Source: Spirosoma montaniterrae (GTDB taxonomy: Bacteria; Bacteroidota; Bacteroidia; Cytophagales; Spirosomataceae). From it: a stretch of DNA of 64,000 nt. Shown piece by piece: positions 1 through 64,000 of this stretch. How positions within the stretch are numbered: the stretch's first letter is position 1; every line of letters begins with the position of its first letter. The stretch spans positions 3,442,001 through 3,506,000 of the forward strand of contig NZ_CP014263.1 of the NCBI RefSeq assembly GCF_001988955.1, given 5' to 3'. A model generated the notes under the pieces. It made no database searches, was not told the DNA's origin, and saw nothing but the letters and a program-made list of their open reading frames with translations. Position numbers and translations under genes: made by a program.

Positions 1-96
1 GAAGTGAAAAAGTTTGAAGACGGTACAATTACGCTATCGACAGCCGACGATTTTCTTGCTGATTGGGAAAAAGAAATTCAGGCTCAATCAGAATAA
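1..96 (+). CDS. C-terminal end of a probable antitoxin (partial)
   Basis: The window opens inside a reading frame that ends with TAA at 94-96. The 31 visible residues are acidic and end in ADWEKEIQAQSE. A RelE/ParE-like toxin gene begins 18 bases downstream on the same strand, so this is most simply the C-terminus of its cognate antitoxin, the part that usually wraps around the toxin. The DNA-binding N-terminus lies outside the window, so the antitoxin family cannot be named. Confidence 0.55.
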   Translation, partial: EVKKFEDGTITLSTADDFLADWEKEIQAQSE

Positions 97-113
97 ATAC
101 CGGATAACCCACT

Positions 114-446
114 ATGTCGTATACGGTTATTGTTACTGACTCCTTTAAACGCGATGCCAAAGCGTTACAAAAAAAGTATAAATCTCTGCCCAGCGAAATT
201 CGATCAATCATTAATGTGCTAAAGGAAACACCTGAAACAGGTCAGGCTATCGGGAAAGCCTGTTATAAAATTCGATTAGCAATCAAAAGTAAAGGCAAAG
301 GTAAACGGGGTGGTGCCCGACTAATAACATGCGTCAGGGTTGTGAATGAACATGTTTTTCTACTCGCTATTTACGATAAGGCTGACCAAGCCGATATTGC
401 AAACGCTGACCTGACTGACCGCCTAAATGAATCGGACTTACTTTAA
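114..446 (+). CDS. RelE/ParE-family toxin
   Basis: A 110-residue basic protein with the layout of RelE/ParE-superfamily toxins. It opens with a beta strand (SYTVIVTDSFKRDAKALQKK), then a helical hairpin, a lysine/glycine-rich strand region (KSKGKGKRGGARLI) and a final hydrophobic strand (VFLLAIYDKADQADI). Family members cleave mRNA on the ribosome or poison gyrase; which applies here cannot be read from sequence. It follows the antitoxin end by 18 bases as in a two-gene TA operon. Its last four bases overlap the end of the convergent LuxR-type regulator. The C-terminal YDKAD pattern is typical of the HigB/RelE-like group common in Bacteroidota. Confidence 0.75.
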   Translation: MSYTVIVTDSFKRDAKALQKKYKSLPSEIRSIINVLKETPETGQAIGKACYKIRLAIKSKGKGKRGGARLITCVRVVNEHVFLLAIYDKADQADIANADLTDRLNESDLL

Positions 447-1129
447 GCCGGTACGCTGTTGAGCAAATCGACCATGTTGCGGGCGTTGGTTTTGCGAAAC
501 AGGTTGCTGCGGTGATTGCGAACGGTGTTGATGCTGATAAACAGCCGAGTGGCGATTTCTTTACTGCTTAGTCCTTCTTTGATAAGTTCGATAATCTCAA
601 CCTCACGCGAGGTGAGCGGCTGCTCGGCCTGCGTGGGAACGTAAGTGCTGATTTTGCGATACCCCAGCGGATGCACTTTATACACGTCGAGCTGCACCCG
701 AACAAATGGTCGTTCGGCAGACAAATCGCGGAAAAGCACGAGTTTTTCCAGATTGCCCTGTCTGTTCACGTAAAACTGCTTCTCATCGTGCAGGCAGAAA
801 TAATTGCCCTGCCCGCGACGAATCCGGTAATGCACCACAAACCGATACAGATGGATTTCGGCGGGGTCGATTTCGTGGGCATAGGCATCTATTTTCTGCC
901 GGATACGACTATACGGTTCACGGTCATCGGGATGAACGAGTGCGAGCAGATCAGCCAGTTTCTTGGTGTTTAGCTCGTGATTGGAGTGCCCAAACAGTGC
1001 GGCTCCGTTGCCGCTGATGAACCGATGGCTGTGGCCTCCATTAAAGCAGTGTAATACCACCCAGCCCGGAAAAAGCCGTTCTATGAGCTGATTGCCCACT
1101 TGTTTGTCAACTACATCCTCCATAATCAA
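443..1129 (-). CDS. PAS-like/LuxR-type response regulator
   Basis: A 228-residue transcription factor. The C-terminal 60 residues form a LuxR/GerE helix-turn-helix (LTSREVEIIELIKEGLSSKE followed by IATRLFISINTVRNHRSNLF). The N-terminal part reads like a PAS fold, with NGAALFGHSNHELN and VHPDDREPY. There is no CheY-type receiver, so it probably senses a ligand or partner through the PAS-like region. It is transcribed from a 272-base spacer holding a pair of inverted 20-bp motifs and is convergent with the RelE-like toxin. The target genes cannot be inferred. Confidence 0.8.
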   Translation of the reverse strand: MIMEDVVDKQVGNQLIERLFPGWVVLHCFNGGHSHRFISGNGAALFGHSNHELNTKKLADLLALVHPDDREPYSRIRQKIDAYAHEIDPAEIHLYRFVVHYRIRRGQGNYFCLHDEKQFYVNRQGNLEKLVLFRDLSAERPFVRVQLDVYKVHPLGYRKISTYVPTQAEQPLTSREVEIIELIKEGLSSKEIATRLFISINTVRNHRSNLFRKTNARNMVDLLNSVPA

Positions 1130-1188
1130 TCGCGCTTAGTAGCTGCCCTGCTAACAGGTCGACTACAATCCTGTTTGACAAAAAAATA

Positions 1189-1300
1189 ATGTGTACGTAC
1201 TCGTAAATAGCAATGCAATTGTAGGACTATATCCGGTAAATCCAAGGGAAAGATGATTAAACGGTATTAGGAAATGCATTATTTATGAGTACGTACACAT
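1189..1300. repeat. pair of inverted 20-bp motifs around GTACGTAC
   Basis: Positions 1189-1208 and the reverse complement of 1281-1300 agree at 19 of 20 bases (ATGTGTACGTACTCGTAAAT against ATGTGTACGTACTCATAAAT). Each copy contains the palindrome GTACGTAC. They lie in the promoter region of the PAS/LuxR gene starting at 1129, about 60 and 152 bases upstream. The two-copy arrangement with palindromic cores fits an operator pair for a dimeric regulator or the ends of a small lost element; the sequence does not decide. Confidence 0.5.
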
Positions 1301-1320
1301 AAAATAGCGTTCTTTTATCA

Positions 1321-1365
1321 CTTAAAATGAATGCCATTACGTCGAGTAATGGCATTCATTTTAAG
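1321..1365 (-). terminator. perfect 20-bp hairpin downstream of the MarR gene
   Basis: Bases 1321-1340 and 1346-1365 are perfect reverse complements around a five-base loop (GTCGA). The hairpin begins 37 bases after the stop of the minus-strand MarR gene (1402-1917). The outer end of the stem is CTTAAAAT/ATTTTAAG, so a short U-rich tail exists on either strand. A terminator role is inferred from position and stem strength. Confidence 0.6.
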
Positions 1366-1401
1366 TCAATCGGCATGACTACATGCCGTTAACGAGGTAC
1401 G

Positions 1402-1917
1402 TTAACGAGTTTCCGCGTTGGGTGGGGTGCGAATTTTATCGAGCAGCAGGTTTAGTAATATCAGCTCGCTGGGTTCTAAATGTGCCAGCATGTTGTTGAT
1501 TTCGTGAACGCGGGTTTCTACCGCAACCAACAAATCCAGCCCTTTCTGCGTAATAGTGATATCGACAGCACGTTTGTCGGCTTCAGACGGGCGGCACTCG
1601 ATGAGTTTTTTCTTCTGGAGTTTTTCGGTAATTCTCGATACGTTTGAGGACTTGTCCATCATACGCTCTTTCACGGCGTTGACATTAATCGGGTTTCCTC
1701 TCTGTCCGCGCAGAATCCGCAACAGGTTGTGTTGGGGCCACGTAATACCAAACGATTTAAAGAAGTCGCTGTGGGCTGTTTTGAGCCAGGTGCCGGTATA
1801 AATCAGGTTGATGCCTGCTTTCGAGAGTTCGTTACGGAACGTAGCCTGCTGTATTTCGTCTTCGATACGGTGGTACGGATTGTTCTCGCTCATAAGTAGG
1901 CTCACAATCGTTTTCAA
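1402..1917 (-). CDS. MarR-family transcriptional regulator
   Basis: A 171-residue protein with the MarR winged helix-turn-helix. A dimerisation helix (TWLKTAHSDFFKSFGITWPQ) leads into HNLLRILRGQRGNPINVNAV, the recognition region DKSSNVSRITEKLQKKKLIE and the wing RPSEADKRAVDITITQKGLD. MarR proteins repress neighbouring efflux or stress genes and are released by small ligands. The nearest genes on this strand are a small membrane protein and a lipoprotein upstream, but the long spacers argue against an operon. The start at 1917 places the first helix at the usual distance from the wHTH. Confidence 0.85.
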   Translation of the reverse strand: MKTIVSLLMSENNPYHRIEDEIQQATFRNELSKAGINLIYTGTWLKTAHSDFFKSFGITWPQHNLLRILRGQRGNPINVNAVKERMMDKSSNVSRITEKLQKKKLIECRPSEADKRAVDITITQKGLDLLVAVETRVHEINNMLAHLEPSELILLNLLLDKIRTPPNAETR

Positions 1918-2011
1918 GTCGTGTGTTTATCGACAAACTTACGATTTAATCGAAAACGTTGAGACACTCCCAAAGCTTGCTTCCATTTCTACAACTAATC
2001 CAGCCGATACG

Positions 2012-2287
2012 TTATTGATTTGGATTATCTCCAAAAACGCGGTCGTAATCCCAGCGAAACAGGCCCCGCCCGTAGCTCCGCGTCCAGGCATTGGTTTTAT
2101 ATCGATAAAATAGATGTAAGCCCACGCCACCAACCACTGCCAGCGCAAACAGACCCCAGAACGTAGTGCTATGCCAAAAGATATATACCAGTGTGGTCAG
2201 GACGGTGTATTTGACCAGCCGGAACCACACCGGCTGCGACCGGCGATGAAACGCCACCCGAAATTCACGTTGCAACACCTTATTCAT
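2012..2287 (-). CDS. small two-helix membrane protein, unknown function
   Basis: A 91-residue basic protein with two hydrophobic stretches (LVKYTVLTTLVYIFW and TFWGLFALAVVGGVGLHLFY) separated by a short turn, with a positively charged N-terminus and an aromatic C-terminal tail (WTRSYGRGLFRWDYDRVFG). It probably sits in the inner membrane as a hairpin. The 38-base gap to the upstream lipoprotein gene on the same strand would allow cotranscription. No family was recognised. Confidence 0.6.
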   Translation of the reverse strand: MNKVLQREFRVAFHRRSQPVWFRLVKYTVLTTLVYIFWHSTTFWGLFALAVVGGVGLHLFYRYKTNAWTRSYGRGLFRWDYDRVFGDNPNQ

Positions 2288-2325
2288 CTGTTAGCGCGTT
2301 TTTCAGGCGCAGCAAACATACCTGA

Positions 2326-3111
2326 TTAATTCGCTTTCGGTTCGTCGTACAGGAAATCGTCCATTACCACTAAATCGTATTGCCCACCGTCGGTAAAGCC
2401 GCCGTTAATGGCCGCGTTCCCCGACCGGATTATTACTTTCGAGATTTTATTGTCAGGAAATACAACCCCCACAAACGACAACCCGGCGGCATCGGAGCGG
2501 ACGGGGGCTTTGACTACGCCCAAACTTTTGTCGCCCTCAAAAAACTCCATCGTCGTCGCGTTGGCATCGTCTACATCGGAAAACACAACGCCAAAACCTT
2601 TCACCGTAGCCAATGTAGTAGTACCCGGTACGCGGAACGTGTTTTCGGTAATAACGCTGCCCACCGGCGCAAAAGTACGCACGGGACTAAACGCATTGAA
2701 CTGATCGCCATAGGCTGGCACGAGGTCGGTGAAGTCATTGTCGCTGATGCGGAAACCCGCGCCCGGCGTCGTATTTACAAGCCCCCGTTTACGACCGTTC
2801 GGCCCAGCCGGGTCGGTGTTGTTGAAGAAATCGCCGGGAAACGTATTTGTATTCGTCAGGTTGGCCGGTACGCCGTCCCAGTTCACCTCCCGCCGACCCG
2901 CCGTCTGGTTCGGGGTAGTGTTGAGCGGGTCGCCGAGCAAAGCCCGAAACTCATTCACTTTCGCAGTAATATCACCGCTACCGCTCACCTGTGTAAAGCG
3001 AACGGTAGGCGCAGGCGGTGCGTCCTGATGATCGTCGCAGGCGGATAGCAGAACAGTACCGGCAAGGCCAATTGTCCAGTTAAAAACAGCATTTACTTTC
3101 ATGACTTGCAT
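2326..3111 (-). CDS. lipoprotein, conserved exported protein
   Basis: A 261-residue protein with a lipobox in the signal peptide (LAGTVLLSACDDHQ), so the mature protein should start at the cysteine and be lipid-anchored. The mature part is rich in Gly, Asn, Asp and Thr and shows a beta-sandwich-like pattern with repeated hydrophobic strands (VKGFGVVFSDVDDANATTME, AAGLSFVGVVFPDNKISKVI). Similar proteins occur widely as uncharacterised exported proteins in Bacteroidota. The phrase DVDDANATTMEFFEG suggests a calcium- or carbohydrate-binding surface, but this is a guess. It ends YDLVVMDDFLYDEP and lacks a T9SS sorting domain. Confidence 0.7.
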   Translation of the reverse strand: MQVMKVNAVFNWTIGLAGTVLLSACDDHQDAPPAPTVRFTQVSGSGDITAKVNEFRALLGDPLNTTPNQTAGRREVNWDGVPANLTNTNTFPGDFFNNTDPAGPNGRKRGLVNTTPGAGFRISDNDFTDLVPAYGDQFNAFSPVRTFAPVGSVITENTFRVPGTTTLATVKGFGVVFSDVDDANATTMEFFEGDKSLGVVKAPVRSDAAGLSFVGVVFPDNKISKVIIRSGNAAINGGFTDGGQYDLVVMDDFLYDEPKAN

Positions 3112-3253
3112 TGTTTTTTGGTTAAAAAATCAGCGCAAAAGTCTCTAATCTGCCTGCCTGCCGCAATGGTCCTTTTGTACTATTTCGCGCTCAACTGATT
3201 GCTAATCAGTATTTAGTACTAAAGCACTATTTACCTCTCCCATCCCAACCCGG

Positions 3254-3261
3254 TACCTTTG
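3254..3261 (+). promoter_or_regulatory. TACCTTTG, Bacteroidota -7 box
   Basis: TACCTTTG matches the Bacteroidota -7 consensus TAnnTTTG and lies 54 bases upstream of the glycosyltransferase start at 3315, in the spacer that separates it from the divergent lipoprotein gene. No clear -33 TTTG was seen, so this is a positional and motif-based call. Confidence 0.45.
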
Positions 3262-3314
3262 TAGCGAAAATCAGCCCATAAAAGACGGGCAGATTCAGCA
3301 ACTGACTTTTAAAC

Positions 3315-4673
3315 ATGAGTACCCTGCCAACCTATCGAATTCTGATCGCCACTGTCCCCGCCGACGGACATTTTAACCCGCTGACGGGTGTGGCTATGTA
3401 CCTGAAGCAACAAGGCCATGACGTGCGCTGGTACACCGGGCTGAACTACCAGCAACGGGTTGACAAAATGGGCCTGCCGTTCTACTCGTTTCGGCAGGCG
3501 CGGGCCATCACGCAGGATAATCTCGATGAGGTGTTCCCGGAACGCGAGAAGATCAAAGGAACGATAGCCAAGATTAAGTTCGACATTCGGAACGTGTTTC
3601 TGGGCAACGTCCCGGCCAATCTGGAAGACGTTCGGCAGATTAAGCAATCGTTCGACTTCGATGTACTACTGTGCGACGTTGGGTTCATTGCCGGGCACCT
3701 GATTCAGGAAGTACTGCATAAACCGGTCGTTGCGGTTGGCGTAGCACCACTGGGCGAAGCCTCGCGCGACCTGCCCCCCACTACGCTGGGACTGACACCC
3801 GGTCGGGGGCCGCTGGGCCGGATGCGCGACGCGCTGCTCCGGGCCGTATTCCCCAAACTGATTTTCGGCGATAGTCTGACGTACTACAACGAGCTGATAC
3901 GCCCATACGGTCTGCCCGAGATGCCCGACACGATTCTCGATATGATGATCCGCCATAGTGCGCTGTATCTGCAAAGTGGCGTACCCGGTTTTGAATACAC
4001 TCGTAGCGACATGAATCCAAACGTGCGGTTTGTGGGGCCGCTTCTGCCTTATAAAAAAACGGCAGCCCCGCCCTTTGCGTACGCGAACCTGGCCCGGACA
4101 TACGAGAAAGTCGTGCTGATTTCGCAGGGAACGGTCGATAACAAAGACCCCGAAAAGCTAATCGTACCCACGCTCGAAGCCTTTAAAGACAAGCCCTATC
4201 TGCTGCTGGTGGCTACGGGCGGCATGCACACGGCGGCTTTACAGGCCCGTTACCCACAAATCAACATCATCGTCGCCGACTTTATTGATTACGACGCTAC
4301 GTTACCCCACACCGACCTGTTCGTGACCTGCGGAGGCTACGGCAGCGTGTTGCTCAGCCTGAACTACGGCGTTCCGCTGCTGGCAGCGGGCAAGCACGAA
4401 GGCAAAAACGAGATCGTGGCCCGCATCGGCTATTTCAACGTGGGTGTGAACCTCGGCACCGAAACGCCGACGAGTAAACAGATTGCTGCGGGGGCGCGGG
4501 AAGTCTGGCAAAACCCGGTTTATAAGCAAAATGGGGCGCGGTTACGCCAGGAGTTCAAACAATATGACCCGAACCGGCTGACGGAACGCTACATCCGCGA
4601 AGCTATCGCCCGGTTCAACATCCGACCGATAGAGTCAAATTCCAGTCGTCCTTCGCTGGCATCATCGGTATAG
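3315..4673 (+). CDS. GT1-family (MGT-like) glycosyltransferase
   Basis: A 452-residue GT-B glycosyltransferase of the UDP-glucosyl/macrolide glycosyltransferase type. The N-terminal acceptor domain opens with ILIATVPADGHFNPLTGVAM, including the catalytic-type histidine of the DGHFNP loop. The C-terminal nucleotide-sugar domain shows VLISQGTVDN, then the PSPG-like signature HTDLFVTCGGYGSVLLSLNY followed by GVPLLAAGKHEGKNE. Such enzymes glucosylate lipids, polyketides or other small acceptors; no acceptor gene is adjacent. It is the first gene of a loose plus-strand run and has a TAnnTTTG box upstream. There is no signal peptide, so it is cytoplasmic. Confidence 0.88.
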   Translation: MSTLPTYRILIATVPADGHFNPLTGVAMYLKQQGHDVRWYTGLNYQQRVDKMGLPFYSFRQARAITQDNLDEVFPEREKIKGTIAKIKFDIRNVFLGNVPANLEDVRQIKQSFDFDVLLCDVGFIAGHLIQEVLHKPVVAVGVAPLGEASRDLPPTTLGLTPGRGPLGRMRDALLRAVFPKLIFGDSLTYYNELIRPYGLPEMPDTILDMMIRHSALYLQSGVPGFEYTRSDMNPNVRFVGPLLPYKKTAAPPFAYANLARTYEKVVLISQGTVDNKDPEKLIVPTLEAFKDKPYLLLVATGGMHTAALQARYPQINIIVADFIDYDATLPHTDLFVTCGGYGSVLLSLNYGVPLLAAGKHEGKNEIVARIGYFNVGVNLGTETPTSKQIAAGAREVWQNPVYKQNGARLRQEFKQYDPNRLTERYIREAIARFNIRPIESNSSRPSLASSV

Positions 4674-4731
4674 TAACCAATTAAAAGTGTACAGTTTTGC
4701 CTTACCCAGGTGACATAAAACAGTCAGAATC

Positions 4732-5235
4732 ATGATAACGGGCTTATTTGAAACGCATATTTTGGTCAGTTCGCTGGATACCTCTATGCACTTTTACGGA
4801 ACCGTGCTGGGTCTTGAACTGGGTCGGTTTGAAACCGAACGACGCGTGGCCTTCTATTGGCTGGGCGAACGGGGAAAAGCCATGCTGGGTCTGTGGGAAA
4901 CACCAGACGCTCCGATAAGACCCCAGCATTACGCCTTCGAGAGCACGATAGAAGCCGTCACCCAACAGTCGGTCCGGTATCTTCAGGATCGGGGCTTATC
5001 GCCTTATAATTTCCTGCGGCAAGGTAGAGGAGAACCAATGGTGTTTGGCTGGATGCCAGCCGTATCAATCTATTTCCGCGACCCCGATGGGCATGAATTA
5101 GAGTTCATCGCCATGCTGCCTGACCCGCCCCAACCGGAGTTAGGCGTTGTTTCCTACGCTGCCTGGAACCAGCAACGCCAGCAGATTCATGATCTACCAA
5201 TTCCAAATCAGCCAACTACTAAAAACTTGTCATGA
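4732..5235 (+). CDS. VOC-family (glyoxalase/bleomycin-resistance fold) protein
   Basis: A 167-residue protein with the vicinal-oxygen-chelate fold: first module ETHILVSSLDTSMHFYGTVL with the metal-ligand histidine, and second module SIYFRDPDGHELEFIAMLPD with the conserved DPDGHxLE glutamate. Members bind a divalent metal and act as glyoxalases, dioxygenases or drug-binding proteins; the specific activity is not evident. The stop overlaps the ATG of the next small frame (ATGA), and GNAT, membrane protein and hydrolase genes follow, so it is probably part of a five-gene operon. Confidence 0.85.
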   Translation: MITGLFETHILVSSLDTSMHFYGTVLGLELGRFETERRVAFYWLGERGKAMLGLWETPDAPIRPQHYAFESTIEAVTQQSVRYLQDRGLSPYNFLRQGRGEPMVFGWMPAVSIYFRDPDGHELEFIAMLPDPPQPELGVVSYAAWNQQRQQIHDLPIPNQPTTKNLS

Positions 5236-5417
5236 ATTTACAACTCAATGCCGGTAAAGACCCGGCACTGATTCAGCAGGTTATGGACACCAACCGGCTC
5301 CGCATTTCCCTCGAATCAGCGCAGGCTTTATCTGCCTTTCTCATGCTCCAAAAACTCCTTATCAATCATGACAGCGAACATCATACAAACCGCCCGGCTG
5401 ACGCTGACGCCCATTGA
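5232..5417 (+). CDS. possible small coupled ORF (uncertain)
   Basis: A 61-codon frame starts at the ATG that overlaps the VOC stop codon (ATGA), the classic geometry for translational coupling, and ends 50 bases inside the GNAT gene. The first 45 residues (to LLINHDSEHHT) have a helical pattern, but no family was recognised. It fills an otherwise empty 130-base gap in a tightly packed operon. It may instead be untranslated leader for the GNAT gene. Confidence 0.25.
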   Translation: MNLQLNAGKDPALIQQVMDTNRLRISLESAQALSAFLMLQKLLINHDSEHHTNRPADADAH

Positions 5418-5889
5418 GCCGTCGATGCTGGCCGAACTACACGACTTGTTTACGAACCCATCAGTCCGGCGTTACCTACTTGACGATCAATGCGTTGCTC
5501 CAGAATGGACTGCCGACGTGATTGCCACCAGTCAGCAGCAGTTTGTCGAATCCAACTACGGTCTGTGGGCCGTACAGCAGGCCGGGTATCGCCCCATCAT
5601 CGGGGTTTGCGGCTACTTCACGTTCGACCAACTACAGTTGCTCTACGCCCTCTTACCCAACTACTGGGGGCAGGGTTTCGCCACCGAAGCCGCCCGCGCC
5701 GTGATCGATTACGGGTTTCACAGAACGAACCTGACCGAAATCGTTGCAGCCGCCGATTTGCTCAACACAGCCTCATTTGGCGTGATGGAGCGGCTGGGTA
5801 TGACGTATCAGCAAGCCAAAGGCGGGGTCATTTATTACCAACTACCTAAATCACAACCCCACTCGCTATGGAACGAATTGACCGTTTGA
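5368..5889 (+). CDS. GNAT-family N-acetyltransferase (RimJ/RimL type)
   Basis: A 173-residue GNAT protein. It starts with the RimJ/L-like pattern QTARLTLTPIEPSMLAELHD, has a beta4 strand IGVCGYFTFDQLQLLYALLP, the acetyl-CoA pyrophosphate-binding loop NYWGQGFATEAARAVIDYGF, and the C-terminal NTASFGVMERLGMTYQQAKG typical of the RimJ/RimL group. Members acetylate ribosomal protein N-termini or small amines; the substrate is unknown. Its last 22 bases overlap the start of the next membrane-protein gene, which supports an operon. Confidence 0.85.
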   Translation: MTANIIQTARLTLTPIEPSMLAELHDLFTNPSVRRYLLDDQCVAPEWTADVIATSQQQFVESNYGLWAVQQAGYRPIIGVCGYFTFDQLQLLYALLPNYWGQGFATEAARAVIDYGFHRTNLTEIVAAADLLNTASFGVMERLGMTYQQAKGGVIYYQLPKSQPHSLWNELTV

Positions 5890-6365
5890 CCCAGCCAATC
5901 CTTGCCGTTTTCTTTTTGTTGACCTTTTTCAGTGCGGGTGGAGCGGCTGTGGAAGGGTTTGTTAATTACCCCACCTGGCTGCTCATCGATAAGTCTGATT
6001 TTAAGGCTTATCACAACGCCTTGGGGCCACGGATTGTCGTTACGATGGTCATCCCGTTTGCGTTATCTACCGTTTTCAACGTCTTACTGTTCTGGTTTCG
6101 TCCGCCGTCCGTACCACGCTGGTCGGTGTGGGCAACAGTAGTGCTTGCGTTGATTGGTTGGGTAGCTACCGCCACCGTTCAGATTCCAATTCAAATACAG
6201 TTAGGAGAAACCGGTTATTCAAAAGAGGCTATCGAACAGCTTATTCGCACAGACCTTCTCATGCGGAGTGTTCCCGGCTATAGCCGACTAAGCATTGCGT
6301 TCTGGATGCTGCTACGCATCCTGTCGATACGCTCTTTTTCTCAAGTAAACCGACTGCAACCATGA
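5868..6365 (+). CDS. four-helix integral membrane protein, DUF1772-like
   Basis: A 165-residue protein with about four hydrophobic segments: ILAVFFLLTFFSAGGAAVEG, IVVTMVIPFALSTVFNVLLF, WSVWATVVLALIGWVATATV and a last one near LSIAFWMLLRIL. The pattern, with the short polar loop VQIPIQIQLGETGYS before the last helix, resembles DUF1772/anthrone-oxygenase-like small membrane proteins, but no diagnostic motif was found. It starts inside the GNAT gene and its stop overlaps the ATG of the following hydrolase, so the three are probably translationally coupled. Confidence 0.6.
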   Translation: MERIDRLTQPILAVFFLLTFFSAGGAAVEGFVNYPTWLLIDKSDFKAYHNALGPRIVVTMVIPFALSTVFNVLLFWFRPPSVPRWSVWATVVLALIGWVATATVQIPIQIQLGETGYSKEAIEQLIRTDLLMRSVPGYSRLSIAFWMLLRILSIRSFSQVNRLQP

Positions 6366-7207
6366 ACGTCCTGCTCAAAACAATAGGCTTCTTCCTGAAC
6401 GTACTGGCGGTAATTTTTCCGCGCCGGGCCGGACGATTGGGCTTTGCGATACTGTGCCGCCCCGTGCGGACCAAAATTACCCAACGACACCGCACTTTTT
6501 TCGATTCGGCTGACCAGTTTACTCTACAGCACGGCAACGATACAGTACGGGGCTACCGCTGGGGAAACGGTCCGCAAACCGTCTTGCTGCTGCATGGCTG
6601 GCAAAGCCATTCATATTACTGGAAACAGTACGTTGACACGATTGACTTGTCTCGCTATACGCTTTACGCCTTCGACGCGCCGGGACATGGACTGAGTACG
6701 GGAAACTTCCTGACGATGCCTTATTACAGCGACGTAGTCGAGAAGGTTATCGAGCAGATTGGCTCAGTAAATTCGGTGGTGGCTCACTCCATCGGCGGCC
6801 TGACGGCGATCTACACCTTCTACAGAAAGCCAACTCTAAGCCCGGCCCGGCTCGTTACATTGTCGGCACCGGGGCAGGTTCAGGAGTTTTTTGACTTATT
6901 CAAACGGCAACTGGGCCTTACTCAACACTGCGTCCGACAAGTAATGACTTGTTTTGAAGCCCTGGTACAGAAACCAACCGCTTATTACTCAGCCGCTACA
7001 TTTGCCAGGTCGCTCATCAGCCGGGGATTGGTTATACATGATCAGAACGACCGGAACACGCCGGTAGCCAATGCCAGAGCGATTCACGAGAACTGGAAGC
7101 AGGCGACGCTAATGGTTACCAACGGCAACGATCACAACCTGCGGTCGGCGGACGTGGTGAAGCAGGTGAGCGATTTTCTAAGCAACAAAATAACTCAGCC
7201 TTACTAA
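6362..7207 (+). CDS. alpha/beta hydrolase
   Basis: A 281-residue alpha/beta hydrolase. The oxyanion region is VLLLHGWQSHSYYWKQYVDT, the nucleophile elbow is VVAHSIGGLTAIYTF (Ser in AHSIGG), the acid lies in VIHDQNDRNTPVANA and the catalytic histidine in NGNDHNLRSADV. The N-terminal segment KTIGFFLNVLAVIFPRRAGR could be a membrane anchor. It is the last gene of the GNAT/membrane-protein run and its ATG overlaps the previous stop. The substrate is unknown; esterase or thioesterase activity is most likely. Confidence 0.85.
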   Translation: MNVLLKTIGFFLNVLAVIFPRRAGRLGFAILCRPVRTKITQRHRTFFDSADQFTLQHGNDTVRGYRWGNGPQTVLLLHGWQSHSYYWKQYVDTIDLSRYTLYAFDAPGHGLSTGNFLTMPYYSDVVEKVIEQIGSVNSVVAHSIGGLTAIYTFYRKPTLSPARLVTLSAPGQVQEFFDLFKRQLGLTQHCVRQVMTCFEALVQKPTAYYSAATFARSLISRGLVIHDQNDRNTPVANARAIHENWKQATLMVTNGNDHNLRSADVVKQVSDFLSNKITQPY

Positions 7208-7299
7208 ACAGGCCACGCACAACACCCGAACGCCTATGAACCCACCGCTACCCTCACGAGTGTGAGAAATTCCTTCCTCTTTTTTAAACTGATTCAACT

Positions 7300-9225
7300 A
7301 TGATTACCGAACAAGCAACGAGTGAGCAGGTGTTCCCCGAAGACATGGGTCTGGGCGGTATCAACCTGGAAGCCGCCGACAACGAGGTTAGTCTGGCCGC
7401 AGCCGAACCGGAGGTGCTAATCAACGGCGACAAACTTTTTCACGTCCAGAGTTACGACATTGGCGGAGGGCAACGACGCTACGACGGCATCTGGAAACCG
7501 GGCAACGATGGTCGGCCCGTCGTATATGGATGGACGTTAGCCGATCTGCAAAAGAAAAACGGCGAACTCTGGACGCAGGGTTTCCGCCTGTCGCACCAGC
7601 AGAGCTACGACATTGGCGGGGGGCAACGACGGTACGACGCCATCTGGACGCCCGGTAATGATGGTCGCCCGGTGGTGTGGGGCTGGACACTCGACGATCT
7701 GAAAAAGAGAAATGGCGAGTTGTGGCAGCAGGGATTCCGCATGACTCAGCAACAAGCCTATGACATCGGGGGCGGACAATGGCGGTACGACGCTATCTGG
7801 CAACCCGGCAATGATGGTCGGCCCATCGTCTGGGGCTGGACACTGGCCGATCTGCAAAAAAAGAACGGTGAGTTATGGCAGCAGGGCTTTCGGCTGGCCC
7901 ATCAGCATAGCTACGAAATCAGTCCGGGCCAGCGACGCTACGATGCCATCTGGATGCCCGCCAACGACGGTCGCCCGGTGGTGTGGGGCTGGTCACTCGC
8001 AGATTTCCAGAAAAAGAACGGTGAACTTTACGCACAGGGCTACCGGCTGGAGCATCAGCACAGCTACGACATTGGTGGCGGACAACGTCGCTACGACGGT
8101 ATCTGGTTGCCGGGCAACGATGGTCGCGCGATTGTGTGGGGCTGGACGCTCGATGATTTTCAACTTCGGCTTGGCGAACTCTACAACAAACGCATCGCCG
8201 TAGGCAATCAGGCTCTGTCGCTGCCGAAACTCCTGAGTGGTATCCGGCAGAAGTTAGACGGCAAGTGTGTGGGCTACGGTGTTGCCATTTCATACCGGGG
8301 CAACAACGAATTCCGCTATGACGCCGGGCTGGCCCGCACGGCTACGAACCCGCCCCAGCAGGATTTTTCGGTGTACCGCCGAACGAACCTGGCAAGCGTG
8401 AGCAAAACGCTGACGGCAGTCGGGGCCATTAAGCTACTGACCAGCAAAGGGTTGACTATCGACACGCCTATTGGCGCGTATCTGCCCGCCGACTGGCAGC
8501 GTGGCCCGAACATGAATGCCATCACGTTCAAACAACTGATGACGCATACCAGCGGTATCCGCAACCCGAACAAGTTGGGGATGGATTATGAATCGCTGAA
8601 GAAAATAGTGGCCGAAGGCGTCGGGACAGACAAGGCTTACCAGTATCAGAACCACAACTTCGCCCTGTTTCGAGTCATTATCCCGTACCTGAACGGGTTC
8701 AACCCACAGGGCGTAACGGATCGGGGTGCTGCACTGGCCCAGGCGTATATGAGCTACATGAATGCCAACGTATTCAAGCCAGCGGGCCTTAAAACGGTGA
8801 CGGGCAAACCCGACGCAACCAATCCAACGCTGTTCTATCCGTTTCCGGCAGGCAACGTCGGCGGCTGGGATTTCGGCGATGCCTCGCTGGTGGTGGGTGG
8901 TGAAGGCCTACACCTGTCGATGGACGAACTGAACCAGTTTTTGAGCCGACTGCGGTACACCGATACGGTTCTGAATGCCCAGCAACGTAAGCTGATGGAA
9001 GACCATCAACTTGGCTGGTTCCGGGGCAACGTGACAAACGGCACGCAGTTTTCGCACGGCGGCTACCTCTGGTTCCCGACCGACAAGGGTACGGCCTCGC
9101 TCAATACATCGTACTACGCGTTCTCGATAGGTGTGGTCGTAACGCTGATTCACAACTCGCCCGTTTCGCCCGATCCCGGCAATTTCGTGATCGACGCGTT
9201 CAACGGAGCCTGGGGTCCGCGTTGA
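7300..9225 (+). CDS. tandem-repeat plus beta-lactamase-fold serine hydrolase
   Basis: A 641-residue two-part protein. Residues 51-305 are five near-identical 51-residue repeats, each with SYDIGGGQRRYDAIW, PGNDGRPVVWGWTL and KNGELWxQGFR. This corresponds to bacterial tandem repeat domain 1, which also forms the N-terminal part of fungal polyglycine hydrolases. Residues from about 310 form a class C beta-lactamase/DD-peptidase fold: the nucleophile motif is S366-V-S-K369, a Y-Q-N tripeptide (YQYQNHN) takes the YxN place, and SHGG takes the KTG/HxG place. It probably cleaves a peptide or ester bond, with the repeats binding polymer. No signal peptide was seen (the N-terminus is acidic). It precedes a C10 peptidase and shares a CCTCTTTTTTAA-like leader with the two genes that follow. 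Confidence 0.85.
   Translation: MITEQATSEQVFPEDMGLGGINLEAADNEVSLAAAEPEVLINGDKLFHVQSYDIGGGQRRYDGIWKPGNDGRPVVYGWTLADLQKKNGELWTQGFRLSHQQSYDIGGGQRRYDAIWTPGNDGRPVVWGWTLDDLKKRNGELWQQGFRMTQQQAYDIGGGQWRYDAIWQPGNDGRPIVWGWTLADLQKKNGELWQQGFRLAHQHSYEISPGQRRYDAIWMPANDGRPVVWGWSLADFQKKNGELYAQGYRLEHQHSYDIGGGQRRYDGIWLPGNDGRAIVWGWTLDDFQLRLGELYNKRIAVGNQALSLPKLLSGIRQKLDGKCVGYGVAISYRGNNEFRYDAGLARTATNPPQQDFSVYRRTNLASVSKTLTAVGAIKLLTSKGLTIDTPIGAYLPADWQRGPNMNAITFKQLMTHTSGIRNPNKLGMDYESLKKIVAEGVGTDKAYQYQNHNFALFRVIIPYLNGFNPQGVTDRGAALAQAYMSYMNANVFKPAGLKTVTGKPDATNPTLFYPFPAGNVGGWDFGDASLVVGGEGLHLSMDELNQFLSRLRYTDTVLNAQQRKLMEDHQLGWFRGNVTNGTQFSHGGYLWFPTDKGTASLNTSYYAFSIGVVVTLIHNSPVSPDPGNFVIDAFNGAWGPR
7450..8214 (+). repeat. five in-frame 153-bp coding repeats
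   Basis: Five consecutive 153-bp units start at 7450, 7603, 7756, 7909 and 8062, each encoding one 51-residue module of the tandem-repeat domain. The units keep exact length, and protein differences are few (for example GGGQRR becomes SPGQRR in unit 4 and the last unit diverges after GWTLDDF). Such homogeneous units can expand or contract by recombination. Confidence 0.85.
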
Positions 9226-9322
9226 TCCAGTTTGAATTCGACACCGCCCGTAGCGTCTATCTTTAGGGCTACGGGCGGTGCTTAATCTTTCTCTTTTTTA
9301 ATCCATTCACTTTTTATCACTC

Positions 9323-10738
9323 ATGAAGTACGACAGAAAACCTGTTGCCGGGTACGTTGTTGCCCTATTATTCGCCGGGATGGCAATCTCCTGCTCCAAA
9401 GACCAGGTTCTGGAACCAGTATCAACAACGCCCAATGTAGCCCCTGTTCAGTCTGTTCAGGAAGGCGATTACCACGGCGAAATCATCTCGCAGGCATTGG
9501 CGAAGCAGGTAGCCGAAACCAGCGAGTTTCAACAGCTATTCCTGCGCTCGTCTGCTGCCGCCAGTGGCGCACGCAGGAGTCAGGTTAAACGAACGGTTCG
9601 CCGGGCCATGACCCTGAACGATAATCACAACCACCCGGCGGCTCACGTAATGAGCTATGAACAGGGCGGCTTTGCCATTCTCTCAGCCGAAAAATCGTTT
9701 GCTGCCGTACTGGCCGTGGGCGACGAGGGAAACGTTGATCCCAATCAGATGCCGGAGGTGGTAAAAGACTGGCTAAACCAAACCCGCGACCAGATTGGCC
9801 GCGCACGGATAAGCCGCCGGGGAGCACGGCAAAGTGCAACCAACCAGAGCCTCTCCTGGGCAACCCTGCTGGCGAATACGGGTCTAAACGGCCAGAACTC
9901 AGGCGCACGCAGTGCTGCTCCTGCGCCCGAGCCTGACCCGATTAAATGCTCGGATTGCCCTGACCCTGAGCCGGGTGGTAATCCGCCCTGCCAGCAAATT
10001 GGCGAACCAGCCTTTTTCGGGCCTTTGGTTAAGACAACCTGGAATCAAAGCGAGGGAGATTTTTTATGGCCGTATAACAAGTTTGCTCCTAATGGGGCTT
10101 TAGCCGGGTGTGGCCCCGTAGCGGCTGCCCAACTGATGCGCTACTATCAGCATCCCAGCACCTACGTCTGTCATATTCCTGGTGCTTCTTACGGTAAAAC
10201 ATTAGCTGCTATTTGGGGCAATAACTACAATAGCTCCAGTTTTTCAACAGCCAATATAATGGCTTCTTTTGGCTATTCGGCTAATGCGACCTGGGGGGGA
10301 ACGCCGGGTGCGGAAACCAGCACGAATACCGACAATATGGCGGCTGCATTGAAGAATAATTTTGGCTACAAAACAGTGTATGTGAAAACCGGGCCAACGT
10401 TGAGCGATATCCTTTCTCAGCTTAGCAGTTACCGGCCCGTCTTGCTGAGGGGGTCTAAATACTCCGGCGGTTCTGGCGGGCATATCTGGGTTGTTGATGG
10501 TAGTATGACAATTAAGTCAAATTGCGCTGTTCCTGAATTCCATTGGATGCACATGAACTGGGGCTGGGGCGGTTATTGGAATGGCTACTTCTCAGACAGC
10601 TATTCGAGTGGCACGACCGGAACCACGTATTACACGGAAACGGGTACTAAAACTCATACGGCGGATAGTGACCCTGGGACAAGCCAAAATTCAGACATGT
10701 TCTATTATGGCCGGCGAATGATTGTCGCTTATCCTTAG
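9323..10738 (+). CDS. C10-family (streptopain-like) cysteine peptidase, lipoprotein
   Basis: A 471-residue secreted protease precursor. A lipoprotein signal ends VALLFAGMAISCSKDQ. Residues of about 50-170 look like a C10/Spi-type propeptide (HVMSYEQGGFAILSAEKSFA, VVKDWLNQTRDQIG). The mature domain has the catalytic cysteine C263 in LAGCGPVAAAQLMRYYQHP and the catalytic histidine H387 in SGGHIWVVDG, followed by WMHMNWGWGGYWNGYF, all hallmarks of SpeB/PrtT-like C10 peptidases. The linker between pro and mature parts is proline- and cysteine-rich (KCSDCPDPEPGGNPPC). No T9SS C-terminal domain is present. The leader and signal peptide are nearly identical to those of the next gene. Confidence 0.9.
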   Translation: MKYDRKPVAGYVVALLFAGMAISCSKDQVLEPVSTTPNVAPVQSVQEGDYHGEIISQALAKQVAETSEFQQLFLRSSAAASGARRSQVKRTVRRAMTLNDNHNHPAAHVMSYEQGGFAILSAEKSFAAVLAVGDEGNVDPNQMPEVVKDWLNQTRDQIGRARISRRGARQSATNQSLSWATLLANTGLNGQNSGARSAAPAPEPDPIKCSDCPDPEPGGNPPCQQIGEPAFFGPLVKTTWNQSEGDFLWPYNKFAPNGALAGCGPVAAAQLMRYYQHPSTYVCHIPGASYGKTLAAIWGNNYNSSSFSTANIMASFGYSANATWGGTPGAETSTNTDNMAAALKNNFGYKTVYVKTGPTLSDILSQLSSYRPVLLRGSKYSGGSGGHIWVVDGSMTIKSNCAVPEFHWMHMNWGWGGYWNGYFSDSYSSGTTGTTYYTETGTKTHTADSDPGTSQNSDMFYYGRRMIVAYP

Positions 10739-10809
10739 GCGTCTATGTCACTGTCACTACTGACTTTGGCTAACCTTCCTCTTTTTAATCTCCTCAATTT
10801 TTATCAATC

Positions 10810-11727
10810 ATGAAGTACAACAGAAAACCTGTTGCCGGGTATGTTACAACCCTGTTATTCGTCGCGATGACGATTGCCTGCTCAACCGAGCCAACTTTAG
10901 AACCGGCAAACCAGTCACCAGATGGCGCAGAGAGCCGACTCGATAATGCAATAGTGGGCGATACATTGGCCGTAGTTAAGTACGCCAACGGAAACTTCGT
11001 CAGCTTCTACGAGTTTGCGCCCGGCGAAGTGGCGATACGTCACTCACTGGTTTTACCTGATAAACCCGGTGCCGAGCGGGCCAGAATGGCCGCTACTGAA
11101 CACATCGATGACGTACTGGATCAGCTAAGTGCAGAAAACAAGTCGCTGGTGGACATTTACAAAGCGATTTCGACCACCCCTGAGTCGGACGTAATGAATC
11201 GGCTTGCGAAAGCACAGGCCCGGCTGACCACCGCAAAGGCGGCTCCCAAAGAACCGCAGTCGTTCCCTGATGAGCCAGTTCCTTCTCAACAGGCACGCGC
11301 AGCATCGGCCCGATCAGCGGCAGCCGGTTGCGCTCCCGATTACTACAACGACAGCTACGGCGCACAGTGGTTTATCGACCACTACATCAACGAAAACCGC
11401 TTCCGCAAATCAATGACGAATGAAGCTTACGCCCGCATTCGAACCGAAAACGATTCTTGGACAAAGGTAGCGGCTATGGCGGCTGACTTTGGGACGGGTA
11501 TTCACTTCAGCGGTGAGCGTTTTCTGCCCTGTCCCCTGTTCGGTATTGGCGGTGGTTGCCGCTGGGAACACCGCTGGGGATTCGACATCGCGCCACGCGG
11601 GGTCGAAGTCTGGTACATCTACAGTGACAAAGCGTATTCGTCCAAAGCGGCTGGTTACGACCCCTGCCGACGCGTTCACCTCGGCGTCTGCAACGATACG
11701 CCGAATATAAACGCCTGGAATTTTTAG
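10810..11727 (+). CDS. lipoprotein sharing the C10 peptidase signal peptide, unknown function
   Basis: A 305-residue lipoprotein (signal VTTLLFVAMTIACSTEP). Its first 25 residues, MKYNRKPVAGYVTTLLF and so on, are nearly those of the upstream C10 peptidase, and the 5' leader is also duplicated; the mature parts are unrelated. The middle is helical (EHIDDVLDQLSAENKSLVDI). The C-terminal domain has several cysteines and aromatic residues (FLPCPLFGIGGGCRWEHRWG, YDPCRRVHLGVCND), probably disulfide-bonded. No family was recognised. Adjacency and the shared leader suggest co-expression with the peptidase, possibly as substrate, chaperone or inhibitor. Confidence 0.7.
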   Translation: MKYNRKPVAGYVTTLLFVAMTIACSTEPTLEPANQSPDGAESRLDNAIVGDTLAVVKYANGNFVSFYEFAPGEVAIRHSLVLPDKPGAERARMAATEHIDDVLDQLSAENKSLVDIYKAISTTPESDVMNRLAKAQARLTTAKAAPKEPQSFPDEPVPSQQARAASARSAAAGCAPDYYNDSYGAQWFIDHYINENRFRKSMTNEAYARIRTENDSWTKVAAMAADFGTGIHFSGERFLPCPLFGIGGGCRWEHRWGFDIAPRGVEVWYIYSDKAYSSKAAGYDPCRRVHLGVCNDTPNINAWNF

Positions 11728-11770
11728 CGGACGTAGTCTCGCAACTCGTCTGCGTCAAACAGCATCATCC

Positions 11771-14020
11771 ATGTGTACTCAATTGATCCGAGTAGCGGCC
11801 ACCGCCCAGGTGGTGGTCGCTACTTGCCTGACGCACGTTGGGCATACCCAACCCGTCCCGCTTCCCGCTGCCCCTGTACGGCCAGTAGTGGACGATTATT
11901 TTGGCACGAAAATCACCGATACGTACCGCTGGATGGAGGATATGAAAAATCCCGAACTCCTGAACTGGATGAAAGCGCAGGCCGATTACACCCGTGCGGC
12001 ACTGGACCAGATTCCGGGTCGGCAGCGGGTTCTGCACCGGCTGACAACGCTCAGCAACGCCGTGCCGTCCCGCGTGAGCAGCGTACTGCGGTTGCCCGGC
12101 GAACAGTACGTGTACCTGAAAACCAACGCCAACGAAAACATAGCCTCGCTGTACGTTCGGCGGGGTCTGAGCGGACCCGAAACGCGTTTGGTTGATCCGA
12201 ATCAGCTTAAACCAACTAACGAGCAACCGGTGTCGATCAGTTACTTTACTCCCTCATGGGACGGTAAGCTGATTGCCGTAGGGCTGGCGTCGGGTGGGTC
12301 GGAGAACACCTACATCCGCATCTACGACGTAGCAGCGGGCCTCGAAACCGGCGAAACCATCGACCGGGCGCGGTACGGAGGCATCGCGTGGCTACCCGAC
12401 AATCGCTCGTTTTTTTACACCCGCCTGCAACAACTGCCCGCCGACGCACCCGTGACCGAGTACCGGAAAAAGCCCCGCGTCTATCGGCATGTCGTCGGTA
12501 CGTCGGCAGACGAGGACCGGGTGGTGTTCGGTAACGACGTCGATCCAGGCGTCGAGGTCGGGCCGACGCTGCTGCCCCGGCTGCACACGTTTCCGAACTC
12601 AGACTACGTACTGGCAACGGTGCAGACGGGCGTTGGCGGTGGACAGGCAATGTATGTGGCCCGGCTGACGGACTATAATCAGACTGCTGATGAAGTTGGT
12701 CCGTCGCCGTGGCGCAAAATCTGCGACATGACCGACGACGTAACCGACGCGGCCATTCACGGCGATGATCTGTATGTAGTGACGCACAAAAACACGCCCC
12801 GCTACAAGGTCATCCGTACCAGCGCGAAAAACCCGAATCTGGCAACCGCAACGGTGGTGTTGCCAGCGGGCGAAGCCATCATCATGGGCAGCTACATCGC
12901 CGGTGAAGGCGCGTTGCACGTAGCGCAGGACGCGCTGTACGTGCAGCAGTTGGACGGCGGGCTGGGCCGCATTCGTCGGATTCCGTTTCGGAAGGGCGAG
13001 CGGGAATCGTATGTAGTGACGCCCTTCGACGGAACGCTGACCGAGGTAACTGCCGATGCGCGGGTACCTGGCTTGCTTTATTCGCTTACGTCGTGGACTA
13101 AAGCGGCTCGCCCCTACGCCTGGAATCCTGCGGTACGTCGGAGCGTTGAGTTGGGTCTGCAACCCAAAGGGCCGTTCGACGACTTGAAAGACGTAGACAT
13201 ACGCGAAGTCAAGGTTCGGGCCGCTGATAGCACGCTCATTCCATTGTCGATCATTCACAAGAAAGGAATGAAATTAGATGGATCGCACCCGACCTGGCTC
13301 AACGGCTACGGTGCGTATGGTATTCCGTCGCTGTCGGGGAGCAGTCCAATGAGTACGACCTGGCTTGAGCAGGGCGGCATCTACGCCGTAGCACACGTGC
13401 GGGGCGGGGGCGAGTACGGCGAAGAGTGGCACCGGGGCGGCTACAAAGCCACCAAACCCAACACATGGCGCGATTTTATCGCCTGTGCCGAGTACCTGAT
13501 TGCCCAGAAATATACGTCGCCGAAGCACCTTGCCGGACTGGGTATCAGCGCGGGCGGCATCCTGATTGGTCGGGCCATGACCGAGCGACCCGACCTGTTC
13601 CGCGCCGTGGGTATTGCGGTGGGGCTGACCGACATGCTGCGGTTTGAAACGACAGCCAACGGTGTGCCCAACATTCCAGAATTCGGCAGCGTAAAAACCG
13701 AAGAAGGTTTTCGGAATCTGCACCAGATGAGCGCGTATCACCACGTTCGCGACAGCACAAGCTACCCGGCGGTGCTGCTCGCAACGGGCATCAACGACCC
13801 CCGCGTGGACCCCTGGCTGATGGCGAAGATGACCGCTCGGTTGCAGGCTGCCAGCAATAGCGGTCGACCCGTCATGCTACGCGTCGATTATCAGACCGGC
13901 CACGGTCCCGGCGTAACGAAACAACAGCGATTAGCCACCTATGCCGATGCCATTTCATTCCTGTTCTGGCAACTGGGCCACATTGATTTTCAACCGCCCT
14001 GGCCGGGGTGTTCCGATTAA
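11771..14020 (+). CDS. prolyl oligopeptidase family (S9A) serine peptidase
   Basis: A 749-residue S9A peptidase. The N-terminus reads PVRPVVDDYFGTKITDTYRW, the usual start of the propeller-capped fold, after about 25 hydrophobic residues that may act as a signal peptide. The beta-propeller occupies roughly residues 70-430. The catalytic domain carries S593 in GISAGGILIG (most family members have GGSNGG), D676 in GINDPRVDPW and H711 in YQTGHGPG. Such enzymes cleave short proline-containing peptides, probably in the periplasm. It follows a secreted cysteine peptidase and a lipoprotein, so the three may form a peptide-degradation group. Confidence 0.92.
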   Translation: MCTQLIRVAATAQVVVATCLTHVGHTQPVPLPAAPVRPVVDDYFGTKITDTYRWMEDMKNPELLNWMKAQADYTRAALDQIPGRQRVLHRLTTLSNAVPSRVSSVLRLPGEQYVYLKTNANENIASLYVRRGLSGPETRLVDPNQLKPTNEQPVSISYFTPSWDGKLIAVGLASGGSENTYIRIYDVAAGLETGETIDRARYGGIAWLPDNRSFFYTRLQQLPADAPVTEYRKKPRVYRHVVGTSADEDRVVFGNDVDPGVEVGPTLLPRLHTFPNSDYVLATVQTGVGGGQAMYVARLTDYNQTADEVGPSPWRKICDMTDDVTDAAIHGDDLYVVTHKNTPRYKVIRTSAKNPNLATATVVLPAGEAIIMGSYIAGEGALHVAQDALYVQQLDGGLGRIRRIPFRKGERESYVVTPFDGTLTEVTADARVPGLLYSLTSWTKAARPYAWNPAVRRSVELGLQPKGPFDDLKDVDIREVKVRAADSTLIPLSIIHKKGMKLDGSHPTWLNGYGAYGIPSLSGSSPMSTTWLEQGGIYAVAHVRGGGEYGEEWHRGGYKATKPNTWRDFIACAEYLIAQKYTSPKHLAGLGISAGGILIGRAMTERPDLFRAVGIAVGLTDMLRFETTANGVPNIPEFGSVKTEEGFRNLHQMSAYHHVRDSTSYPAVLLATGINDPRVDPWLMAKMTARLQAASNSGRPVMLRVDYQTGHGPGVTKQQRLATYADAISFLFWQLGHIDFQPPWPGCSD

Positions 14021-14031
14021 TTTATACCCTA

Positions 14032-14247
14032 TTGACATTGATTTGTCGTATGGCTGGCGTATGGCTGGCTGGCGCGAAGGAGACGCAAAGGGTTGCGTCT
14101 CTACAGATACCATCCGGCGGGCGTAGAGACGCAACCCTTTGCGTCTCCTTTGCGTCAGCCATCACCCTTTGCGTCTCTGCGTCAGCCATCACCCTTTGCG
14201 TCTCCTTCGCGCCAGCCATACGCCATACCTAATTCAATATCGTATTA
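14032..14247. repeat. GAGACGCAA palindromic element, copy A (about 216 bp)
   Basis: The spacer is filled by an element starting TTGACATTG..TTGTCGTATGG and ending ATTCAATATCGTATTA. Its core is a perfect 26-bp inverted repeat (14079-14104 and 14123-14148) around an 18-base loop, followed by further direct CACCCTTTGCGTCTC units. Copy B at 17466-17679 has the same ends and arms but the central loop is reversed. No coding capacity was recognised. Confidence 0.85.
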
Positions 14248-14259
14248 ACGAATTTCGCT

Positions 14260-15168
14260 ATGAAACGAAACATATTCAAATGGCTCAAGCGCGGAGCCAT
14301 CGCGCTAATTTGCCTCATCTTGGCGGCCATTGCAGCCATATACGGCATTAGCAGCTACCAGCTCAACCGCTCGCACCCGGTTACCGAACTGCCTAAACTA
14401 ACGCTCGCCAACAATCCAGACGTGCTGGCGCGGGGTGGTCACATTGCCACAAGCATCGGCATGTGTACTGAATGCCACGGCGGTGATCTGGGCGGCAAAG
14501 TAATAGCCGATGCCGGACCACTGGGCATCGTTGCCGCGCCTAACCTGACGAGCGGCAAGGGTGGCATCGGGGCTACGTACACCAACGACGATTGGGTACG
14601 GGCCATCCGGCACGGTGTCCGGCGCGATGGTTCGTCGCTGCTGATTATGTCCAGCGAATCGTTCGTCCACATGACCAAAGAAGACCTCACAGCGGTAATC
14701 TCGTATCTGAAACAGCTAACGCCAGTTGACCGCGACGTACCCAAATCGCACCTGCGCTACCTCGGTCGAACCTTGCTTGTAACGGGCGAATTGGATGTGT
14801 TATCTGCCGAAAAAACGCCGAATCTGCCTTTAGTGAAGACCATCAACCAGAAGCCTTCAATTGAGTACGGCATGTATCTGGCTACCATCGGCAATTGCCG
14901 GGGCTGTCACGGTGCAGACCTGTCAGGGGGTGAGGTACATGGCCCGCCCGGCACGCCCCCCGCAGCGAACCTGACCCCGACGGGCATCGGCACCTGGAGC
15001 GAAGCTGACTTTGTCCGAACGCTACGCACCGGCAAACGCCCCAATGGGAAAGACCTGCACCCATCAATGCCCTGGCCCCAAGCCGCCCTGATGACCGACG
15101 ACGAACTGCACGCGATCTGGCTGTATATGCGAAGCGTACCGCCGAAACCAATTGTGGATAATTCTTGA
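14260..15168 (+). CDS. dihaem cytochrome c family protein
   Basis: A 302-residue protein with an N-terminal membrane anchor or signal (AIALICLILAAIAAIYGISS) and two c-type haem motifs, CTECHGG near residue 70 and CRGCHGA near residue 213. Each begins a roughly 100-residue cytochrome c domain with PNLTSGKGGIG or ANLTPTGIGTWSE and methionines that could be distal ligands (SSLLIMSSESF, PSMPWPQAALMTDDEL). The duplicated layout resembles the cytochrome subunits of periplasmic dehydrogenases. No dehydrogenase gene is adjacent, so the partner is unknown. It lies between two GAGACGCAA elements. Confidence 0.88.
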   Translation: MKRNIFKWLKRGAIALICLILAAIAAIYGISSYQLNRSHPVTELPKLTLANNPDVLARGGHIATSIGMCTECHGGDLGGKVIADAGPLGIVAAPNLTSGKGGIGATYTNDDWVRAIRHGVRRDGSSLLIMSSESFVHMTKEDLTAVISYLKQLTPVDRDVPKSHLRYLGRTLLVTGELDVLSAEKTPNLPLVKTINQKPSIEYGMYLATIGNCRGCHGADLSGGEVHGPPGTPPAANLTPTGIGTWSEADFVRTLRTGKRPNGKDLHPSMPWPQAALMTDDELHAIWLYMRSVPPKPIVDNS

Positions 15169-15351
15169 TAAGCAATTGTAATAGCTAAACTACATAGCTG
15201 CCTTCCAGTAAATCTTCAGCCAATAATTCGACTGAAGATTTATTATTGTTATGCCATTCCAGTAAACAATTCATTATCAAGTTAAGACTATACTCATTTA
15301 CAAGTAATCTGTTTTTACTTTTTTACTACACTATTTTAACCATAAATCCAT

Positions 15352-16395
15352 ATGAACACGCCCTCCTTTGCTACCGGCTACAGCCTGGCCGAAGCGCAAC
15401 TGACCATGACGCTCTCGACGCTGGCCTACATCGACGAAACGCCCCTGCCTTCCGACACGACTCCGGCCATTCAGGCCGCCCGAATGCGCGCCGACATTAA
15501 CGCGGCACTGGCCCAATCGACTTACTCCGGCTGGCAGGTAGCCTGGGGGCCGGGCCTGAGCAGCGACCGCAGCAACATGCTCTACATGGCTCAGAACGGG
15601 AGTCAGTACGCCGTTGTGATTCGCGGCACCGACTGGTCGTTTTTTATGAACTGGGTCGAAGATTTTGCTTCGGTGCTTGGTTTAACGGCCTTTGGGCCAG
15701 CCAACGACGCGTCGGTGCAGATTGCCGATGGCACCAGTGCGGGGCTGGATACCCTGCAAACCCTGTTTGGCACCGCCCCCGATGGCACCCAGACCAACCT
15801 GTTGTCGTTTCTGTTTCAGATTGATACCAACGCCAGCGTATTCGTAACCGGACACAGCCTCGGCGGGTGTTTAGCCTCGGTGGTGGCGGCCTGGCTGGGT
15901 TCGGGTCAGGGGCTGGGCAATGCCAATTCGTTGAAAGTCTACACGTTTGCGGCACCATCGGCGGGCAACGCAGCTTTTGCGTCGTACTACAACCAGCTCT
16001 TTACCGATTCAGCCGGTAACAGCACCGCCTTCCGGGTCTACAACTCGCTCGACGTGGTGCCCAATGGCTGGGCGTCGCTCGAAACGGTTACGACCTATTA
16101 CCCCGGCTTTGTGAACTGCCCAACCGATATTGTGTCGGCTATCAATACCGTCCAATCATACATCAGCAATGATGCATATACGCAGGTAGGCGAGGCCAGT
16201 AATCAGAGTGCCGTCGAATTGCCGGGGCATCTTCTGTTTGGTTCGGTCCAGCCGTCGCTCGATCCAATCAGCGACGTGTTGTTCGGGCTGGAAGCGGGCT
16301 GGCAACACGAAACCGCCAATTACCTCAACCTGCTGAATGCCAAACCAATACTGACCACACTTCCCAAACGAACGGGAGCCAGTAGCGGGGGATAA
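15352..16395 (+). CDS. class 3 lipase family protein
   Basis: A 347-residue alpha/beta hydrolase of the class 3 (fungal-type) lipase family. The nucleophile elbow is VTGHSLGGCLASVVAAW with S169. Before it comes YAVVIRGTDWSFFMNWVEDF, which contains the RGT(D/E) oxyanion segment typical of the family. After it come YTFAAPSAGNAAFASYYNQL and the acid region YNSLDVVPNGW. The candidate histidine is in LPGHLLFG. No signal peptide is visible, so location is uncertain. The preceding 180-base spacer is AT-rich. The gene is convergent with the MarR-GNAT fusion, with 14 bases between stops. Confidence 0.88.
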   Translation: MNTPSFATGYSLAEAQLTMTLSTLAYIDETPLPSDTTPAIQAARMRADINAALAQSTYSGWQVAWGPGLSSDRSNMLYMAQNGSQYAVVIRGTDWSFFMNWVEDFASVLGLTAFGPANDASVQIADGTSAGLDTLQTLFGTAPDGTQTNLLSFLFQIDTNASVFVTGHSLGGCLASVVAAWLGSGQGLGNANSLKVYTFAAPSAGNAAFASYYNQLFTDSAGNSTAFRVYNSLDVVPNGWASLETVTTYYPGFVNCPTDIVSAINTVQSYISNDAYTQVGEASNQSAVELPGHLLFGSVQPSLDPISDVLFGLEAGWQHETANYLNLLNAKPILTTLPKRTGASSGG

Positions 16396-16409
16396 CAAGG
16401 CTGCGTTGG

Positions 16410-17357
16410 TCATAGGTCAACCCGCATTTGAATGTTGCTGCGCTCGTAGGGCGAAGGCGGGCCAACCACCTTTTTAAACCCCAATTTGTGGTACAGATTA
16501 ATGGCGGGCGTCAGTTTGGTATTGCTTTCTAAATAAACGCCCGGTGCGCCGAGGTCGCGGGCGCGCTGGAGGGCGGCCATGCCCAACCGATAGCCGATGC
16601 TGCGGCCCTGCACCGTGGGCGAAACGGCCATTTTAGCCAGTTCATACTCGCCGTTGGGCATCGGAATCAGCGCACAGGTACCAACGGGTTCGCCCTGATA
16701 CAGTGCCATCAAAATCTGTCCGCCGGGTTTCAGAATTTTCTCGTCGGGGAAGTCGAGGGCTTTACGGTCCTCGGCTTCTACCGTAAAATACTGCTCAATC
16801 CAGGCGTAGTTGAGCTGGCGGAAGGCATCGTGGTAAGCAGGTGTATACTCAACAATCTCTACCTGTTCGCCTTCGCGTTGCTTCCGTTCGGCCTGTATTC
16901 GGTCGCGTAATGACCGCTGATCGAGCAGGAATTCAAATTCAGTGAGAGCTTCGAGCAGGTTGTACTGACTTTCGGCCTGGAGTTTCTGCATAGCCGCGTC
17001 GAGGTCGGTGAGTTGTTCGTTCAGGGCCGGTATCAGGGCGCGTCCGGCGTCGGTCAGGCTCAGGTGGCTGCATCGGGCATCGCCCGGCTGCTTTATCACG
17101 GTTACTAATCCGTTCCGCTGCATTTCCTTCACCACCTGACTCACCGATGCGTGCGTTTGACCAATGCGTTCGGCCAGGCCGGTTGTGGTTTGTCCGTCCT
17201 GCTGCATGAGCGCGTAAAATACTGGGAACCAGCGGGGTTCGAGCGTGGAGCCGTATAGGGCGTAAACGGCACTATTCTCATCAGTCATCCGGTCGCCCAG
17301 CCGACGGATGCGGCTACCGAGCGCGATCCGGCCCAATTCATCGTAAATAGTAGGCAT
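16410..17357 (-). CDS. MarR/GNAT fusion: regulator with acetyltransferase domain
   Basis: A 315-residue bifunctional protein. Residues of about 1-150 form a MarR winged HTH (QDGQTTTGLAERIGQTHASV, SQVVKEMQRNGLVTVIKQPG, DARCSHLSLTDAGRAL). Residues of about 165-315 form a GNAT domain with acetyl-CoA motif A KMAVSPTVQGRSIGYRLGMA and the end NLYHKLGFKKVVGPPSPYER. This architecture recurs in Proteobacteria and Bacteroidota; the acetyltransferase is thought to modify small molecules or proteins under the same stress the regulator senses. A perfect 14-bp palindrome 15 bases upstream of the ATG is a plausible autoregulatory operator. Confidence 0.92.
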   Translation of the reverse strand: MPTIYDELGRIALGSRIRRLGDRMTDENSAVYALYGSTLEPRWFPVFYALMQQDGQTTTGLAERIGQTHASVSQVVKEMQRNGLVTVIKQPGDARCSHLSLTDAGRALIPALNEQLTDLDAAMQKLQAESQYNLLEALTEFEFLLDQRSLRDRIQAERKQREGEQVEIVEYTPAYHDAFRQLNYAWIEQYFTVEAEDRKALDFPDEKILKPGGQILMALYQGEPVGTCALIPMPNGEYELAKMAVSPTVQGRSIGYRLGMAALQRARDLGAPGVYLESNTKLTPAINLYHKLGFKKVVGPPSPYERSNIQMRVDL

Positions 17358-17371
17358 ATCTTAACAGTTTA

Positions 17372-17385
17372 CGTAAGTACTTACG
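17372..17385 (-). promoter_or_regulatory. CGTAAGTACTTACG palindrome, candidate MarR operator
   Basis: A perfect 14-base palindrome with extended partial symmetry (TTTACGTAAGTACTTACGCAA) lies 15 bases upstream of the MarR-GNAT start codon. MarR dimers bind such palindromes, often at their own promoters. The regulator assignment is inferred from position. Confidence 0.55.
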
Positions 17386-17465
17386 CAAGTATAAACACTT
17401 CGAGCGTAATGTCAAAGCACTGGATTAGCTGTAAAAACGCTCCGACCTTTAAAATTTTTACCAAG

Positions 17466-17679
17466 TTGACATTGCCTTGTCGTATGGCTGGGGTATGGCT
17501 GACGCAAAGGGCGATGGCTGACGCGAAGGAGACGCAAAGGGTTGCGTCTCTACGCCCGCCGATGGTATCTGTAGAGACGCAACCCTTTGCGTCTCCTTTC
17601 GCGTCAGCCATCACCCTTTGCGTCTCCTTCGCGTCAGCCATCGCCAGCCGCACCTCACACCTGATTCAATGTCGTATTA
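17466..17679. repeat. GAGACGCAA palindromic element, copy B (about 214 bp)
   Basis: This fills most of the 341-base spacer between the MarR-GNAT and glgE genes. It has the same outer ends as copy A at 14032-14247 (TTGACATTG..TTGTCGTATGG and ATTCAAT.TCGTATTA), and perfect 26-bp arms at 17528-17553 and 17571-17596. The 17-base loop is the reverse complement of copy A's loop apart from one missing base. No gene was recognised in it. Confidence 0.85.
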
Positions 17680-17698
17680 GATAAAAAAATCGTTCTGT

Positions 17699-19807
17699 CT
17701 ACACCTCAATTCGGAACAGGTGCATGGGCAACACATAGGGGTCGAGATCAACAAAATTCCACTCGCCTTTCCAGGGGTAGTACGCGCCCGTCAGCAGGTC
17801 GTGTACCTGATACGTCTGATCGGGATGAATACCCAGTTGCCAGATCGGCACCTGCACCAGTGCGGCCCGGCGTTGGTAGGCATCGGTATTTACCACAATC
17901 AGCAGCCGGTTGGCGTCTACGGTCGATTCGCCCGATGTTTTCAGATAGGCCATCACCGCGTCATCGTTCACGGTGCAGAACGTAATGTTGTTGGTTTGTT
18001 GGAGGGCTGCATTTTCGCGCCGAATGCGGTTGGTCAGACCAATCAAATACGTCAGTTTATTGGTTTTTTCCCAGTCCCAATACTTGATTTCGTACTTCTC
18101 TGAGTTCAGGTATTCTTCTTTGTTTGGGAACGGAATATGTTCCATCAACTCGAACGAGGGGCCGTAGATACCGTAGTTACTCGATAACGTGGCGGCCATA
18201 AAATAGCGAATCAGGAACTGGGGTTCGTGACCTCCCTGCAAGCTATATGGGTTGATGTCGTGGGTGGTGGGCCAGAAGTTCGGGCGGAAGAAATACTTCA
18301 TTTCACCCTGCGTCAGCTCGGTCATGTACTGCTGCAACTCGGCTTTGTTATTGCGCCAGGTGTAGTAGGTGTACGAATGCGCGAATCCGCGTTTCGCCAA
18401 TTCCTGCATCACCTTCGGCTTAGTGAATGCTTCCGACAAAAATAGCATGTCGGGGAACTCCTTCTTGACCTCGGCAATGACCCACTCCCAGAATGCAAAC
18501 GGCTTGGTATGCGGATTATCGACCCGCACGATACGCACCCCCCACGACGCCCACACCAGCAAGACCCGCTTCAACTCCTGCCACAGATTTTGCCAGTCTT
18601 CCGTCTCGAAATACACCGGGTAAATATCCTGGTATTTTTTTGGCGGATTTTCGGCGTACTGAATGGTGCCATCGGGCCGTTTTTTGAACCATTCGGGGTG
18701 CTCTTTAGCCCACGGATGATCGGGCGAACATTGAATGGCGAGGTCCATCGCCACTTCCATACCGTAGTTGGCGGCAATGGCAATCAGGTGTTTAAAGTCC
18801 TCGACCGTACCGAGTTCGGGGTGAATGGCATCATGACCGCCCAGTTCGGAGCCAATGCCGTAGGGCACACCCGGATCGCCGGGCTGGCAAACTACCGAAT
18901 TGTTTTTACCCTTGCGGTGGGCCATGCCAATCGGGTGAATCGGCGGCAGGTACAGCACGTCGAAACCCATACCGGCAATGCGCGGCAGCAGAGCCTCCAC
19001 GTCGCGGAAGGTACCGTGTTTGCCCTCCTCGCGGGCGGCAGAACGCGGAAACAGGCAATACCAGGTGCTGAATCCAGCACGGGCGCGGTCGACCTCAACC
19101 CCCAGCGAATTTTGCGAGTCATGCATGTAGCGCGTAGGGTGCTGCCGTTCGGGGTAAAGTTTTGTATAAAACGTAAACTGATCGCTTTCGGCTACCGACA
19201 CGGCTTCGTTGTATTGCGCGTCGGCAGGGTCGGCGGCACCAGCCCGAAACAGCGCGGCCATCTCGCGCAGGGCGTCGGCATCGTGTTCGTTGCCGGCACG
19301 TTCAGCCCGTTGCGCCATGCCGTCTACATACTGCGCCCCGGCCAGCAGTTCGCTTGTAATGGTCTGACCATCGGCTACTTTCAGGTGAATTTCGTGCTGC
19401 CACGATCCCGGATGATCGACCCACGCTTCGATGGTATACGTGTATCGGCCCTGCTTCTCGACCACGAACGATGCGCCCCAGCGGTCGTTTACCAGCAACG
19501 CCATACTGGTTTCCTGAAAAGCGTCGTCGTCGGTATGTTTGTAGAGCAGCCGGGCCAGCAGGTAATCATGTCCGTCAGCAAATATATCGGCTTCTACGGC
19601 GATGACGTCGCCCGGAACGGCTTTGATAGGGAAACGCCCACCGTCGATTTCGGGGACAACTTTTTCAATTACCACCCGGCGTTGCCCGTTGGTGGGTAAT
19701 GTATTGCTTATCGGAGCAGTTGGGAGGGAGACGGTTTCCTGCGGTATGGTTGCAGAGGTTGAGCGCGAACGGGTCGACGGTTTCTTCGGCGATTTGGGCG
19801 AGTTCAT
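17699..19807 (-). CDS. glgE: alpha-1,4-glucan:maltose-1-phosphate maltosyltransferase
   Basis: A 702-residue GH13_3 enzyme that transfers maltosyl units from maltose-1-phosphate to alpha-1,4-glucans. After a low-complexity basic start, residues of about 45-200 form the N-terminal beta-sandwich (RRVVIEKVVPEIDGGRFPIK). The catalytic barrel shows FDVLYLPPIHPIGMAHRKGK, the nucleophile aspartate in VRIVRVDNPHTKP, the acid/base glutamate in MLFLSEAFTKP and the final region YFRPNFWPTTHDINPYSLQG. Phosphate-binding GlgE features such as NPPKKYQDIYP are present. No other glycogen genes are adjacent. It ends a long minus-strand run, 97 bases from the haloperoxidase-like gene. Confidence 0.93.
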   Translation of the reverse strand: MNSPKSPKKPSTRSRSTSATIPQETVSLPTAPISNTLPTNGQRRVVIEKVVPEIDGGRFPIKAVPGDVIAVEADIFADGHDYLLARLLYKHTDDDAFQETSMALLVNDRWGASFVVEKQGRYTYTIEAWVDHPGSWQHEIHLKVADGQTITSELLAGAQYVDGMAQRAERAGNEHDADALREMAALFRAGAADPADAQYNEAVSVAESDQFTFYTKLYPERQHPTRYMHDSQNSLGVEVDRARAGFSTWYCLFPRSAAREEGKHGTFRDVEALLPRIAGMGFDVLYLPPIHPIGMAHRKGKNNSVVCQPGDPGVPYGIGSELGGHDAIHPELGTVEDFKHLIAIAANYGMEVAMDLAIQCSPDHPWAKEHPEWFKKRPDGTIQYAENPPKKYQDIYPVYFETEDWQNLWQELKRVLLVWASWGVRIVRVDNPHTKPFAFWEWVIAEVKKEFPDMLFLSEAFTKPKVMQELAKRGFAHSYTYYTWRNNKAELQQYMTELTQGEMKYFFRPNFWPTTHDINPYSLQGGHEPQFLIRYFMAATLSSNYGIYGPSFELMEHIPFPNKEEYLNSEKYEIKYWDWEKTNKLTYLIGLTNRIRRENAALQQTNNITFCTVNDDAVMAYLKTSGESTVDANRLLIVVNTDAYQRRAALVQVPIWQLGIHPDQTYQVHDLLTGAYYPWKGEWNFVDLDPYVLPMHLFRIEV

Positions 19808-19903
19808 GCGGGATTCAGTCGGTTGGTTATGTCAGGCTCTTGAAAATAGCCTGACAATGTTACGAAGAAAACCCGCATACGCCGTTCCTTTTCAGCCGGT
19901 CAT

Positions 19904-21400
19904 TTACTTCGCTCCGTCGGCTTTGGACCAGTCGGCAGCAATTTTACCGACAGCCGCGCCGGTTTTCGCGCCTTCATCTACATCGAAGCGGTAGTTTGTT
20001 CCAGCATACACCCGCGCCAACCCCGCTTCATTGGCCTGCCCAGTCAACTTCGATGCATCGCCGGGAAACAAATGGCCCAGCACTACAGCCGCCGAAGCCG
20101 CGCTGACGGCGTGATTGGATGGATAGCCCGGCGAGTTGGGTATCAGCGCAACTGTTTTAATCCGGGCGTCTATCTGTGATGGGCGCGGCACAAAATAGCG
20201 GTATTTGGTTTGCCACGTTACCGTCGTAGCGTCGTGCAGGGCGCGGTTGAGCAGGGCGTAGGTGCGGGCTGCGCGGAGTTCGTTCTGCGCAGTCTGCTGA
20301 ATCAGTTCTTCGGCAATACGATTCCAATGCCCGGCCACGGCATAACTGCCCACACCATCGCTCCAGAAGTCGGCAATGCGCCACTGTTCGCGGCTGCGCG
20401 TGTCTGATATTGTACGTATTTCGGCCAATGCCTGCTGAAACGCGGGCGAGGTGGTTGCTGGGGGTGGTCCGGGAGCCGTTCGGCCAACCGCCGTAGCATC
20501 GAACCACGTTTGTACCGACCCGGCCAGCGGCAACACGGGCGCACGAGCCGGAATCTCCAGACTCTGCCACTTAGTATCATAAGGCGCACGGGCCAGCAAC
20601 GTCGGCCACGTATTAGCGGGGTCGTGGGCCTGCGCAAATCCGTCGGTGCGGGCGCGGCTGACTACCGAAGTAGCTACCGTTGCACCCAGCGTTTCGCCCG
20701 CTTGCAGGTCGCTCGGCACGCACGCACCGGCCCACACGCGGCTTTGCTTATGTTCGGTGGCTTTCGCTTTTAGCCAGTCCGCTTCGTTCGGAAACAAAAA
20801 CGTCAGCATCTGGTAGGACGCTTCGGCTACGGCGGCATCTTCCGACGGGTAACTGGGTACGTCGGCCACAGGAATACGCGGCTGTACACCCTGTCGTTCG
20901 AGCGCGGGGCGGTTATATTGAAATTTGGCCCGCCAGGTCATCACGAGCGCGTCGTACTGCGCTACGCTCAGATAGGCCAGCAGCCGGGCGGCAAACGGCG
21001 CATCAGACATTGGTTTTGCAACATCATACGCTGCATAGCGGCCCGTAGCGGCATCGTAAGCAGGCATCACATTGTACTTGGCGATGAGTTGCCGGGCAAT
21101 CTGATTCCAGCGTTGTACACCCCCGTAGGCCCAGTACGTAACGGCGGTATTCTGCTCCGGCGTGGTGCCTGCCAGTCCGTTTTTTACTGCCGTCAACTCG
21201 CGCTGATACGCATCCGACGACACAGCCGCCGGAGCCGGAACACCCACGCCCGACCGTAGCACCACCGTTTGCCAATTACCCCCGTCGGGGTCGGTCGTGG
21301 CTGGTGGAGTCAGCGGCAAAATACCTTCGCTGATCGTCGGCTCTTTACAAGCCGCGAGCGCGAAGAGGAAAGATATACTATTGCTTTTTTCATTAATCAA
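19904..21400 (-). CDS. PAP2/vanadium haloperoxidase-like lipoprotein with altered metal site
   Basis: A 498-residue protein of the vanadium-dependent haloperoxidase/PAP2 superfamily. The short signal FLFALAACKEP carries a possible lipobox. The three active-site motifs are K399-x6-R406-P (KYRYFVPRP), PSNH with H430, and R463-x5-N469 (ARVYAGTNYRFD). In the family the last position is histidine, which coordinates vanadate or forms the phosphohistidine; here AAC encodes Asn. The paralogue at 30110-31660 keeps that histidine. The gene start overlaps the end of an outer-membrane protein gene by 4 bases, the same pairing as in the second locus. Either activity has changed or another residue substitutes. 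Confidence 0.8.
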   Translation of the reverse strand: MINEKSNSISFLFALAACKEPTISEGILPLTPPATTDPDGGNWQTVVLRSGVGVPAPAAVSSDAYQRELTAVKNGLAGTTPEQNTAVTYWAYGGVQRWNQIARQLIAKYNVMPAYDAATGRYAAYDVAKPMSDAPFAARLLAYLSVAQYDALVMTWRAKFQYNRPALERQGVQPRIPVADVPSYPSEDAAVAEASYQMLTFLFPNEADWLKAKATEHKQSRVWAGACVPSDLQAGETLGATVATSVVSRARTDGFAQAHDPANTWPTLLARAPYDTKWQSLEIPARAPVLPLAGSVQTWFDATAVGRTAPGPPPATTSPAFQQALAEIRTISDTRSREQWRIADFWSDGVGSYAVAGHWNRIAEELIQQTAQNELRAARTYALLNRALHDATTVTWQTKYRYFVPRPSQIDARIKTVALIPNSPGYPSNHAVSAASAAVVLGHLFPGDASKLTGQANEAGLARVYAGTNYRFDVDEGAKTGAAVGKIAADWSKADGAK

Positions 21401-22299
21401 ATGCCGATCACCAGCCCGCCACTTACCCGCGAGGCTTTGCCGATGTTTTGTCCGCTAAGTGTAGTGCTGTATCCCGCCGTTAAACCGAGTTTACCAATCA
21501 GTCGCAGGTAGGCGTTGGCACCTGCCCGCGTAAAGCCAACGGCATTGGTCGGAAATGGAATGCCGGGGCCGATGTCGGTGCCACTGCTGTAGGGCGTTTG
21601 CTGCTGAAACCAGCCATCGACATAAAACCGTTTGGCCGACACGCCCCCGCGCAGCACAAATTCAGTTACGTCGGGGACGTTGACTTTGTAGCCAGTATTG
21701 GGGTTGAGTTGAGCCGGGTCGTAATAGCTCACGATACGGTCGAGGGTGACGGGGCCGCGCCGGATGTAGCCATACTGACCGGTCAGGAAAAACGCGCCTG
21801 ATGTAAAGTGCAACATGGTGCGCCCGTCGAAGTTGCGCGAACCCCGCCCGATGGTCACGAGCGCGTCGGTAACGTAGTTTTGCAGCGGCAGCGAATACCC
21901 CACCGCAAACAGCCACGACAGCCGCGCTTTACCGAGTTTGTAATCATACGCTTCCCAGCGCAAAGCTGCCGACAAATCCTGCAACCCCTCCTGTTTGGGC
22001 CAATAGCCCGCGCTGGCTTCGGCCCGCACATACGACGCGTTTACGATCAGGTCGAGGTCGTAGCCGAGGCCATACACGCCATAGGCATTGAGCGACTGCG
22101 TGGTGACGGTGCCCAGATTCGGATTACGCGTTTCGGTAGTGCCGACGTAATACGTATCGAACGATTCGGTCGAAGCCGTAAGGGCTAAACTGGCTTTCCG
22201 CTGCCCGCGCATAAAGCCATCGACCAATCCCTGCGCCCACAGTTGACCGCTGAAAATCAGGCAAAAAACTATAGCAACGGTAAGAATGGAAATGCGCAT
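21397..22299 (-). CDS. outer-membrane beta-barrel (phenol MetA-like transporter family)
   Basis: A 300-residue protein with a cleavable signal (ISILTVAIVFCLIFSGQLWA then QG). The mature part has alternating beta strands with aromatic girdles (LDLIVNASYVRAEASAGYWP, SWLFAVGYSLPLQNYVTDAL, FFLTGQYGYIRRGPV) and a barrel-like C-terminus, a pattern shared with the PF13557-type putative outer-membrane transporters. GLQDLSAALRWEAY matches GIQDLSAWLKANLY in the paralogue at 31669-32568. It is translationally coupled to the haloperoxidase-like gene, so the barrel may pass or present its substrate. Function is unproven. Confidence 0.7.
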   Translation of the reverse strand: MRISILTVAIVFCLIFSGQLWAQGLVDGFMRGQRKASLALTASTESFDTYYVGTTETRNPNLGTVTTQSLNAYGVYGLGYDLDLIVNASYVRAEASAGYWPKQEGLQDLSAALRWEAYDYKLGKARLSWLFAVGYSLPLQNYVTDALVTIGRGSRNFDGRTMLHFTSGAFFLTGQYGYIRRGPVTLDRIVSYYDPAQLNPNTGYKVNVPDVTEFVLRGGVSAKRFYVDGWFQQQTPYSSGTDIGPGIPFPTNAVGFTRAGANAYLRLIGKLGLTAGYSTTLSGQNIGKASRVSGGLVIGI

Positions 22300-22407
22300 A
22301 AAGTCGGGTTAGTTGGGTAAAGATAGCCCCTTTGGTCCAACCGATGTAGCTGACATGCTTTTTTCTGTGTTAACGGGACGGTTGTTTCGCACCATCGACT
22401 GTACAAC

Positions 22408-23625
22408 TTACCGCGCTGTTTCAGGGTGAAACGATTTCCACGAGTGCCAGAATTCCTGATAGGCGTTTGGTATTGGCCCCAGTTTACGCCCGCGCAACGG
22501 CCCGGCTATGCAATGACCGCGCCAGGTCCAGACGGAGCCGGTTTCACGGTCGATCAGTTGGCAGTTAGCATAGTGAAACGTGAGCGTTTTCACACCCACC
22601 CGCCGACTCCAGACGCCAAACGAAACACTATCTGAAGCCATCGTAAGCAGCATCGGTTCGCCCCCCAGCACATCGCTCAACATACGCTGTTGCTGTAGCG
22701 CATTCCAGTCGTAGGCTTTGGCAAAACCGGCCCGTTCTACGCCAATCACCCACGATTTGGGTTGCCACGAGGCCGAATCGCGTTTGGTCAGGCTCCCCGT
22801 CGAGCGGCCCCGTTCGTAGTTTTTCATACTGTCAAATTCATCGGCAAAAATCGAATCGGCCTGCAACACGCGCGTGTTGGGGTGTTCAGCGGCCCACGCC
22901 CGCAGGGTCATCTGCCGGGCGGGGAGGTCGGCCATCGTTTGCCCTCGCAACGGTCCTACGATGGCTTCACCCGTAGCCTGCCGCCACCACGTGCCAGTGC
23001 GTTTATCTTCAAACATGGCATTGAAATGGTCCATGCCAACCAGCCGGAATTCGTCGGCCTGCCCCTGCACGAGTGGGCTAAATACCCGGCCCGTGCGACA
23101 AACGGTACAGTACGTGACCATAATCGGTTGTCCACCCACCGTGTCGCGTACCTGATGGTGGTAGCCAATGAGTTGAATCGGGTAGGCCGTAGCTTCGCCC
23201 ACTGATTCGAAACCCAGCACAAGGTTATCGAGCGGAATTTTGTTCTCACTCATGGGCACCACGCGCTTATGAATCGGCTGCAAAAACATCCGGTCGGCCA
23301 GCATCTCGCGGTTCACTAAGTACAGCACTACGCCATAAGCCATGAGCAACCCGCCTGCTGCAAAGCGATACCAATTTTTCGTTGGCCGAAACAGCACCTG
23401 CCAGGCCGGATAGGCCAGCAGCAACAGCCCAACCGCCCGCAGCCAGCCGATGTTATGGTGCAGCCAGTAAGCCTGTTCGACCCGCCGGAGAGCCGACCGG
23501 GCCGCGTCGCCATCCAGCCCCAGTTGACTACCCGGAAACGGCATGATAAAATACACGCGGGCCGCTTCAAGCAGGATAAGCAGCAATGCACTGACAATGA
23601 ACCAGATAAACTTTTCCATAATCAC
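22408..23625 (-). CDS. DUF3179 membrane-anchored protein
   Basis: A 405-residue protein. Three or four N-terminal hydrophobic helices (FIWFIVSALLLILLEAARVY, AVGLLLLAYPAWQVLF, FAAGGLLMAYGVVLYLV) precede an exported DUF3179 domain. The domain shows GQPIMVTYCTVCRTGRVF, with a CxxC-like pair, and WWRQATGEAIVGPLRGQTMA repeated in degenerate form as VWTWRGHCIAGPLRGRKLGP. The biochemical role of DUF3179 is unknown. Its start overlaps by 4 bases the end of an AhpD-like gene, implying coupling, and it lies among peroxidase-like genes, which suggests a redox or metal role. Confidence 0.82.
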   Translation of the reverse strand: MIMEKFIWFIVSALLLILLEAARVYFIMPFPGSQLGLDGDAARSALRRVEQAYWLHHNIGWLRAVGLLLLAYPAWQVLFRPTKNWYRFAAGGLLMAYGVVLYLVNREMLADRMFLQPIHKRVVPMSENKIPLDNLVLGFESVGEATAYPIQLIGYHHQVRDTVGGQPIMVTYCTVCRTGRVFSPLVQGQADEFRLVGMDHFNAMFEDKRTGTWWRQATGEAIVGPLRGQTMADLPARQMTLRAWAAEHPNTRVLQADSIFADEFDSMKNYERGRSTGSLTKRDSASWQPKSWVIGVERAGFAKAYDWNALQQQRMLSDVLGGEPMLLTMASDSVSFGVWSRRVGVKTLTFHYANCQLIDRETGSVWTWRGHCIAGPLRGRKLGPIPNAYQEFWHSWKSFHPETAR

Positions 23626-24194
23626 TTCACCGTATAAATTTCCCCATCGACATACCCCGCTTCGGCGACATGGGCGGCTCGTTGGCGATACAGGTCTTCA
23701 TCGTGGTGGGTTAACGTTGCCAGCCCATCGACGTAGCGATTGCAAAGACAGAAAAAAGCCGCAATCAACACCGTATCGTGAATGTCGCGGTCAGTAGCTC
23801 CTTCGGCGCGGGCCGCTGCTACCTGGTCGGGCGTGACGTGCTTACCCCCTTTCTGTACGCTCGCAGCAATGGTAAGCAGGGTTTTCAGCCGGGGCGAAAT
23901 ATCGGTTTGCTGATAGTCGCACTTTACGGCCTGAATCAGACTCCAATCGTCGTCGCCGAGGTGGTGGCTGGCAATGGCCCCGTGAATCGTCTGGCAGAAA
24001 TGGCAGTCGTTCAGGGCTGAAACATGCGTTCCAATTAACTCACGTTCGCCCATGCTCAGGGTTTGGTCGGGCAGGCTGGCGTTGGCACGTAAGAGCGTGT
24101 TGGCAAGGTCATTGATAGGGCTTGCCGTTTCGGGGCTGAACAACATTGGTCCGCGAATGCCGGGAACGCCGGGCGTAAAGTCAATATGTGGCAT
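23622..24194 (-). CDS. AhpD-like peroxidase-related protein (CxxC form)
   Basis: A 190-residue carboxymuconolactone decarboxylase/AhpD-fold protein. The core is GERELIGTHVSALNDCHFCQ then TIHGA, giving the E-x(n)-CxxCxxxH thiol active site of AhpD-type alkylhydroperoxidases. The second half repeats the fold (KLKTLLTIAASVQ region, DRDIHDTVLIAAFFCLCNRY, VDGLATLTHHD). It starts with the same PHIxxxPGxPGIRG pattern as two other copies in this window and ends overlapping DUF3179. AhpD proteins reduce peroxides using a CxxC pair, but the electron donor here is unknown. Confidence 0.85.
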   Translation of the reverse strand: MPHIDFTPGVPGIRGPMLFSPETASPINDLANTLLRANASLPDQTLSMGERELIGTHVSALNDCHFCQTIHGAIASHHLGDDDWSLIQAVKCDYQQTDISPRLKTLLTIAASVQKGGKHVTPDQVAAARAEGATDRDIHDTVLIAAFFCLCNRYVDGLATLTHHDEDLYRQRAAHVAEAGYVDGEIYTVK

Positions 24195-24313
24195 TTTTTT
24201 CGTTGTTTTGTGATTGTAACGATGCCCCCGGTCGGCAAGGCCAGCCGGGGGACATGTACTACCAACCTATGATGAGTTTGAAAGCCCGGTCGGTTTGGCC
24301 GGGTTTTCATGTT

Positions 24314-24874
24314 TTATCGAGTTGCCGACTCTGGTGTTATGTAGCCCAGCGTCCCCATACGTTCGCCCATTGCGTCGTAAGCTGCCGGGTCGGTGGGCGT
24401 GAGCGTGGCAAGGCCATCGACGTAACGATTGAACATACAGAATGAAGCCGCAATCTGCACCGTGTCATGGATATCGCCGTCGGCAGCTCCTTCGGCACGG
24501 GCCGCAGCCACTACGTCGTCCGATACCGTTCGGGCATCGGTGGCTACGCGTTCGGCAATGGTCAGCAACGCCCGTAGTTTAGGCGAAATGGGTGCCGATT
24601 CGGGGGCTGTTAGTGTCGCATCGACCAGGTCACGTTGCTCGCCATACAGGTAGCGGGCCGCAGCCGCGTGGCTGTTCCTGCAAAAATCCGTGCAGTTCTG
24701 GCTTGATACATAAGCCGCGATAAGTTCGCGCTCGGCGTTGGTCAGGGTGCTATCGGGCGAACCAGCCCGGAGCAGAGCCTGCGCCAGATTGTACAGGTGT
24801 TGACCGGTATCGGGGCGGTACATCGCCAGACCGCGAATACCGGGCGCATCGTTGTTGAGTTGAATATGAGGCAT
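24314..24874 (-). CDS. AhpD-like peroxidase-related protein (CxxxC form)
   Basis: A 186-residue paralogue of the upstream and downstream AhpD-like proteins (MPHIQLNNDAPGIRGLAMYR). The active-site region is NAERELIAAYVSSQNCTDFC then RNSHAAAA. The first cysteine sits one residue earlier than in the CxxC paralogue, giving CxxxC before the conserved histidine. The rest of the fold is intact (DGDIHDTVQIAASFCMFNRY, VDGLATLTPTD). It is transcribed in the direction of AhpD1 and DUF3179, separated by 119 bases from the next start. Redox activity is likely but the displaced cysteine may change it. Confidence 0.82.
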   Translation of the reverse strand: MPHIQLNNDAPGIRGLAMYRPDTGQHLYNLAQALLRAGSPDSTLTNAERELIAAYVSSQNCTDFCRNSHAAAARYLYGEQRDLVDATLTAPESAPISPKLRALLTIAERVATDARTVSDDVVAAARAEGAADGDIHDTVQIAASFCMFNRYVDGLATLTPTDPAAYDAMGERMGTLGYITPESATR

Positions 24875-24885
24875 AATTTTTTAGG

Positions 24886-25003
24886 GACACAGAGATGCAC
24901 AAAGTTTACACGGAGATACACAGAGGTCATAGTCTCAAACACAAATAGCTTTTAAGAAAAAATCTCTGTGAAGCTCTGTGCCTTCTCTGTGCATCTCTGT
25001 GTC
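24886..25003. repeat. intergenic inverted repeat, 16-bp arms
   Basis: GACACAGAGATGCACA (24886-24901) and its exact complement at 24988-25003 enclose further AGAGAT/CTCTGTG repeats. It occupies the spacer between the MFS and AhpD-like genes, both on the minus strand. It may form a long hairpin in RNA, acting as a terminator or processing site. Confidence 0.7.
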
Positions 25004-25010
25004 ATAACCT

Positions 25011-26231
25011 TTAATCCGTTTTATACCGAGCCAGCACCACCAGCAGTGCTACCAGGAACGCCACCGAGAACACCAGCAGGGCATTGCCGAAGCCGCCGAG
25101 AGCCGCCACCATCGCACCCACGAAAAACACCGCTGTTGCCGTGAAAAACCGGCCAATGTTGAAACTGATGCCAGCCGCCGTTGCCCGAATCCGAACCGGA
25201 AACAGTGCCGGAATAATGCTCGACAACGAACCCTGACTGATGCCAAAAAACAGCGCAACGAACGCCGTTTCGGCATAAATCACGGGCGAGAACGTCTGGT
25301 TGGTCAGGAACAGCAGCGCACAGCCGCCCGCACAGCCCGCAAACGTCAGCAAAAGCGTTCGGCGCGAACCCAGCCGGTTCAGCAGCCCCCCCGACACCAT
25401 GCCGCCCAGAATACCGCCCATACCGAGCAGCATCATAGTCAGGCCGCGTTCGCGTTCGCCCGTTTGCCCGGCGGGAAGCAGCGTTTGCACCCAGGTCGGA
25501 ATCCAGGAGAACGTACCCCACAGACCAATCAGCACCGCGCCGAACACCAGCACGCCCGTGAGTAGGTTGGCCCGGTCGGTGGGCGTCCAGTCGTTAAATT
25601 TCGTAGTAGACTGTTTGCGGCTGGCCTGTTGCCAGCTTGCCGATTCGGGAAGCCGGAACAGCATCAGCCCAGCCACAACCAGCGGCACTGCCCCCAGCCA
25701 GAACGCCTGCCGCCACGGTACGGCTCCTACGTTCAGCCCGCCCGTTGCCACGATGCCCACCGGAAACATCACAGCCAAAACGCCCAAAACTACCGCCCTT
25801 CCGCGCTCCGGCCAGATTTCGGACAAATAAACGGTCGTGAGCAGCAACACGCCCCCCACGCCCGCGCCCGTCAGAAACCGGCACAGCAGCAGCACCGGCC
25901 AGTTGGGCGCAAACACCGTCAGCAGCATAGCCGCGCCGTAGAGAGCCGTCACAAAAGCCACCGCCCGCACCCGCCCGATGCGGTCGCCCACGACGCCGAA
26001 TGCCAGCCCGCCCACCATCCAGCCATACAGAAAAGCCGCGCTGATGTAGGCCCCGATTTCGCCTAACCGCTCTTCTGAAACAGATTGGCCCAGCACGTCG
26101 GGCACGGCCACGGGCAGCACCGTTGCCATGAGCGTTGAGGCCGTACCGCCCAGTCCATACGACAACGCACACAGCGCAAAAGCCAGCCAGTTGGCGGTCA
26201 GGGCTTCCGATTTTGTTTTTAGTGCTTCCAT
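25011..26231 (-). CDS. MFS transporter, 12 helices
   Basis: A 406-residue major facilitator protein. The first half has ALSYGLGGTASTLMATVLPV, the loop 2-3 motif GVVGDRIGRVRAVAFVTALY and LLCRFLTGAGVGGVLLLTTV with the E-W-P-E-R-G-R loop. The second half has the matching MVSGGLLNRLGSRRTLLLTF. This arrangement is like sugar/aromatic-acid symporters, but no substrate motif can be named. It lies within the run of AhpD-like, haloperoxidase-like and TonB genes and may move a small organic substrate or product across the inner membrane. Confidence 0.88.
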   Translation of the reverse strand: MEALKTKSEALTANWLAFALCALSYGLGGTASTLMATVLPVAVPDVLGQSVSEERLGEIGAYISAAFLYGWMVGGLAFGVVGDRIGRVRAVAFVTALYGAAMLLTVFAPNWPVLLLCRFLTGAGVGGVLLLTTVYLSEIWPERGRAVVLGVLAVMFPVGIVATGGLNVGAVPWRQAFWLGAVPLVVAGLMLFRLPESASWQQASRKQSTTKFNDWTPTDRANLLTGVLVFGAVLIGLWGTFSWIPTWVQTLLPAGQTGERERGLTMMLLGMGGILGGMVSGGLLNRLGSRRTLLLTFAGCAGGCALLFLTNQTFSPVIYAETAFVALFFGISQGSLSSIIPALFPVRIRATAAGISFNIGRFFTATAVFFVGAMVAALGGFGNALLVFSVAFLVALLVVLARYKTD

Positions 26232-26250
26232 AAGTGGTTGACGGATAGAC

Positions 26251-26346
26251 TGATTGAATGATTGAATGGTAGAATGATTGAATGGGGTTACTACCTAACT
26301 ACTCCATTCAATCAGTCTATCATTCTACCATTCAATCATTCAATCA
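26251..26346. repeat. intergenic inverted repeat, 28-bp arms
   Basis: Bases 26251-26278 and 26319-26346 are perfect reverse complements built from TGATTGAATGA units. The right arm abuts the stop codon of the TonB receptor gene on the minus strand, so the hairpin is placed like a terminator between it and the MFS gene. Confidence 0.75.
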
Positions 26347-29130
26347 TTATTTGAGTCCTTGATCAAACGTCAACGATACGTAATAGAGACCGCCGACGGC
26401 GGCTGAACCGTATGCCTGCACTACGTAGTTGTTGAACAGATTACTGCCGCCTACTTTCAGAATCGTTTTCAGGGCGGGCATCCGGTAGCTTGCCTGCGCA
26501 TCGACTAATGAGTACGACGGAATCCGACCGGGGCGATTTTCGGTAAACGTGCCGAACCAGTCGAAGGCTTCCTGCCAATGCCACGCCACGCTGAAGCCCA
26601 GCCGGTTGGTCAGGCGGTCGTTGCTCAGGATTACGTTGCTTTTGAAACAGGGCGTATTGAAGGCCGGAATGTTGTTGGGATTGGCATCCATGATGTTGAA
26701 CCTCGCCCAGGTGCCATTGGCCTCTACCCGATAGCCCCGGTTCAGCAGAGCCGTCAGACCCGCGCTGACCCCATCTGCCGATACGCGGTCGGCGGCATTG
26801 GTATAGAGTTGAAACGCCTGCCGGTTGGCGGCTGTCAGGATATCAGCCGCAGCAGCCGGGTTGACCGTACCGTCGGGCAGCAGCACCGCGCTATTGGGCC
26901 GAATCACCACCTGATTCACCAGAAAATTACGGTATTGGCCGTAGTAATAGCTGACGTCGAATAACAGCCGCGAGGTAAGCATACCCTTGTAGCCTACTTC
27001 AAACGATTGCGATTGCTCGGCCCGGATGCGCGGCACGTCCGACTTCACTAACTTGTCTTTATTCGCCATCAACGCCTGCTGGAACGGCGTACCCGACCCA
27101 ACCGCCTGCCCGAAAGCAGCCCCAAACGCACCCACCGAAGCGGCAGTAAATGAGTTTTCGTAGGCATTCAGCCCCGCTGTGTTGTCCGGTGCTGCGCCCA
27201 GAATGATAATCGGGCCTACGTTCAGCCGAATGTACTGATCGGGTACGGTTGGGTTGCGGAAACCCGTCTGGTAACTCGCCCGGAAGTGGTGAGCATCCGA
27301 AGGCGAAAACACCGCCGACGCACGGGGCGTAAAGTTGCCCACGAAATTCTGATTCTTGTCGTAGCGGCCCGAAACGGTCAACTTCAGTTTATCCTGCAAC
27401 AGCGTTTTCGACGCCTGCGCAAACGCGCCGTATTCGGCCACCCGAATCTTATTCACCTTATCGTCGAACAACGTGCCTTCGCTGTTCATGTCGTAATAGC
27501 GCACGTTGCCACCCGCCTGAACGCTCATAAATTTCAACGCTGACGTGAAATCATATAACCCTTCGACGTGATACAACTTACTCTTACTCAGCACACCCGC
27601 CCCCTGCAACCCGGCAATGCCGATGTATCGCTGCTTCTCGCGGTCGAAGTCTGTCGAACCGGGCAAAAGTCGCCCCTGATCGGCGAAGGCGCGGGCCATG
27701 TCGTGATTCCGCGCCGTTTGGCCCGAAACCTGCCCGTTGAAGGCAGCCGCGTAGCGGGCAAACCAGGTAGCGTCGGCCTTGTCGGGCGTAACCACGTTGC
27801 CGTTCAGATCACGCACCCACGTCCGGTTAATGAGTTGCCCCAGCGAACGGGTGTTATAGGAATTCTGCGAATTTTCGGCAGTAGAATAAGCCCTGACGAA
27901 GAAGTTTTTGCCCTGCAACTCAAGCCGGTGTTGTGTCAACTGAAAATCATTGAGCATAAACCGGCTGCTGCCTGTGTAGTTGGTAGTGGCCTGCCCGAAG
28001 TTCAGCGCGTAAATCAACTCGGTTTGCTTCCCGATTCGGTAATGAACCGCCCCGCCTAACTTCAGGCTATACACGTCGTAGTTGGTCAGGTCGATTTCGC
28101 GGTAGCCTGTGCGCGACACCCGCCCAATGCCCGGCAGCGTTTGCGCCACTTCATCGCCGTAGATATTCAGCGCGTTCCGCCCCGGATTGGTAGCTCCGCG
28201 CAGTTCGGGGTTGGTGTTCGGGTCAATGTCAGTATAATCGGCGGCATACCAGTCGCGGCCTTTCAGATACGACGCATTCACTTTGAACGCCAGCCGGTTG
28301 CCGATGACTTTGGCATACCGAACGGCTGTCTCCGTGTACGGTTTCGGACTGTCGCCCGTTGGGTCGTTGACGTGGTTGACGCCCACTTTCTGTTGAACGC
28401 TCAGCCCCTGATGCTGGAACGGGTTTTTGGTGCGGATATACAACAACCCGTTGAAGGCCACCGGGCCGTAGAGAGCCGAAGCCGCCCCCGGAATCAACTC
28501 CGCCGATTCGAGGTCAAGGTCCGACGTGCCGTACTGATTCGCCACTGCCCACCCCAAACCGGGCGATTGATTGTCCATACCATCGATGAGTTGCAGAAAG
28601 CGCGTGTTGCCGGTCGAGTTAAAGCCGCGTGTGTTAATCTGCCGGTAGGTGAGGCCACTCGTCACCATATCCACGCCTTTGAGGTTGTTCAGAGCCTCGA
28701 AATAGTTCGGTGCCGCCGACCGCTGAACGGCCCGTGCATCGAGCTTTTCGATACTCACCGGCGACCGCAGGATACTTTCTTCAACCCGCGAAGCTGCTAC
28801 TACCACATCGTTTAGCTGATTTTCAGCGCGTTGCAAAGAAACCGTCAGCGGTTTGCTATCGGCATTTACGCTAACAGTCTGCGTCTCCTGCCCAACCATC
28901 GAAACGGCCAGCGTGAGTTTGCCTTGTTTCGTAGTCGTAATTGTAAAACGACCCCCGGCATCAGTTGCCGTGCCGGTAGCCGTACCCCGCACAGTTACCG
29001 ATGCGCCAGCCAGGGATTGGCCCGTTTGGGCGTCGCGCACCACGCCCGACACCTGCCGCGATTGGCCCAGTCCGGGCAAAGCGGTAGCTAAAGTCATCGC
29101 CAATGCGACAACAAATGATATAAGTTTCAT
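26347..29130 (-). CDS. TonB-dependent outer-membrane receptor
   Basis: A receptor of about 927 residues. I chose the ATG at 29130, giving signal MKLISFVVALAMTLATALPG LGQS; a longer frame to 29382 is only translation of the adjacent repeat array. Residues of about 27-110 form a carboxypeptidase-regulatory-like domain (SGVVRDAQTGQSLAGASVTV). The plug contains LNNLKGVDMVTSGLTYRQIN, TRGFN and LIDGMDNQSPG. The rest is a 22-strand-type barrel ending GGLYYVSLTFDQGL. The ligand is unknown. It imports a substrate across the outer membrane using TonB energy and sits between AhpD-like and MFS genes on the same strand. Confidence 0.92.
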   Translation of the reverse strand: MKLISFVVALAMTLATALPGLGQSRQVSGVVRDAQTGQSLAGASVTVRGTATGTATDAGGRFTITTTKQGKLTLAVSMVGQETQTVSVNADSKPLTVSLQRAENQLNDVVVAASRVEESILRSPVSIEKLDARAVQRSAAPNYFEALNNLKGVDMVTSGLTYRQINTRGFNSTGNTRFLQLIDGMDNQSPGLGWAVANQYGTSDLDLESAELIPGAASALYGPVAFNGLLYIRTKNPFQHQGLSVQQKVGVNHVNDPTGDSPKPYTETAVRYAKVIGNRLAFKVNASYLKGRDWYAADYTDIDPNTNPELRGATNPGRNALNIYGDEVAQTLPGIGRVSRTGYREIDLTNYDVYSLKLGGAVHYRIGKQTELIYALNFGQATTNYTGSSRFMLNDFQLTQHRLELQGKNFFVRAYSTAENSQNSYNTRSLGQLINRTWVRDLNGNVVTPDKADATWFARYAAAFNGQVSGQTARNHDMARAFADQGRLLPGSTDFDREKQRYIGIAGLQGAGVLSKSKLYHVEGLYDFTSALKFMSVQAGGNVRYYDMNSEGTLFDDKVNKIRVAEYGAFAQASKTLLQDKLKLTVSGRYDKNQNFVGNFTPRASAVFSPSDAHHFRASYQTGFRNPTVPDQYIRLNVGPIIILGAAPDNTAGLNAYENSFTAASVGAFGAAFGQAVGSGTPFQQALMANKDKLVKSDVPRIRAEQSQSFEVGYKGMLTSRLLFDVSYYYGQYRNFLVNQVVIRPNSAVLLPDGTVNPAAAADILTAANRQAFQLYTNAADRVSADGVSAGLTALLNRGYRVEANGTWARFNIMDANPNNIPAFNTPCFKSNVILSNDRLTNRLGFSVAWHWQEAFDWFGTFTENRPGRIPSYSLVDAQASYRMPALKTILKVGGSNLFNNYVVQAYGSAAVGGLYYVSLTFDQGLK

Positions 29131-29152
29131 AGATGTTCGATCAATATGTTCC

Positions 29153-29401
29153 CATGTAGAGACGCAACCCTTTGCGTCTCTTTCCCGGATGGTTTTGCGT
29201 CTCTTTCCCGGATGGTTCTGCGTCTCTTTCCCGGATGGTTTTGCGTCTCTTTCCCGGATGGTTTTGCGTCTCTTTCCCGGATGGTTCTGCGTCTCCTTCC
29301 CGAATGGTTCTGCGTCTCTTTCCCGGATGATTTTAAAAAATTGCTGACGCTCAGATGATTGCTGACGCGTGATGAGACGCAAAATCTTGCGTCTCTACAT
29401 G
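29153..29401. repeat. GTAGAGACGCAA element with seven 23-bp tandem units
   Basis: The element is bounded by CATGTAGAGACGCAA (29153-29167) and its complement (29387-29401). Between them are seven copies of a 23-bp unit, GCGTCTCTTTCCCGGATGGT plus three bases, starting near 29174, 29197, 29220, 29243, 29266, 29289 and 29312. It lies directly upstream of the TonB receptor start, so copy number could affect its expression. Units are contiguous without spacers, so it is not a CRISPR array. Confidence 0.85.
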
Positions 29402-29405
29402 GGGG

Positions 29406-29975
29406 TTACGTGACCTGCACTGGCGCGGGGTAGCCGCCCGGTGGACGGACGTAGCCCCGACCCGTGATGCGTTCGCCCAACACGTCGTAGTAGCCCGATT
29501 CGAGTGCGGGTGCTACCGTATTCAGCCCGTCAACGTATTTGTTGTACAGGCAAAACAGGGCGGCAATCAGCACCGTATCGTGAATTTCGCGGTCGGTAGC
29601 TCCGGCAGTGCGGGCGCGGTCGACGACCTCCGGCGTGACGGCCCGGCCCGACTGCTGCGTGAGGGCGGCAATCTGAAGCAACGCCTTTAGCTTCTCGCTG
29701 ATAGGCGCGGTTTCGAGGTCGGCTTTCACGGCGCGGGTCGTGTCGGTTTCGCCCAACAGCAGGTCGGCGGCTTTGGTATGGGCCGCTTCGCAGAAGTTCG
29801 TGCAATTACGCGACGATACCAGCGCGGCAATCAGTTCGCGTTCGCCCGTACTCAGGGTCGATTCTCCGCGCAGCAAAAGCTGCGTGAGTTCGCGAATGGG
29901 TGCGGCAGTATCGAGCCGGTATTCGAGCAGGCCCGTAATACCCGGCAGGTGCGGTGGCAGCGGAATGTGTGGCAT
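29406..29975 (-). CDS. AhpD-like peroxidase-related protein (CxxxC form)
   Basis: A 189-residue third member of the AhpD-like set (MPHIPLPPHLPGITGLLEYR). Its active-site segment STGERELIAALVSSRNCTNF then CEAAHTKAA again shows the CxxxC spacing before histidine. The second half has DREIHDTVLIAALFCLYNKY and VDGLNTVAP as in the paralogues. It lies between the TonB receptor and a haloperoxidase-like gene, all on the minus strand. Three copies within 6.4 kb imply that the family is central to this cluster. Confidence 0.82.
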   Translation of the reverse strand: MPHIPLPPHLPGITGLLEYRLDTAAPIRELTQLLLRGESTLSTGERELIAALVSSRNCTNFCEAAHTKAADLLLGETDTTRAVKADLETAPISEKLKALLQIAALTQQSGRAVTPEVVDRARTAGATDREIHDTVLIAALFCLYNKYVDGLNTVAPALESGYYDVLGERITGRGYVRPPGGYPAPVQVT

Positions 29976-29981
29976 AGGTTT

Positions 29982-30108
29982 CAGAACCAGGATTAGCCGG
30001 GATTTGCGAGATTAAACAGGATTTTACGCTGCGCTTTTTCGATCACATAAAGAAGCACAGCGTAGCATCTTGTTTTAATCTTGGCAATCCTGGCTAATCC
30101 TGGTTCTG
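29982..30108. repeat. intergenic inverted repeat, 17-bp arms
   Basis: CAGAACCAGGATTAGCC (29982-29998) and its exact complement at 30092-30108 enclose a second imperfect pairing (GATTAAACAGGATTTTACGC against GCGTAGCATCTTGTTTTAAT). It fills the spacer between the haloperoxidase-like and AhpD-like genes and ends one base before the haloperoxidase gene's stop codon. Confidence 0.7.
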
Positions 30109-30109
30109 A

Positions 30110-31660
30110 TTAAAGTCCCGACCCGTCGGCTTTGCCGCGTAGTACGGCGTAAGAACCGATGTTTTTGCCACATTGCAGACCCACTTCGCAATCAGAGCGG
30201 AAGTGAATCATGCCGTATACCCGCGATTCAGACGCTTCTTTGGCGGCTGCCGTAAACTCATTGGCCCGGTTGGGGAAGATATAGCCCAGCACCTCAGCCG
30301 CTGCCCCGGAGAACGTGGAGTGCCCCGACGTATAGCTGGGGAAGTTGGGCAGGCCAACCGACGTTTTGACGCCAAACTGCTGTGGGCGGGGCGTGTAGTA
30401 GTAGAACTTTGTTTCCCAGCAGCAGACGCCCGCATCCTGCAACGTTGTACCCAACAAAGCCAGCGTCCGGGCCATGCGTACTTCGCTGAATTTAGCATCG
30501 TGGGCAGCATTGGCAGCATAGCGATGCCAGTGGCCGGGGGGCGTGTAGCTACCCGCGCCATCGGCCCAGTAGTTGGCAATTCGTGCCTGTTCGCGGGTTT
30601 GGTTTTTCTGGATGTTTTGCAGTTCTTCCAGTTCTTTCCTGAACTGTTCAGAGCCGGGTTGCGGAGCCACACCAGGCCGAATTTTCACCAGCGTAGCCCG
30701 GTCGAAATTCCACAGGCCAACGGCTCCGTAGTTGGGCAGCATGGGCGGGCGGGCCGGGCTTTCCTGACTCTCCCAAACCATCGATTGTCCACGTTCTTTA
30801 GCTGCGGCAATCATACCCGCCGTCAGCGTCTGGTTGTTGGCGGCTCCCATGCCATCGGTGCGGGCGCGGGCCATGACGCGGGCACCCACCTGCGTACCGA
30901 GATCGGCACCAGCCGTAATGTCGCTCTGGACGTTCATACCGGCCCACAACCGACTCCACTGATGCTCAGCTAATTTACCGGCCAGATACCCCACTTCGCC
31001 GGGGAACATCGCCACCAGAATGGCATACGATGCGTTGGCAACAACAGCATCTTCCGACGGATATGATGGCAGTGCCGACACAGGCAACGAAGGCTTCACC
31101 GCAGCATCTATTCTGCTGGGAGCCAATCGATTGAACTGGTATTTATAATTCCACGCAGCAACAAGCGCATCGTACTGGGCCACGCTCAGGTAAGCCAGTG
31201 TGCGGGCCGCGTAGGGCGGATTGGCAAACGGAAATGCCGGATCGGCCAGCGGGTTATTCGCATCCGGTACGGGGTACTTACCCTCGGCGTTCGATGCGGG
31301 GGGTAGGTTATATTTTGCCGCCAGTTCGCGGGCAATTTCGTTCCATCGATACACAGCTCCTGCGCCCCAGTACTCGACCGCAGCGCGTTGTTTGTCGCTC
31401 AGGTTGACCGACGAGTTTTTGAGGTTGGTCAGTTCCGTCTGATAAGCCGTTGAGGTTGTTGCGGCTGGCGATGCAATGGTTACTGCCGTGGGGCTGGTCA
31501 GGATGTATGTTTTCCAGGTGCCCGCGCTGGCATCGACATCAGCCGGTGCATAAGCCGGGCGCACCGGTTCGGTAATTGTTTTGTCGCAGGAGGTCAGCAC
31601 CAGCGATACGCCGAATGCAGTTAAGCCTGCCAGAAGTATAGTACGAAAGTTCGGTTTCAT
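30110..31660 (-). CDS. PAP2/vanadium-dependent haloperoxidase-like lipoprotein
   Basis: A 516-residue exported protein. The lipoprotein signal ends GLTAFGVSLVLTSCDKT. The vanadate/phosphate site is complete: K418-x6-R425-P (KFYYYTPRP), SGH with H447 (YTSGHSTFSGAAAEV) and R480-x5-H486 (SRVYGMIHFRSD). It is paralogous to 19904-21400 over the full length (GTWKTYILTS against GNWQTVVLRS; SYPSEDAVVANASYAILVAM). Activity may be haloperoxidase or acid phosphatase; the motifs fit both. It follows its outer-membrane barrel partner by 8 bases. Confidence 0.88.
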   Translation of the reverse strand: MKPNFRTILLAGLTAFGVSLVLTSCDKTITEPVRPAYAPADVDASAGTWKTYILTSPTAVTIASPAATTSTAYQTELTNLKNSSVNLSDKQRAAVEYWGAGAVYRWNEIARELAAKYNLPPASNAEGKYPVPDANNPLADPAFPFANPPYAARTLAYLSVAQYDALVAAWNYKYQFNRLAPSRIDAAVKPSLPVSALPSYPSEDAVVANASYAILVAMFPGEVGYLAGKLAEHQWSRLWAGMNVQSDITAGADLGTQVGARVMARARTDGMGAANNQTLTAGMIAAAKERGQSMVWESQESPARPPMLPNYGAVGLWNFDRATLVKIRPGVAPQPGSEQFRKELEELQNIQKNQTREQARIANYWADGAGSYTPPGHWHRYAANAAHDAKFSEVRMARTLALLGTTLQDAGVCCWETKFYYYTPRPQQFGVKTSVGLPNFPSYTSGHSTFSGAAAEVLGYIFPNRANEFTAAAKEASESRVYGMIHFRSDCEVGLQCGKNIGSYAVLRGKADGSGL

Positions 31661-31668
31661 CGGAATGC

Positions 31669-32568
31669 TTAGTTTACGGCGAATTGATACAACACACCCA
31701 CCATGAAGCTGGTGCTTTGGCCCACATTACGGCCATCGGTTACGTAGGCTACGCGGGCATTGACGCCTATGTTTTTAGGCTGAAGTTTACCATACCAGCC
31801 TACCTGCGTTGCCTGCATGTTGTTGGTTGGATACGGCATATCGTTCCGGCGAATGTCGTCGCCACTTAGCCCGGCCATTCGTTCTACGAACACCTCCGTT
31901 TGCCACTTCTTACGCAGAACACCGACCCGTGCAGCCGCATCGTACATGTTCGGAATCTGCATTTCGCTGCTGTTCCAGAGCCGCCCGTTCGTAAAATGCG
32001 AATCGCGGTCAACGTTGATATTGCTCCGCCACGTATACGAACCGTGTGTGGTTACGTACAGGCCGGTTGTCGGGTGCGTGTAGTTGAGCAGCAAACGTCC
32101 TGTGGCCGTGCGCGACTGTAAACCAATCGACATCGGCAGAAAATCGGGTACATACCGGCTAACGGGCAGCGAACCACCGACCAGCGCGTGAACCGAAAAC
32201 CCGTTGTATTGATACAGATTCGCTTTGAGCCAGGCCGACAAATCCTGAATACCCCGCTGCCCCATCAGATTACCGGCAGAGGTGCTGGTCCAGACATAAG
32301 GCAGGTTGAGAATCAGATTCAGCCGGTTGGTGATCCCGATGGCGGGCATGACAGACAGGCTCTGCGTGGTGTGCGTACCGATGTTGAAGTTTTCGCGTTT
32401 ACGCGTTCCTTCCCAGTACGACGTCCAGGAACTTTGGCCGTACATACCTGCGATACATACGGTTTTTTTAGGCATGTAAATGGCATCGGTCGGCATTTGC
32501 GCCCAGGCCGATGTACTTACACACAGCGTACCAGCCAACGCCAGCACGAGGGTATATGTTGATTTCAT
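31669..32568 (-). CDS. outer-membrane beta-barrel partner of the haloperoxidase-like gene
   Basis: A 299-residue protein. The ATG at 32568 starts a clean signal peptide (STYTLVLALAGTLCVSTSAWAQ); an upstream in-frame start would add about 41 non-signal residues. The mature sequence has beta-barrel strands (LNLILNLPYVWTSTSAGNLM, GFSVHALVGGSLPVSRYVPD, TGLYVTTHGSYTWRSNINVD) and a C-terminal strand SFMVGVLYQFAVN. It is similar in layout and in GIQDLSAWLK to 21397-22299. It pairs with the haloperoxidase-like gene 8 bases downstream. Confidence 0.72.
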   Translation of the reverse strand: MKSTYTLVLALAGTLCVSTSAWAQMPTDAIYMPKKTVCIAGMYGQSSWTSYWEGTRKRENFNIGTHTTQSLSVMPAIGITNRLNLILNLPYVWTSTSAGNLMGQRGIQDLSAWLKANLYQYNGFSVHALVGGSLPVSRYVPDFLPMSIGLQSRTATGRLLLNYTHPTTGLYVTTHGSYTWRSNINVDRDSHFTNGRLWNSSEMQIPNMYDAAARVGVLRKKWQTEVFVERMAGLSGDDIRRNDMPYPTNNMQATQVGWYGKLQPKNIGVNARVAYVTDGRNVGQSTSFMVGVLYQFAVN

Positions 32569-32702
32569 GAAAAATGAATGTCTGAATGTGATGGAACCGC
32601 ATCGGCGGACCGATGGATTAGACAGATGTACGAGACCATACGCCGAGTGTTGAACAGACGCAGTAAATCCTGTTAAATCAGTAAAATCCAATAAATCCTG
32701 GT

Positions 32703-33242
32703 TCAGACTTCGGGAGGGGGCGAAAACACCGGCAGAGCGCGGTGCAGCAGCAGGGCGGGCATGTCGGGAATCCGAACGGTTGCGCGCCAGGAGGGCGATA
32801 GGAACTGGAAAATGGCTCGCGGATTGGGCGAGTATTCTTTGAGGAGAAACTTCAGAAATTGATTGGCTTTTTTACCCGTGTCGCTGGCCTGACCAACGTG
32901 TTCATTCAGAAATGAGAGCAGATCACCCTGCCAGAACGAGCGTTTGCCACCATCGAGGGCGGTGATATGCAGTTGTTCGCCGTGAATTTCCAGGCTTATT
33001 ACGTCGTAATAGCGGCCTTTGTAGGCAAATCCTTCGGTGGTTGTGCGGGTGATGGCGTTGGCATCGTGCGGACCGTCGAGCGGAATCTGAAACTCGACCA
33101 TGCTATCGACCGACCGATACACCGATAACCGCTCCGACAGGTCGTGTTCGGCCTGCCACCACGCTCCTACCACCACCAGCACGTAGGCCAGCGTGTGATA
33201 CAGCAGTAGTACAAAGAGACCGATGGAGACGACTTTCTTCAC
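32703..33242 (-). CDS. exported protein of unknown function
   Basis: A 179-residue protein with an N-terminal helix (KKVVSIGLFVLLLYHTLAYV) that is either a signal or an anchor. The remainder is soluble, with EFQIPLDGPHDANAITRTTT, EGFAYKGRYYDVISLEIHGE and a proline-rich C-terminus. Its pattern resembles small exported proteins found before metal or TonB loci in Bacteroidota, though no histidine-rich tail is present. It is the first gene of the minus-strand run leading into the barrel/haloperoxidase pair, so it may belong to that transcript. Confidence 0.6.
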   Translation of the reverse strand: MKKVVSIGLFVLLLYHTLAYVLVVVGAWWQAEHDLSERLSVYRSVDSMVEFQIPLDGPHDANAITRTTTEGFAYKGRYYDVISLEIHGEQLHITALDGGKRSFWQGDLLSFLNEHVGQASDTGKKANQFLKFLLKEYSPNPRAIFQFLSPSWRATVRIPDMPALLLHRALPVFSPPPEV

Positions 33243-33331
33243 AGAGTATCGGGTAAATTTATTCCAAATATAATGCTATGTTTTGAAACAATACCAAACA
33301 TTGATGAGTTATACGCAATTTTTAGGCCAAC

Positions 33332-34108
33332 CTAAGGCGTGTACAGCCAAACCCCAATCTCCGACAGGTCGAAGTTGGCCGCCCAGGTAGCTTGCAGCAG
33401 GTGCAGGTAACGATGGTCCTGTGCCGGGTTTCGAATCAGGTTCTGGTAACAGTAGCCCAGTTCTATTTTGCCAAACTTGCCCGTGTTATAGCCAATGCCC
33501 GTGTAGACCCAATCTTCGCCATAAAACGCGTTTTTTGCACTGATCGGGCTATTTTTGGCCCCCGACAGGCATAAAAAAAACTCGTTGGAAGCCGTTGCGT
33601 ACCACCCTTTCAACGTTTCTTTTGGATTGTATAGCGGATAGGTAAATCCTACCTGATAGCGAAACAACTGTGCATACGACCATTGTCGCGTGCGCGTGTT
33701 GAGCGGGTATCGTTCCTCATAACGCATTCTATGTGAGAGTTTTAAACGTCCCAACTGCGGTACGGCGTGGGTCACTACGGCCTGCGCCCACAGCCGGTTT
33801 TCGTTGACGCGCAAACCAAACAAATTGTGTTTTACGTAGGCGTACCCCAACCCAATTTGTAAAGCAGGGGTTATCTTATAACTCAAACTGGGTTGCAGGT
33901 AATATTGCAGGGCCGTAGCGGGGTATTTGCCCATGTCCATATTCAGCCGGTAGGTATCATAGGTAGCTGAAACAAACAGGTTATATTGCAGCTTCTGACC
34001 CAAACTGCCCGACTGTGAAATAGCCGGAAAAAAACCGAAAAATTTCCAGTTCTGCGCCCGGCACAAGGGGCTGATGAACAGATAACAGCAGAGAAAGAGG
34101 TAGCGCAT
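33332..34108 (-). CDS. DUF2490 outer-membrane-like protein
   Basis: A 258-residue protein. I chose the ATG at 34108, because it begins signal MRYLFLCCYLFISPLCRAQN; the longer frame adds 15 residues overlapping the divergent promoter. The body matches DUF2490: repeated beta strands such as WSYAQLFRYQVGFTYPLYNP, KLSHRMRYEERYPL (the LR-R-E-R phrase typical of the family) and DHRYLHLLQATWAANFDL near the end. Family members are predicted barrels of unknown role. It is divergent from moaA. Confidence 0.78.
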   Translation of the reverse strand: MRYLFLCCYLFISPLCRAQNWKFFGFFPAISQSGSLGQKLQYNLFVSATYDTYRLNMDMGKYPATALQYYLQPSLSYKITPALQIGLGYAYVKHNLFGLRVNENRLWAQAVVTHAVPQLGRLKLSHRMRYEERYPLNTRTRQWSYAQLFRYQVGFTYPLYNPKETLKGWYATASNEFFLCLSGAKNSPISAKNAFYGEDWVYTGIGYNTGKFGKIELGYCYQNLIRNPAQDHRYLHLLQATWAANFDLSEIGVWLYTP

Positions 34109-34195
34109 AAGGGTGAGACAGGAACAAAAGTCCTTTACCAAAATGTGTGCCAACTCGTTTATGCGTCAACAACTGGCCTTTCCGCTGAGAATGAC

Positions 34196-34203
34196 TATTT
34201 TTG
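34196..34203 (+). promoter_or_regulatory. TATTTTTG, -7 box of moaA
   Basis: TATTTTTG fits TAnnTTTG exactly and ends 16 bases before the moaA ATG at 34220, in the spacer between divergent genes. It implies a very short leader, and it argues against the longer in-frame start at 34145. Confidence 0.5.
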
Positions 34204-34219
34204 TAGGAAGCACAGCCGT

Positions 34220-35200
34220 ATGATTTACGACAACCACAATCGCCCCATTACCTACCTCCGGCTGGCCGTGACCGACCGGTGTAATCTGCGGTGCTTTTAC
34301 TGTATGCCCGAAGAAGGCATCAAGTACCTGCCGAAGCATCAACTGCTGACTTACGAGGAGATGGAGCGGCTGGTGCAGGTACTGGCCCGGCTGGGTGTAT
34401 CGAAGGTCAGAATCACGGGTGGAGAACCGTTTGTGCGCACGGGCCTGATGGACTTTATGCACCGGCTGGCCGCTATCGACGGGCTAACCGACCTCTCTAT
34501 GACTACCAACGGCGTGCTGACCGCTCCGCACGTAGCCGACCTGGCCGCGCTGGGCGTGAAAGCCGTGAACCTCAGCTTAGACACCCTCGACCGGGAACGT
34601 TTTCATAAAATTACCCGGCGCGACGAACTGCCCGCCGTACTGAATACGCTCGACGCTCTGCTGAAGGCGGGTATCGAGACAAAGATCAACGCGGTGGTTA
34701 TGGACGGTCAGAATACGCAGGACATTGTGCCGCTGGCCGAACTTACCCGCAACCTGCCCGTTGATGCGCGGTTTATCGAAGAAATGCCCTTCAACGGCGA
34801 AGGAAGCCATTACCCCGTGCTGCACTGGACCCACCGGCGCATCGTCGACGAACTGCGGGCGCACTTCCCCGACCTGCACAAACTGCCTGACCCGCCGTTC
34901 TCAACGGCCAACAACTACCAGATTCCGGGCCATCAGGGCACCATCGGCGTAATTGCCGCTTTCAGCCGGACGTTCTGCGGCACCTGCAACCGTATTCGCC
35001 TGACCGCTCAGGGAACGCTCAAAACCTGCCTCTACGACAATGGCGTATTAGATGTTCGTGCGCTCATAAGGGCCGGTGCTACCGACGACGACCTGACGGC
35101 GGCTTTCCTGCGGGCGTTTGCCCATCGCCCCGCCAACGGTTTCGAGGCCGAACAAAGTCGGGGCGTCGTTACCGAGTCAATGTCAACAATTGGGGGGTAA
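34220..35200 (+). CDS. moaA: GTP 3',8-cyclase, molybdopterin synthesis
   Basis: A 326-residue radical-SAM enzyme that converts GTP to 3',8-cyclo-dihydro-GTP, the first step of molybdenum cofactor synthesis. It starts IYDNHNRPITYLRLAVTDRC, with the SAM-cluster motif CNLRCFYC, then TGGEPFVRTGL. The C-terminal cluster cysteines are in TFCGTCNRIRLTAQGTLKTC, and the protein ends with the conserved GG (STIGG). No other mo genes are nearby, so the pathway is completed elsewhere. The start at 34220 agrees with family length and the -7 box. Confidence 0.96.
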   Translation: MIYDNHNRPITYLRLAVTDRCNLRCFYCMPEEGIKYLPKHQLLTYEEMERLVQVLARLGVSKVRITGGEPFVRTGLMDFMHRLAAIDGLTDLSMTTNGVLTAPHVADLAALGVKAVNLSLDTLDRERFHKITRRDELPAVLNTLDALLKAGIETKINAVVMDGQNTQDIVPLAELTRNLPVDARFIEEMPFNGEGSHYPVLHWTHRRIVDELRAHFPDLHKLPDPPFSTANNYQIPGHQGTIGVIAAFSRTFCGTCNRIRLTAQGTLKTCLYDNGVLDVRALIRAGATDDDLTAAFLRAFAHRPANGFEAEQSRGVVTESMSTIGG

Positions 35201-35209
35201 CTTTTAAGA

Positions 35210-35306
35210 GGAACACGGATTGAACGGATGGTGCGGATGAACACGGATTTATTTGTCTTGTACAAACATCTGTGTTCATCTGCACCATCCGTTCAATCTG
35301 TGTTCC
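35210..35306. terminator. long inverted repeat between convergent genes
   Basis: About 39-base imperfect arms (GGAACACGGATTGAACGGAT and on, against ATCTGCACCATCCGTTCAAT and on) fill the spacer between moaA (plus, ends 35200) and the polysaccharide deacetylase (minus, ends 35309). The position suits a bidirectional terminator. The same style of hairpin occurs in other spacers of this window. Confidence 0.6.
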
Positions 35307-35308
35307 CC

Positions 35309-36256
35309 TTAATCGAAGCTGCCGACCATATTGCGGTGCAGCGTTTTCGCGCTCCACTGTCCGCCAGCAATGATACGCCGTATGGTTTGCAGCGGCATAT
35401 TTGGGTCTAACTTCTTGTCCGACAGGGCAAATGAAATCAGGTAGCCGCGTTTTTGCAGTTCGGGCAGAGCGGCTTCGTTCCACAGCCCGAACGGATAGGC
35501 GAAATAGCGCACCGGCTTGCCCGTAATGCTTTCCAATTTGGCGTTTGGTTCTTCGATTTGCGTTTTCCAGTCGTCGCCCTGGTATTTTTTCACGTTGTGG
35601 TGGTCCCACGTATGCGCCCCGATGGTGTGGCCCCGGTCGGCAAGGTCTTTAAGCTGCGTTTTATCCATGTACGGCTGTTTTCCCCGCCGACCAATGGCTA
35701 CCGTCATGATAAAAAAAGAAGCCTTGAAGCCGTGTTTGTCCATAATCGGTACGGCGGTTTCATACTGATCGAGGTTGCCATCGTCGAAACTAATCATGAC
35801 CGGCTTTTTGGGCAGAGCCGCGCCCGTGGTCAGGTAGGCATAAAGCTGATCGGGCGAAATGGCCGTATAACCGCTGTCGGCCAGCATCTGCATGTGTTCG
35901 TTAAACACCTGCGTTGGAATGATGTAATCGCGGGCCGATTTCGAGTCTTTTGGTCGCCAGTCGCGCACCTGATGGTAGCACAGCACCGGCACCTGCGGGC
36001 GGGCAATGATGGTGGCCGCATCGGCAACCGGAACGCCGGACCGTTTGCTGGCCGGAATTTTAGTTGGATCAGCCGGTGCAGACGTGGTTGTGCTGGCGTT
36101 GGTTTCGTCTGATTTGCTGGCAGAAACCGAATCGGCGGTGGTTGTGGTGGCTTCCGTGGCCGATGAACCTTTCGACTGGCAACCAGTCAGGCCATTCATG
36201 ACAAGGGTAGATAAAGCAAGGGCGGTTAGACCGGGTAATAATTGACGAGTAAGCAT
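35309..36256 (-). CDS. polysaccharide deacetylase lipoprotein (NodB fold)
   Basis: A 315-residue exported protein. The lipobox lies in TLVMNGLTGCQSKGS and a Ser/Thr/Ala-rich linker follows. The NodB domain has VPVLCYHQVRDWRP, the catalytic-base motif MISFDDGNLDQ (first Asp) and the metal motif TIGAHTWDHHNVKKY (H-x3-H). The remaining motifs are YFAYPFGLWNEAALPEL and ISFALSDKKLDPNMPLQTIR. Such enzymes remove acetyl groups from peptidoglycan or exopolysaccharide in the periplasm or at the cell surface. It is monocistronic by spacing. Confidence 0.9.
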   Translation of the reverse strand: MLTRQLLPGLTALALSTLVMNGLTGCQSKGSSATEATTTTADSVSASKSDETNASTTTSAPADPTKIPASKRSGVPVADAATIIARPQVPVLCYHQVRDWRPKDSKSARDYIIPTQVFNEHMQMLADSGYTAISPDQLYAYLTTGAALPKKPVMISFDDGNLDQYETAVPIMDKHGFKASFFIMTVAIGRRGKQPYMDKTQLKDLADRGHTIGAHTWDHHNVKKYQGDDWKTQIEEPNAKLESITGKPVRYFAYPFGLWNEAALPELQKRGYLISFALSDKKLDPNMPLQTIRRIIAGGQWSAKTLHRNMVGSFD

Positions 36257-36376
36257 AGCGGATTAGTATACCCCCAAACATACGGAAAAGGTTGAAACTT
36301 TTTTGCCAATCTTTTGTGAGATTATCGACCGTCCCGGCACTATGAGGCAACACTGCTTATATTGGGGTAGGCGGTT

Positions 36377-36419
36377 CAACGGGTGACCTGTTAACGGGCG
36401 GGCACCCGTTGTTTTTTTT
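36377..36419. terminator. hairpin with T-run
   Basis: CAACGGGTG (36377-36385) pairs with CACCCGTTG (36403-36411), followed by a T-run to 36419 on the plus strand. It lies after the stop of the minus-strand DHA2 transporter gene (36418), where the A-run precedes the stem, so efficiency in that direction is doubtful. Reported as a hairpin with a tentative terminator role. Confidence 0.35.
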
Positions 36420-37908
36420 ACCCGACTATGGTAGCCATGCCTCCTTTAGTTGTTTCGGGGTGTTCAGGACTGGCAGGCCGATTGCCTCGTAAGAACGAAA
36501 TAGCTGCCGCCAGCAGAACTACGCCCGTCAGGGTCCAGTACACAGATTGCATACCCGTCAGTTGCGCGGTAGGGCTAACGGCATCGCCCCCGTGCGTCAG
36601 GGCATACCGGTTGCGAATGCTGTACCAGATAGCAGCCGCCAGCGCAATGCCCACCACAAAACCCATATTTCGCATAAACGCAATCATACTGCTGGCAATA
36701 CCACGCTCCGACAACGGAGCCGAATTGAGCGCACTGCTGCTGTTGGGCGACTGAAACAAGGCAAACCCGCAGCTAATGAGGGCCGTCCGCCAGACTACAT
36801 CGTGCCAGTCCCAGTCGGCTTGCAGAAACGAAAAGGCGAAATAGCCCGAGGCTGTCAGTAACAGGCCCGCCGTTGCCAGCCAGCGCGTTGGCAACCGGCT
36901 CGACAGGTAGCCGCCGATGGGAGCTACAATGCTGAGTGTCAGCGGCCCTGACAGCAACACCAAACCAGCTTTCTGGGGCGTAAAGCCTAAAAGCTGCTGC
37001 AAGAAGAACGGAATTATGAACAGATTGCCGCCCGACGCCACAAACCCCAGCCAGGCCGCCACAATGGCCGACGTGTAAGGGCGGCTCTGAAACAGGCTAA
37101 GTTTCAGCATGGGAGCGGGGGTGCGGCTTTCCCACCAGAAAAATCCTGTTAGCAGCACAACCCCGGCACTCAACATCCCCAATACCAGCGGATTATTCCA
37201 GCCGTATTCAGGTTCAGGGCCAAAGTCCAGGCCCGTTAGCAGGGTAATTATACCGACCAGAAACAACCCCGCTCCCACCAGATCGAACGATTGTTGCGGC
37301 TGTCTTGGACTCGCGGGAAGCACCACCGACGCCCGCCAGATGGCAAGCATACCAATGGGAAGGTTGACGAAAAAAATGCTCTGCCAGCCGAAATTCGCCA
37401 GCAGCAAGCCGCCCGCCACCGGCCCCGCACTCGAACCGGCAGCTACGACCGCACCCATCAGCCCCAGTGCCTGACCGCGCTCGGCAGGGGCAAACGTATC
37501 GGAAATAATAGCCGGGCCAATGGCAAAAATCATAGCCGCGCCCAGGCCCTGCACAACCCGAAACGTTATCAGAGAGCCAATATTCCACGACAGCCCGCAC
37601 AGCAGCGACCCCAGCACGAAAATGGCAAAACCCGTGATGTACATCCGTCGCCTACCGAGCCAGTCGGAGAGTTTACCCATAATGAGCAGGGTGCTGGTAG
37701 TAGTGAGCAGGTAACTGAGAATTACCCACTCTACACTGTCGCCTGCGTTCAGTTCGCGCCGGATGGTGGGCAGGGCAATGTTGACAATGCTGCTGTCGAG
37801 CGTTGCCATAAAGGTTCCGAAGGCCAGCGTAGCCAGCACCAGCCATTTGTTCGGCTTCGTCGGGGCAGAAACGGTTGTGTTGGCAGTCAAAGCAAAGTCA
37901 GAAGACAA
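36418..37908 (-). CDS. DHA2-family MFS drug exporter, 14 helices
   Basis: A 496-residue EmrB/QacA-type transporter. Features are WLVLATLAFGTFMATLDSSI with VNIALPTIRREL (DHA2 motif D1), the loop GKLSDWLGRRRMYITGFAIF, and motif C-like GAVVAAGSSAGPVAGGLLLA. It has 14 predicted helices by hydrophobic count, ending with LTGVVLLAAAISFLRGNRPA. It is expected to export drugs or metabolites in exchange for protons. There is no adjacent membrane fusion protein or regulator. It is divergent from the sialidase-like gene. Confidence 0.9.
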   Translation of the reverse strand: MSSDFALTANTTVSAPTKPNKWLVLATLAFGTFMATLDSSIVNIALPTIRRELNAGDSVEWVILSYLLTTTSTLLIMGKLSDWLGRRRMYITGFAIFVLGSLLCGLSWNIGSLITFRVVQGLGAAMIFAIGPAIISDTFAPAERGQALGLMGAVVAAGSSAGPVAGGLLLANFGWQSIFFVNLPIGMLAIWRASVVLPASPRQPQQSFDLVGAGLFLVGIITLLTGLDFGPEPEYGWNNPLVLGMLSAGVVLLTGFFWWESRTPAPMLKLSLFQSRPYTSAIVAAWLGFVASGGNLFIIPFFLQQLLGFTPQKAGLVLLSGPLTLSIVAPIGGYLSSRLPTRWLATAGLLLTASGYFAFSFLQADWDWHDVVWRTALISCGFALFQSPNSSSALNSAPLSERGIASSMIAFMRNMGFVVGIALAAAIWYSIRNRYALTHGGDAVSPTAQLTGMQSVYWTLTGVVLLAAAISFLRGNRPASPEHPETTKGGMATIVG

Positions 37909-37912
37909 ACGC

Positions 37913-37920
37913 TATTTTTG
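37913..37920 (+). promoter_or_regulatory. TATTTTTG, -7 box upstream of the sialidase-like gene
   Basis: An exact TAnnTTTG match lies just upstream of the DHA2 start codon on the opposite strand and 105 bases before the ancestral ATG (38025) of the sialidase-like gene. It is a likely promoter for the plus-strand gene, but no -33 box was identified. Confidence 0.4.
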
Positions 37921-37993
37921 TAACTGTATCTTCGGCGGGGTTGTTCAGCGTGGTGAATCGTTCTTTCCTCTTTCTTTCTTCGTATGTTTGATT

Positions 37994-39145
37994 ATGATTT
38001 ACGTTATAACGCCCCGCTCCATTTATGAAAAATATGTCTGCCTCGCTACTACTATTCATCTGCTTCTATTCATCTGCTTCGGCTATGGACAAGGTCAGTC
38101 GGTGCCGTCCCTGTCGAAGCCAGGCGAAGGTGCTTATCTGAAAGGCGAACTGATTTACCCGCTCGATAATCGGCCTACGCCCGAAGTTCACGCATCGACG
38201 CTTGTCGAAACGTCTTCGGGCATAGTAAGTGCTTTTTTTGCAGGCACTTACGAACGCCACCGCGACGTGGGCATTCGGGTATCGCGTTTGGCAAACGGGC
38301 GGTGGACCAGGCCCGAAGAAGTAGCGAATGGCATAGTGAATGATACGTTACGCTATCCGTGCTGGAACCCGGTGCTGTTTCTGCCCAAAGGTGGCCCCCT
38401 GATGCTGTTCTATAAAGTAGGCCCCAGCCCAAGCACCTGGTGGGGTATGCTCATGACCTCGACCGACGATGGCCGAAGCTGGTCGAAACCGCGCAAATTG
38501 GGCGAAAACAAAGCCGTTGGGCATTTACTCGGCCCCGTAAAAAACAAACCCGTGCAAGTAGCTGATGGCACCATCATCTGCCCAACGAGCCTCGAACGCG
38601 ACCTGCCCGATGACAAAGACGACGATTGGCGGGTCTATTTCGAGATCAGCAAAGACCTCGGCCAAACGTGGTCGGTGGTAGGGCCTATCAATGACGGTGT
38701 AGAATTCGACGCCATTCAGCCCAGTATTCTGACGTATCCCGACGGAAAACTACAGGCCATTGGGCGCACCCGGCAGGATGTCATTTTCCAGACATGGTCG
38801 ACAGATCAGGGCAAAAACTGGAGCAGGCTCACCTCGCTGGGTCTGCCCAATCCGAATGCCGGCACCGATGCCGTAACGCTACGCGACGGGCGGCAATTAC
38901 TCGTTTACAACCACACCACCAAAAAAGGCAGCGAACCCAAAGATCGGAATATGCTGAATGTGGCCCTCTCAGCAGATGGCAAAACCTGGAAGCCGGTGAT
39001 GACGCTGGAAAACGTACCGAACGAAAACGGCTACTCCTACCCCGCCGTCATCCAGTCGGCAGATGGTAAGGTACACATAACCTATACGTACAACCGCTAC
39101 TCGGTCAAATACGTCGTACTCGACCCATCGAAACTGACCTTATAA
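37994..39145 (+). CDS. sialidase-like (BNR-repeat) secreted protein, start disrupted by 14-bp duplication
   Basis: A six-bladed sialidase-fold protein: KGELIYPLDNRPTPEVHAST, FFAGTYERHRDVGIRVSRLA, then Asp-box-like TSTDDGRSWSKPRKLG and STDQGKNWSRLTSLG. It ends VKYVVLDPSKLTL and abuts the cysteine desulfurase ATG. The natural start would be the ATG at 38025 (MKNMSASLLLFICF..), but a perfect 14-bp tandem duplication (38053-38066, 38067-38080) puts that ATG out of frame. In-frame translation now needs the ATG at 37994 or further upstream, giving a longer leader that still contains HLLLFICFGYGQGQ. So the gene is either frameshifted, using the alternative start, or phase-variable. The sugar substrate is unknown. 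Confidence 0.7.
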   Translation: MIYVITPRSIYEKYVCLATTIHLLLFICFGYGQGQSVPSLSKPGEGAYLKGELIYPLDNRPTPEVHASTLVETSSGIVSAFFAGTYERHRDVGIRVSRLANGRWTRPEEVANGIVNDTLRYPCWNPVLFLPKGGPLMLFYKVGPSPSTWWGMLMTSTDDGRSWSKPRKLGENKAVGHLLGPVKNKPVQVADGTIICPTSLERDLPDDKDDDWRVYFEISKDLGQTWSVVGPINDGVEFDAIQPSILTYPDGKLQAIGRTRQDVIFQTWSTDQGKNWSRLTSLGLPNPNAGTDAVTLRDGRQLLVYNHTTKKGSEPKDRNMLNVALSADGKTWKPVMTLENVPNENGYSYPAVIQSADGKVHITYTYNRYSVKYVVLDPSKLTL

Positions 39146-40336
39146 ATGATTTATTTGGATAACAACGCCACGACCCGCATCGACCCGCGTGTGCTCGATG
39201 CGATGATGCCGTTTCTGACCGACAACTTCGCCAACGCGGCCAGTACGCACCCGTTTGGTGTGGGCGCGAGCGAGGCCGTAAAGCGGGCACGGCAACAACT
39301 GGCCGATCTGCTGAACTGCGAGACGCACGAGTTGGTGTTTACGTCGGGCGCGACCGAGGCTATCAATCTCGCGATCAAGGGCGTAGCCGAACGGACCGAT
39401 ACAAATCGCAAACACATCGTGACGGTGCAGACCGAACACAAAGCTGTGCTGGACGTATGCCATTACCTCGAAACGCGCGGCTTTGCCGTAACGTACCTGC
39501 CCGTTCGGCCTGCCTGGGACGCCGACGCGGGGTTGATTGACCTGAACGAACTGAAAGCGGCTGTTGGTCCCGATACGCTGCTGGTGTCGGTCATGCTGGT
39601 CAACAACGAAACGGGCGTGATTCAGCCAATTAAGCAAATCGCCGACATTGCTCATGCTGCCGGTGCCTTTTTCATGACCGACGCCACACAGGCCGTAGGT
39701 AAACTACCCATCGATGTCGATGCCCTCGGAATCGACCTGCTTGCGTTTTCGGCGCACAAGTTTTACGGTCCCAAAGGCATAGGCGGGTTATTCGTGCGGC
39801 AACGCAGGCCCAACAAGGTAAAGCTGGAGGCTGTTTTGCACGGGGGCGGTCACGAGCGCGGCCTACGCAGCGGCACCCTAAACGTACCGGGCATTGTAGG
39901 CATGGGCGCAGCAGCATCCCACGTAGAGACGCAAAGGGTTGCGTCTCCTGACCGGATGGCTGGGCTGACGCATAAAGAGACGCAACATCTTGCGTCTCTA
40001 CGCGACCGATTAGAAACCGAACTGCTGACGATTCCCGGCACCCGTATCAACGGCAATCAACAGCACCGGCTGTACAACACCACCAACATTCTGTTTGAAA
40101 ACTGCGACTCCGACGCGCTCATTATGGGATTGGAAGGCATTGCCGTATCGAATGGTTCGGCCTGCACAGCCGCCAGCATCGACCCGTCGCACGTGTTACT
40201 GGCTATGGGCCTGAGCGAACAGGAAGCGTTTTCATGTCTGCGCTTCAGCGTAGGCCGCTTCAACACCGAAGCCGACATCACGGCCACAGTTTCGGCGGTA
40301 AAACACGTAGTGGAGGAGTTGCGGGCGTTAGTGTGA
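39146..40336 (+). CDS. dndA: cysteine desulfurase (NifS/IscS/DndA type) with in-frame repeat insertion
   Basis: A 396-residue PLP enzyme that releases sulfur from cysteine. It starts MIYLDNNATTRIDPRVLDAM, has the PLP lysine in FSAHKFYGPKG, the RSGTLNVPG motif and the catalytic cysteine in SNGSACTAASIDPSH. The LDNNATT start and the position beside dndC/dndB-like genes suggest DndA, the sulfur donor for DNA phosphorothioation; that specific symbol is an inference, since housekeeping IscS looks similar. Residues of about 260-286 (HVETQRVASPDRMAGLTHKE..) are the translation of an 81-bp GAGACGCAA repeat, inserted where other family members have a variable helix before LRDRLE. The frame remains open. 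Confidence 0.85.
   Translation: MIYLDNNATTRIDPRVLDAMMPFLTDNFANAASTHPFGVGASEAVKRARQQLADLLNCETHELVFTSGATEAINLAIKGVAERTDTNRKHIVTVQTEHKAVLDVCHYLETRGFAVTYLPVRPAWDADAGLIDLNELKAAVGPDTLLVSVMLVNNETGVIQPIKQIADIAHAAGAFFMTDATQAVGKLPIDVDALGIDLLAFSAHKFYGPKGIGGLFVRQRRPNKVKLEAVLHGGGHERGLRSGTLNVPGIVGMGAAASHVETQRVASPDRMAGLTHKETQHLASLRDRLETELLTIPGTRINGNQQHRLYNTTNILFENCDSDALIMGLEGIAVSNGSACTAASIDPSHVLLAMGLSEQEAFSCLRFSVGRFNTEADITATVSAVKHVVEELRALV
39922..40002. repeat. GTAGAGACGCAA palindromic element inside the desulfurase gene
   Basis: CGTAGAGACGCAA at 39922 and its exact complement ending at 40002 bound an 81-bp element made of two smaller palindromes (39923-39947 and about 39976-40001). At 81 bp it is exactly 27 codons with no stop in the coding frame, so the host gene is kept open. 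Confidence 0.85.
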
Positions 40337-40349
40337 AGGAATCTCGCAA

Positions 40350-40754
40350 CTACAAAATTGTAATTTTCAGACGGGTATGGTGTTGAATTATCTGAAAATC
40401 TGAGCGGTTGAATGTGATTAGTTCATCGCAAAATTCCTCCGCAATACCTGTATGCAGACAGTCGTTACTGTGGTGGAAACTGACCTGATAAGCGATTTCG
40501 GCGGCTCGCTTGAAATGTTTCAGCGAGACGGCTTCCGGGTTGGTCAAGTAAAACTCTGAGAGTTGACCGCTAATTTTTTCCCGGTTAATTTTCAGTTTTG
40601 CCAGCACAAACGATAATTCGTTGAGCGACAAGGTAGAAATAAAAAACAGGCCATCGCTAATAGCCTATTCAATCAGTTGAATTGCCTATTTGTGCTTTTC
40701 GGTATCCTGTTGAGTGCAATAGTGTACGAGCACATCGGTGTCAAAATAAATCAT
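40350..40754 (-). pseudogene. PIN-domain (VapC-like) toxin with two amber codons
   Basis: Translation from the ATG at 40754 gives MIYFDTDVLVHYCTQQDTEK HK, then TAG (40686-40688), AIQLIE, TAG (40665-40667), AISDGLFFISTLSLNELSFV and on to residue 134. The PIN-domain features are clear: the first Asp pair in YFDTDVLVHY, SLNELSFVLAK with the second acidic residue, and a C-terminal NDCLHTGIAEEF. Both stops replace a codon that one CAG-to-TAG change would explain. The start overlaps the antitoxin stop by one base (TGATG). The toxin is probably inactive, though the part from about 40631 could initiate at TTG. Confidence 0.8.
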
Positions 40755-41005
40755 CAGTGATTGCCCTCCCAATTCATTTCGTCAATCAGCTTATTAATGT
40801 CAATATCAGCCGAAATTTCGGCTGGCGGATATTTTTCGCGGAATTCGCGCATACGTCGTAACACCTCTGCGGAATTGTAGCGAGGCTGCGCATCCTGCCT
40901 TACCGTTATTGTAATAGGTTGGTTTCTGTCAACAAAAAGGGATTCTATTTTAGCCAGAATTTTCTCCGAAAATTCATCAGGCTTCAAAACAAACGTGGCT
41001 TCCAT
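40754..41005 (-). CDS. antitoxin of a PIN toxin-antitoxin module
   Basis: An 83-residue acidic protein placed directly before the PIN pseudogene with a one-base overlap, the usual TA layout. Sequence features are EATFVLKPDEFSEKILAKIE, a short beta strand PITITVRQ and a helical C-terminus RRMREFREKYPPAEI that would wrap the toxin. It is intact while its toxin carries two stops. Similar small proteins precede PIN toxins in Bacteroidota. The 24-bp GCTGTCAGCAAGATAACG repeat lies 15 bases upstream of its start. Confidence 0.65.
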   Translation of the reverse strand: MEATFVLKPDEFSEKILAKIESLFVDRNQPITITVRQDAQPRYNSAEVLRRMREFREKYPPAEISADIDINKLIDEMNWEGNH

Positions 41006-41019
41006 TTCGGTTTGAATTT

Positions 41020-41043
41020 GCTGTCAGCAAGATAACGAAATTT
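41020..41043. repeat. GCTGTCAGCAAGATAACGAAATTT, first copy
   Basis: This 24-base sequence occurs identically at 41020-41043, 41348-41371 and 42019-42042. Here it is immediately upstream of the first antitoxin gene; flanking bases differ from the other two copies. Together the copies separate the toxin-antitoxin units of this region. Confidence 0.85.
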
Positions 41044-41131
41044 CTCTCGTTATTACTCGCTATTCTGTAAGTTAGCTGTGCAGAAGTGGTACAGCAGTCA
41101 CTAAACATGTCAATCCGAAAAGCGCATAACG

Positions 41132-41311
41132 ATGGGATTCATTAAAGAACCGGAAGGCGTCGATTTTGTGATAAAGGGAGAACCTTTAACCGAATCGCAG
41201 AAGCAGATTATCAGCGACTTTATCAAAGCAGATAAAGCGCAGAAGGCATCAGCTATAATTCGGCGCGGAACGCAGAACGGATGTAAAAAGCGGGCTGGAC
41301 ATACGGCTTAG
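41132..41311 (+). CDS. small conserved protein (MGFIKEPEGVDFVI family)
   Basis: A 59-residue frame, M-G-F-I-K-E-P-E-G-V-D-F-V-I then KGEPLTESQKQIISDFIKAD. The start and the PLT..(D/E) helix match a very common Bacteroidota small protein of unknown function. The tail is basic (RRGTQNGCKKRAGH). It lies between two TA modules on the opposite strand and between two copies of the 24-bp repeat. It could be a stand-alone regulator or the remnant of a third module. Confidence 0.55.
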   Translation: MGFIKEPEGVDFVIKGEPLTESQKQIISDFIKADKAQKASAIIRRGTQNGCKKRAGHTA

Positions 41312-41338
41312 TGTATTGAACCAGCAGGCTACGTCGCG

Positions 41339-41380
41339 GTGCGGTTAGCTGTCAGCAAGATAACGAAATTTTGGGGCGGG
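41339..41380. repeat. 42-bp direct repeat, left border of TA module 2
   Basis: Bases 41339-41380 match 42010-42051 at 39 of 42 positions in the same orientation (GTGCGGTTAGCTGTCAGCAA and on). The pair encloses the PIN toxin-antitoxin genes 41384-42003 with very little extra sequence, so the unit of 671 bp looks like a cassette. Confidence 0.85.
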
Positions 41381-41383
41381 TAT

Positions 41384-41773
41384 CTACCAGATTGCCGCGA
41401 CAAAAGAAGATGCCCGAATATCGGGATCGTTCGTAATAACCGAAATAGTTAACCACCGGGCAGTAGCAGCAATAAGCCGATCATGAAGTTCGGGAATATC
41501 GATCATTACTGAACTCGCTTCGATAATGTCGAGCGTGAGTGGCTCAAAACGATACGCAGGGTATTGAGCTAAATGCTGCTTCAAATCCGTCAGCGAAACA
41601 TCAACACGACCTTTTGCCGATAGATAGCCAACTTCAACAACTACCATTGCTGGCACTACGATTTGGGTAAGTCCAAGGTCTGCTGATTGAAAAAGCTGTT
41701 TGATAAATAGGGGCATTTTGCGCTTGCTCAAATACAGCACAATCGCCATTGTATCGGTAACGTACTGACTCAT
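41384..41773 (-). CDS. PIN-domain toxin (VapC-like)
   Basis: A 129-residue PIN-domain ribonuclease. Acidic active-site residues are in VTDTMAIVLYLSKRK (first Asp), VVEVGYLSAKGRV (Glu), IPELHDRLIAATARW (Asp) and ITNDPDIRAS (last Asp). All four expected positions are filled, so it should be active. Its start overlaps the antitoxin stop by four bases. Homologues cleave tRNA or rRNA when the antitoxin is lost. It is enclosed by 42-bp direct repeats. Confidence 0.85.
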   Translation of the reverse strand: MSQYVTDTMAIVLYLSKRKMPLFIKQLFQSADLGLTQIVVPAMVVVEVGYLSAKGRVDVSLTDLKQHLAQYPAYRFEPLTLDIIEASSVMIDIPELHDRLIAATARWLTISVITNDPDIRASSFVAAIW

Positions 41774-42003
41774 TCTTTCGGGAATCTTTGGTCAAAATCA
41801 GCAAATTCTTCTTCGAGATGCTGCATCTCATGGATACTCATCTGGCGAAGCTCCTCCCCGATAGACGCTGTATCGAATGGCTGTTGCTGACGGGCTTTTC
41901 GGCGCATAAATAGCACAAAATCAGCTACCTCGCTCAGATACGACTGCGGCAAGTCTTTGATACCTTCTGTAATAAGCTGCTTTAAATCAACTGGTGATTC
42001 CAT
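41770..42003 (-). CDS. antitoxin, DUF2281-like
   Basis: A 77-residue protein before the PIN toxin with a four-base overlap. The N-terminal part LKQLITEGIKDLPQSYLSEV ADFVLFMRRK fits DUF2281/VapB-like antitoxins. The acidic C-terminus EMQHLEEEFADFDQRFPKE would bind the toxin. The 42-bp repeat upstream probably contains or borders its promoter. Confidence 0.75.
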   Translation of the reverse strand: MESPVDLKQLITEGIKDLPQSYLSEVADFVLFMRRKARQQQPFDTASIGEELRQMSIHEMQHLEEEFADFDQRFPKE

Positions 42004-42009
42004 CTTGCT

Positions 42010-42051
42010 GTGCGCTTAGCTGTCAGCAAGATAACGAAATTTTGGGACGAG
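42010..42051. repeat. 42-bp direct repeat, right border of TA module 2
   Basis: Second copy of the 41339-41380 repeat (three mismatches), located between the antitoxin start (42003) and the stop of the DGQHR gene (42055). It contains the shared 24-base core at 42019-42042. Confidence 0.85.
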
Positions 42052-42054
42052 TGG

Positions 42055-43785
42055 TCACGGTACGGCAGGTAGTTCAACTAAGTCAACTCGTTCGTTTCCT
42101 CTCATTTTGCTATACTCCGTTAGAACATAATCTACGTCGTGGTCTAATCCGAGCAGATACTTAATGTACTCTCTAAGAAATTTCACCGAACTCTTACTAA
42201 TCATTGTTTTTTTGGCGGGGTTCCATATGACATCGCTCCAATATTCTCCGTTCAAGCTATCATCTATTTTGGTAAATTGAGTCCAAAACGTTTTTGTTTC
42301 ATCCTTCTGTTTCTGCCATTGATGATATCCATCCGCTAATATTTCAATTCCAATTGGCCTAAAAAGCATAGACCCTCCTTCTTTACTCCTATAATCTGCA
42401 ACGGTACTACTTCTATCTAAAAGCACCGCTTTGTAAGCCGAAACGTTGCTTACAGCTTGTTCCCAAAAGCTCAAACTAATTTGATAAAGATTTTCTGTTA
42501 TCTCCTCAGCAGGTCTGATGTCTCGAAACTTATACACATCGCTGTAAAGCAACTTGTTGACCTCTCGCAGATTGAGTATAGATGTCAATTCTGTAGCCTC
42601 AGCACTGATATTTGGCGTGGCATTCAACGCTATAAATTCGTCCTTTGCGAAAGGCACAAACTCAGCATATAGCCTACGTGTGTTAATATCTACTGGATTG
42701 TCTTCATTCGTTATCAGGTCATCTAAGCCAGATACTTTTAACGCTTTTGTGTTGATTTCGGAAAATAATCGACGCGTTCTTACTTTTCCCTCCTTTGTAT
42801 CATTGTGCGCTACAATGACGACTGGTAACTCATCATTACGAAATTTATTCGACTGCTGATCTAAGGCTTGTTTGATACCATCAATCCGGTGTTGACCATC
42901 TATGGAAAATAACTTCTCAGAACCAGTCAATTCTAATATGCCGATTGTATCAAGTATGTGTTCATCCAATTCCATCTCAGGAACAGCCGATGGGGCAAAG
43001 TCGAATCTATACCAGTTTGGATTTCCTCCATATAGACCAATAATAATAGAGTTGAAGAATCTCGTCTTTTCTCGGATCAAATAATCCTTGATCTTTTTTG
43101 AACGTTTAGACAGATCACGTTGAAGAACATCATCTAACGTTTTATACTCCCGTATAGAATGGTCGTTGTCAATTCGTTCAATAATTTCATGAAACGGAAT
43201 AACCGTCTGGTAAAATATCCAGTCCCCAATAACTCCTTTGATTGCCGGGAGTTGTATTGCTTTGTTAATGCTCATATACTGCTCATATACTGCTCGGACG
43301 ATGCGTTCTAAACCTTGTGGATACTTTGAGTTAATTGGGGGCATAAATGCAGTTAGAAATAAATCTTCTATTTCTTTTCTACCTTTCTTGTTTAACCCAG
43401 GAAACTCAACATAATTGAAGTAGAGGTGATCAGGATAATCATCTATTACTGCATGTACTTTATACTGAGCAGATTTTGGGTTATGAATTTTCTTCAAATA
43501 ATCCCCATAACGTACTCTTAAGTCTTGTGCCTCTCCAACATAGAACAGATAATTTATGAATTCTGCATTGATCTTCTTCGGCGATGCAGTGAACATGTAC
43601 AAGCCCTCCACTTCAGGAATCTCATCTTGATTTGCTACCTCAAACTTCATCTGCTTCCATACAAGGCCATTGTACAAAGTTGTCAATGTCTCCCACTTTT
43701 CAGGACAAGCAATAAACTGACGCCTATAGAAAATTAACGTTTTCCTCGTTCCTCTATTTGTTACAGGGTCAAAATAGTCAGTCAT
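42055..43785 (-). CDS. GIY-YIG nuclease fused to DGQHR (DndB-like) domain
   Basis: A 576-residue protein. Residues of about 58-155 look like a GIY-YIG nuclease: GLY at 61-63, YVG at 82-84, R90/R92 in DLRVRYGDYL, and a Glu in KGRKEIEDLFLTAFMPPINS with the usual PPxN end. Residues of about 240-500 carry the DGQHR domain: LFSIDGQHRIDGIKQAL (DGQHR at 296-300), then TRRLFSEINTKALKVSGLDD. DndB, the DGQHR protein of Dnd loci, binds DNA and represses the operon, but normally lacks a nuclease. This longer relative lies 10 bases after the HerA-like gene on the same strand. Its codon use is distinctly AT-rich compared with neighbours. Confidence 0.75.
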   Translation of the reverse strand: MTDYFDPVTNRGTRKTLIFYRRQFIACPEKWETLTTLYNGLVWKQMKFEVANQDEIPEVEGLYMFTASPKKINAEFINYLFYVGEAQDLRVRYGDYLKKIHNPKSAQYKVHAVIDDYPDHLYFNYVEFPGLNKKGRKEIEDLFLTAFMPPINSKYPQGLERIVRAVYEQYMSINKAIQLPAIKGVIGDWIFYQTVIPFHEIIERIDNDHSIREYKTLDDVLQRDLSKRSKKIKDYLIREKTRFFNSIIIGLYGGNPNWYRFDFAPSAVPEMELDEHILDTIGILELTGSEKLFSIDGQHRIDGIKQALDQQSNKFRNDELPVVIVAHNDTKEGKVRTRRLFSEINTKALKVSGLDDLITNEDNPVDINTRRLYAEFVPFAKDEFIALNATPNISAEATELTSILNLREVNKLLYSDVYKFRDIRPAEEITENLYQISLSFWEQAVSNVSAYKAVLLDRSSTVADYRSKEGGSMLFRPIGIEILADGYHQWQKQKDETKTFWTQFTKIDDSLNGEYWSDVIWNPAKKTMISKSSVKFLREYIKYLLGLDHDVDYVLTEYSKMRGNERVDLVELPAVP

Positions 43786-43795
43786 ACGTCAACAA

Positions 43796-45094
43796 TCACT
43801 TATTAAACCGTTCCAACTTCACCAACTCACCGCGTTTGAATTCTTTTAGGCTCATCACGGCCTGGCCGTTTTCGATCTTTTCCATGCTGCGGGCTAAAGT
43901 CAGGGATTCCTTTTCGCCGAACCCTAAGAAACGGGCCATCTGCCGGATGTTCTTGTCTTTGATGTTCAGCAAAAACACGTTGGCGCAGTTAGCCGAGAAA
44001 TCCATGTCGGCCTGAATGAATTCCTTGATTTGCTGCGACAACAGCACAACCATCACACCCTTCGACCGTACCTGCCGTAGCATTTCATCGAGCAAGGCCC
44101 GCGACTTGCCCTCGCGGAAAATCACGTTCGCTTCGTCAATCAGGAATACGTAGCGGATGGCCTGCAAGGGGTTGCCCATGCTATCGGGTTCAACGGGGGC
44201 CTCCTCCATGTTCATGAAGGTGTTATAAACGTAGTTGATGAGCAGGAACGTAGCAGTGTACCGGATCGAGTCGTCTAAGTTGGCTCCTAAGCTGACGTAG
44301 TAGTTGCGGTTCAGGAAACTGTCTTTGGCATCGGTGGCCGGGGCGAACAGTTCGAGTTCGCTCAGGCTGTCCATAATCTGCGTCAGTACGCCGGGTTTGC
44401 CGCCCGTTACGTCTTTCAAATGCTCGTTTACGTCGGCCAGCGTGGGATATTCGCCCAATTTTTTGGCTTCGAAGGCAGCCCGAGTAGCTTCTTTCAGTTG
44501 CTGCTGCTGCACGGGTCCCATACGAGCCGCATAACGCATAATGATATCCACAAACTTGCTGATGCCCTGTATTTTGTTCTTCTCGTTTACATTGTCGATA
44601 AACGTGAGCGGGTTGAACGGAAACGGCGTTTGCGGTACGTCGAGATATACGGCGCGGGTGGCGTCGAAGAACGATTGCCGACGCGGGAGGTCAGCGGGTT
44701 GCAGCCCCTTGAAATCTAAATAAATGAAGTTTACGGCCCCGTTCGATACGTCGGAAACCTGTTGCAGCAGACTTAGCGCGAACTGCGTTTTGCCGCTACC
44801 CGACTCGCCCGCTACGGCAATGTGGGCGTTGCTGTGCAGTTCGACCATGTTCAGGATGGCCGTTAGCTGTTCGCCGGTTTCGATATCGTAGCCAACGTTG
44901 ACCCGGAGCGGGCCGCTGAAATAATTCTTATGAATGTTCTGGTGGCGGTTCGTTACGGGCGTAACGGGCACGTCGGCGTCTTCGAGGGCTTCGATGCCAC
45001 GCTCTACCTCATCGAACAGGAAGTCAAGCCCGGTGTAGGTTTTGTTCTGCTCAAACAGCTTCGCCATCAGTTCAAGCCCGTGGTCGAGGTGCAT
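43796..45094 (-). CDS. HerA/FtsK-like ATPase with truncated DndE-like N-terminus
   Basis: A frame of at least 432 residues. Walker A is AVAGESGSGKTQ (G96-T103), Walker B is VFLIDEANVIF, and GVMVVLLSQQIKEF is typical of HerA-type motors. The frame stays open to 45157 (stop TAA 45158-45160) but the first ATG is at 45094. Upstream codons read QLICQQYGIPKTDGNVGRYI K, and with MHLDHGLELMAKLFEQN resemble the C-terminal end of DndE, a small subunit of the phosphorothioation complex. The remainder of such a domain is missing, and the kwaA promoter region begins right there, so the gene looks 5'-truncated. Without a canonical start further upstream it may be weakly expressed. Confidence 0.7.
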   Translation of the reverse strand: MHLDHGLELMAKLFEQNKTYTGLDFLFDEVERGIEALEDADVPVTPVTNRHQNIHKNYFSGPLRVNVGYDIETGEQLTAILNMVELHSNAHIAVAGESGSGKTQFALSLLQQVSDVSNGAVNFIYLDFKGLQPADLPRRQSFFDATRAVYLDVPQTPFPFNPLTFIDNVNEKNKIQGISKFVDIIMRYAARMGPVQQQQLKEATRAAFEAKKLGEYPTLADVNEHLKDVTGGKPGVLTQIMDSLSELELFAPATDAKDSFLNRNYYVSLGANLDDSIRYTATFLLINYVYNTFMNMEEAPVEPDSMGNPLQAIRYVFLIDEANVIFREGKSRALLDEMLRQVRSKGVMVVLLSQQIKEFIQADMDFSANCANVFLLNIKDKNIRQMARFLGFGEKESLTLARSMEKIENGQAVMSLKEFKRGELVKLERFNK

Positions 45095-45213
45095 TTTAAT
45101 GTAACGACCTACGTTACCATCGGTTTTCGGGATACCGTATTGCTGACAAATTAGTTGTTAAGATTTGTAATATTCTGATAAAAATTCGTTATTTTAGAGT
45201 CTAAATTCAGGCC

Positions 45214-45780
45214 ATGAATCCACGTTTTTTAACTGCCGTAATTTTATTCGTGAGTGCATACTCACCATTGTTTACTATACTCATTATCAAGGACTTTGAT
45301 TTTAAATACGATTCATTCAAGCACCCGAATATTGCTTATACATCAATTGGACTTGTAGCCCTATCCATCGCTTTATTATTTTATAGTGTGAATAGTATAA
45401 AAGCTGGAAATACTGTCTTCAAGATAAACTCAGTTAAGGCTCGCTCAGGGGAGTTTATAAACTATACCGTACCCTACCTTCTCTCATTTTTTGGCGAGAA
45501 CCTTGATGATTTGGGAGACGTGCTCTCGCTTGGCATTTTCTTGACAACCATTTTAGTAATAACCATTCGATCAAAGTCAGTATTTATCAATCCAGTATTG
45601 GCGTTCGCTGGCTACGGTTTGTACGATGTAGACTATACGTATGACGGAAAAGTATTTTCTACAACTGTTTTGAGCAAATTAGATATAGAGACCGATAAAA
45701 TTTACTATGTTCGCATGATTTCTAAATTTCTATTCTTTATAGTTAAGCGACATGACGGTCGACCAGCCCAGCAACCTTAA
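45214..45780 (+). CDS. kwaA: Kiwa anti-phage protein KwaA
   Basis: A 188-residue membrane protein with four hydrophobic segments: FLTAVILFVSAYSPLFTILI, NIAYTSIGLVALSIALLFYS, TVPYLLSFFGENLDDLG and LGIFLTTILVITIRSKSVFI. The length, topology and coupling to a DUF4868 gene fit KwaA, the membrane component of Kiwa, which senses phage attack at the envelope. It overlaps kwaB by 29 bases. It is strongly AT-rich and opposite in orientation to the flanking dnd-like genes. Its 5' end lies about 55 bases from the truncated HerA gene frame. Confidence 0.8.
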   Translation: MNPRFLTAVILFVSAYSPLFTILIIKDFDFKYDSFKHPNIAYTSIGLVALSIALLFYSVNSIKAGNTVFKINSVKARSGEFINYTVPYLLSFFGENLDDLGDVLSLGIFLTTILVITIRSKSVFINPVLAFAGYGLYDVDYTYDGKVFSTTVLSKLDIETDKIYYVRMISKFLFFIVKRHDGRPAQQP

Positions 45781-46717
45781 ACAGAAACTTAACGGTCTCA
45801 AACGCATCAATTTTGATAATCTTTCAACACAACTCGTTGTTGTTAAAGCTGTAAACCGTAATCGCCAATTTAGATATACATTACGGTACGTACCGATAGA
45901 AGACAAGTTATCTCAACGTCTTCATAACTTAATGCAACGTAAAGTCGAGTCGGCTAATATATGTACTGAATATACTCTCGACTGTCTCGAACCTGAAGTA
46001 GACATGGTACTGGGCATGGAGCGTAGTGAAACAGATTTTTCGATAATTGCAGAGCAGCTTAGTGAATTAGATCCTAACGTAGACATAATCCAGGACGTAA
46101 AAGAGCTTGAACAATCAAGTTCATACCTAATTGTGATGCGTGACACAGAAGGTATTCAGCTTATCGGCTTTAAAGTATTGCCCGAAAATTGGAAAGCCAA
46201 AGGTCGAAAAAACCTCATCTCCTTACTTTTTAAAGGCAATGAATTTATAGACTTGGATGAATCTCCCGTATTTAGTATATCGAAGACTATTGATGTAGTA
46301 TCTTTTGAGGACACCCTGTTCATCCTATCGAAGAAGGAGTTCGAGCGTGGGCTGAATTATCGTGAAGGCATGAAAAACAGCGCACAAGAATTCTATAACG
46401 ACGTTGATGTTCAGAAACTCTTTGTTAATCTTGATTCTCTTACAAATAAGGTAGGAGATAATATACGACTAATGCGTAAAGTCGCTCATGTCAAAAAATT
46501 AGGCTACTACAAGGATCCTGCATTTATCCTCAGATTATGTGAAGTGTGTACTAACCGAGATTGGCACGAAATTTCTTTTGTGAATAGCCAAATCGTTCTT
46601 TCGGAAGATAATATTGAGGCTGTATTGACTATACTGGCGGATCAGCGATTACTGTCAGAATTAACTTCTAATATTTACGATGTAAATAGTGCCAAAAGAT
46701 TTAACAATAACAGGTAA
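45752..46717 (+). CDS. kwaB: Kiwa anti-phage protein KwaB (DUF4868)
   Basis: A 321-residue protein with the DUF4868 signature in its second half: IGFKVLPENWKAKGRKNLIS, FKGNEFIDLDESPVFSISKT then IDVVSFEDTLFILSKKEFER. Kiwa's KwaB is the cytoplasmic DNA-binding effector that partners with KwaA. The N-terminal half is mixed alpha/beta with no nuclease motif that I can see. It starts inside kwaA (29-base overlap) and ends one base before the end of the convergent HNH gene, so the two genes form a compact 1.5-kb unit. Confidence 0.82.
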   Translation: MTVDQPSNLKQKLNGLKRINFDNLSTQLVVVKAVNRNRQFRYTLRYVPIEDKLSQRLHNLMQRKVESANICTEYTLDCLEPEVDMVLGMERSETDFSIIAEQLSELDPNVDIIQDVKELEQSSSYLIVMRDTEGIQLIGFKVLPENWKAKGRKNLISLLFKGNEFIDLDESPVFSISKTIDVVSFEDTLFILSKKEFERGLNYREGMKNSAQEFYNDVDVQKLFVNLDSLTNKVGDNIRLMRKVAHVKKLGYYKDPAFILRLCEVCTNRDWHEISFVNSQIVLSEDNIEAVLTILADQRLLSELTSNIYDVNSAKRFNNNR

Positions 46718-46718
46718 G

Positions 46719-47702
46719 TTAGTATTTGTATATATTCTCCCGATGCCACGCAAACGCTTCTAAATCTGGTAGATAACGCTCGTCCTTGGGTAATTGAATT
46801 TGCACATCTGCCAATGCTTTCAAGCTGTATGTGCTACGTTCGTTTTCGACAAATGTGCGCGAAACTACAACGCGATAATTATCATCAATCGAGATCGCGC
46901 CTTTGTCAAATGCCCGGTGCAGATTTGGGCAAAGGGCGATGCCGTTGGTTGGGTGGTTGTTGAATTTCTTGTAGAATGGTACGATGTGGCAGGCATCTAT
47001 CATCGAAAAAGAATACGGAGCTGATACGCGAATACCTGATATACAGCACGTATCGTTGTAGAGCCGGACAATCTCACGCCGGAACAACGTATCGCGGGAG
47101 TAGACTTCGATTTGATATGTCTCCGGGTCAAGTCGCGTTTTCAGAGCTTTGAACTTGGCCTCATATTCGGCTGGCGATTCTTCCAGCATCTCCCGCTTCA
47201 AATCAGCTAAGTGGTTGTCGGTATCCGCAACTTGATACGCTATCTGGTTAGGGAAATACGTATTTAGCAACACCTTACGCAGCACGTTACGTGTTGGCTC
47301 GTTCTTCAGTAGTTCAGATAGGTTCGGGTCGATTTGTGCGTAGGCAACGGCTGCGCTTAAGTTGGCGAACGTGGTGAGTTTGCCGTTTTGCACCCAAATT
47401 TCACAACCAGTATTTGCCACCAACTCCCACCAGTTACCTTTTTCATTTTTCAGGTGAAAGAACGGCAAAGCAAAACCAAGCGTGTGCCCGGACGTAACGA
47501 GCAAATTCCAGTTCGATTTGAATAGTGACGTTAATTCTGGCGAGATAGGTATTTGATTTGTAGTGAGCAGTTTAGTTTCGTATGCCTGAATAACAGTAAG
47601 TAACAGTATCGGTTTGTGCGGGGCTTTCTCTTCAACTTTCCCACCTCCCCGATTGAGGTTTGAAAAAGCATAAACGTAATAGTCGAGTATATTTTCAGAC
47701 AT
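46719..47702 (-). CDS. SBD-like/HNH endonuclease coupled to dndC
   Basis: A 327-residue protein. Residues of about 1-175 resemble the sulfur-binding domain of ScoMcrA-type phosphorothioated-DNA-binding nucleases: KVEEKAPHKPILLLTVIQAY, FALPFFHLKNEKGNWWEL and NVLRKVLLNTYFPNQ. Residues of about 215-290 form an HNH nuclease: CCISGIRVSAPYSFSMIDAC, HIVPFYKKFNNHPTNGIALC, PNLHRAFDKGAISID. The start overlaps dndC by 8 bases, so translation is coupled. A nuclease that cuts phosphorothioated DNA would be self-toxic if the dnd genes were active; either they are not, or this version reads modification differently. Confidence 0.78.
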   Translation of the reverse strand: MSENILDYYVYAFSNLNRGGGKVEEKAPHKPILLLTVIQAYETKLLTTNQIPISPELTSLFKSNWNLLVTSGHTLGFALPFFHLKNEKGNWWELVANTGCEIWVQNGKLTTFANLSAAVAYAQIDPNLSELLKNEPTRNVLRKVLLNTYFPNQIAYQVADTDNHLADLKREMLEESPAEYEAKFKALKTRLDPETYQIEVYSRDTLFRREIVRLYNDTCCISGIRVSAPYSFSMIDACHIVPFYKKFNNHPTNGIALCPNLHRAFDKGAISIDDNYRVVVSRTFVENERSTYSLKALADVQIQLPKDERYLPDLEAFAWHRENIYKY

Positions 47703-49035
47703 GAACGGTATTTTCTATACGTCGTGCAATAAAATTCTCAAGCCGCGTTTCCAGGTCCTGTTGCAGGCCGCGTTTGCGGATGAGCAGGGCTTTGTTTTTC
47801 TGGAGGGTCAGCATTTCCTGAATCAGTTCTACGTGTTCGGGTTGGTCGGCGCAGGCTTCGCGCAGCAGTTCTTCTTCCCGGCGCAGTTTCTCAACGTGCT
47901 TACTCATGTCAATGTCGGTGTTGTAGATACGGTTATAAATGTCGGCTACTTTGGGGTTGAAAATACTGTCGCGAAACCAGGTTAGCTGAATAGCCACCAA
48001 CTCCTGATGCGTAATGAGTTCGATAACATCGCCCTGGGTTTCCTGAATTTCTTTCTGCGCCTGCAGCAGCATATCCAGAAACTCGGCCCTGATTTTGGGC
48101 GTGTACGGCCCCCAGGTGTTTTCGTCCTCTTCTTTAAAGGCACTGTCGGTACGACGGCGTTTCTCGCGGGAATCGCGGTTCGAGCGTTCTGTGAGCAGGC
48201 GATTCCGTAATTCCACAAGCGGTTCCATCCAGTCGTCACCATTGCCGATGAGTCCTTCCATACTTTTATCCCGGCTCACTACGGTGCAGACCCAGCACCC
48301 GAACCGGCTGTTGCCGCAGGAGGGCGACGACTCATCGATTACAAGCGGGCAGTCGCCAGAGTTGGCGTTGCGGTAGAGCGTCACAAGTTCCTTGTGCGTG
48401 CCACCCCACGGGGGCGATACCTGCATTAGATACTGCCACAGTTCGGGCGTTTCGATGTCTTTAATGGGCGCATAGACAAACGCGTTGGGCAATAAATGCT
48501 TACGTAGACGCTGCCCTTTTAACTCGTGTCGTTTCATGGAGCGGGCACGGGTTTGGCTTTCATCGGAGCGCGTACCGAGCAAAATAATAGCCTCGCCTGC
48601 CTCGCTGATTTTTTCCTGAATAAAACGCGTCGTCGGATTTATTTTCAGCCGTTCGGTACACCACCGGAACGAATTAACCGGCGCGGGGTAGCCTTTGCCA
48701 ATCAGGTTTACCCAAAACGTATCTTCAAGCCGGGGCGTAGTGCGGTGGACAGTAATTGGCATTCCCTGCTCAGTGGCAGCTTTTTGCAACAGTTCGAGCG
48801 TTCGGTTGATGAAGTTGACAATCTTCGGATTTTCAACCAGTGTATCATTGCAGACAACGTAGATTCTACGATTGCGCGACATGGGGTCAATTTTCATCAA
48901 CGCCCGCCAAACCATCTGCAACAACATAGTAGAATCTTTGCCGCCACTAAAGCCAATAATCCACGGACGTGGGTTCTCGTCGTAGAGATATTGATCGATG
49001 ATTTCGGATTCGATAAACGGTAGCTTGAGCGACAT
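47695..49035 (-). CDS. dndC: DNA phosphorothioation sulfurtransferase DndC
   Basis: A 446-residue full-length DndC. The ATP-pyrophosphatase P-loop is IIGFSGGKDSTMLLQ (SGGKDS at 30-35), followed by VVCNDTLVENPKIVNFINRT and the substrate region RWCTERLKINPTTRFI. Iron-sulfur cysteines are in SPSCGNSRFGCWVCTVV. DndC takes sulfur from DndA and, with DndD and DndE, places it in the DNA backbone. dndD is absent downstream: an HNH gene follows, then the Kiwa pair. It is the first gene of the minus-strand dnd-like operon and starts about 250 bases from a divergent lipoprotein gene. Confidence 0.92.
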   Translation of the reverse strand: MSLKLPFIESEIIDQYLYDENPRPWIIGFSGGKDSTMLLQMVWRALMKIDPMSRNRRIYVVCNDTLVENPKIVNFINRTLELLQKAATEQGMPITVHRTTPRLEDTFWVNLIGKGYPAPVNSFRWCTERLKINPTTRFIQEKISEAGEAIILLGTRSDESQTRARSMKRHELKGQRLRKHLLPNAFVYAPIKDIETPELWQYLMQVSPPWGGTHKELVTLYRNANSGDCPLVIDESSPSCGNSRFGCWVCTVVSRDKSMEGLIGNGDDWMEPLVELRNRLLTERSNRDSREKRRRTDSAFKEEDENTWGPYTPKIRAEFLDMLLQAQKEIQETQGDVIELITHQELVAIQLTWFRDSIFNPKVADIYNRIYNTDIDMSKHVEKLRREEELLREACADQPEHVELIQEMLTLQKNKALLIRKRGLQQDLETRLENFIARRIENTVHV

Positions 49036-49283
49036 AACGGTGGAGCAGGTTTGGCGAAAGTAGTACTATAGCCCGAAAAAATAAACTTCTGACAGTAGTT
49101 AATTGTACAAAGGTGTCGAAAATTACCGTTCGGCAGCGTTGCGACCAACGCAAAAATTTGTTCCCTCTCCGCAACTCGCTGTGCTGTTGCCTGTTAAACC
49201 TTCGCCCCCGTTCGTTTGTCTTTGTTATGTAATCGCGTAATTTGGCGGCTACGAAACAAAACCCCGCTTAAGTCAAAATAGCT

Positions 49284-49940
49284 ATGAAAACGCTTCAATC
49301 CAACGGCACTGTTTGGGCACTTGCTTTACTGCTGTCGGGCAGTACGCTGATGGCCTGTGCGCAGGCAACCTCTACCGGCACTACCAGCACCACCCCAAGT
49401 GGTGGGCGCGTTGCCAGCACGTCGCAAACGGCGTTGGTGGCTCCGCTCCGGCAGATGGTCACCAAGTTGCAGCGCCTGCAACCTACCGGCGATCCTGATT
49501 TCGATTTTGCGATGCAGGCTAAAATCCACGCGCAGGGCGAACAGGATTTGCTGAAACAGGCCGCCCAAACGAACGAAGATTCGGCTCTGAAATCCATGAC
49601 AACAGCCCTGCTCACTGATGTTCAGTCCGACATTACGCAGGTAGACGGCATTATGCGGCAAATTAAACCGGCACGCCCCAATCAGGCTTATACGCAACAA
49701 CAGAGCCGAAACGTTGAAGCGATGAACCTGAAAATACAACAGGCGACAACCGGCGACCGGCTCGCGGCCACGGGCGATCAGTACATTATCGGGCTGCTGC
49801 TCGACCACCGGCAGGATGCCGTTGACATGGCAAGCACTTATCTGCAATATGGTCGCAACGCCAGCCTGCGTACCTATGCTCAGGAGTTAGTCGATTCTGC
49901 TAAAAAAGAAATGGAGCAGTTGAAAGGGCTGAAGAAGTAA
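49284..49940 (+). CDS. exported DUF305-like protein
   Basis: A 218-residue exported protein (signal VWALALLLSGSTLMACAQ, possibly a lipoprotein with Cys25). Two helical-hairpin regions resemble DUF305: DPDFDFAMQAKIHAQGEQDL and IIGLLLDHRQDAVDMASTYL, with the second followed by AQELVDSAKKEMEQLKGLKK. The family is ferritin-like in outline and sometimes linked to copper resistance, but only one histidine per region remains here. It begins the region right of the defence island and ends in a very long hairpin. Confidence 0.7.
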   Translation: MKTLQSNGTVWALALLLSGSTLMACAQATSTGTTSTTPSGGRVASTSQTALVAPLRQMVTKLQRLQPTGDPDFDFAMQAKIHAQGEQDLLKQAAQTNEDSALKSMTTALLTDVQSDITQVDGIMRQIKPARPNQAYTQQQSRNVEAMNLKIQQATTGDRLAATGDQYIIGLLLDHRQDAVDMASTYLQYGRNASLRTYAQELVDSAKKEMEQLKGLKK

Positions 49941-49941
49941 T

Positions 49942-50042
49942 GGAACACCCCACCCCAACCCCTCCCCGTTAGGGAGGGGCTAAGCATAGATGCTTCAGCG
50001 GAAGTCCCTCCCTAACGGGGAGGGGTTGGGGTGGGGTGTTCC
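49942..50042. terminator. perfect 37-bp hairpin between convergent genes
   Basis: Bases 49942-49978 and 50006-50042 are exact reverse complements (GGAACACCCCACCCCAACCC and on) with a 27-base loop, lying between the convergent DUF305-like and ABC transporter genes. The arm contains runs of four C or G that could also form a G-quadruplex. It is probably a mobile palindrome that serves as a bidirectional terminator. Confidence 0.7.
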
Positions 50043-50050
50043 CCTTCCAT

Positions 50051-51889
50051 TTACACGCCCTGCAACGTGCTTAGCTTGCGGTAAAAGCCCTCATCCATCA
50101 GCAATAACTCGTCGTGCCGACCACGCTCAACGATACGACCCTGATTCACAACCAAAATTTCGTCGGCATTTTGAATGGTGCTGAGCCGGTGCGCTATCAC
50201 GAGTGTGGTGCGGTTAGTCATGAGCCGCGTCAGGGCTTCCTGCACTAATTTTTCCGATTCCGTATCGAGCGCGGACGTGGCTTCGTCTAAAATCAGAATT
50301 GGCGGGTTTTTCAGGATGGCGCGGGCAATGCTGATGCGCTGCCGCTGTCCGCCGGAGAGCTTGCCGCCCCGGTCGCCAATCACGGTCTGGTAGCCCTGCG
50401 GCTGGGCCATGATAAACTCGTGGGCATTGGCAATGCGGGCGGCTTCTTCTACCTGCGCGGGTGTGTTTCCGCTGCCAAATGCGATGTTGTTAAAAATGGT
50501 ATCGTTGAACAGAATGCTCTCCTGCGTTACGATGCCCATCTGCGCCCGCAACGAAGCCGTTGTGCAATCGCGCAAATCAATCCCATCTAATAGAATCTGG
50601 CCCGCCGTAGGGTCGTAGAAACGTGGAATCAGGTCGGCGATGGTCGATTTGCCGCCCCCCGACGAGCCAACGAGCGCAATGGTCTTGCCTTTAGGCAGGT
50701 CGAAACTAACGTCGCGCAGCACGGGCGTATCGGCATTATAGGCAAATGATACGTTCTGAACAGAAATCCGGCTCTCGAACCCACTGATTGTTAACGCGTT
50801 AGGTTTATCCTGAATGGCCGGAACGGTATCGATCAACTCCAGTACGCGTTCGCCGGAGGCCAGCCCGCGCTGCGAACCGCTGAAGGCGTTGCTAATGTCT
50901 TTGGCGGGCCGCGTTACCTGCGAGAAAATGGCAATGTAGGCAATAAACTGCGAGGCTGTCAGGTCTGACTGGCCGCTCAATACCAACGAGCCGCCGTAGA
51001 GCAGGATGCCCGCTACAACGGCCACGCCCATTACTTCGGAGAAGGGCGAGGCCAATTCGCGCCGGTTTGCCAGCGACCGCACGGCCTGCCGATAGCCCTC
51101 GTTTTCGGCCCGAAACTTTTCTAAGATAAACCCTTCGGCCACGAAGCCTTTTACTACGCGCATCCCGCCGAAGGTTTCGTCGAGCAGACTAACCAGACCG
51201 CTAAGCCGCTGTTGCCCCGCCTGGGCGTCGCGCTTCATTCGCCGAACGAGCGCGGCAATAAACACGCCCGAAATTGGAATCACGATGATGGCGAAGAGTG
51301 TGAGTTTTACCGAAATGCTCAATAGCGCAATGATGTAGCCTATAAGCAAAAAGACTTCTTTGGAAGCCGCCGAAAGCGTATTGGCAATGGAATTTTCAAC
51401 TTCCTGCACGTCGGTAGTGATGCGCGAGATGAGGTTCCCCTTACGTTCGTTCGAGAAAAAACCGAGGTGCAAATTAATGGTTCGGGCGAATACGGCTTCG
51501 CGCAGCCGCGCCACCATCCGCGCTTTAAACAACTCCAACTGCCTGACCGACAAATACTTGAACAGGTTCGCCAGTAATACCGACACCACTATTACCACAC
51601 ACATAAACCGCAGTGCGCCAATCTTTCCCGACGACTGAAATACCAGCGCAAAATAGTACCGAAAGACGTCCATCGGCGACGTATCGAGCGAAAGCGTCGG
51701 CGCGGGCTGACTGAGCAGTTTTTGCATTTCAGCCGGGCTAACCTGATCGAAGAGAATACTAAGCAGCGGAATCAGTAGGGTAAAATTCAGCACGCCAAAC
51801 ACCGACGCCAGCAACGACGTTACGACGAACGGCGTCAGGAACCGGCCCAGTGGTTTAGCAAAAGATAATAAACGAAGGTATGTTTTCAT
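50051..51889 (-). CDS. MsbA-like ABC transporter, fused permease and ATPase
   Basis: A 612-residue half-transporter. I placed the start at 51889 (MKTYLRLLSFAKPLGRFLTP), because the longer frame overlaps the upstream glycosyltransferase. Six transmembrane helices in residues 1-330 include SKEVFLLIGYIIALLSISVK. The ATPase has Walker A GSSGGGKSTIADLIPRFYDP, signature LSGGQRQRISIARAIL and Walker B PPILILDEATSALDTESEK. Similar proteins flip lipid A or other lipids and glycolipids. It lies 23 bases after a GT4 glycosyltransferase on the same strand, which suggests a glycolipid or polysaccharide precursor as substrate. Confidence 0.92.
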   Translation of the reverse strand: MKTYLRLLSFAKPLGRFLTPFVVTSLLASVFGVLNFTLLIPLLSILFDQVSPAEMQKLLSQPAPTLSLDTSPMDVFRYYFALVFQSSGKIGALRFMCVVIVVSVLLANLFKYLSVRQLELFKARMVARLREAVFARTINLHLGFFSNERKGNLISRITTDVQEVENSIANTLSAASKEVFLLIGYIIALLSISVKLTLFAIIVIPISGVFIAALVRRMKRDAQAGQQRLSGLVSLLDETFGGMRVVKGFVAEGFILEKFRAENEGYRQAVRSLANRRELASPFSEVMGVAVVAGILLYGGSLVLSGQSDLTASQFIAYIAIFSQVTRPAKDISNAFSGSQRGLASGERVLELIDTVPAIQDKPNALTISGFESRISVQNVSFAYNADTPVLRDVSFDLPKGKTIALVGSSGGGKSTIADLIPRFYDPTAGQILLDGIDLRDCTTASLRAQMGIVTQESILFNDTIFNNIAFGSGNTPAQVEEAARIANAHEFIMAQPQGYQTVIGDRGGKLSGGQRQRISIARAILKNPPILILDEATSALDTESEKLVQEALTRLMTNRTTLVIAHRLSTIQNADEILVVNQGRIVERGRHDELLLMDEGFYRKLSTLQGV

Positions 51890-51912
51890 TAACACAAAGG
51901 TAATCTGAACTA

Positions 51913-52992
51913 TCAGAACCGGTATAGCTCCCAATATTGCCCCGCTACGGCGTCCCAGCGAAACCCGGCGGCCCGTTTCTGCATTCGCTGCTGCCGGAGC
52001 GGGTTCAGCGAAAAGTCCTGTACCCCGTCGTACACGGTCTGGGCCATGTGTTCCGGCTCGAAATTATCAAAGTAATACGCTTCTTTACCACCCACTTCGG
52101 GCAGGCTCGTTAGCCGCGACACAAACACGGGCTTGCCAAACGTCATGGCCTCGGCAACGGGCAGACCAAACCCTTCGGACAGCGACGGAAACAAAAAGGC
52201 GTCACAGTTCGCGTATAGCCAGCTTTTGGTGGCTTCATTAACCACGCCGGGCATCAGTAGCCGGTCGGCAATGCCGAGATTTTGCGCCTGCTCGCGGATG
52301 TGCTGTGCATAAGCGTGACCATCGGGACCAGCCAGCACTAACCGATAATCGGGAAAAGCTTCGAGCAAGGGCAACAGCGTATGCACGTTCTTTTTGGGGT
52401 GGATAACGCCAAGAAACAGGAAGAAGGGCGAAAGAGCGAAAGAGTCAAAAAGCGGCAGGGCGGGCGGGCTGACGGGGGTTTGGGTGGGGTCGATGGCGAC
52501 GCCGTTCGGAATAACGTGCAGCGGCACATTCGGCGGGATGGTCAGGTGCGTTCGCACATCCGAGGCCGTGTAGTCGGAGATAGTCGTTAGTACCGACGCG
52601 CGGTCGACTTTACGTTGTAACGCCGTTCGTTTGCGGGCTTTTTTGGCTTCCGGGTAGTCGGTTCGGGCCAGAAAATTCAGGTCGTGAATGGTCAGAATCA
52701 GCTTTCCCTGCCCCGGACGCGGCAAATAATCCGAATCCTGATGCAGGCAGTGCCACACGTCAAACTGTCCGGGTATCCAAACCTTCCGCAGCCACGAGGC
52801 TTCGAGATACGCCACTTCGTTGCCAAACACGCCTGTCTCACCTTTTGGCACTAAAAACGTGATATGCCACGGTTCGCCGTCGCGACCATTGGGACGTTGG
52901 CGAACGAGTTCATGACCGAGGTGCAAACAAACCTGCCCCAGACCACTATTCCGGTCACGCAGACGTTCGGCATCAATAAAAAGCGTTGGCAT
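51913..52992 (-). CDS. GT4-family glycosyltransferase
   Basis: A 359-residue GT-B enzyme. The start at 52992 (MPTLFIDAERLRDRNSGLGQ) is preferred to the longer frame that runs into the Fic gene's end. Features are LILTIHDLNFLARTDYPEAK, the donor region FFLFLGVIHPKKNVHTLLPL, RLLMPGVVNEATKSWLYANC and the E-x7-E pattern in SLSEGFGLPVAEAMTFGKP. It probably adds mannose or glucose to a cell-surface glycan. Coupling to the ABC transporter downstream suggests a shared pathway. Confidence 0.9.
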   Translation of the reverse strand: MPTLFIDAERLRDRNSGLGQVCLHLGHELVRQRPNGRDGEPWHITFLVPKGETGVFGNEVAYLEASWLRKVWIPGQFDVWHCLHQDSDYLPRPGQGKLILTIHDLNFLARTDYPEAKKARKRTALQRKVDRASVLTTISDYTASDVRTHLTIPPNVPLHVIPNGVAIDPTQTPVSPPALPLFDSFALSPFFLFLGVIHPKKNVHTLLPLLEAFPDYRLVLAGPDGHAYAQHIREQAQNLGIADRLLMPGVVNEATKSWLYANCDAFLFPSLSEGFGLPVAEAMTFGKPVFVSRLTSLPEVGGKEAYYFDNFEPEHMAQTVYDGVQDFSLNPLRQQRMQKRAAGFRWDAVAGQYWELYRF

Positions 52993-53036
52993 ACCGGCAA
53001 AGATACGGTTCTTTGTAGCACAAAGGCAGCGGATAA

Positions 53037-54365
53037 TTAGCCACGCCACCGTGGCCCGCGTATGTATTGACGCTCCTTCCTGTTGACAAATAATTCTGCT
53101 AAGTATCCCTTATCAATCAGGATTTTGATATCATTTCGGGCTGTTTGCCCCGACACGGCAAGTCGCATCTGTACTTCTTTTGCAGACAAGGTAGCATGGG
53201 AATTTTCCTCTAACCATCGCACAATTTCAGCCTGCCGGGGCGACAAACCTTCATTGACCTGAAGCGTAAGCAGTTGTCGCTTTTCGGCGTTTTTCCGCGC
53301 TATGTATTTCTTTAATTCATCGTAAGCTTTACTGAGCGTTTTAACCTGATACAACACAAAATAAGTCAGGTCGTTTTCATCAATTTCTGTGTATTGAAAA
53401 GCCCGGTAATACTGGCTTCGCGACTGCATAATGACCCGCGAAATTGACAGATACTCGGTCAACCAATAGCCCTTTCGCAACAGATACCAATAAAACAAAG
53501 CACGAGCAGTTCGACCATTGCCGTCTGTGAATGGGTGAAAATAACCAATCAGAAAATGAATAATGCTCGCCCTAACCACCGGATGTACAAAAAAATCGGG
53601 CGTTTCATCGTTGAAAAGACGGCACAAATCCGTCACAAAAGTTCCCATCTTGGTATATGAAGGTGGGGTATGGATAACGTCACCCTCGACGGCATCCACT
53701 ACGTAAATAGTATCGTTTGTTCGCAACTGCCCCGCTTCTTCAGGTTTCTCCATCGTGTCAGCAATCATAAGCCGATGCAATGCCAGCAGCGAGTCGAGCG
53801 TTAACGGCTCGTTTTTAGTTTTAACAATGTGCTGAATCGTCAGGTAATTATTGACAATCATCCGCTCAGAAACAGTACGAGGTGGTCGATTCTTTCGTAG
53901 CATATCTTTAGCCACTACCCGCGACGTTACCGCGCCTTCTATCTGACTCGATGCGATTGATTCTTCCATGATCGACCCCACCAGATACCGGTGTTTATCC
54001 GTTTCGGGAATAGTCTCCTGACCACCCAGCGACCCGCCTAAGTTCAGGTCGAACTCGTGCAGGTATTGCTGAAGTGAATCTGTATTGGTAAAGTAAAAAC
54101 CTTCTCCTGCCAATTCAAGATACCGTCTATCCCGAAGTCTGTCATGCTTAACAATAGACCATAAAATAGCTGGGTCGATGAGCGTTTTATATTTCTCAGG
54201 TACTTTGTATTTTATTTTATCCCAGTATAAATAGTCTTCATTTATTCGCCGGATAACGCCTTCCTGATACAAAGCCATGTAAGCATCCCAACCCTTATTA
54301 TTTATAATGTTTCGTGTAAATTCCGAGTGCGATTTATAAGATGGTGCTTGTTCTATTTTCTTCAT
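53037..54365 (-). CDS. Fic-family protein with winged-helix tail
   Basis: A 442-residue Fic AMP-transferase. I use the ATG at 54365 (MKKIEQAPSYK); the longer frame would begin at TTG inside a palindrome. The catalytic motif is HPFTDGNGRTAR (H277-R285 region), and an N-terminal inhibitory-helix motif is SSQIEG (139-144), so it is self-inhibited in the usual way. The C-terminal 60 residues form a winged helix (SHATLSAKEVQMRLAVSGQT, ARNDIKILIDKGYLAELF). Fic proteins AMPylate hydroxyl groups of target proteins. The palindrome just upstream may be its operator. Confidence 0.92.
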   Translation of the reverse strand: MKKIEQAPSYKSHSEFTRNIINNKGWDAYMALYQEGVIRRINEDYLYWDKIKYKVPEKYKTLIDPAILWSIVKHDRLRDRRYLELAGEGFYFTNTDSLQQYLHEFDLNLGGSLGGQETIPETDKHRYLVGSIMEESIASSQIEGAVTSRVVAKDMLRKNRPPRTVSERMIVNNYLTIQHIVKTKNEPLTLDSLLALHRLMIADTMEKPEEAGQLRTNDTIYVVDAVEGDVIHTPPSYTKMGTFVTDLCRLFNDETPDFFVHPVVRASIIHFLIGYFHPFTDGNGRTARALFYWYLLRKGYWLTEYLSISRVIMQSRSQYYRAFQYTEIDENDLTYFVLYQVKTLSKAYDELKKYIARKNAEKRQLLTLQVNEGLSPRQAEIVRWLEENSHATLSAKEVQMRLAVSGQTARNDIKILIDKGYLAELFVNRKERQYIRGPRWRG

Positions 54366-54368
54366 ACG

Positions 54369-54407
54369 ATTGTCTAATATTGTCAAAATTTGACAATATT
54401 AGACAAT
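54369..54407 (-). promoter_or_regulatory. perfect 19-bp-arm palindrome at the fic start
   Basis: Bases 54369-54387 and 54389-54407 are exact reverse complements around a single A (ATTGTCTAATATTGTCAAA and complement), ending 3 bases upstream of the fic ATG and covering the last bases of the dehalogenase gene. Each arm holds two half-sites of the form TTGTC. Its length and near-zero spacer resemble a dimeric regulator site more than a terminator. Confidence 0.6.
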
Positions 54408-55325
54408 ATTTACTGGATTCTCCCGAATAAAGCGCACAACCCGTTCGGCCCATTCTTCGCCTTTGTCTTCCTGGACGAAATGACCACCGGGCGAGAGCGT
54501 CACGTGCGATTGCCCCTGCGCGCCGGGAATCAATTTTTGTAACACGCGATCTCCTCCGGCAGTGATGGGGTCGCGGTCGCTGAAGCAGGTCAGGAATGGT
54601 TTCTGCCACTGCATCAGCACCTGCCACGCAGCCCGGTTGGCGGGGGCAGCGGGGTCGTCGGGCGATGTCGGCACGAGTTTGGGGAAAATGCGCGAGGCCG
54701 CTTTGTAGGTTTCGTCGGGGAAAGGCGCATCGTAGGCAGCAATGACGTCGGCGGGGAGTTTCGTGACGCAGCCCATACGAATCAGGCTACCAATAGGCAG
54801 CGACGCAATGGTTTGCGAAAAAGCCTGCCATTGCAAAAACGCTTCAGACGGTGGCTGATCGCCCGTAGGCAGGCCGGTGTTCGAGGCTGTGATACGCACA
54901 AAACGGTCGGAGTTTTCAGCCGCCAGCCGTAACCCAAGTAACCCGCCCCAGTCCTGACAAACAAGCGTGATATGCTGCAAATCAAGCGTTTTGATGAACA
55001 TCGTCAGCCAGTCGATGTGACTTTGATAACTGTAGGCATCCTGTTCCAGAAGCTTATCTGATTTTCCAAAACCAATCAGGTCGGGTGCAATGACGCGGTA
55101 GCCCGCCCCGGCCACCATTGGAATCATATTGCGGTACAGATACGACCAGGTCGGTTCGCCATGCAGCATCAGCACGGTTTCAGTTGAGTCGCGCGGCCCT
55201 TCGTCTACGTAATGCATTCGTAGCTGCCGTGGATACGCGCCATCCCCAACCGATACGTAATTTGGCGCAAACGGATAACCGGGCAAGTTCGCAAAGCGGG
55301 TTTCGGGAGTTTGTAGGATGGTCAT
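54399..55325 (-). CDS. haloalkane dehalogenase
   Basis: A 308-residue alpha/beta hydrolase of haloalkane dehalogenase subfamily I. The halide-stabilising region is VLMLHGEPTWSYLYRNMIPM (H55-W60). The nucleophile Asp125 with Trp126 is in LVCQDWGGLLGLR, the acid is in CFSDRDPITAGGDRVL and the histidine in SPGGHFVQEDKGEEW. The family cleaves carbon-halogen bonds to alcohols and halide. Whether this copy meets a halogenated substrate in nature is unknown; two haloperoxidase-like genes lie elsewhere in the window. It ends inside the palindrome before fic. Confidence 0.9.
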   Translation of the reverse strand: MTILQTPETRFANLPGYPFAPNYVSVGDGAYPRQLRMHYVDEGPRDSTETVLMLHGEPTWSYLYRNMIPMVAGAGYRVIAPDLIGFGKSDKLLEQDAYSYQSHIDWLTMFIKTLDLQHITLVCQDWGGLLGLRLAAENSDRFVRITASNTGLPTGDQPPSEAFLQWQAFSQTIASLPIGSLIRMGCVTKLPADVIAAYDAPFPDETYKAASRIFPKLVPTSPDDPAAPANRAAWQVLMQWQKPFLTCFSDRDPITAGGDRVLQKLIPGAQGQSHVTLSPGGHFVQEDKGEEWAERVVRFIRENPVNIV

Positions 55326-55441
55326 TGACTGTGATTCGTCGGATTCTGCGGACCGACTTTGATTTTTAGTTTGGCAGCAAAAATTCAGAAGAAATCAAGG
55401 CAATCTACTGAATCCGACGAATCACAGTTGATATTTGCACT

Positions 55442-56515
55442 ATGATTTTACAGAACGATTTGTTGCTGCGCACGGCGCGGGGCGAACTGACCGAGCGGGT
55501 GCCGGTGTGGATGATGCGGCAGGCCGGGCGCGTACTGAGCGAATACCGGGCCGTTCGGGAGCGGGCGGGCAATTTTATTACGCTCGCAAAAACGCCCGAA
55601 TTGGCCGCCGAAGTGACCATTCAGCCCGTCGACGCGTTCGGCGTCGATGCCGCTATTATCTTCTCCGATATTCTGGTAGTGCCCGAAGCAATGGGCCTGC
55701 CTTACGAAATGGTTGAAGCACGCGGGCCGGTTTTCCCCGATACGGTACGCACCATGACCGACCTCAGCCGCCTGCGCGTAGCCGACGCCGAAAGCGATTT
55801 GGGCTACGTACTCGATGCTATTCGGCTGACTAAAAGAGAGTTGACGGTGGGACCGGCCTCCCGGCGGGTGCCGCTCATTGGCTTTGCGGGTGCACCGTTC
55901 ACCATTTTCTGCTACATGACCGAGGGCAAAGGCTCGAAAACATTTTCGGTAGCTAAAAAACTGCTATATACCGATCCTGCTTTTGCGCACGCGCTCCTGC
56001 AACAGATCACCGATAGCACCATTTCGTATCTGAAAGCACAGGTGCGGGCCGGGGTCGATTTAGTGCAATTGTTCGATTCGTGGGCGGGCATTTTGTCGCC
56101 GGAGCAGTACCGCACGTTTTCGCTGCCCTACATCAAACAGATTTGCGACGCGCTGGGCAATGAAGCCCAAGACGGCGTAGTCGATCAGGCAACGGTGCCG
56201 GTTACGGTATTTGCCAAAGGCGCGTTTTTTGCCCGGCACGACATTGGGCAGCTCAATTGCCAGGTGGTGGGCCTCGACTGGAACATGGACCCGCGCGAAT
56301 CCCGCGAACTCATTCCCAACAAAGTGCTACAGGGCAACCTCGACCCCTGCGCCCTTTACGGCGATTTCGCGCAGATTCGGGCCGAAGTGAAGCAGATGTT
56401 GAGTGCGTTCGGGCATCAACACTACATTGCCAACCTCGGGCACGGCATCTACCCCGACATCGACCGCGACAAAGCCCGGTGTTTTGTGGATGCAGTGAAA
56501 GAGTTTGGAAGCTAA
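55442..56515 (+). CDS. hemE: uroporphyrinogen decarboxylase
   Basis: A 357-residue HemE, which removes four carboxylates from uroporphyrinogen III to give coproporphyrinogen III in haem synthesis. The first signature is [20 protein letters not shown] and the second is [20 protein letters not shown]. Substrate residues follow in [19 protein letters not shown] and the end is [26 protein letters not shown] lies just upstream of the ATG, so the mRNA may be nearly leaderless. It is convergent with the SIMPL gene, with four overlapping bases. Confidence 0.96.
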
Positions 56516-57258
56516 TCCGTTAACTCGAACTCAACTTTTACGGCAACCGCGTACCGAAATACCTGCGTCACCATTGCCATCTGCCGAAATGCGTCGTTAT
56601 CGTAATTGACGGGATTTTGCTGGGCATTCAGGCGGTTCTGGTCTCGGTACGCGTAAAAGCCCTCATTCTCGCTTGTATCGCTGATACGCACCACGCGTTT
56701 GATGCTACGCTGCGTAGCTTTGGCTAACTGGGTGGCTTTCTCCTGCGCCCGCGCTAACGCCTTGTCTAAAAGCCTGTTTTCAACCTCACGTTGGTTACTG
56801 ACTGAAAACACTGCCGATAAATCTGTGAAGCCGTTGGCTGTCAGCAATTGCTGAGCCTGATTGAACTGGCTAAGGTCATTAAATTTGAGCAGCACCCGCT
56901 GGTATGTGGTGAACCGATCACCCGCCTGTCCACGCAAGTACGTTTGTCCTTTGCGTCCGAGTGGCTCCAGAAACCGGATGTTCTGCGCTGGAATCTTTTG
57001 CTGATTCAGCAAACTCGTCAACCGTTGCTGGGCCTGCTGATGTTCCTGAAAAGCCAGTTTCACATCCCGTTCATCGCTGAATGACAAATTGACCGTGAGC
57101 GTGACCTGATTGGCGGGTACGTCTTCAAAGGCATCGCCCAGCACCAGAATACGGTTGTCGACTGGCTGAGACATTACCGATGTGAGACTGATCGCAATGA
57201 ATATAATGCCTAAAAAAAGAGTACGCACAAAGCGCGTTTGAGTACGAATATATAGCAT
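56512..57258 (-). CDS. SIMPL-domain (DUF541) exported protein
   Basis: A 248-residue exported protein with signal [20 protein letters not shown]. The SIMPL/DUF541 domain begins with [20 protein letters not shown], where most members have a VxGxGxV strand, and continues [40 protein letters not shown] and [20 protein letters not shown]. Such proteins are periplasmic or outer-membrane-linked and of unknown role. There is no adjacent operon partner. Confidence 0.82.
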
Positions 57259-57412
57259 GATTTTACGGTTTGATAGCCGTTTTAGTTACATAACGTTAGG
57301 CAGCTTCTGATGATATGCTGCCTGTCAAATAATATCAACTTTTCTTCATATAACTAATCGAAGCAGGCAGAGTAGACACACAGCCCCCTACCCTTCTTCT
57401 GTTTAATCCGTT

Positions 57413-58156
57413 ATGATCCGTATGCGTTTTTCTATTCTGGTTCTCGCTTTTTTATCATGGCTTGTCTGCCCCTACACACAGGCCCAAACCCCGAATACGC
57501 TTTCGGCTCAGGAAAAGAAAGAGGGCTGGAAACTGCTGTTCAACGGCCAAAACACGGCGGGCTGGCGCAAATACAACGCCGGTCGAACACCCGTTGGGTC
57601 GTCGTGGCGCGTCGATCAGGGGGCATTGAACCTCAACGTTCCGACCCGCGCCGGAAACAAAGCACCCGATGGGGGCGACCTCGTGACCGATGCCGTGATT
57701 ACCGGCGATTTTGAGTTTAAAGCCGACTGGAAAGTGGAGCGGTTTACCAACAGCGGCATTTTTTTCTTCGTGCAGGAAGAGCCGACGTATAAAAACGTGT
57801 ATGATACCGGTCTGGAGCTTCAAGTACTCGACGATGCCATTTACGAAGGGGCTGCCGAAAACAAACACCGGGCCGGCGATTTCTTCGGCGTTGCCAACGC
57901 CCGCGTTCGGGAGTTGCAGCCCGTGGGTAGCTGGAACAAGCTGCACGTTATTTACCGAAAAAACACACTGACGGTTATGCTCAACGGCTTCACAATTCAG
58001 GAGCACGACCTGACTGGCTCTGACTGGAAACAGCGTTTATCGGCCAGCAAATTAAAAGATGCCCCCATTAGCAAAGGTAAATTTACGGGCCGCATCGGTT
58101 TGCAGGACTGGGGCAGCAGCGTCTGGTTCCGTACTATTAAACTGCGGAAGTTGTGA
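57413..58156 (+). CDS. DUF1080 (3-keto-disaccharide hydrolase-like) secreted protein
   Basis: A 247-residue exported protein. The signal is FSILVLAFLSWLVCPYTQAQ. The jelly-roll domain has EGWKLLFNGQNTAGWRKYNA, DLVTDAVITGDFEFKADWKV, GIFFFVQEEPTYKNVYDTGL, ELQVLDDA and RIGLQDWGSSVWFRTIKLRK, which is DUF1080. Relatives act on 3-keto-glucosides in sugar degradation. It is alone and convergent with the heptose kinase gene. Confidence 0.88.
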   Translation: MIRMRFSILVLAFLSWLVCPYTQAQTPNTLSAQEKKEGWKLLFNGQNTAGWRKYNAGRTPVGSSWRVDQGALNLNVPTRAGNKAPDGGDLVTDAVITGDFEFKADWKVERFTNSGIFFFVQEEPTYKNVYDTGLELQVLDDAIYEGAAENKHRAGDFFGVANARVRELQPVGSWNKLHVIYRKNTLTVMLNGFTIQEHDLTGSDWKQRLSASKLKDAPISKGKFTGRIGLQDWGSSVWFRTIKLRKL

Positions 58157-58254
58157 TGCGTTTGCCAAAATCACACCAGCCGAAGCGTCGGCATGATCTG
58201 AAGATAGCTTTGTGAGCGCGAGCGTTACCCCCCGCCCTGAAGAAGGCACCGTGT

Positions 58255-59259
58255 TCACTTCAGCAGTCCCGTCTCCATTGCTTCCTGCCGGAGTAATGCC
58301 TTGTTTATCGGCACGACACCAACCGATTCGCAAACTAATCCCCCGCCGAGGTTCGACAGACCGGCTACGACGGCGGGCGGCTGACGCAGAGCCACGCAAC
58401 AGGCCGCAATACTGATAACCGTATCGCCCGCGCCCGACACGTCGGCAATCTGCCGGAGGTGTGCCGGTAGTTTCAGCGATTCGCCGTTGTAGTCGATGAA
58501 TACGCCCCGTTCGGAGAGCGTGATGAGTGCGCCGTTCAGAGCTAACTCGCGTTTGAGCGTATCGACAGCCGCCCGAAATTCGGCAGCATTATCGACGTCG
58601 AAATCAAGTTTCAGCCCCTCACGCAATTCTTTCAGATTAGGCTTGAACAGCGTTACGTTTTTATATGACAAAAAATTACGCTTCTTCGGGTCAACCACCG
58701 TCGGCACGTTTTGTGCATTGGCAAAGGCCGTAATATCGGCGATAGCTTCCTGGCTTAGTACGCCTTTGTCGTAATCTTCGAAAATAACGACGTGGCAGGT
58801 TGGAATCAATTCTTTTGCCTTTTCAATAAGCTTCGTCCGCTCATCGGCAGTGATGTATTTGTCGGTTTCGGTATCGACCCGCACCACTTGCTGCGATCCG
58901 GCAATGATGCGTTCTTTGATGGTGGTGATGCGGTCGTCGCTGCGAATCAGACCGTCGCAGTTCAGGTTACGGTCGCCGAGTTCCTGCACCAGCAAATCGC
59001 CGGGCGCGTCGGTGCCGATAACTGAGCAGATGATGGCTTCGGCCCCCAGTGCCTGTACGTTGAGCAGCACGTTACCAGCTCCACCCAACCGCCGTTCGCG
59101 CCTGACTACGTTCACCACCGGCACGGGAGCTTCGGGCGAGATGCGGTCTACCCGCCCCCACACGTAGGAGTCGAGCATAACATCGCCGATGATTAAAACA
59201 CGTAGCTTATCAAATTCACGAAATAGTTCGTCGATGGACAAGTCAAGAACAGGAGCCAT
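58255..59259 (-). CDS. rfaE1: D-glycero-beta-D-manno-heptose-7-phosphate kinase
   Basis: A 334-residue PfkB-family sugar kinase matching the kinase half of HldE. Motifs are VLIIGDVMLDSYVWGRVDRI, SPEAPVPVVNVVRRERRLGG AGNV, VVIFEDYDKGVLS and the anion hole/catalytic Asp in IADVSGAGDTVISIAACC. It makes heptose-1,7-bisphosphate for lipopolysaccharide core synthesis. The cytidylyl-transferase half is not fused, so it should be encoded elsewhere. The gene lies alone, flanked by repeat-filled spacers. Confidence 0.9.
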   Translation of the reverse strand: MAPVLDLSIDELFREFDKLRVLIIGDVMLDSYVWGRVDRISPEAPVPVVNVVRRERRLGGAGNVLLNVQALGAEAIICSVIGTDAPGDLLVQELGDRNLNCDGLIRSDDRITTIKERIIAGSQQVVRVDTETDKYITADERTKLIEKAKELIPTCHVVIFEDYDKGVLSQEAIADITAFANAQNVPTVVDPKKRNFLSYKNVTLFKPNLKELREGLKLDFDVDNAAEFRAAVDTLKRELALNGALITLSERGVFIDYNGESLKLPAHLRQIADVSGAGDTVISIAACCVALRQPPAVVAGLSNLGGGLVCESVGVVPINKALLRQEAMETGLLK

Positions 59260-59263
59260 GTTA

Positions 59264-59556
59264 TTGAATGATTGAATGAGTGAATAATTGAATGATGAGA
59301 CTGACCTAATTCAATCATTCACTCATTCAACCATTCAAAATCTGGTGCAAAGAAACGAAAGACACGTCCGAAATCCGAAGCGATAGGGCAAGTTTGAGGA
59401 AACGGAGACACATTCTACCCGTATCGGGTGAATCGCTTCTTTACCAAAGAGATGTTGTTACACAGAGATGCGCTGAGAAAAAGAGATACCCAGAGATTGA
59501 TGTAAAAGGCACTCTATGAACCTTGCTGATTGCTCTGCGAATCTCTATGTAACAAC
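59264..59556. repeat. two intergenic inverted repeats in a 320-base gene-free stretch
   Basis: The gap from 59260 to 59579 has no gene that I can see. It holds a 30-bp inverted repeat with two mismatches (59264-59293 and 59309-59338, TTGAATGATTGAATG type) and a second 24-bp inverted repeat with three mismatches (59454-59477 and 59533-59556, GTTGTTACACAGAGATG type). The bases between them show nothing further. Confidence 0.7.
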
Positions 59557-59579
59557 CTGTTCTCCAAACCATCTATACT

Positions 59580-61170
59580 CTACCAGCCCGCAATTAAATT
59601 CAGGAGCCAGTCGGGTTTAAGAAAGAGCAGAACGATAGAAAACGCCAGCGCAACGGCCAGATACCCCCCCCCTCCGATGGCTCGAACCGGCTCCGGCTGT
59701 TCGGGCTGAAGGGGCCGGAAGAATAACAAAAATGGTATTTTCAGGTAATACACGAGCGAAATCAGCGCATTCAGAATACCCAGTGCAAATAAGGCCAGCA
59801 GCCACGGATTGCCCTGTTGCTGCCAGGCATCATACAAAGCTGAAAATGAGAGTAGTTTAGCCGTAAAACCCACCGTTGGCGGCAGGCCGGTCAGTCCGAG
59901 CATCGTAACGGTCAGCGCAACCGACAGCAGCGGCTGTTTAGGCCCTAATCCGGCAAAGTTGCGAATCAAAATACCGTCGTCGGCTGCGTTGGCCGGGTTT
60001 GTCCGCGCTAATAAATCAATCAGAAAAAAGGCCGCCAGCGACAAAAACAGGTAGGTTCCAGCATAGAACAGCACAGCCTCAAAACCTGCTTCGTTCAGAG
60101 CCACCACCCCTACCAGCAGAAAACCCGCGTGGGCAATGGTCGAATAAGCCAGCAGCCGTTTGGCATCCGTCTGACGCAGGGCCGACAAATTACCGATGAA
60201 CATTCCTGCCAGTGCCAGCACGGCCAACGGCGTTTGCAACCCCACCACCGACGCCCCCACCGACTCGACGGGCAGGGATGTAACGACGCGCATCAGCACC
60301 AGCACGGCAGCGGCTTTGGGGCCGACCGAAAAAAACGCGGCCACCGGCACGGGCGCGGCTTCGTAAGCATCGGGCGTCCAGACGTGAAACGGTACGCCGG
60401 CCAGTTTAAACAACAGCCCCGCACTCGTCAGCAACACGGCCACTACCGCCACCGCCGACTCCTGCCGGGCCAGTTCGATTCCAAACGCGTCGGCAGTAAG
60501 GTCGAGCGTACCGGTCATGCCATACAGCAACGACATGCCATAGAGCATAATGGCTGAACTTACCGCCCCAAACAACAGGTATTTAATACCGCCTTCCGAT
60601 GCTTTCCGACTGGCTGTCAGGGCCGTGAGCAGATACGAACAAATCGACACCAGTTCAACGCTTAAATAGATACTAAGCAGATTGACCGAGATCGTCATCA
60701 AAAACAGCCCCAGCGTCATAGCCACCAGCAGGGCGTACCATTCGGAGGGCAGTCTGCCCTCTCCCTCACCCCCGGCCCCTCTCCCAGAGGGAGAGGGGGG
60801 AAAGCCATCAGAGCGTTTTGCACCCCTCTCCCAGAGGGAGAGGGGCCGGGGTGAGGGAGGAGCCACTCATATGCCACCACCAGCGTAGCCGCCAGCGCAA
60901 TCACAACCTGCATGTACAGTGCCTGATTATCGACAAACAGCAGCCGCATAAACAGGTAGCCGCGCCAGGGCAACACCACCGCCCACACCCCGCAACCAGC
61001 AGCATCAACAGACACAGCATCGCCAGCGTTCGACGAGCTTGGTTCTGCGAACTACGCAACAACAGCAATTCGGCCACCAGCAGCCCGCAGAAAGCTACCG
61101 ATAACCAAATTACCGGGCCAAATCCGCCGAGACTGCCGAGAATGTCGCGAAGTTGATCGAGGAGAGACAA
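59580..61170 (-). pseudogene. nuoN: NADH-quinone oxidoreductase subunit N, broken in two places
   Basis: The NuoN sequence runs through three frames. From ATG 61170: VIWLSVAFCGLLVAELLLLR to AMLCLLMLLVAG. After one missing base in the C-run 60988-60991 it continues as VWAVVLPWRGYLFMRLLFVD to ATLVVAYEW. After a palindromic insertion at about 60749-60862 it continues as SEWYALLVAMTLGLFLMTIS. The last frame, open to the stop at 59580, holds the helices of the proton-channel core, including GVPFHVWTPDAYEAAPVPVA and AKRLLAYSTIAHAGFLLVGV. No other nuo gene is adjacent, so this is an orphan copy. Either change alone would break the frame and they do not compensate. Confidence 0.8.
60749..60862. repeat. 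CCCTCTCCC palindromic element inside nuoN
   Basis: GCCCTCTCCCTCACCCCCGG and on pairs with CCGGGGTGAGGGAGG at the other end, and each half is itself a hairpin (CCCCTCTCCCAGAGGGAGAG). It interrupts nuoN between the codons for YEW and SEWYALL. The equivalent points are 125 bases apart, which is not a multiple of three. Confidence 0.8.
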
Positions 61171-61173
61171 ATT

Positions 61174-61287
61174 AGTGATGAGTGATGAGTGATGAGTGAT
61201 GAGTGATGAGTGATGAGTGATGAGTGATAAGTGATGAGTGGGCTGGCGCAGAAATACTCATCACTTATCGCTCATCACTCATCACTA
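61174..61287. repeat. GTGATGA tandem array with inverted partner
   Basis: About nine copies of the 7-bp unit GTGATGA lie at 61174-61240, followed by the complementary sequence ATCACTTATCGCTCATCACT at 61260-61287. It fills the spacer between nuoN and the TerC gene, both minus strand. Slippage in the array is likely. Confidence 0.8.
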
Positions 61288-61289
61288 TA

Positions 61290-62102
61290 TTAAACGATAC
61301 CATCCCGGCCTGGCTGGCCTTCGTAGCTACGGAGTTGTACGGGCGGCTGGGTTTTACGCAGGCGGATGTTGAGGAACTCAACCAGCAGTGAGAAGGCGAT
61401 GGCGAAGTAAAGATAGCCTTTTGGTACTGAGCCAACTGGCTGGTTAAATACGATCACTTCGGAGAGGTGTGCGCCCTCGGCCACGAGCATGAAACCGATC
61501 ATAATCAGGAATGCCAGACCGAGCATCTGAATGGTTGGGTGTTCGTTCACGAAACGGCCCACCGGCCCGGCGAAAAACATCATGACTACCACCGACAGAA
61601 TAACCGCAATCATCATTACCGTCACGTTTTGCGTCAGGCCAATGGCCGTCAGAATCGAGTCGATGGAAAAGACGATGTTGGTGATGGCAATCTGGGTCAC
61701 TACACTACTGATAGTGGTTTTGCCTTTGACTGGCCCGGCGGCTGGGTCTTCGGGTACGCCTTCGAGTTTGTGGTGAATCTCCGACGTGGCTTTGTAGAGC
61801 AGAAACAGCCCCCCGGCAAACAGAATCAGGCTTTGGCCCGTCAGCGCGGCTTTGAACCAGCCTGAGTCGACGTGCGTGAAGGGCTTGCTGAGCGAAATCA
61901 CGAACGAAATGCCCATCAGCAGCAGCAGGCGGAACGCCATAGCCAGAATCAAACCGATGTTACGGGCCTTCGCCTGGTCTTCGCGGGCCAGTTTGTTGGC
62001 CGCAATGGAGATGAAAATAATGTTGTCGATACCCAGAACGATTTCCAGGAACGTCAGGGTCAACAGGCTGATAATGGATTCAGCAGTAAAAAGCTCGCTC
62101 AT
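61290..62102 (-). CDS. TerC-family integral membrane protein
   Basis: A 270-residue membrane protein. I chose the ATG at 62102 (MSELFTAESIISLLTLTFLE); the longer frame adds no conserved sequence. The two TerC signature segments are FLEIVLGIDNIIFISIAANK and ITNIVFSIDSILTAIGLTQN, each with a membrane aspartate. Seven or so helices end with VEFLNIRLRK. TerC/Alx-type proteins handle manganese or other metal ions and loading of exported metalloenzymes. No tellurite genes are adjacent. Confidence 0.92.
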   Translation of the reverse strand: MSELFTAESIISLLTLTFLEIVLGIDNIIFISIAANKLAREDQAKARNIGLILAMAFRLLLLMGISFVISLSKPFTHVDSGWFKAALTGQSLILFAGGLFLLYKATSEIHHKLEGVPEDPAAGPVKGKTTISSVVTQIAITNIVFSIDSILTAIGLTQNVTVMMIAVILSVVVMMFFAGPVGRFVNEHPTIQMLGLAFLIMIGFMLVAEGAHLSEVIVFNQPVGSVPKGYLYFAIAFSLLVEFLNIRLRKTQPPVQLRSYEGQPGRDGIV

Positions 62103-62212
62103 ACAATAAACAAAAGGTTGCACAAAACTACCGGCTGCGGACCGGGTGTGCAACCCTTTGTTCAGGAAACAACTGCTAAGCCGTACAAATGGTTGGCCGA
62201 TGGCCTGAACGG

Positions 62213-62875
62213 TTATCGAACCGACTCGTCTGGTTTCGCTACTTCATCGGCGGCTTTGCGGAAGGTGCTGCGTTTGCTGGCAAGGCTGTTACCGTCTTTA
62301 ATCACCCGTGCGGCCCCCACCGGAATCAGTTCATCGTTCGGGTCGGTCTTGCTTTTCATCAGCAGCGTTGTGTAAAAATCCTTGATGCCGTCGGCGGTCA
62401 CTTCGCCCGAAAAAATACGCACCTGCTTGGCCGTAGCCGACCCCGATTTCAAATCGATTTCGGCGAAGAAGGTAAACTTGTTGCCATTCCCCGAAATAAA
62501 CCCGCCAATGCCTGACCCGGTTGTGCTGGTTCCGGTTTTCAGATCGACTTTTGCCGACTGGTCGGCGTTGTTCTGTGCCGAAAAGCGTAATACCAGGTCC
62601 GTGAACGTGTCGCCCACTTTGTAGCTATCGCCATCATACGGGCTGACCAGCGTGTGTGGTGCCGATATGAAGACGCCTTCGATGTTGGGCGGCTGCGAAC
62701 CTTCGTTGATGAGCATCCCGCGCGACCGCAGTTTATTGATGTCATCCTCCGAGATAATATTCTGAATGTTGTTCGAGAAGCCCTTCGTGGGGTCAACCTC
62801 GTCTCTTTTGCAACCGCTCAGGCTGAGCAGGCATAGGGCCGTAACGGCCAGTAATGAACGCAATGATGTGAACAT
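62213..62875 (-). CDS. lipoprotein, unknown function
   Basis: A 220-residue lipoprotein. The ATG at 62875 gives MFTSLRSLLAVTALCLLSLS GCKRD with a clear lipobox; the longer frame begins 22 residues earlier with no signal. The mature protein has beta-strand patterns (HTLVSPYDGDSYKVGDTFTD, KVDLKTGTSTTGSGIGGFIS) and a serine/glycine-rich middle. The C-terminus is basic and charged. No family was recognised. Confidence 0.65.
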   Translation of the reverse strand: MFTSLRSLLAVTALCLLSLSGCKRDEVDPTKGFSNNIQNIISEDDINKLRSRGMLINEGSQPPNIEGVFISAPHTLVSPYDGDSYKVGDTFTDLVLRFSAQNNADQSAKVDLKTGTSTTGSGIGGFISGNGNKFTFFAEIDLKSGSATAKQVRIFSGEVTADGIKDFYTTLLMKSKTDPNDELIPVGAARVIKDGNSLASKRSTFRKAADEVAKPDESVR

Positions 62876-63049
62876 GATAGGAATCGATTTATAGAGTTCA
62901 CCAGCTTGGTCGTCTGAGTAGCAGATGAAAGAAACACGCATTGAGCAAACGGTCGACTGCTACGAGCATCATTACTTCGAGTAATAGCATTCGTAGAAAG
63001 AAACTGCCAGTTCCTGATTAATTTAGGACCCGCATTAATTCGTGACCGC

Positions 63050-64000
63050 GTGAACGACCCGAACCTTACCCCCTCTACGCTCAATTCCGACGAGCAGCAA
63101 AAACTCCACGACCTAACCACCCAAAGCTGGAATCTCGAATTAGTGATTTCGGGGGCGGCTCTGTTCGCGACGCTCCAGATTCCCGCCCTGCTGAACGAGG
63201 GGTTCGATTATTTTCAGTACAACCTCCTGAGCCATACGTCGGGAGCGCGGGGTGTGTTCCCGGTGCTGGTTCTGAGTATGATAAAAGCTACCTGTTATGT
63301 ACTGTTTCTGGCCTTCCTGGTCAACTTTGTAATGCGGGCGTTTTGGGTGGGGCTGGTAGGTCTGCTGGCCGTGTATCCGGCAGGCGTTCAGTACGACCGG
63401 CTTCCGCTCTCAACGCCTTCATCCCGCAAGCGCATGGCCGACGAACTGGGGCCACTCGACCGCTATATTCTCCAGCTCGACCGGCGGTGCAACGTGGTGT
63501 TTGCCGTAGCTTTTCTGTTGGTTATTTTCCTTTTTCTGATAGCAACAGCCTATGTGTTTCTTCTGGGAGGCTATTCGGTTCTACAGGCGTTTGTTCCAGT
63601 TTCTGTTCTGAATGGAATCAAAATAGCGTCTCAGATAGCGTATGGCGTTTTTATGCTGACGGTGCTGTTGGTAATGATTAAAAAGGTGCGTGAACATCCC
63701 ATTGGCGAGAAGGTTCATGGTGCAATGATGAGCGGGGGTAAACTGGCCTATCTGGGCATGTACAAACCTTATTTGTTTATTTACAACACGTTCTCCAGCA
63801 ACATACCCCGAAAACAGCTTACCCAATATGCATCGGGCGTGGTGCTCGTGCTGTTTGCGTTTATTGTCGTGGAGGTATCTTCCGATGTAGGACGCATCAG
63901 GCAGGGAGCCAGCCTTATCAACCAGCGTCACCTGTTTTCGACCCGCGTGGATAGCCTTCTGTTCGACCCAAACAGTTATGACAATCAGCGCGACCCCAGC
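63050..64000 (+). CDS. integral membrane protein, unknown function (partial, runs off the window)
   Basis: An open frame from a GTG at 63050 to the window end (317 codons, no stop). It begins VNDPNLTPSTLNSDEQQKLH DL. Hydrophobic segments include LELVISGAALFATLQIPALL, FPVLVLSMIKATCYVLFLAF, VGLVGLLAVYPAGVQYD, VVFAVAFLLVIFLFLIATAY, ASQIAYGVFMLTVLLVMIKK and SGVVLVLFAFIVVEVSSDVG. It looks like a multi-pass inner-membrane protein with a large loop (SSRKRMADELGPLDRYILQL). The start is uncertain because there is no nearby ATG. A hairpin with loop TTCGA lies upstream at about 62959-62995. Confidence 0.65.
   Translation, partial: MNDPNLTPSTLNSDEQQKLHDLTTQSWNLELVISGAALFATLQIPALLNEGFDYFQYNLLSHTSGARGVFPVLVLSMIKATCYVLFLAFLVNFVMRAFWVGLVGLLAVYPAGVQYDRLPLSTPSSRKRMADELGPLDRYILQLDRRCNVVFAVAFLLVIFLFLIATAYVFLLGGYSVLQAFVPVSVLNGIKIASQIAYGVFMLTVLLVMIKKVREHPIGEKVHGAMMSGGKLAYLGMYKPYLFIYNTFSSNIPRKQLTQYASGVVLVLFAFIVVEVSSDVGRIRQGASLINQRHLFSTRVDSLLFDPNSYDNQRDPS

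Follow-up and report, generated by a model that had tools for sequence, protein, structure and literature searches.

In Spirosoma montaniterrae, a dnd operon for writing phosphorothioate (PT) marks has probably been converted in place into one for cutting PT-marked DNA, and the room freed has been refilled with a Kiwa defense system; these functions are assigned from sequence. The main actor of the locus is the HNH gene, which an earlier reading of this DNA from its letters alone (the sequence-only reading) had passed over. Relatives point to the same kind of takeover by other defense systems at the same place, which would make this a chromosomal site where known defense systems exchange and where leftover pieces record each swap.

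Gene layout, Kiwa pair and dnd remains

The window, i.e., the whole stretch of 64,000 nt that was analyzed, covers positions 3,442,001–3,506,000 of the forward strand of NZ_CP014263.1 (GCF_001988955.1). The gene order on the minus strand is dndC, SBD-HNH nuclease, gap, truncated dndE::HerA fusion and DGQHR gene, and the gap between the HNH gene and the HerA frame is filled by a complete kwaAB pair (Kiwa) in the opposite orientation, an arrangement that agrees with the sequence-only reading. The features are as follows.

39146..40336, plus strand: cysteine desulfurase (dndA-like), the far-end neighbor of the locus in many relatives
42055..43785, minus strand: DGQHR/DndB-like gene (TIGR03187, 93 bits, cut-off 58.9; Pfam DndB, 84.8 bits)
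43796..45094, minus strand: HerA/FtsK-type ATPase, once joined to DndE in a dndE::herA fusion, frame open; the ATG nearest after the cut is at 45094
45029..45154, minus strand: dndE remnant, starting with residue 94 of the dndE::herA fusion; codons 1–93 are gone
45155..45213, plus strand: junction from the cut dndE frame to kwaA, from the sequence
45214..45780, plus strand: kwaA, Kiwa membrane protein (PADLOC, E 1.1e-45)
45752..46717, plus strand: kwaB (Kiwa), overlapping kwaA by 29 nt
46719..47702, minus strand: SBD-HNH nuclease, with an N-terminal sulfur-binding domain (SBD) and a C-terminal HNH (NF045808, PDB and Foldseek matches)
47695..49035, minus strand: dndC, sulfurtransferase of DNA phosphorothioation, full-length open frame (TIGR03183, 476 bits, cut-off 290)

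The HNH gene and dndC share 8 nt, at the start of the former and the stop of the latter. As had been stated, kwaB stops one base short of the HNH stop codon (46717 and 46719–46721, respectively), and 59 bases separate the HerA frame, which is open from 45154, from the start of kwaA, close to the earlier estimate of about 55. The G+C content was 0.516 in dndC, 0.454 in the HNH gene, 0.379 in kwaB, 0.365 in kwaA, 0.534 in herA and 0.385 in the DGQHR gene, with 0.532 for the window. The sharp change in base composition that had been claimed for both edges was therefore found on the HerA side, whereas the HNH side is stepped because the G+C content of the HNH gene is itself intermediate. An assembly error is unlikely, as the genome forms a single contig and KwaB is recorded on five contigs.

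The naming of the two genes as Kiwa held up in PADLOC (E 1.6e-82 for KwaB), and KwaB (DUF4868), encoded adjacent to kwaA, scored 95 bits with the Pfam KwaB model (cut-off 26.3), while both proteins were under the cut-offs of the NCBIfam equivalog models (KwaA, 54 vs. 100 bits; KwaB, 42 vs. 200 bits). KwaA matched the PDB KwaA entries 9o0i and 9mrg (E 3e-6 and 7e-6), and no match to KwaB was found among PDB sequences. As in known Kiwa systems, both proteins are present, full length and adjacent with overlapping frames; here, in contrast, the pair is nested in a broken dnd operon and faces the opposite way. A search of 97 other relatives gave no match to KwaB, which makes Kiwa look like a recent arrival. 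The next-best KwaB match had 54% identity, and the search of plasmids returned nine records, all with < 30% identity. Kiwa would contribute membrane-based phage defense from its own promoter, and what we take by eye to be a Bacteroidota-like promoter is located at the junction (TTTG at 45164–45167, 22 nt, and TATTTTAG at 45190–45197).

As the sequence-only reading had it, no dndD is left: tblastn with three DndD queries found none in the window, and none was found in the S. montaniterrae genome with a query that matched 26 of 390 genomes in a wider search. The DndE-like tail said to open the HerA frame was weak alone (15.9 bits, profile positions 76–107 of 111, cut-off 25), but residues 94–545 of an intact Spirosoma dndE::herA protein aligned to 45154..43799 at 77%. 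The genome search with PF08870 (DndE) gave no match, and control genomes were likewise silent, so a DndE elsewhere is possible. The components of the Dnd modification system are thus dndC, present; dndD, absent; complete dndE, absent at the locus; and the cysteine desulfurase, present by position and family, with a putative DndA role. The locus shares dndC, the dndE::herA fusion, the DGQHR gene and the nearby cysteine desulfurase with Bacteroidota Dnd systems that have HerA, but it differs from them in lacking dndD and most of dndE, so DNA modification is not expected, and the cell would be unable to put sulfur marks on its own DNA. The herA gene behind Kiwa had a dN/dS of 0.08–0.10, close to the 0.04–0.085 of relatives, so HerA may not be dead. 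The N-terminal part of the DGQHR protein gave a weak match (E 0.006) to a possible GIY-YIG.

The SBD-HNH nuclease

The HNH protein scored 113 bits with NF045808, below the cut-off of 180, and matched the sequence of PDB 8h0l (SBDHga1, an SBD–PT-DNA complex) with E 2e-8. In a Foldseek search with its AlphaFold2 model, 8h0l was found with a TMt of 0.87 and an rmsd of 2.0, and SprMcrA and ScoMcrA were weaker. The N-terminal half is, by sequence and predicted fold, a sulfur-binding domain, so the protein resembles PT-dependent type IV nucleases. The counterparts of the sulfur-pocket residues (H29, K30 and P80) are conserved in 93, 96 and 99 of 99 sequences, respectively, and the Tyr of the ScoMcrA YP pair is mostly Leu in the alignment (Tyr in 10 of 99). 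The C-terminal part matched Pfam HNH_2 (52 bits), and H239, N253 and H262, which we read as the catalytic HNH residues, are conserved in 98, 99 and 99 of 99 sequences. For dN/dS of the nuclease, synonymous sites were mostly saturated. With the SBD-HNH PT-dependent type IV nucleases (EcoWI, SprMcrA; SBDHga), the protein shares the SBD fold, the HK and P pocket residues, the C-terminal HNH and the lack of an SRA. Judging from these matches and the model, it probably cuts sulfur-marked DNA. Probably expressed from the dnd promoter, it would bind phosphorothioated DNA and cut nearby, and the locus would attack incoming sulfur-marked DNA rather than make it.

Spirosoma relatives and the order of events

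Comparison with the same genus bore out the loss that had been proposed: dndC-dndD-dndE::herA is intact in one relative (L018) and has a single stop in dndD in another (L016), and relatives carry a full DndE rather than a natural non-DndE start of the HerA frame. In S. fluviale (L015/L146), the HNH gene replaces dndD codons 1–297, and in S. telluris (L017/L124), it replaces codons 1–599, with an unrelated gene in the gap; neither locus has Kiwa. The S. telluris gap gene encodes 335 aa, and PF10463 is carried by 3 of 80 of its homologs. The loss is therefore graded, with dndD remaining from codon 298 in S. fluviale and from codon 600 in S. telluris, and with no dndD and dndE from codon 94 in the window. 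The sequence-only reading had Kiwa replace the dndD/dndE segment. The segment is lost and a foreign defense system is in its place, but Kiwa as the sole replacing agent is rejected, since the HNH gene occurs with a cut dndD and no Kiwa in these two species. What stays constant is thus the SBD-HNH nuclease, with Kiwa as one of several cargoes.

It could be argued that the HNH gene was already there and harmless, and that Kiwa took the place of dndD and the beginning of dndE in one step. The tight junctions (kwaB 1 nt from the HNH gene, dndE cut 59 nt from kwaA) favor this idea, but dndD is already cut beside the HNH gene in the two Kiwa-free species, and no Spirosoma with the HNH gene and a complete dndD was found among 35 same-genus genomes; we therefore regard it as very unlikely. 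The best fit is a two-step history, in which the HNH gene came first and Kiwa later and more of dndD and dndE was lost; no intermediate of the S. montaniterrae lineage itself was seen.

In three Spirosoma (window, S. fluviale and S. telluris), dndC has a recombination signature at the end adjoining the nuclease, and the last ∼250 bp of the window dndC are of the type found beside the HNH gene in other Spirosoma. The split between these three and three HNH-free Spirosoma was supported by 3 sites below and 16 sites above dndC column 1100, vs. 136 and 40 for other informative sites (Fisher p 1.8e-7, with the boundary picked after looking). The nuclease probably entered by homologous recombination via the 3' end of dndC.

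Nuclease loci and complete dnd loci

Genome contigs were scanned with the nuclease alignment, and the best 80 of 297 relatives were kept as loci. Within these best 80 of 297, dnd sequence was beside the nuclease in 30 loci, and none of the 29 that could be judged had a complete dndC+dndD+dndE set (in L144, the contig ends ∼0.4 kb past the HNH gene). Conversely, none of 22 complete dnd loci had the nuclease or a nuclease stub within the stretch read; the two sides of this exclusion count come from different searches and cannot form a single unbiased table. The search for nuclease stubs covered 25 loci, and a second weak match in L023 (E 0.013, other strand, > 4 kb off) was disregarded. Two of the 30 are the weakest: L130, where the DndD remnant matches at 33% and the contig begins within the HNH gene, and L137, where the dndC stub is 14 residues long (E 0.05). 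L164 (DndD-like ATPase 25%, no adjoining dndC or dndE) and L157 and L199 (weak DndC-like matches on the other strand or ∼4 kb off) were dropped. Duplicate entries were counted once (L015 = L146, L017 = L124, L054 = L125, L056 = L126, L059 = L134, L060 = L132, L062 = L137, L063 = L136 and L065 = L171). For the dnd side, 20 of 26 and 7 of 13 genomes with DndD matches were fetched, and the other 12 had weak matches only. Four loci with DndD-, DndE- and HerA-like proteins at ∼30% and no DndC match (L121, L122, L256 and L259) were left out of the 22 and contain no nuclease; the incomplete loci L016, L104 and L250 were treated separately.

The nuclease had dndC within 1.7 kb in 26 of 30 loci tested (window included), and in 25 of these 26, the recognizable dndC (18 residues to full length) ends at −28 to +73 nt relative to the start of the nuclease gene; the remaining four tested loci have cargo genes between the two. 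We considered whether the dndC stub has a conserved leader function, as stub frames end near the nuclease start, and rejected the idea, because this position is largely forced by the short gap. The nuclease frame is open (317–343 aa) in 24 of the 26 genes beside dndC, the exceptions being a stop in L137 and 292 aa in L179. Of the 29 nuclease loci where dndC was found (window included), 12 keep it as a full-length open frame, which pure disuse does not predict; it is reduced to 18–50 residues in L128, L137, L156, L178, L181 and L197. HerA was seen in 13 of 33 dnd-linked nuclease loci (the 30 of the scan plus the window, L021 and L057), some contigs ending early. With dndC reduced at several loci, no constant set of partners emerges. 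L021 has lost dndC but keeps all of dndD bar the start codon.

These counts bear on two other explanations. DndC, the HNH protein, HerA and the DGQHR protein might form one working hybrid system that shares a new task without DndD or a full DndE, as the full-length dndC genes, the open HerA and DGQHR frames and the low dN/dS of HerA would allow. Given that kwaAB separates HerA from the dndC promoter, that six loci retain such short dndC stubs and that HerA was seen in only 13 of 33 loci, we find this improbable. Alternatively, the nuclease might be the native restriction partner of dnd, with dndD lost by ordinary decay and Kiwa landing in a dead operon, so that no conflict between writer and cutter would drive these changes. 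The partner-like 8-nt overlap of dndC and the HNH gene is consistent with this, and dnd decay does occur without the nuclease (L016; L104, with dndD 1–625 and no dndE; L274, with a dndC stub and no HNH). PMC10853773 also places SBD-SRA-HNH genes in the Dnd loci of 698 taxa and treats them as a restriction part, although the window nuclease differs in having no SRA part. However, the absence of the nuclease from all 22 complete loci, its position on dnd remains, the open nuclease frames amid cut dnd genes and its scattered presence on the DndC tree argue against a native partner, which we consider rather unlikely.

In the DndC tree, 20 rows with and 23 without the HNH gene are interleaved, with 9 changes, of which at least 7 are forced by well-supported branches; in a quick nuclease tree of 99 rows (L130 labeled alone), the 32 dnd-linked rows are scattered, with 23 changes, at least 12 of them forced. 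These trees do not separate gain from loss. The DndC tree excludes L109 (a near copy of L110) and L112 (dndC cut by the contig end), both within the 22, and ten nuclease loci in which dndC was too short or not found. These interleaved and scattered rows do not support the idea that the nuclease originated once in dnd loci.

Under the proposed conversion, the nuclease would be harmful to a cell marking its own DNA and recombinants without the writer would survive, which would explain why it is found on dnd remains and not beside a complete writer. PMC3009677 describes a similar incompatibility in Streptomyces: when ScoMcrA was expressed in Dnd+ S. lividans, exconjugants dropped 300-fold, and the dnd island was deleted in 10 of 10 examined. 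In both cases, PT cutter and PT writer do not coexist and dnd is lost on entry of the enzyme, but there the loss was a laboratory excision of an entire 93-kb island, whereas here the nuclease is inside the writer operon in natural genomes. Strict incompatibility across a genome is rejected, since two genomes carry writer and nuclease on separate contigs: G496 combines complete dndCDE (L254) with the nuclease (L255), and G157 combines two complete dnd loci with two nucleases of this kind.

According to PMC7461809, known SBD-HNH nucleases are rarely near dnd; < 3.6% of predicted PT-dependent nuclease cases are close to it, ∼65 were left unexplained, and mutated dnd clusters were named as one possibility. 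The clade of the window, in contrast, is on writer remains in the 30 loci counted above, with an incomplete dnd set in 29 of 29 judgeable scan loci, which bears on why such nucleases sometimes adjoin dnd genes. More tentatively, the Bacteroidota dnd locus may be a two-state slot that alternates between the sulfur-mark writer (dndCDE) and the cutter (SBD-HNH), driven by dndC recombination and lethal conflict; once opened, it would receive Kiwa, Wadjet, Hachiman, Lamassu and other systems. If the cutter settles only where the writer is destroyed, selection alone would target dnd operons and no integrase would be needed. In L250, an SBD-HNH gene that breaks off after 69 codons precedes a dndC-D-E::herA set whose dndD has a stop close to the C-terminal end, and on the two-state reading this would be the reverse swap. 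If true, conversion into a PT-cutting locus erases dnd and blocks its return, which would bear on the patchiness of dnd among bacteria noted in PMC8569181. The opened slot would take up other defense systems, as with Kiwa in the window, and unassigned cargo genes, such as the 335-aa gene of S. telluris and a three-gene set in L155/L181, are candidates for new ones. The cargo identified at converted loci comprised Wadjet JetABCD, Hachiman HamAB, Lamassu LmuAB, an Avs2-like gene and TIR/caspase (ThsB/caspase) genes.

The dnd locus of the window and its nuclease

The genome of the window is a single contig of 5.8 Mb, and its dnd locus contains the following genes:

47695–49035, minus strand: dndC
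46719–47702, minus strand: HNH gene
45752–46717, plus strand: kwaB
45214–45780, plus strand: kwaA
43796–45094, minus strand: HerA-type gene, with the frame open up to 45154
42055–43785, minus strand: DGQHR gene

As the sequence-only reading had claimed, kwaAB runs opposite to the order dndC-HNH...HerA-DGQHR. Profile searches matched both Kiwa proteins and DndC, the check that it had proposed, and also supported the DGQHR/DndB identity. Its statement that no dndD is left also held: DndD was absent from the window and from the genome, and that query was able to pick up DndD elsewhere in the order, with matches in 26 of 390 genomes. Along the locus, the G+C content was 0.516 (dndC), 0.454 (HNH gene), 0.365–0.379 (kwaAB), 0.534 (herA), and 0.385 (DGQHR gene). 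The low-G+C DGQHR gene (42055–43785) shared 55–59% identity with two paired genes from a different genus (L019) and only 29–31% with its own-genus counterparts (L017 and L018), so exchange has affected this end of the locus as well. Downstream, a PIN-domain gene is flanked by a 22-nt direct repeat in three perfect copies (41020–41041, 41348–41369, and 42019–42040; chance expectation none); its 20-nt core was absent from 260 fetched loci, and a longer form occurs twice in the genome, both times at this site. Elsewhere in the window, a Fic-domain protein with a C-terminal helix-turn-helix (53037–54386) lies in another low-G+C patch, and strong AT skew was observed over ORFs of about 400 aa at 25001–26000 (0.32) and 60001–61000 (0.31).

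The HNH gene probably encodes a cutter of sulfur-marked DNA, judging from sequence and a predicted structure. Almost the entire protein aligned with the NCBI family for nucleases that bind phosphorothioated DNA, at a score of 113 bits, below the cut-off of 180, and residues 1–150 matched the sulfur-binding domain (SBD) SBDHga1 by sequence (E 2e-8). The AlphaFold2 model (mean pLDDT 84) resembled the SBD of the phosphorothioate (PT)-DNA complex 8h0l (TM 0.87, normalised to target; rmsd 2.0). Weaker matches were to the SBDs of SprMcrA and ScoMcrA (E 0.02–0.3). According to PMC6224610, ScoMcrA contacts the sulfur through H116, R117 (replaced by Lys in most homologues), Y164, and P165. In our alignments, the counterparts of these pocket residues appear to be H29 (93 of 99 sequences), K30 (96/99), and P80 (99/99), whereas the Tyr position is mostly Leu in the nuclease's sequences.

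Loss of dnd genes beside the nuclease

The original order is seen in the same-genus loci L018 and L016. L018 has dndC, dndD (705 aa), and a dndE::herA fusion (545 aa), with the GIY-YIG-like and DGQHR parts in separate frames; in L016, a small gene follows dndC, dndD contains one stop, and dndE::herA comes after it. In S. fluviale (L015), dndC is followed by the HNH gene, dndD from codon 298, and dndE::herA; in S. telluris (L017), a broken dndC is followed by the HNH gene, an opposed 335-aa gene, dndD starting at codon 600, and dndE::herA; and in the window, dndC and the HNH gene are followed by the opposed kwaBA and dndE::herA from codon 94. Thus, the nuclease is the constant part, and the loss grows from L015 through L017 to the window. 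Given the S. lividans result in PMC2653506, the cell of the window should be unable to mark its own DNA. The 335-aa gene of S. telluris (L017 11037–12044) had 80 protein matches, three of them with PF10463, and no match in PADLOC.

We scanned genome contigs with the nuclease alignment, using two peptide patterns that both lie in its HNH portion, and kept the best 80 of 297 relatives. Among these best 80 of 297, the nuclease adjoined dnd sequence in 30, and no complete dndC-dndD-dndE set stood beside it in any of the 29 judgeable loci. The 30 loci were mostly from Bacteroidota; L139 (labelled Brocadia) and L143 (Methylococcaceae) are metagenome bins. The dndD remnants began at codon 263 (L179, in the numbering of the L021 protein), 345 (L195), or 505–540 (L169 and L182); L145 and L160 had no dndD, and dndE from codon 19–86; and dndC was cut after 18–50 residues in L128, L137, L156, L178, L181, and L197. 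In L021, which lacks dndC, the nuclease lies so tightly against dndD that the latter has lost its start codon. Flavobacterium piscinae (L169 7650–12082) and Chryseobacterium candidae (L182 7650–12085), which belong to different families, have converted loci that are almost alike and share their dndD remnant, so such loci seem mobile between genera.

From the dnd side, HerA or DndD searches yielded 22 three-gene dnd loci, none of which had the nuclease or a stub within the stretch read. Counted apart was L250, where a nuclease cut after 69 codons (6656–6865) lies just upstream of dndC-D-E::herA with a stop near the dndD end, possibly a swap in the reverse direction. In a dndC-side survey of 217 genomes of the order, 12 had a match; with the distant L276 (30%) set aside, 11 genomes held 12 loci, eight of them complete without the nuclease. 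The other four were L016, with its dndD stop, L274, with a dndC stub and no nuclease, L275, at a contig end, and the window. The first two indicate that dnd decays without the nuclease too. Two genomes (G496 and G157) carry a complete dnd set plus a related nuclease elsewhere, so the exclusion holds for the locus rather than as a genome-wide law; different sequence specificity is suggested as a possible cause of such coexistence in PMC7461809.

Defence genes in the freed slot

Where a dnd remnant lies downstream of the HNH gene (15 loci), the gap was ≤ 153 nt in 11 and > 1 kb in four (the window, S. telluris L124, L130, and L181). The cargo of the window is Kiwa, whose KwaB had no match in 97 other relatives and a best other match of 54% identity, and which therefore probably came from afar. 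Other cargo comprised Wadjet I (jetABCD) between the HNH gene and a cysteine desulfurase in Aquiflexum lacus (L171), Hachiman hamAB between the dndC stub and the HNH gene (L166), Lamassu lmuAB behind both (L143), and an Avs2-like gene accompanied by a viperin-like one (L153). By profiles, the stretch from the dndC stub to the HNH gene of L173 encodes two ThsB-like TIR proteins and a caspase, an arrangement repeated in L150 (91%, 90%, and 49% identical). No cargo rate is given, because the 34 proteins of the cargo scan were picked by eye, partly from nuclease loci without dnd sequence.

A related three-gene set (26%, 27%, and 40% identical; about 360, 235, and 369 aa, with an ATPase-like third member) occupies the slot of two distant loci, L155 (1591–4495) and L181 (9620–12529); PADLOC assigned nothing to the L181 set beyond a weak DolB match. 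In L061 (5512–8609), a pAgo (class II profile) and a SIR2-type partner lie right behind an SBD-HNH gene without adjoining dnd sequence.

Probable entry of the nuclease and fate of the writer

The last part of dndC is common to three nuclease-bearing Spirosoma and unlike that of three nuclease-free ones, a grouping seen nowhere else in the gene. The dndC identity between S. fluviale and the nuclease-free L016 was 87–93% in columns 301–1050, 78% in 1051–1200, and 69% in 1201–1350. Sites splitting nuclease-bearing from nuclease-free loci numbered three before column 1100 and 16 after it, against 136 and 40 sites with any other informative pattern (Fisher p 1.8e-7, with the boundary picked after inspection and the sums made by hand). 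This pattern looks like the mark of homologous recombination that introduced the end of dndC together with the nuclease following it. Nine state changes are needed on the DndC tree, at least seven of them on well-supported branches, with the direction of gain or loss not readable and L143 and L155 as long branches.

A conflict between writer and cutter would be the natural explanation. In PMC3009677, exconjugant numbers dropped 300-fold when the PT-cutting ScoMcrA was introduced into S. lividans, and all 10 exconjugants examined had deleted the dnd island. A PT-cutting gene entering a PT-marking cell would be expected to leave survivors only on loss of the writer, and arrival by recombination into the writer operon, with destruction of dndD, would achieve entry and writer loss at once. 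The separate parts are already known: mutated dnd clusters near such nucleases were foreseen in PMC7461809, and SBD-SRA-HNH proteins in Dnd loci are restriction partners in PMC10853773. In the available open-licence literature we found neither Kiwa inside dnd nor a PT-cutter in place of dndD, in line with the sequence-only reading, which knew of no described case of this nesting; repeated in-place conversion, together with the swapping of defence systems in the vacated slot, appears to be new. The dndC frame is kept in 12 of 29 nuclease loci and the HerA gene of the window is still under constraint, which leaves room for other functions.
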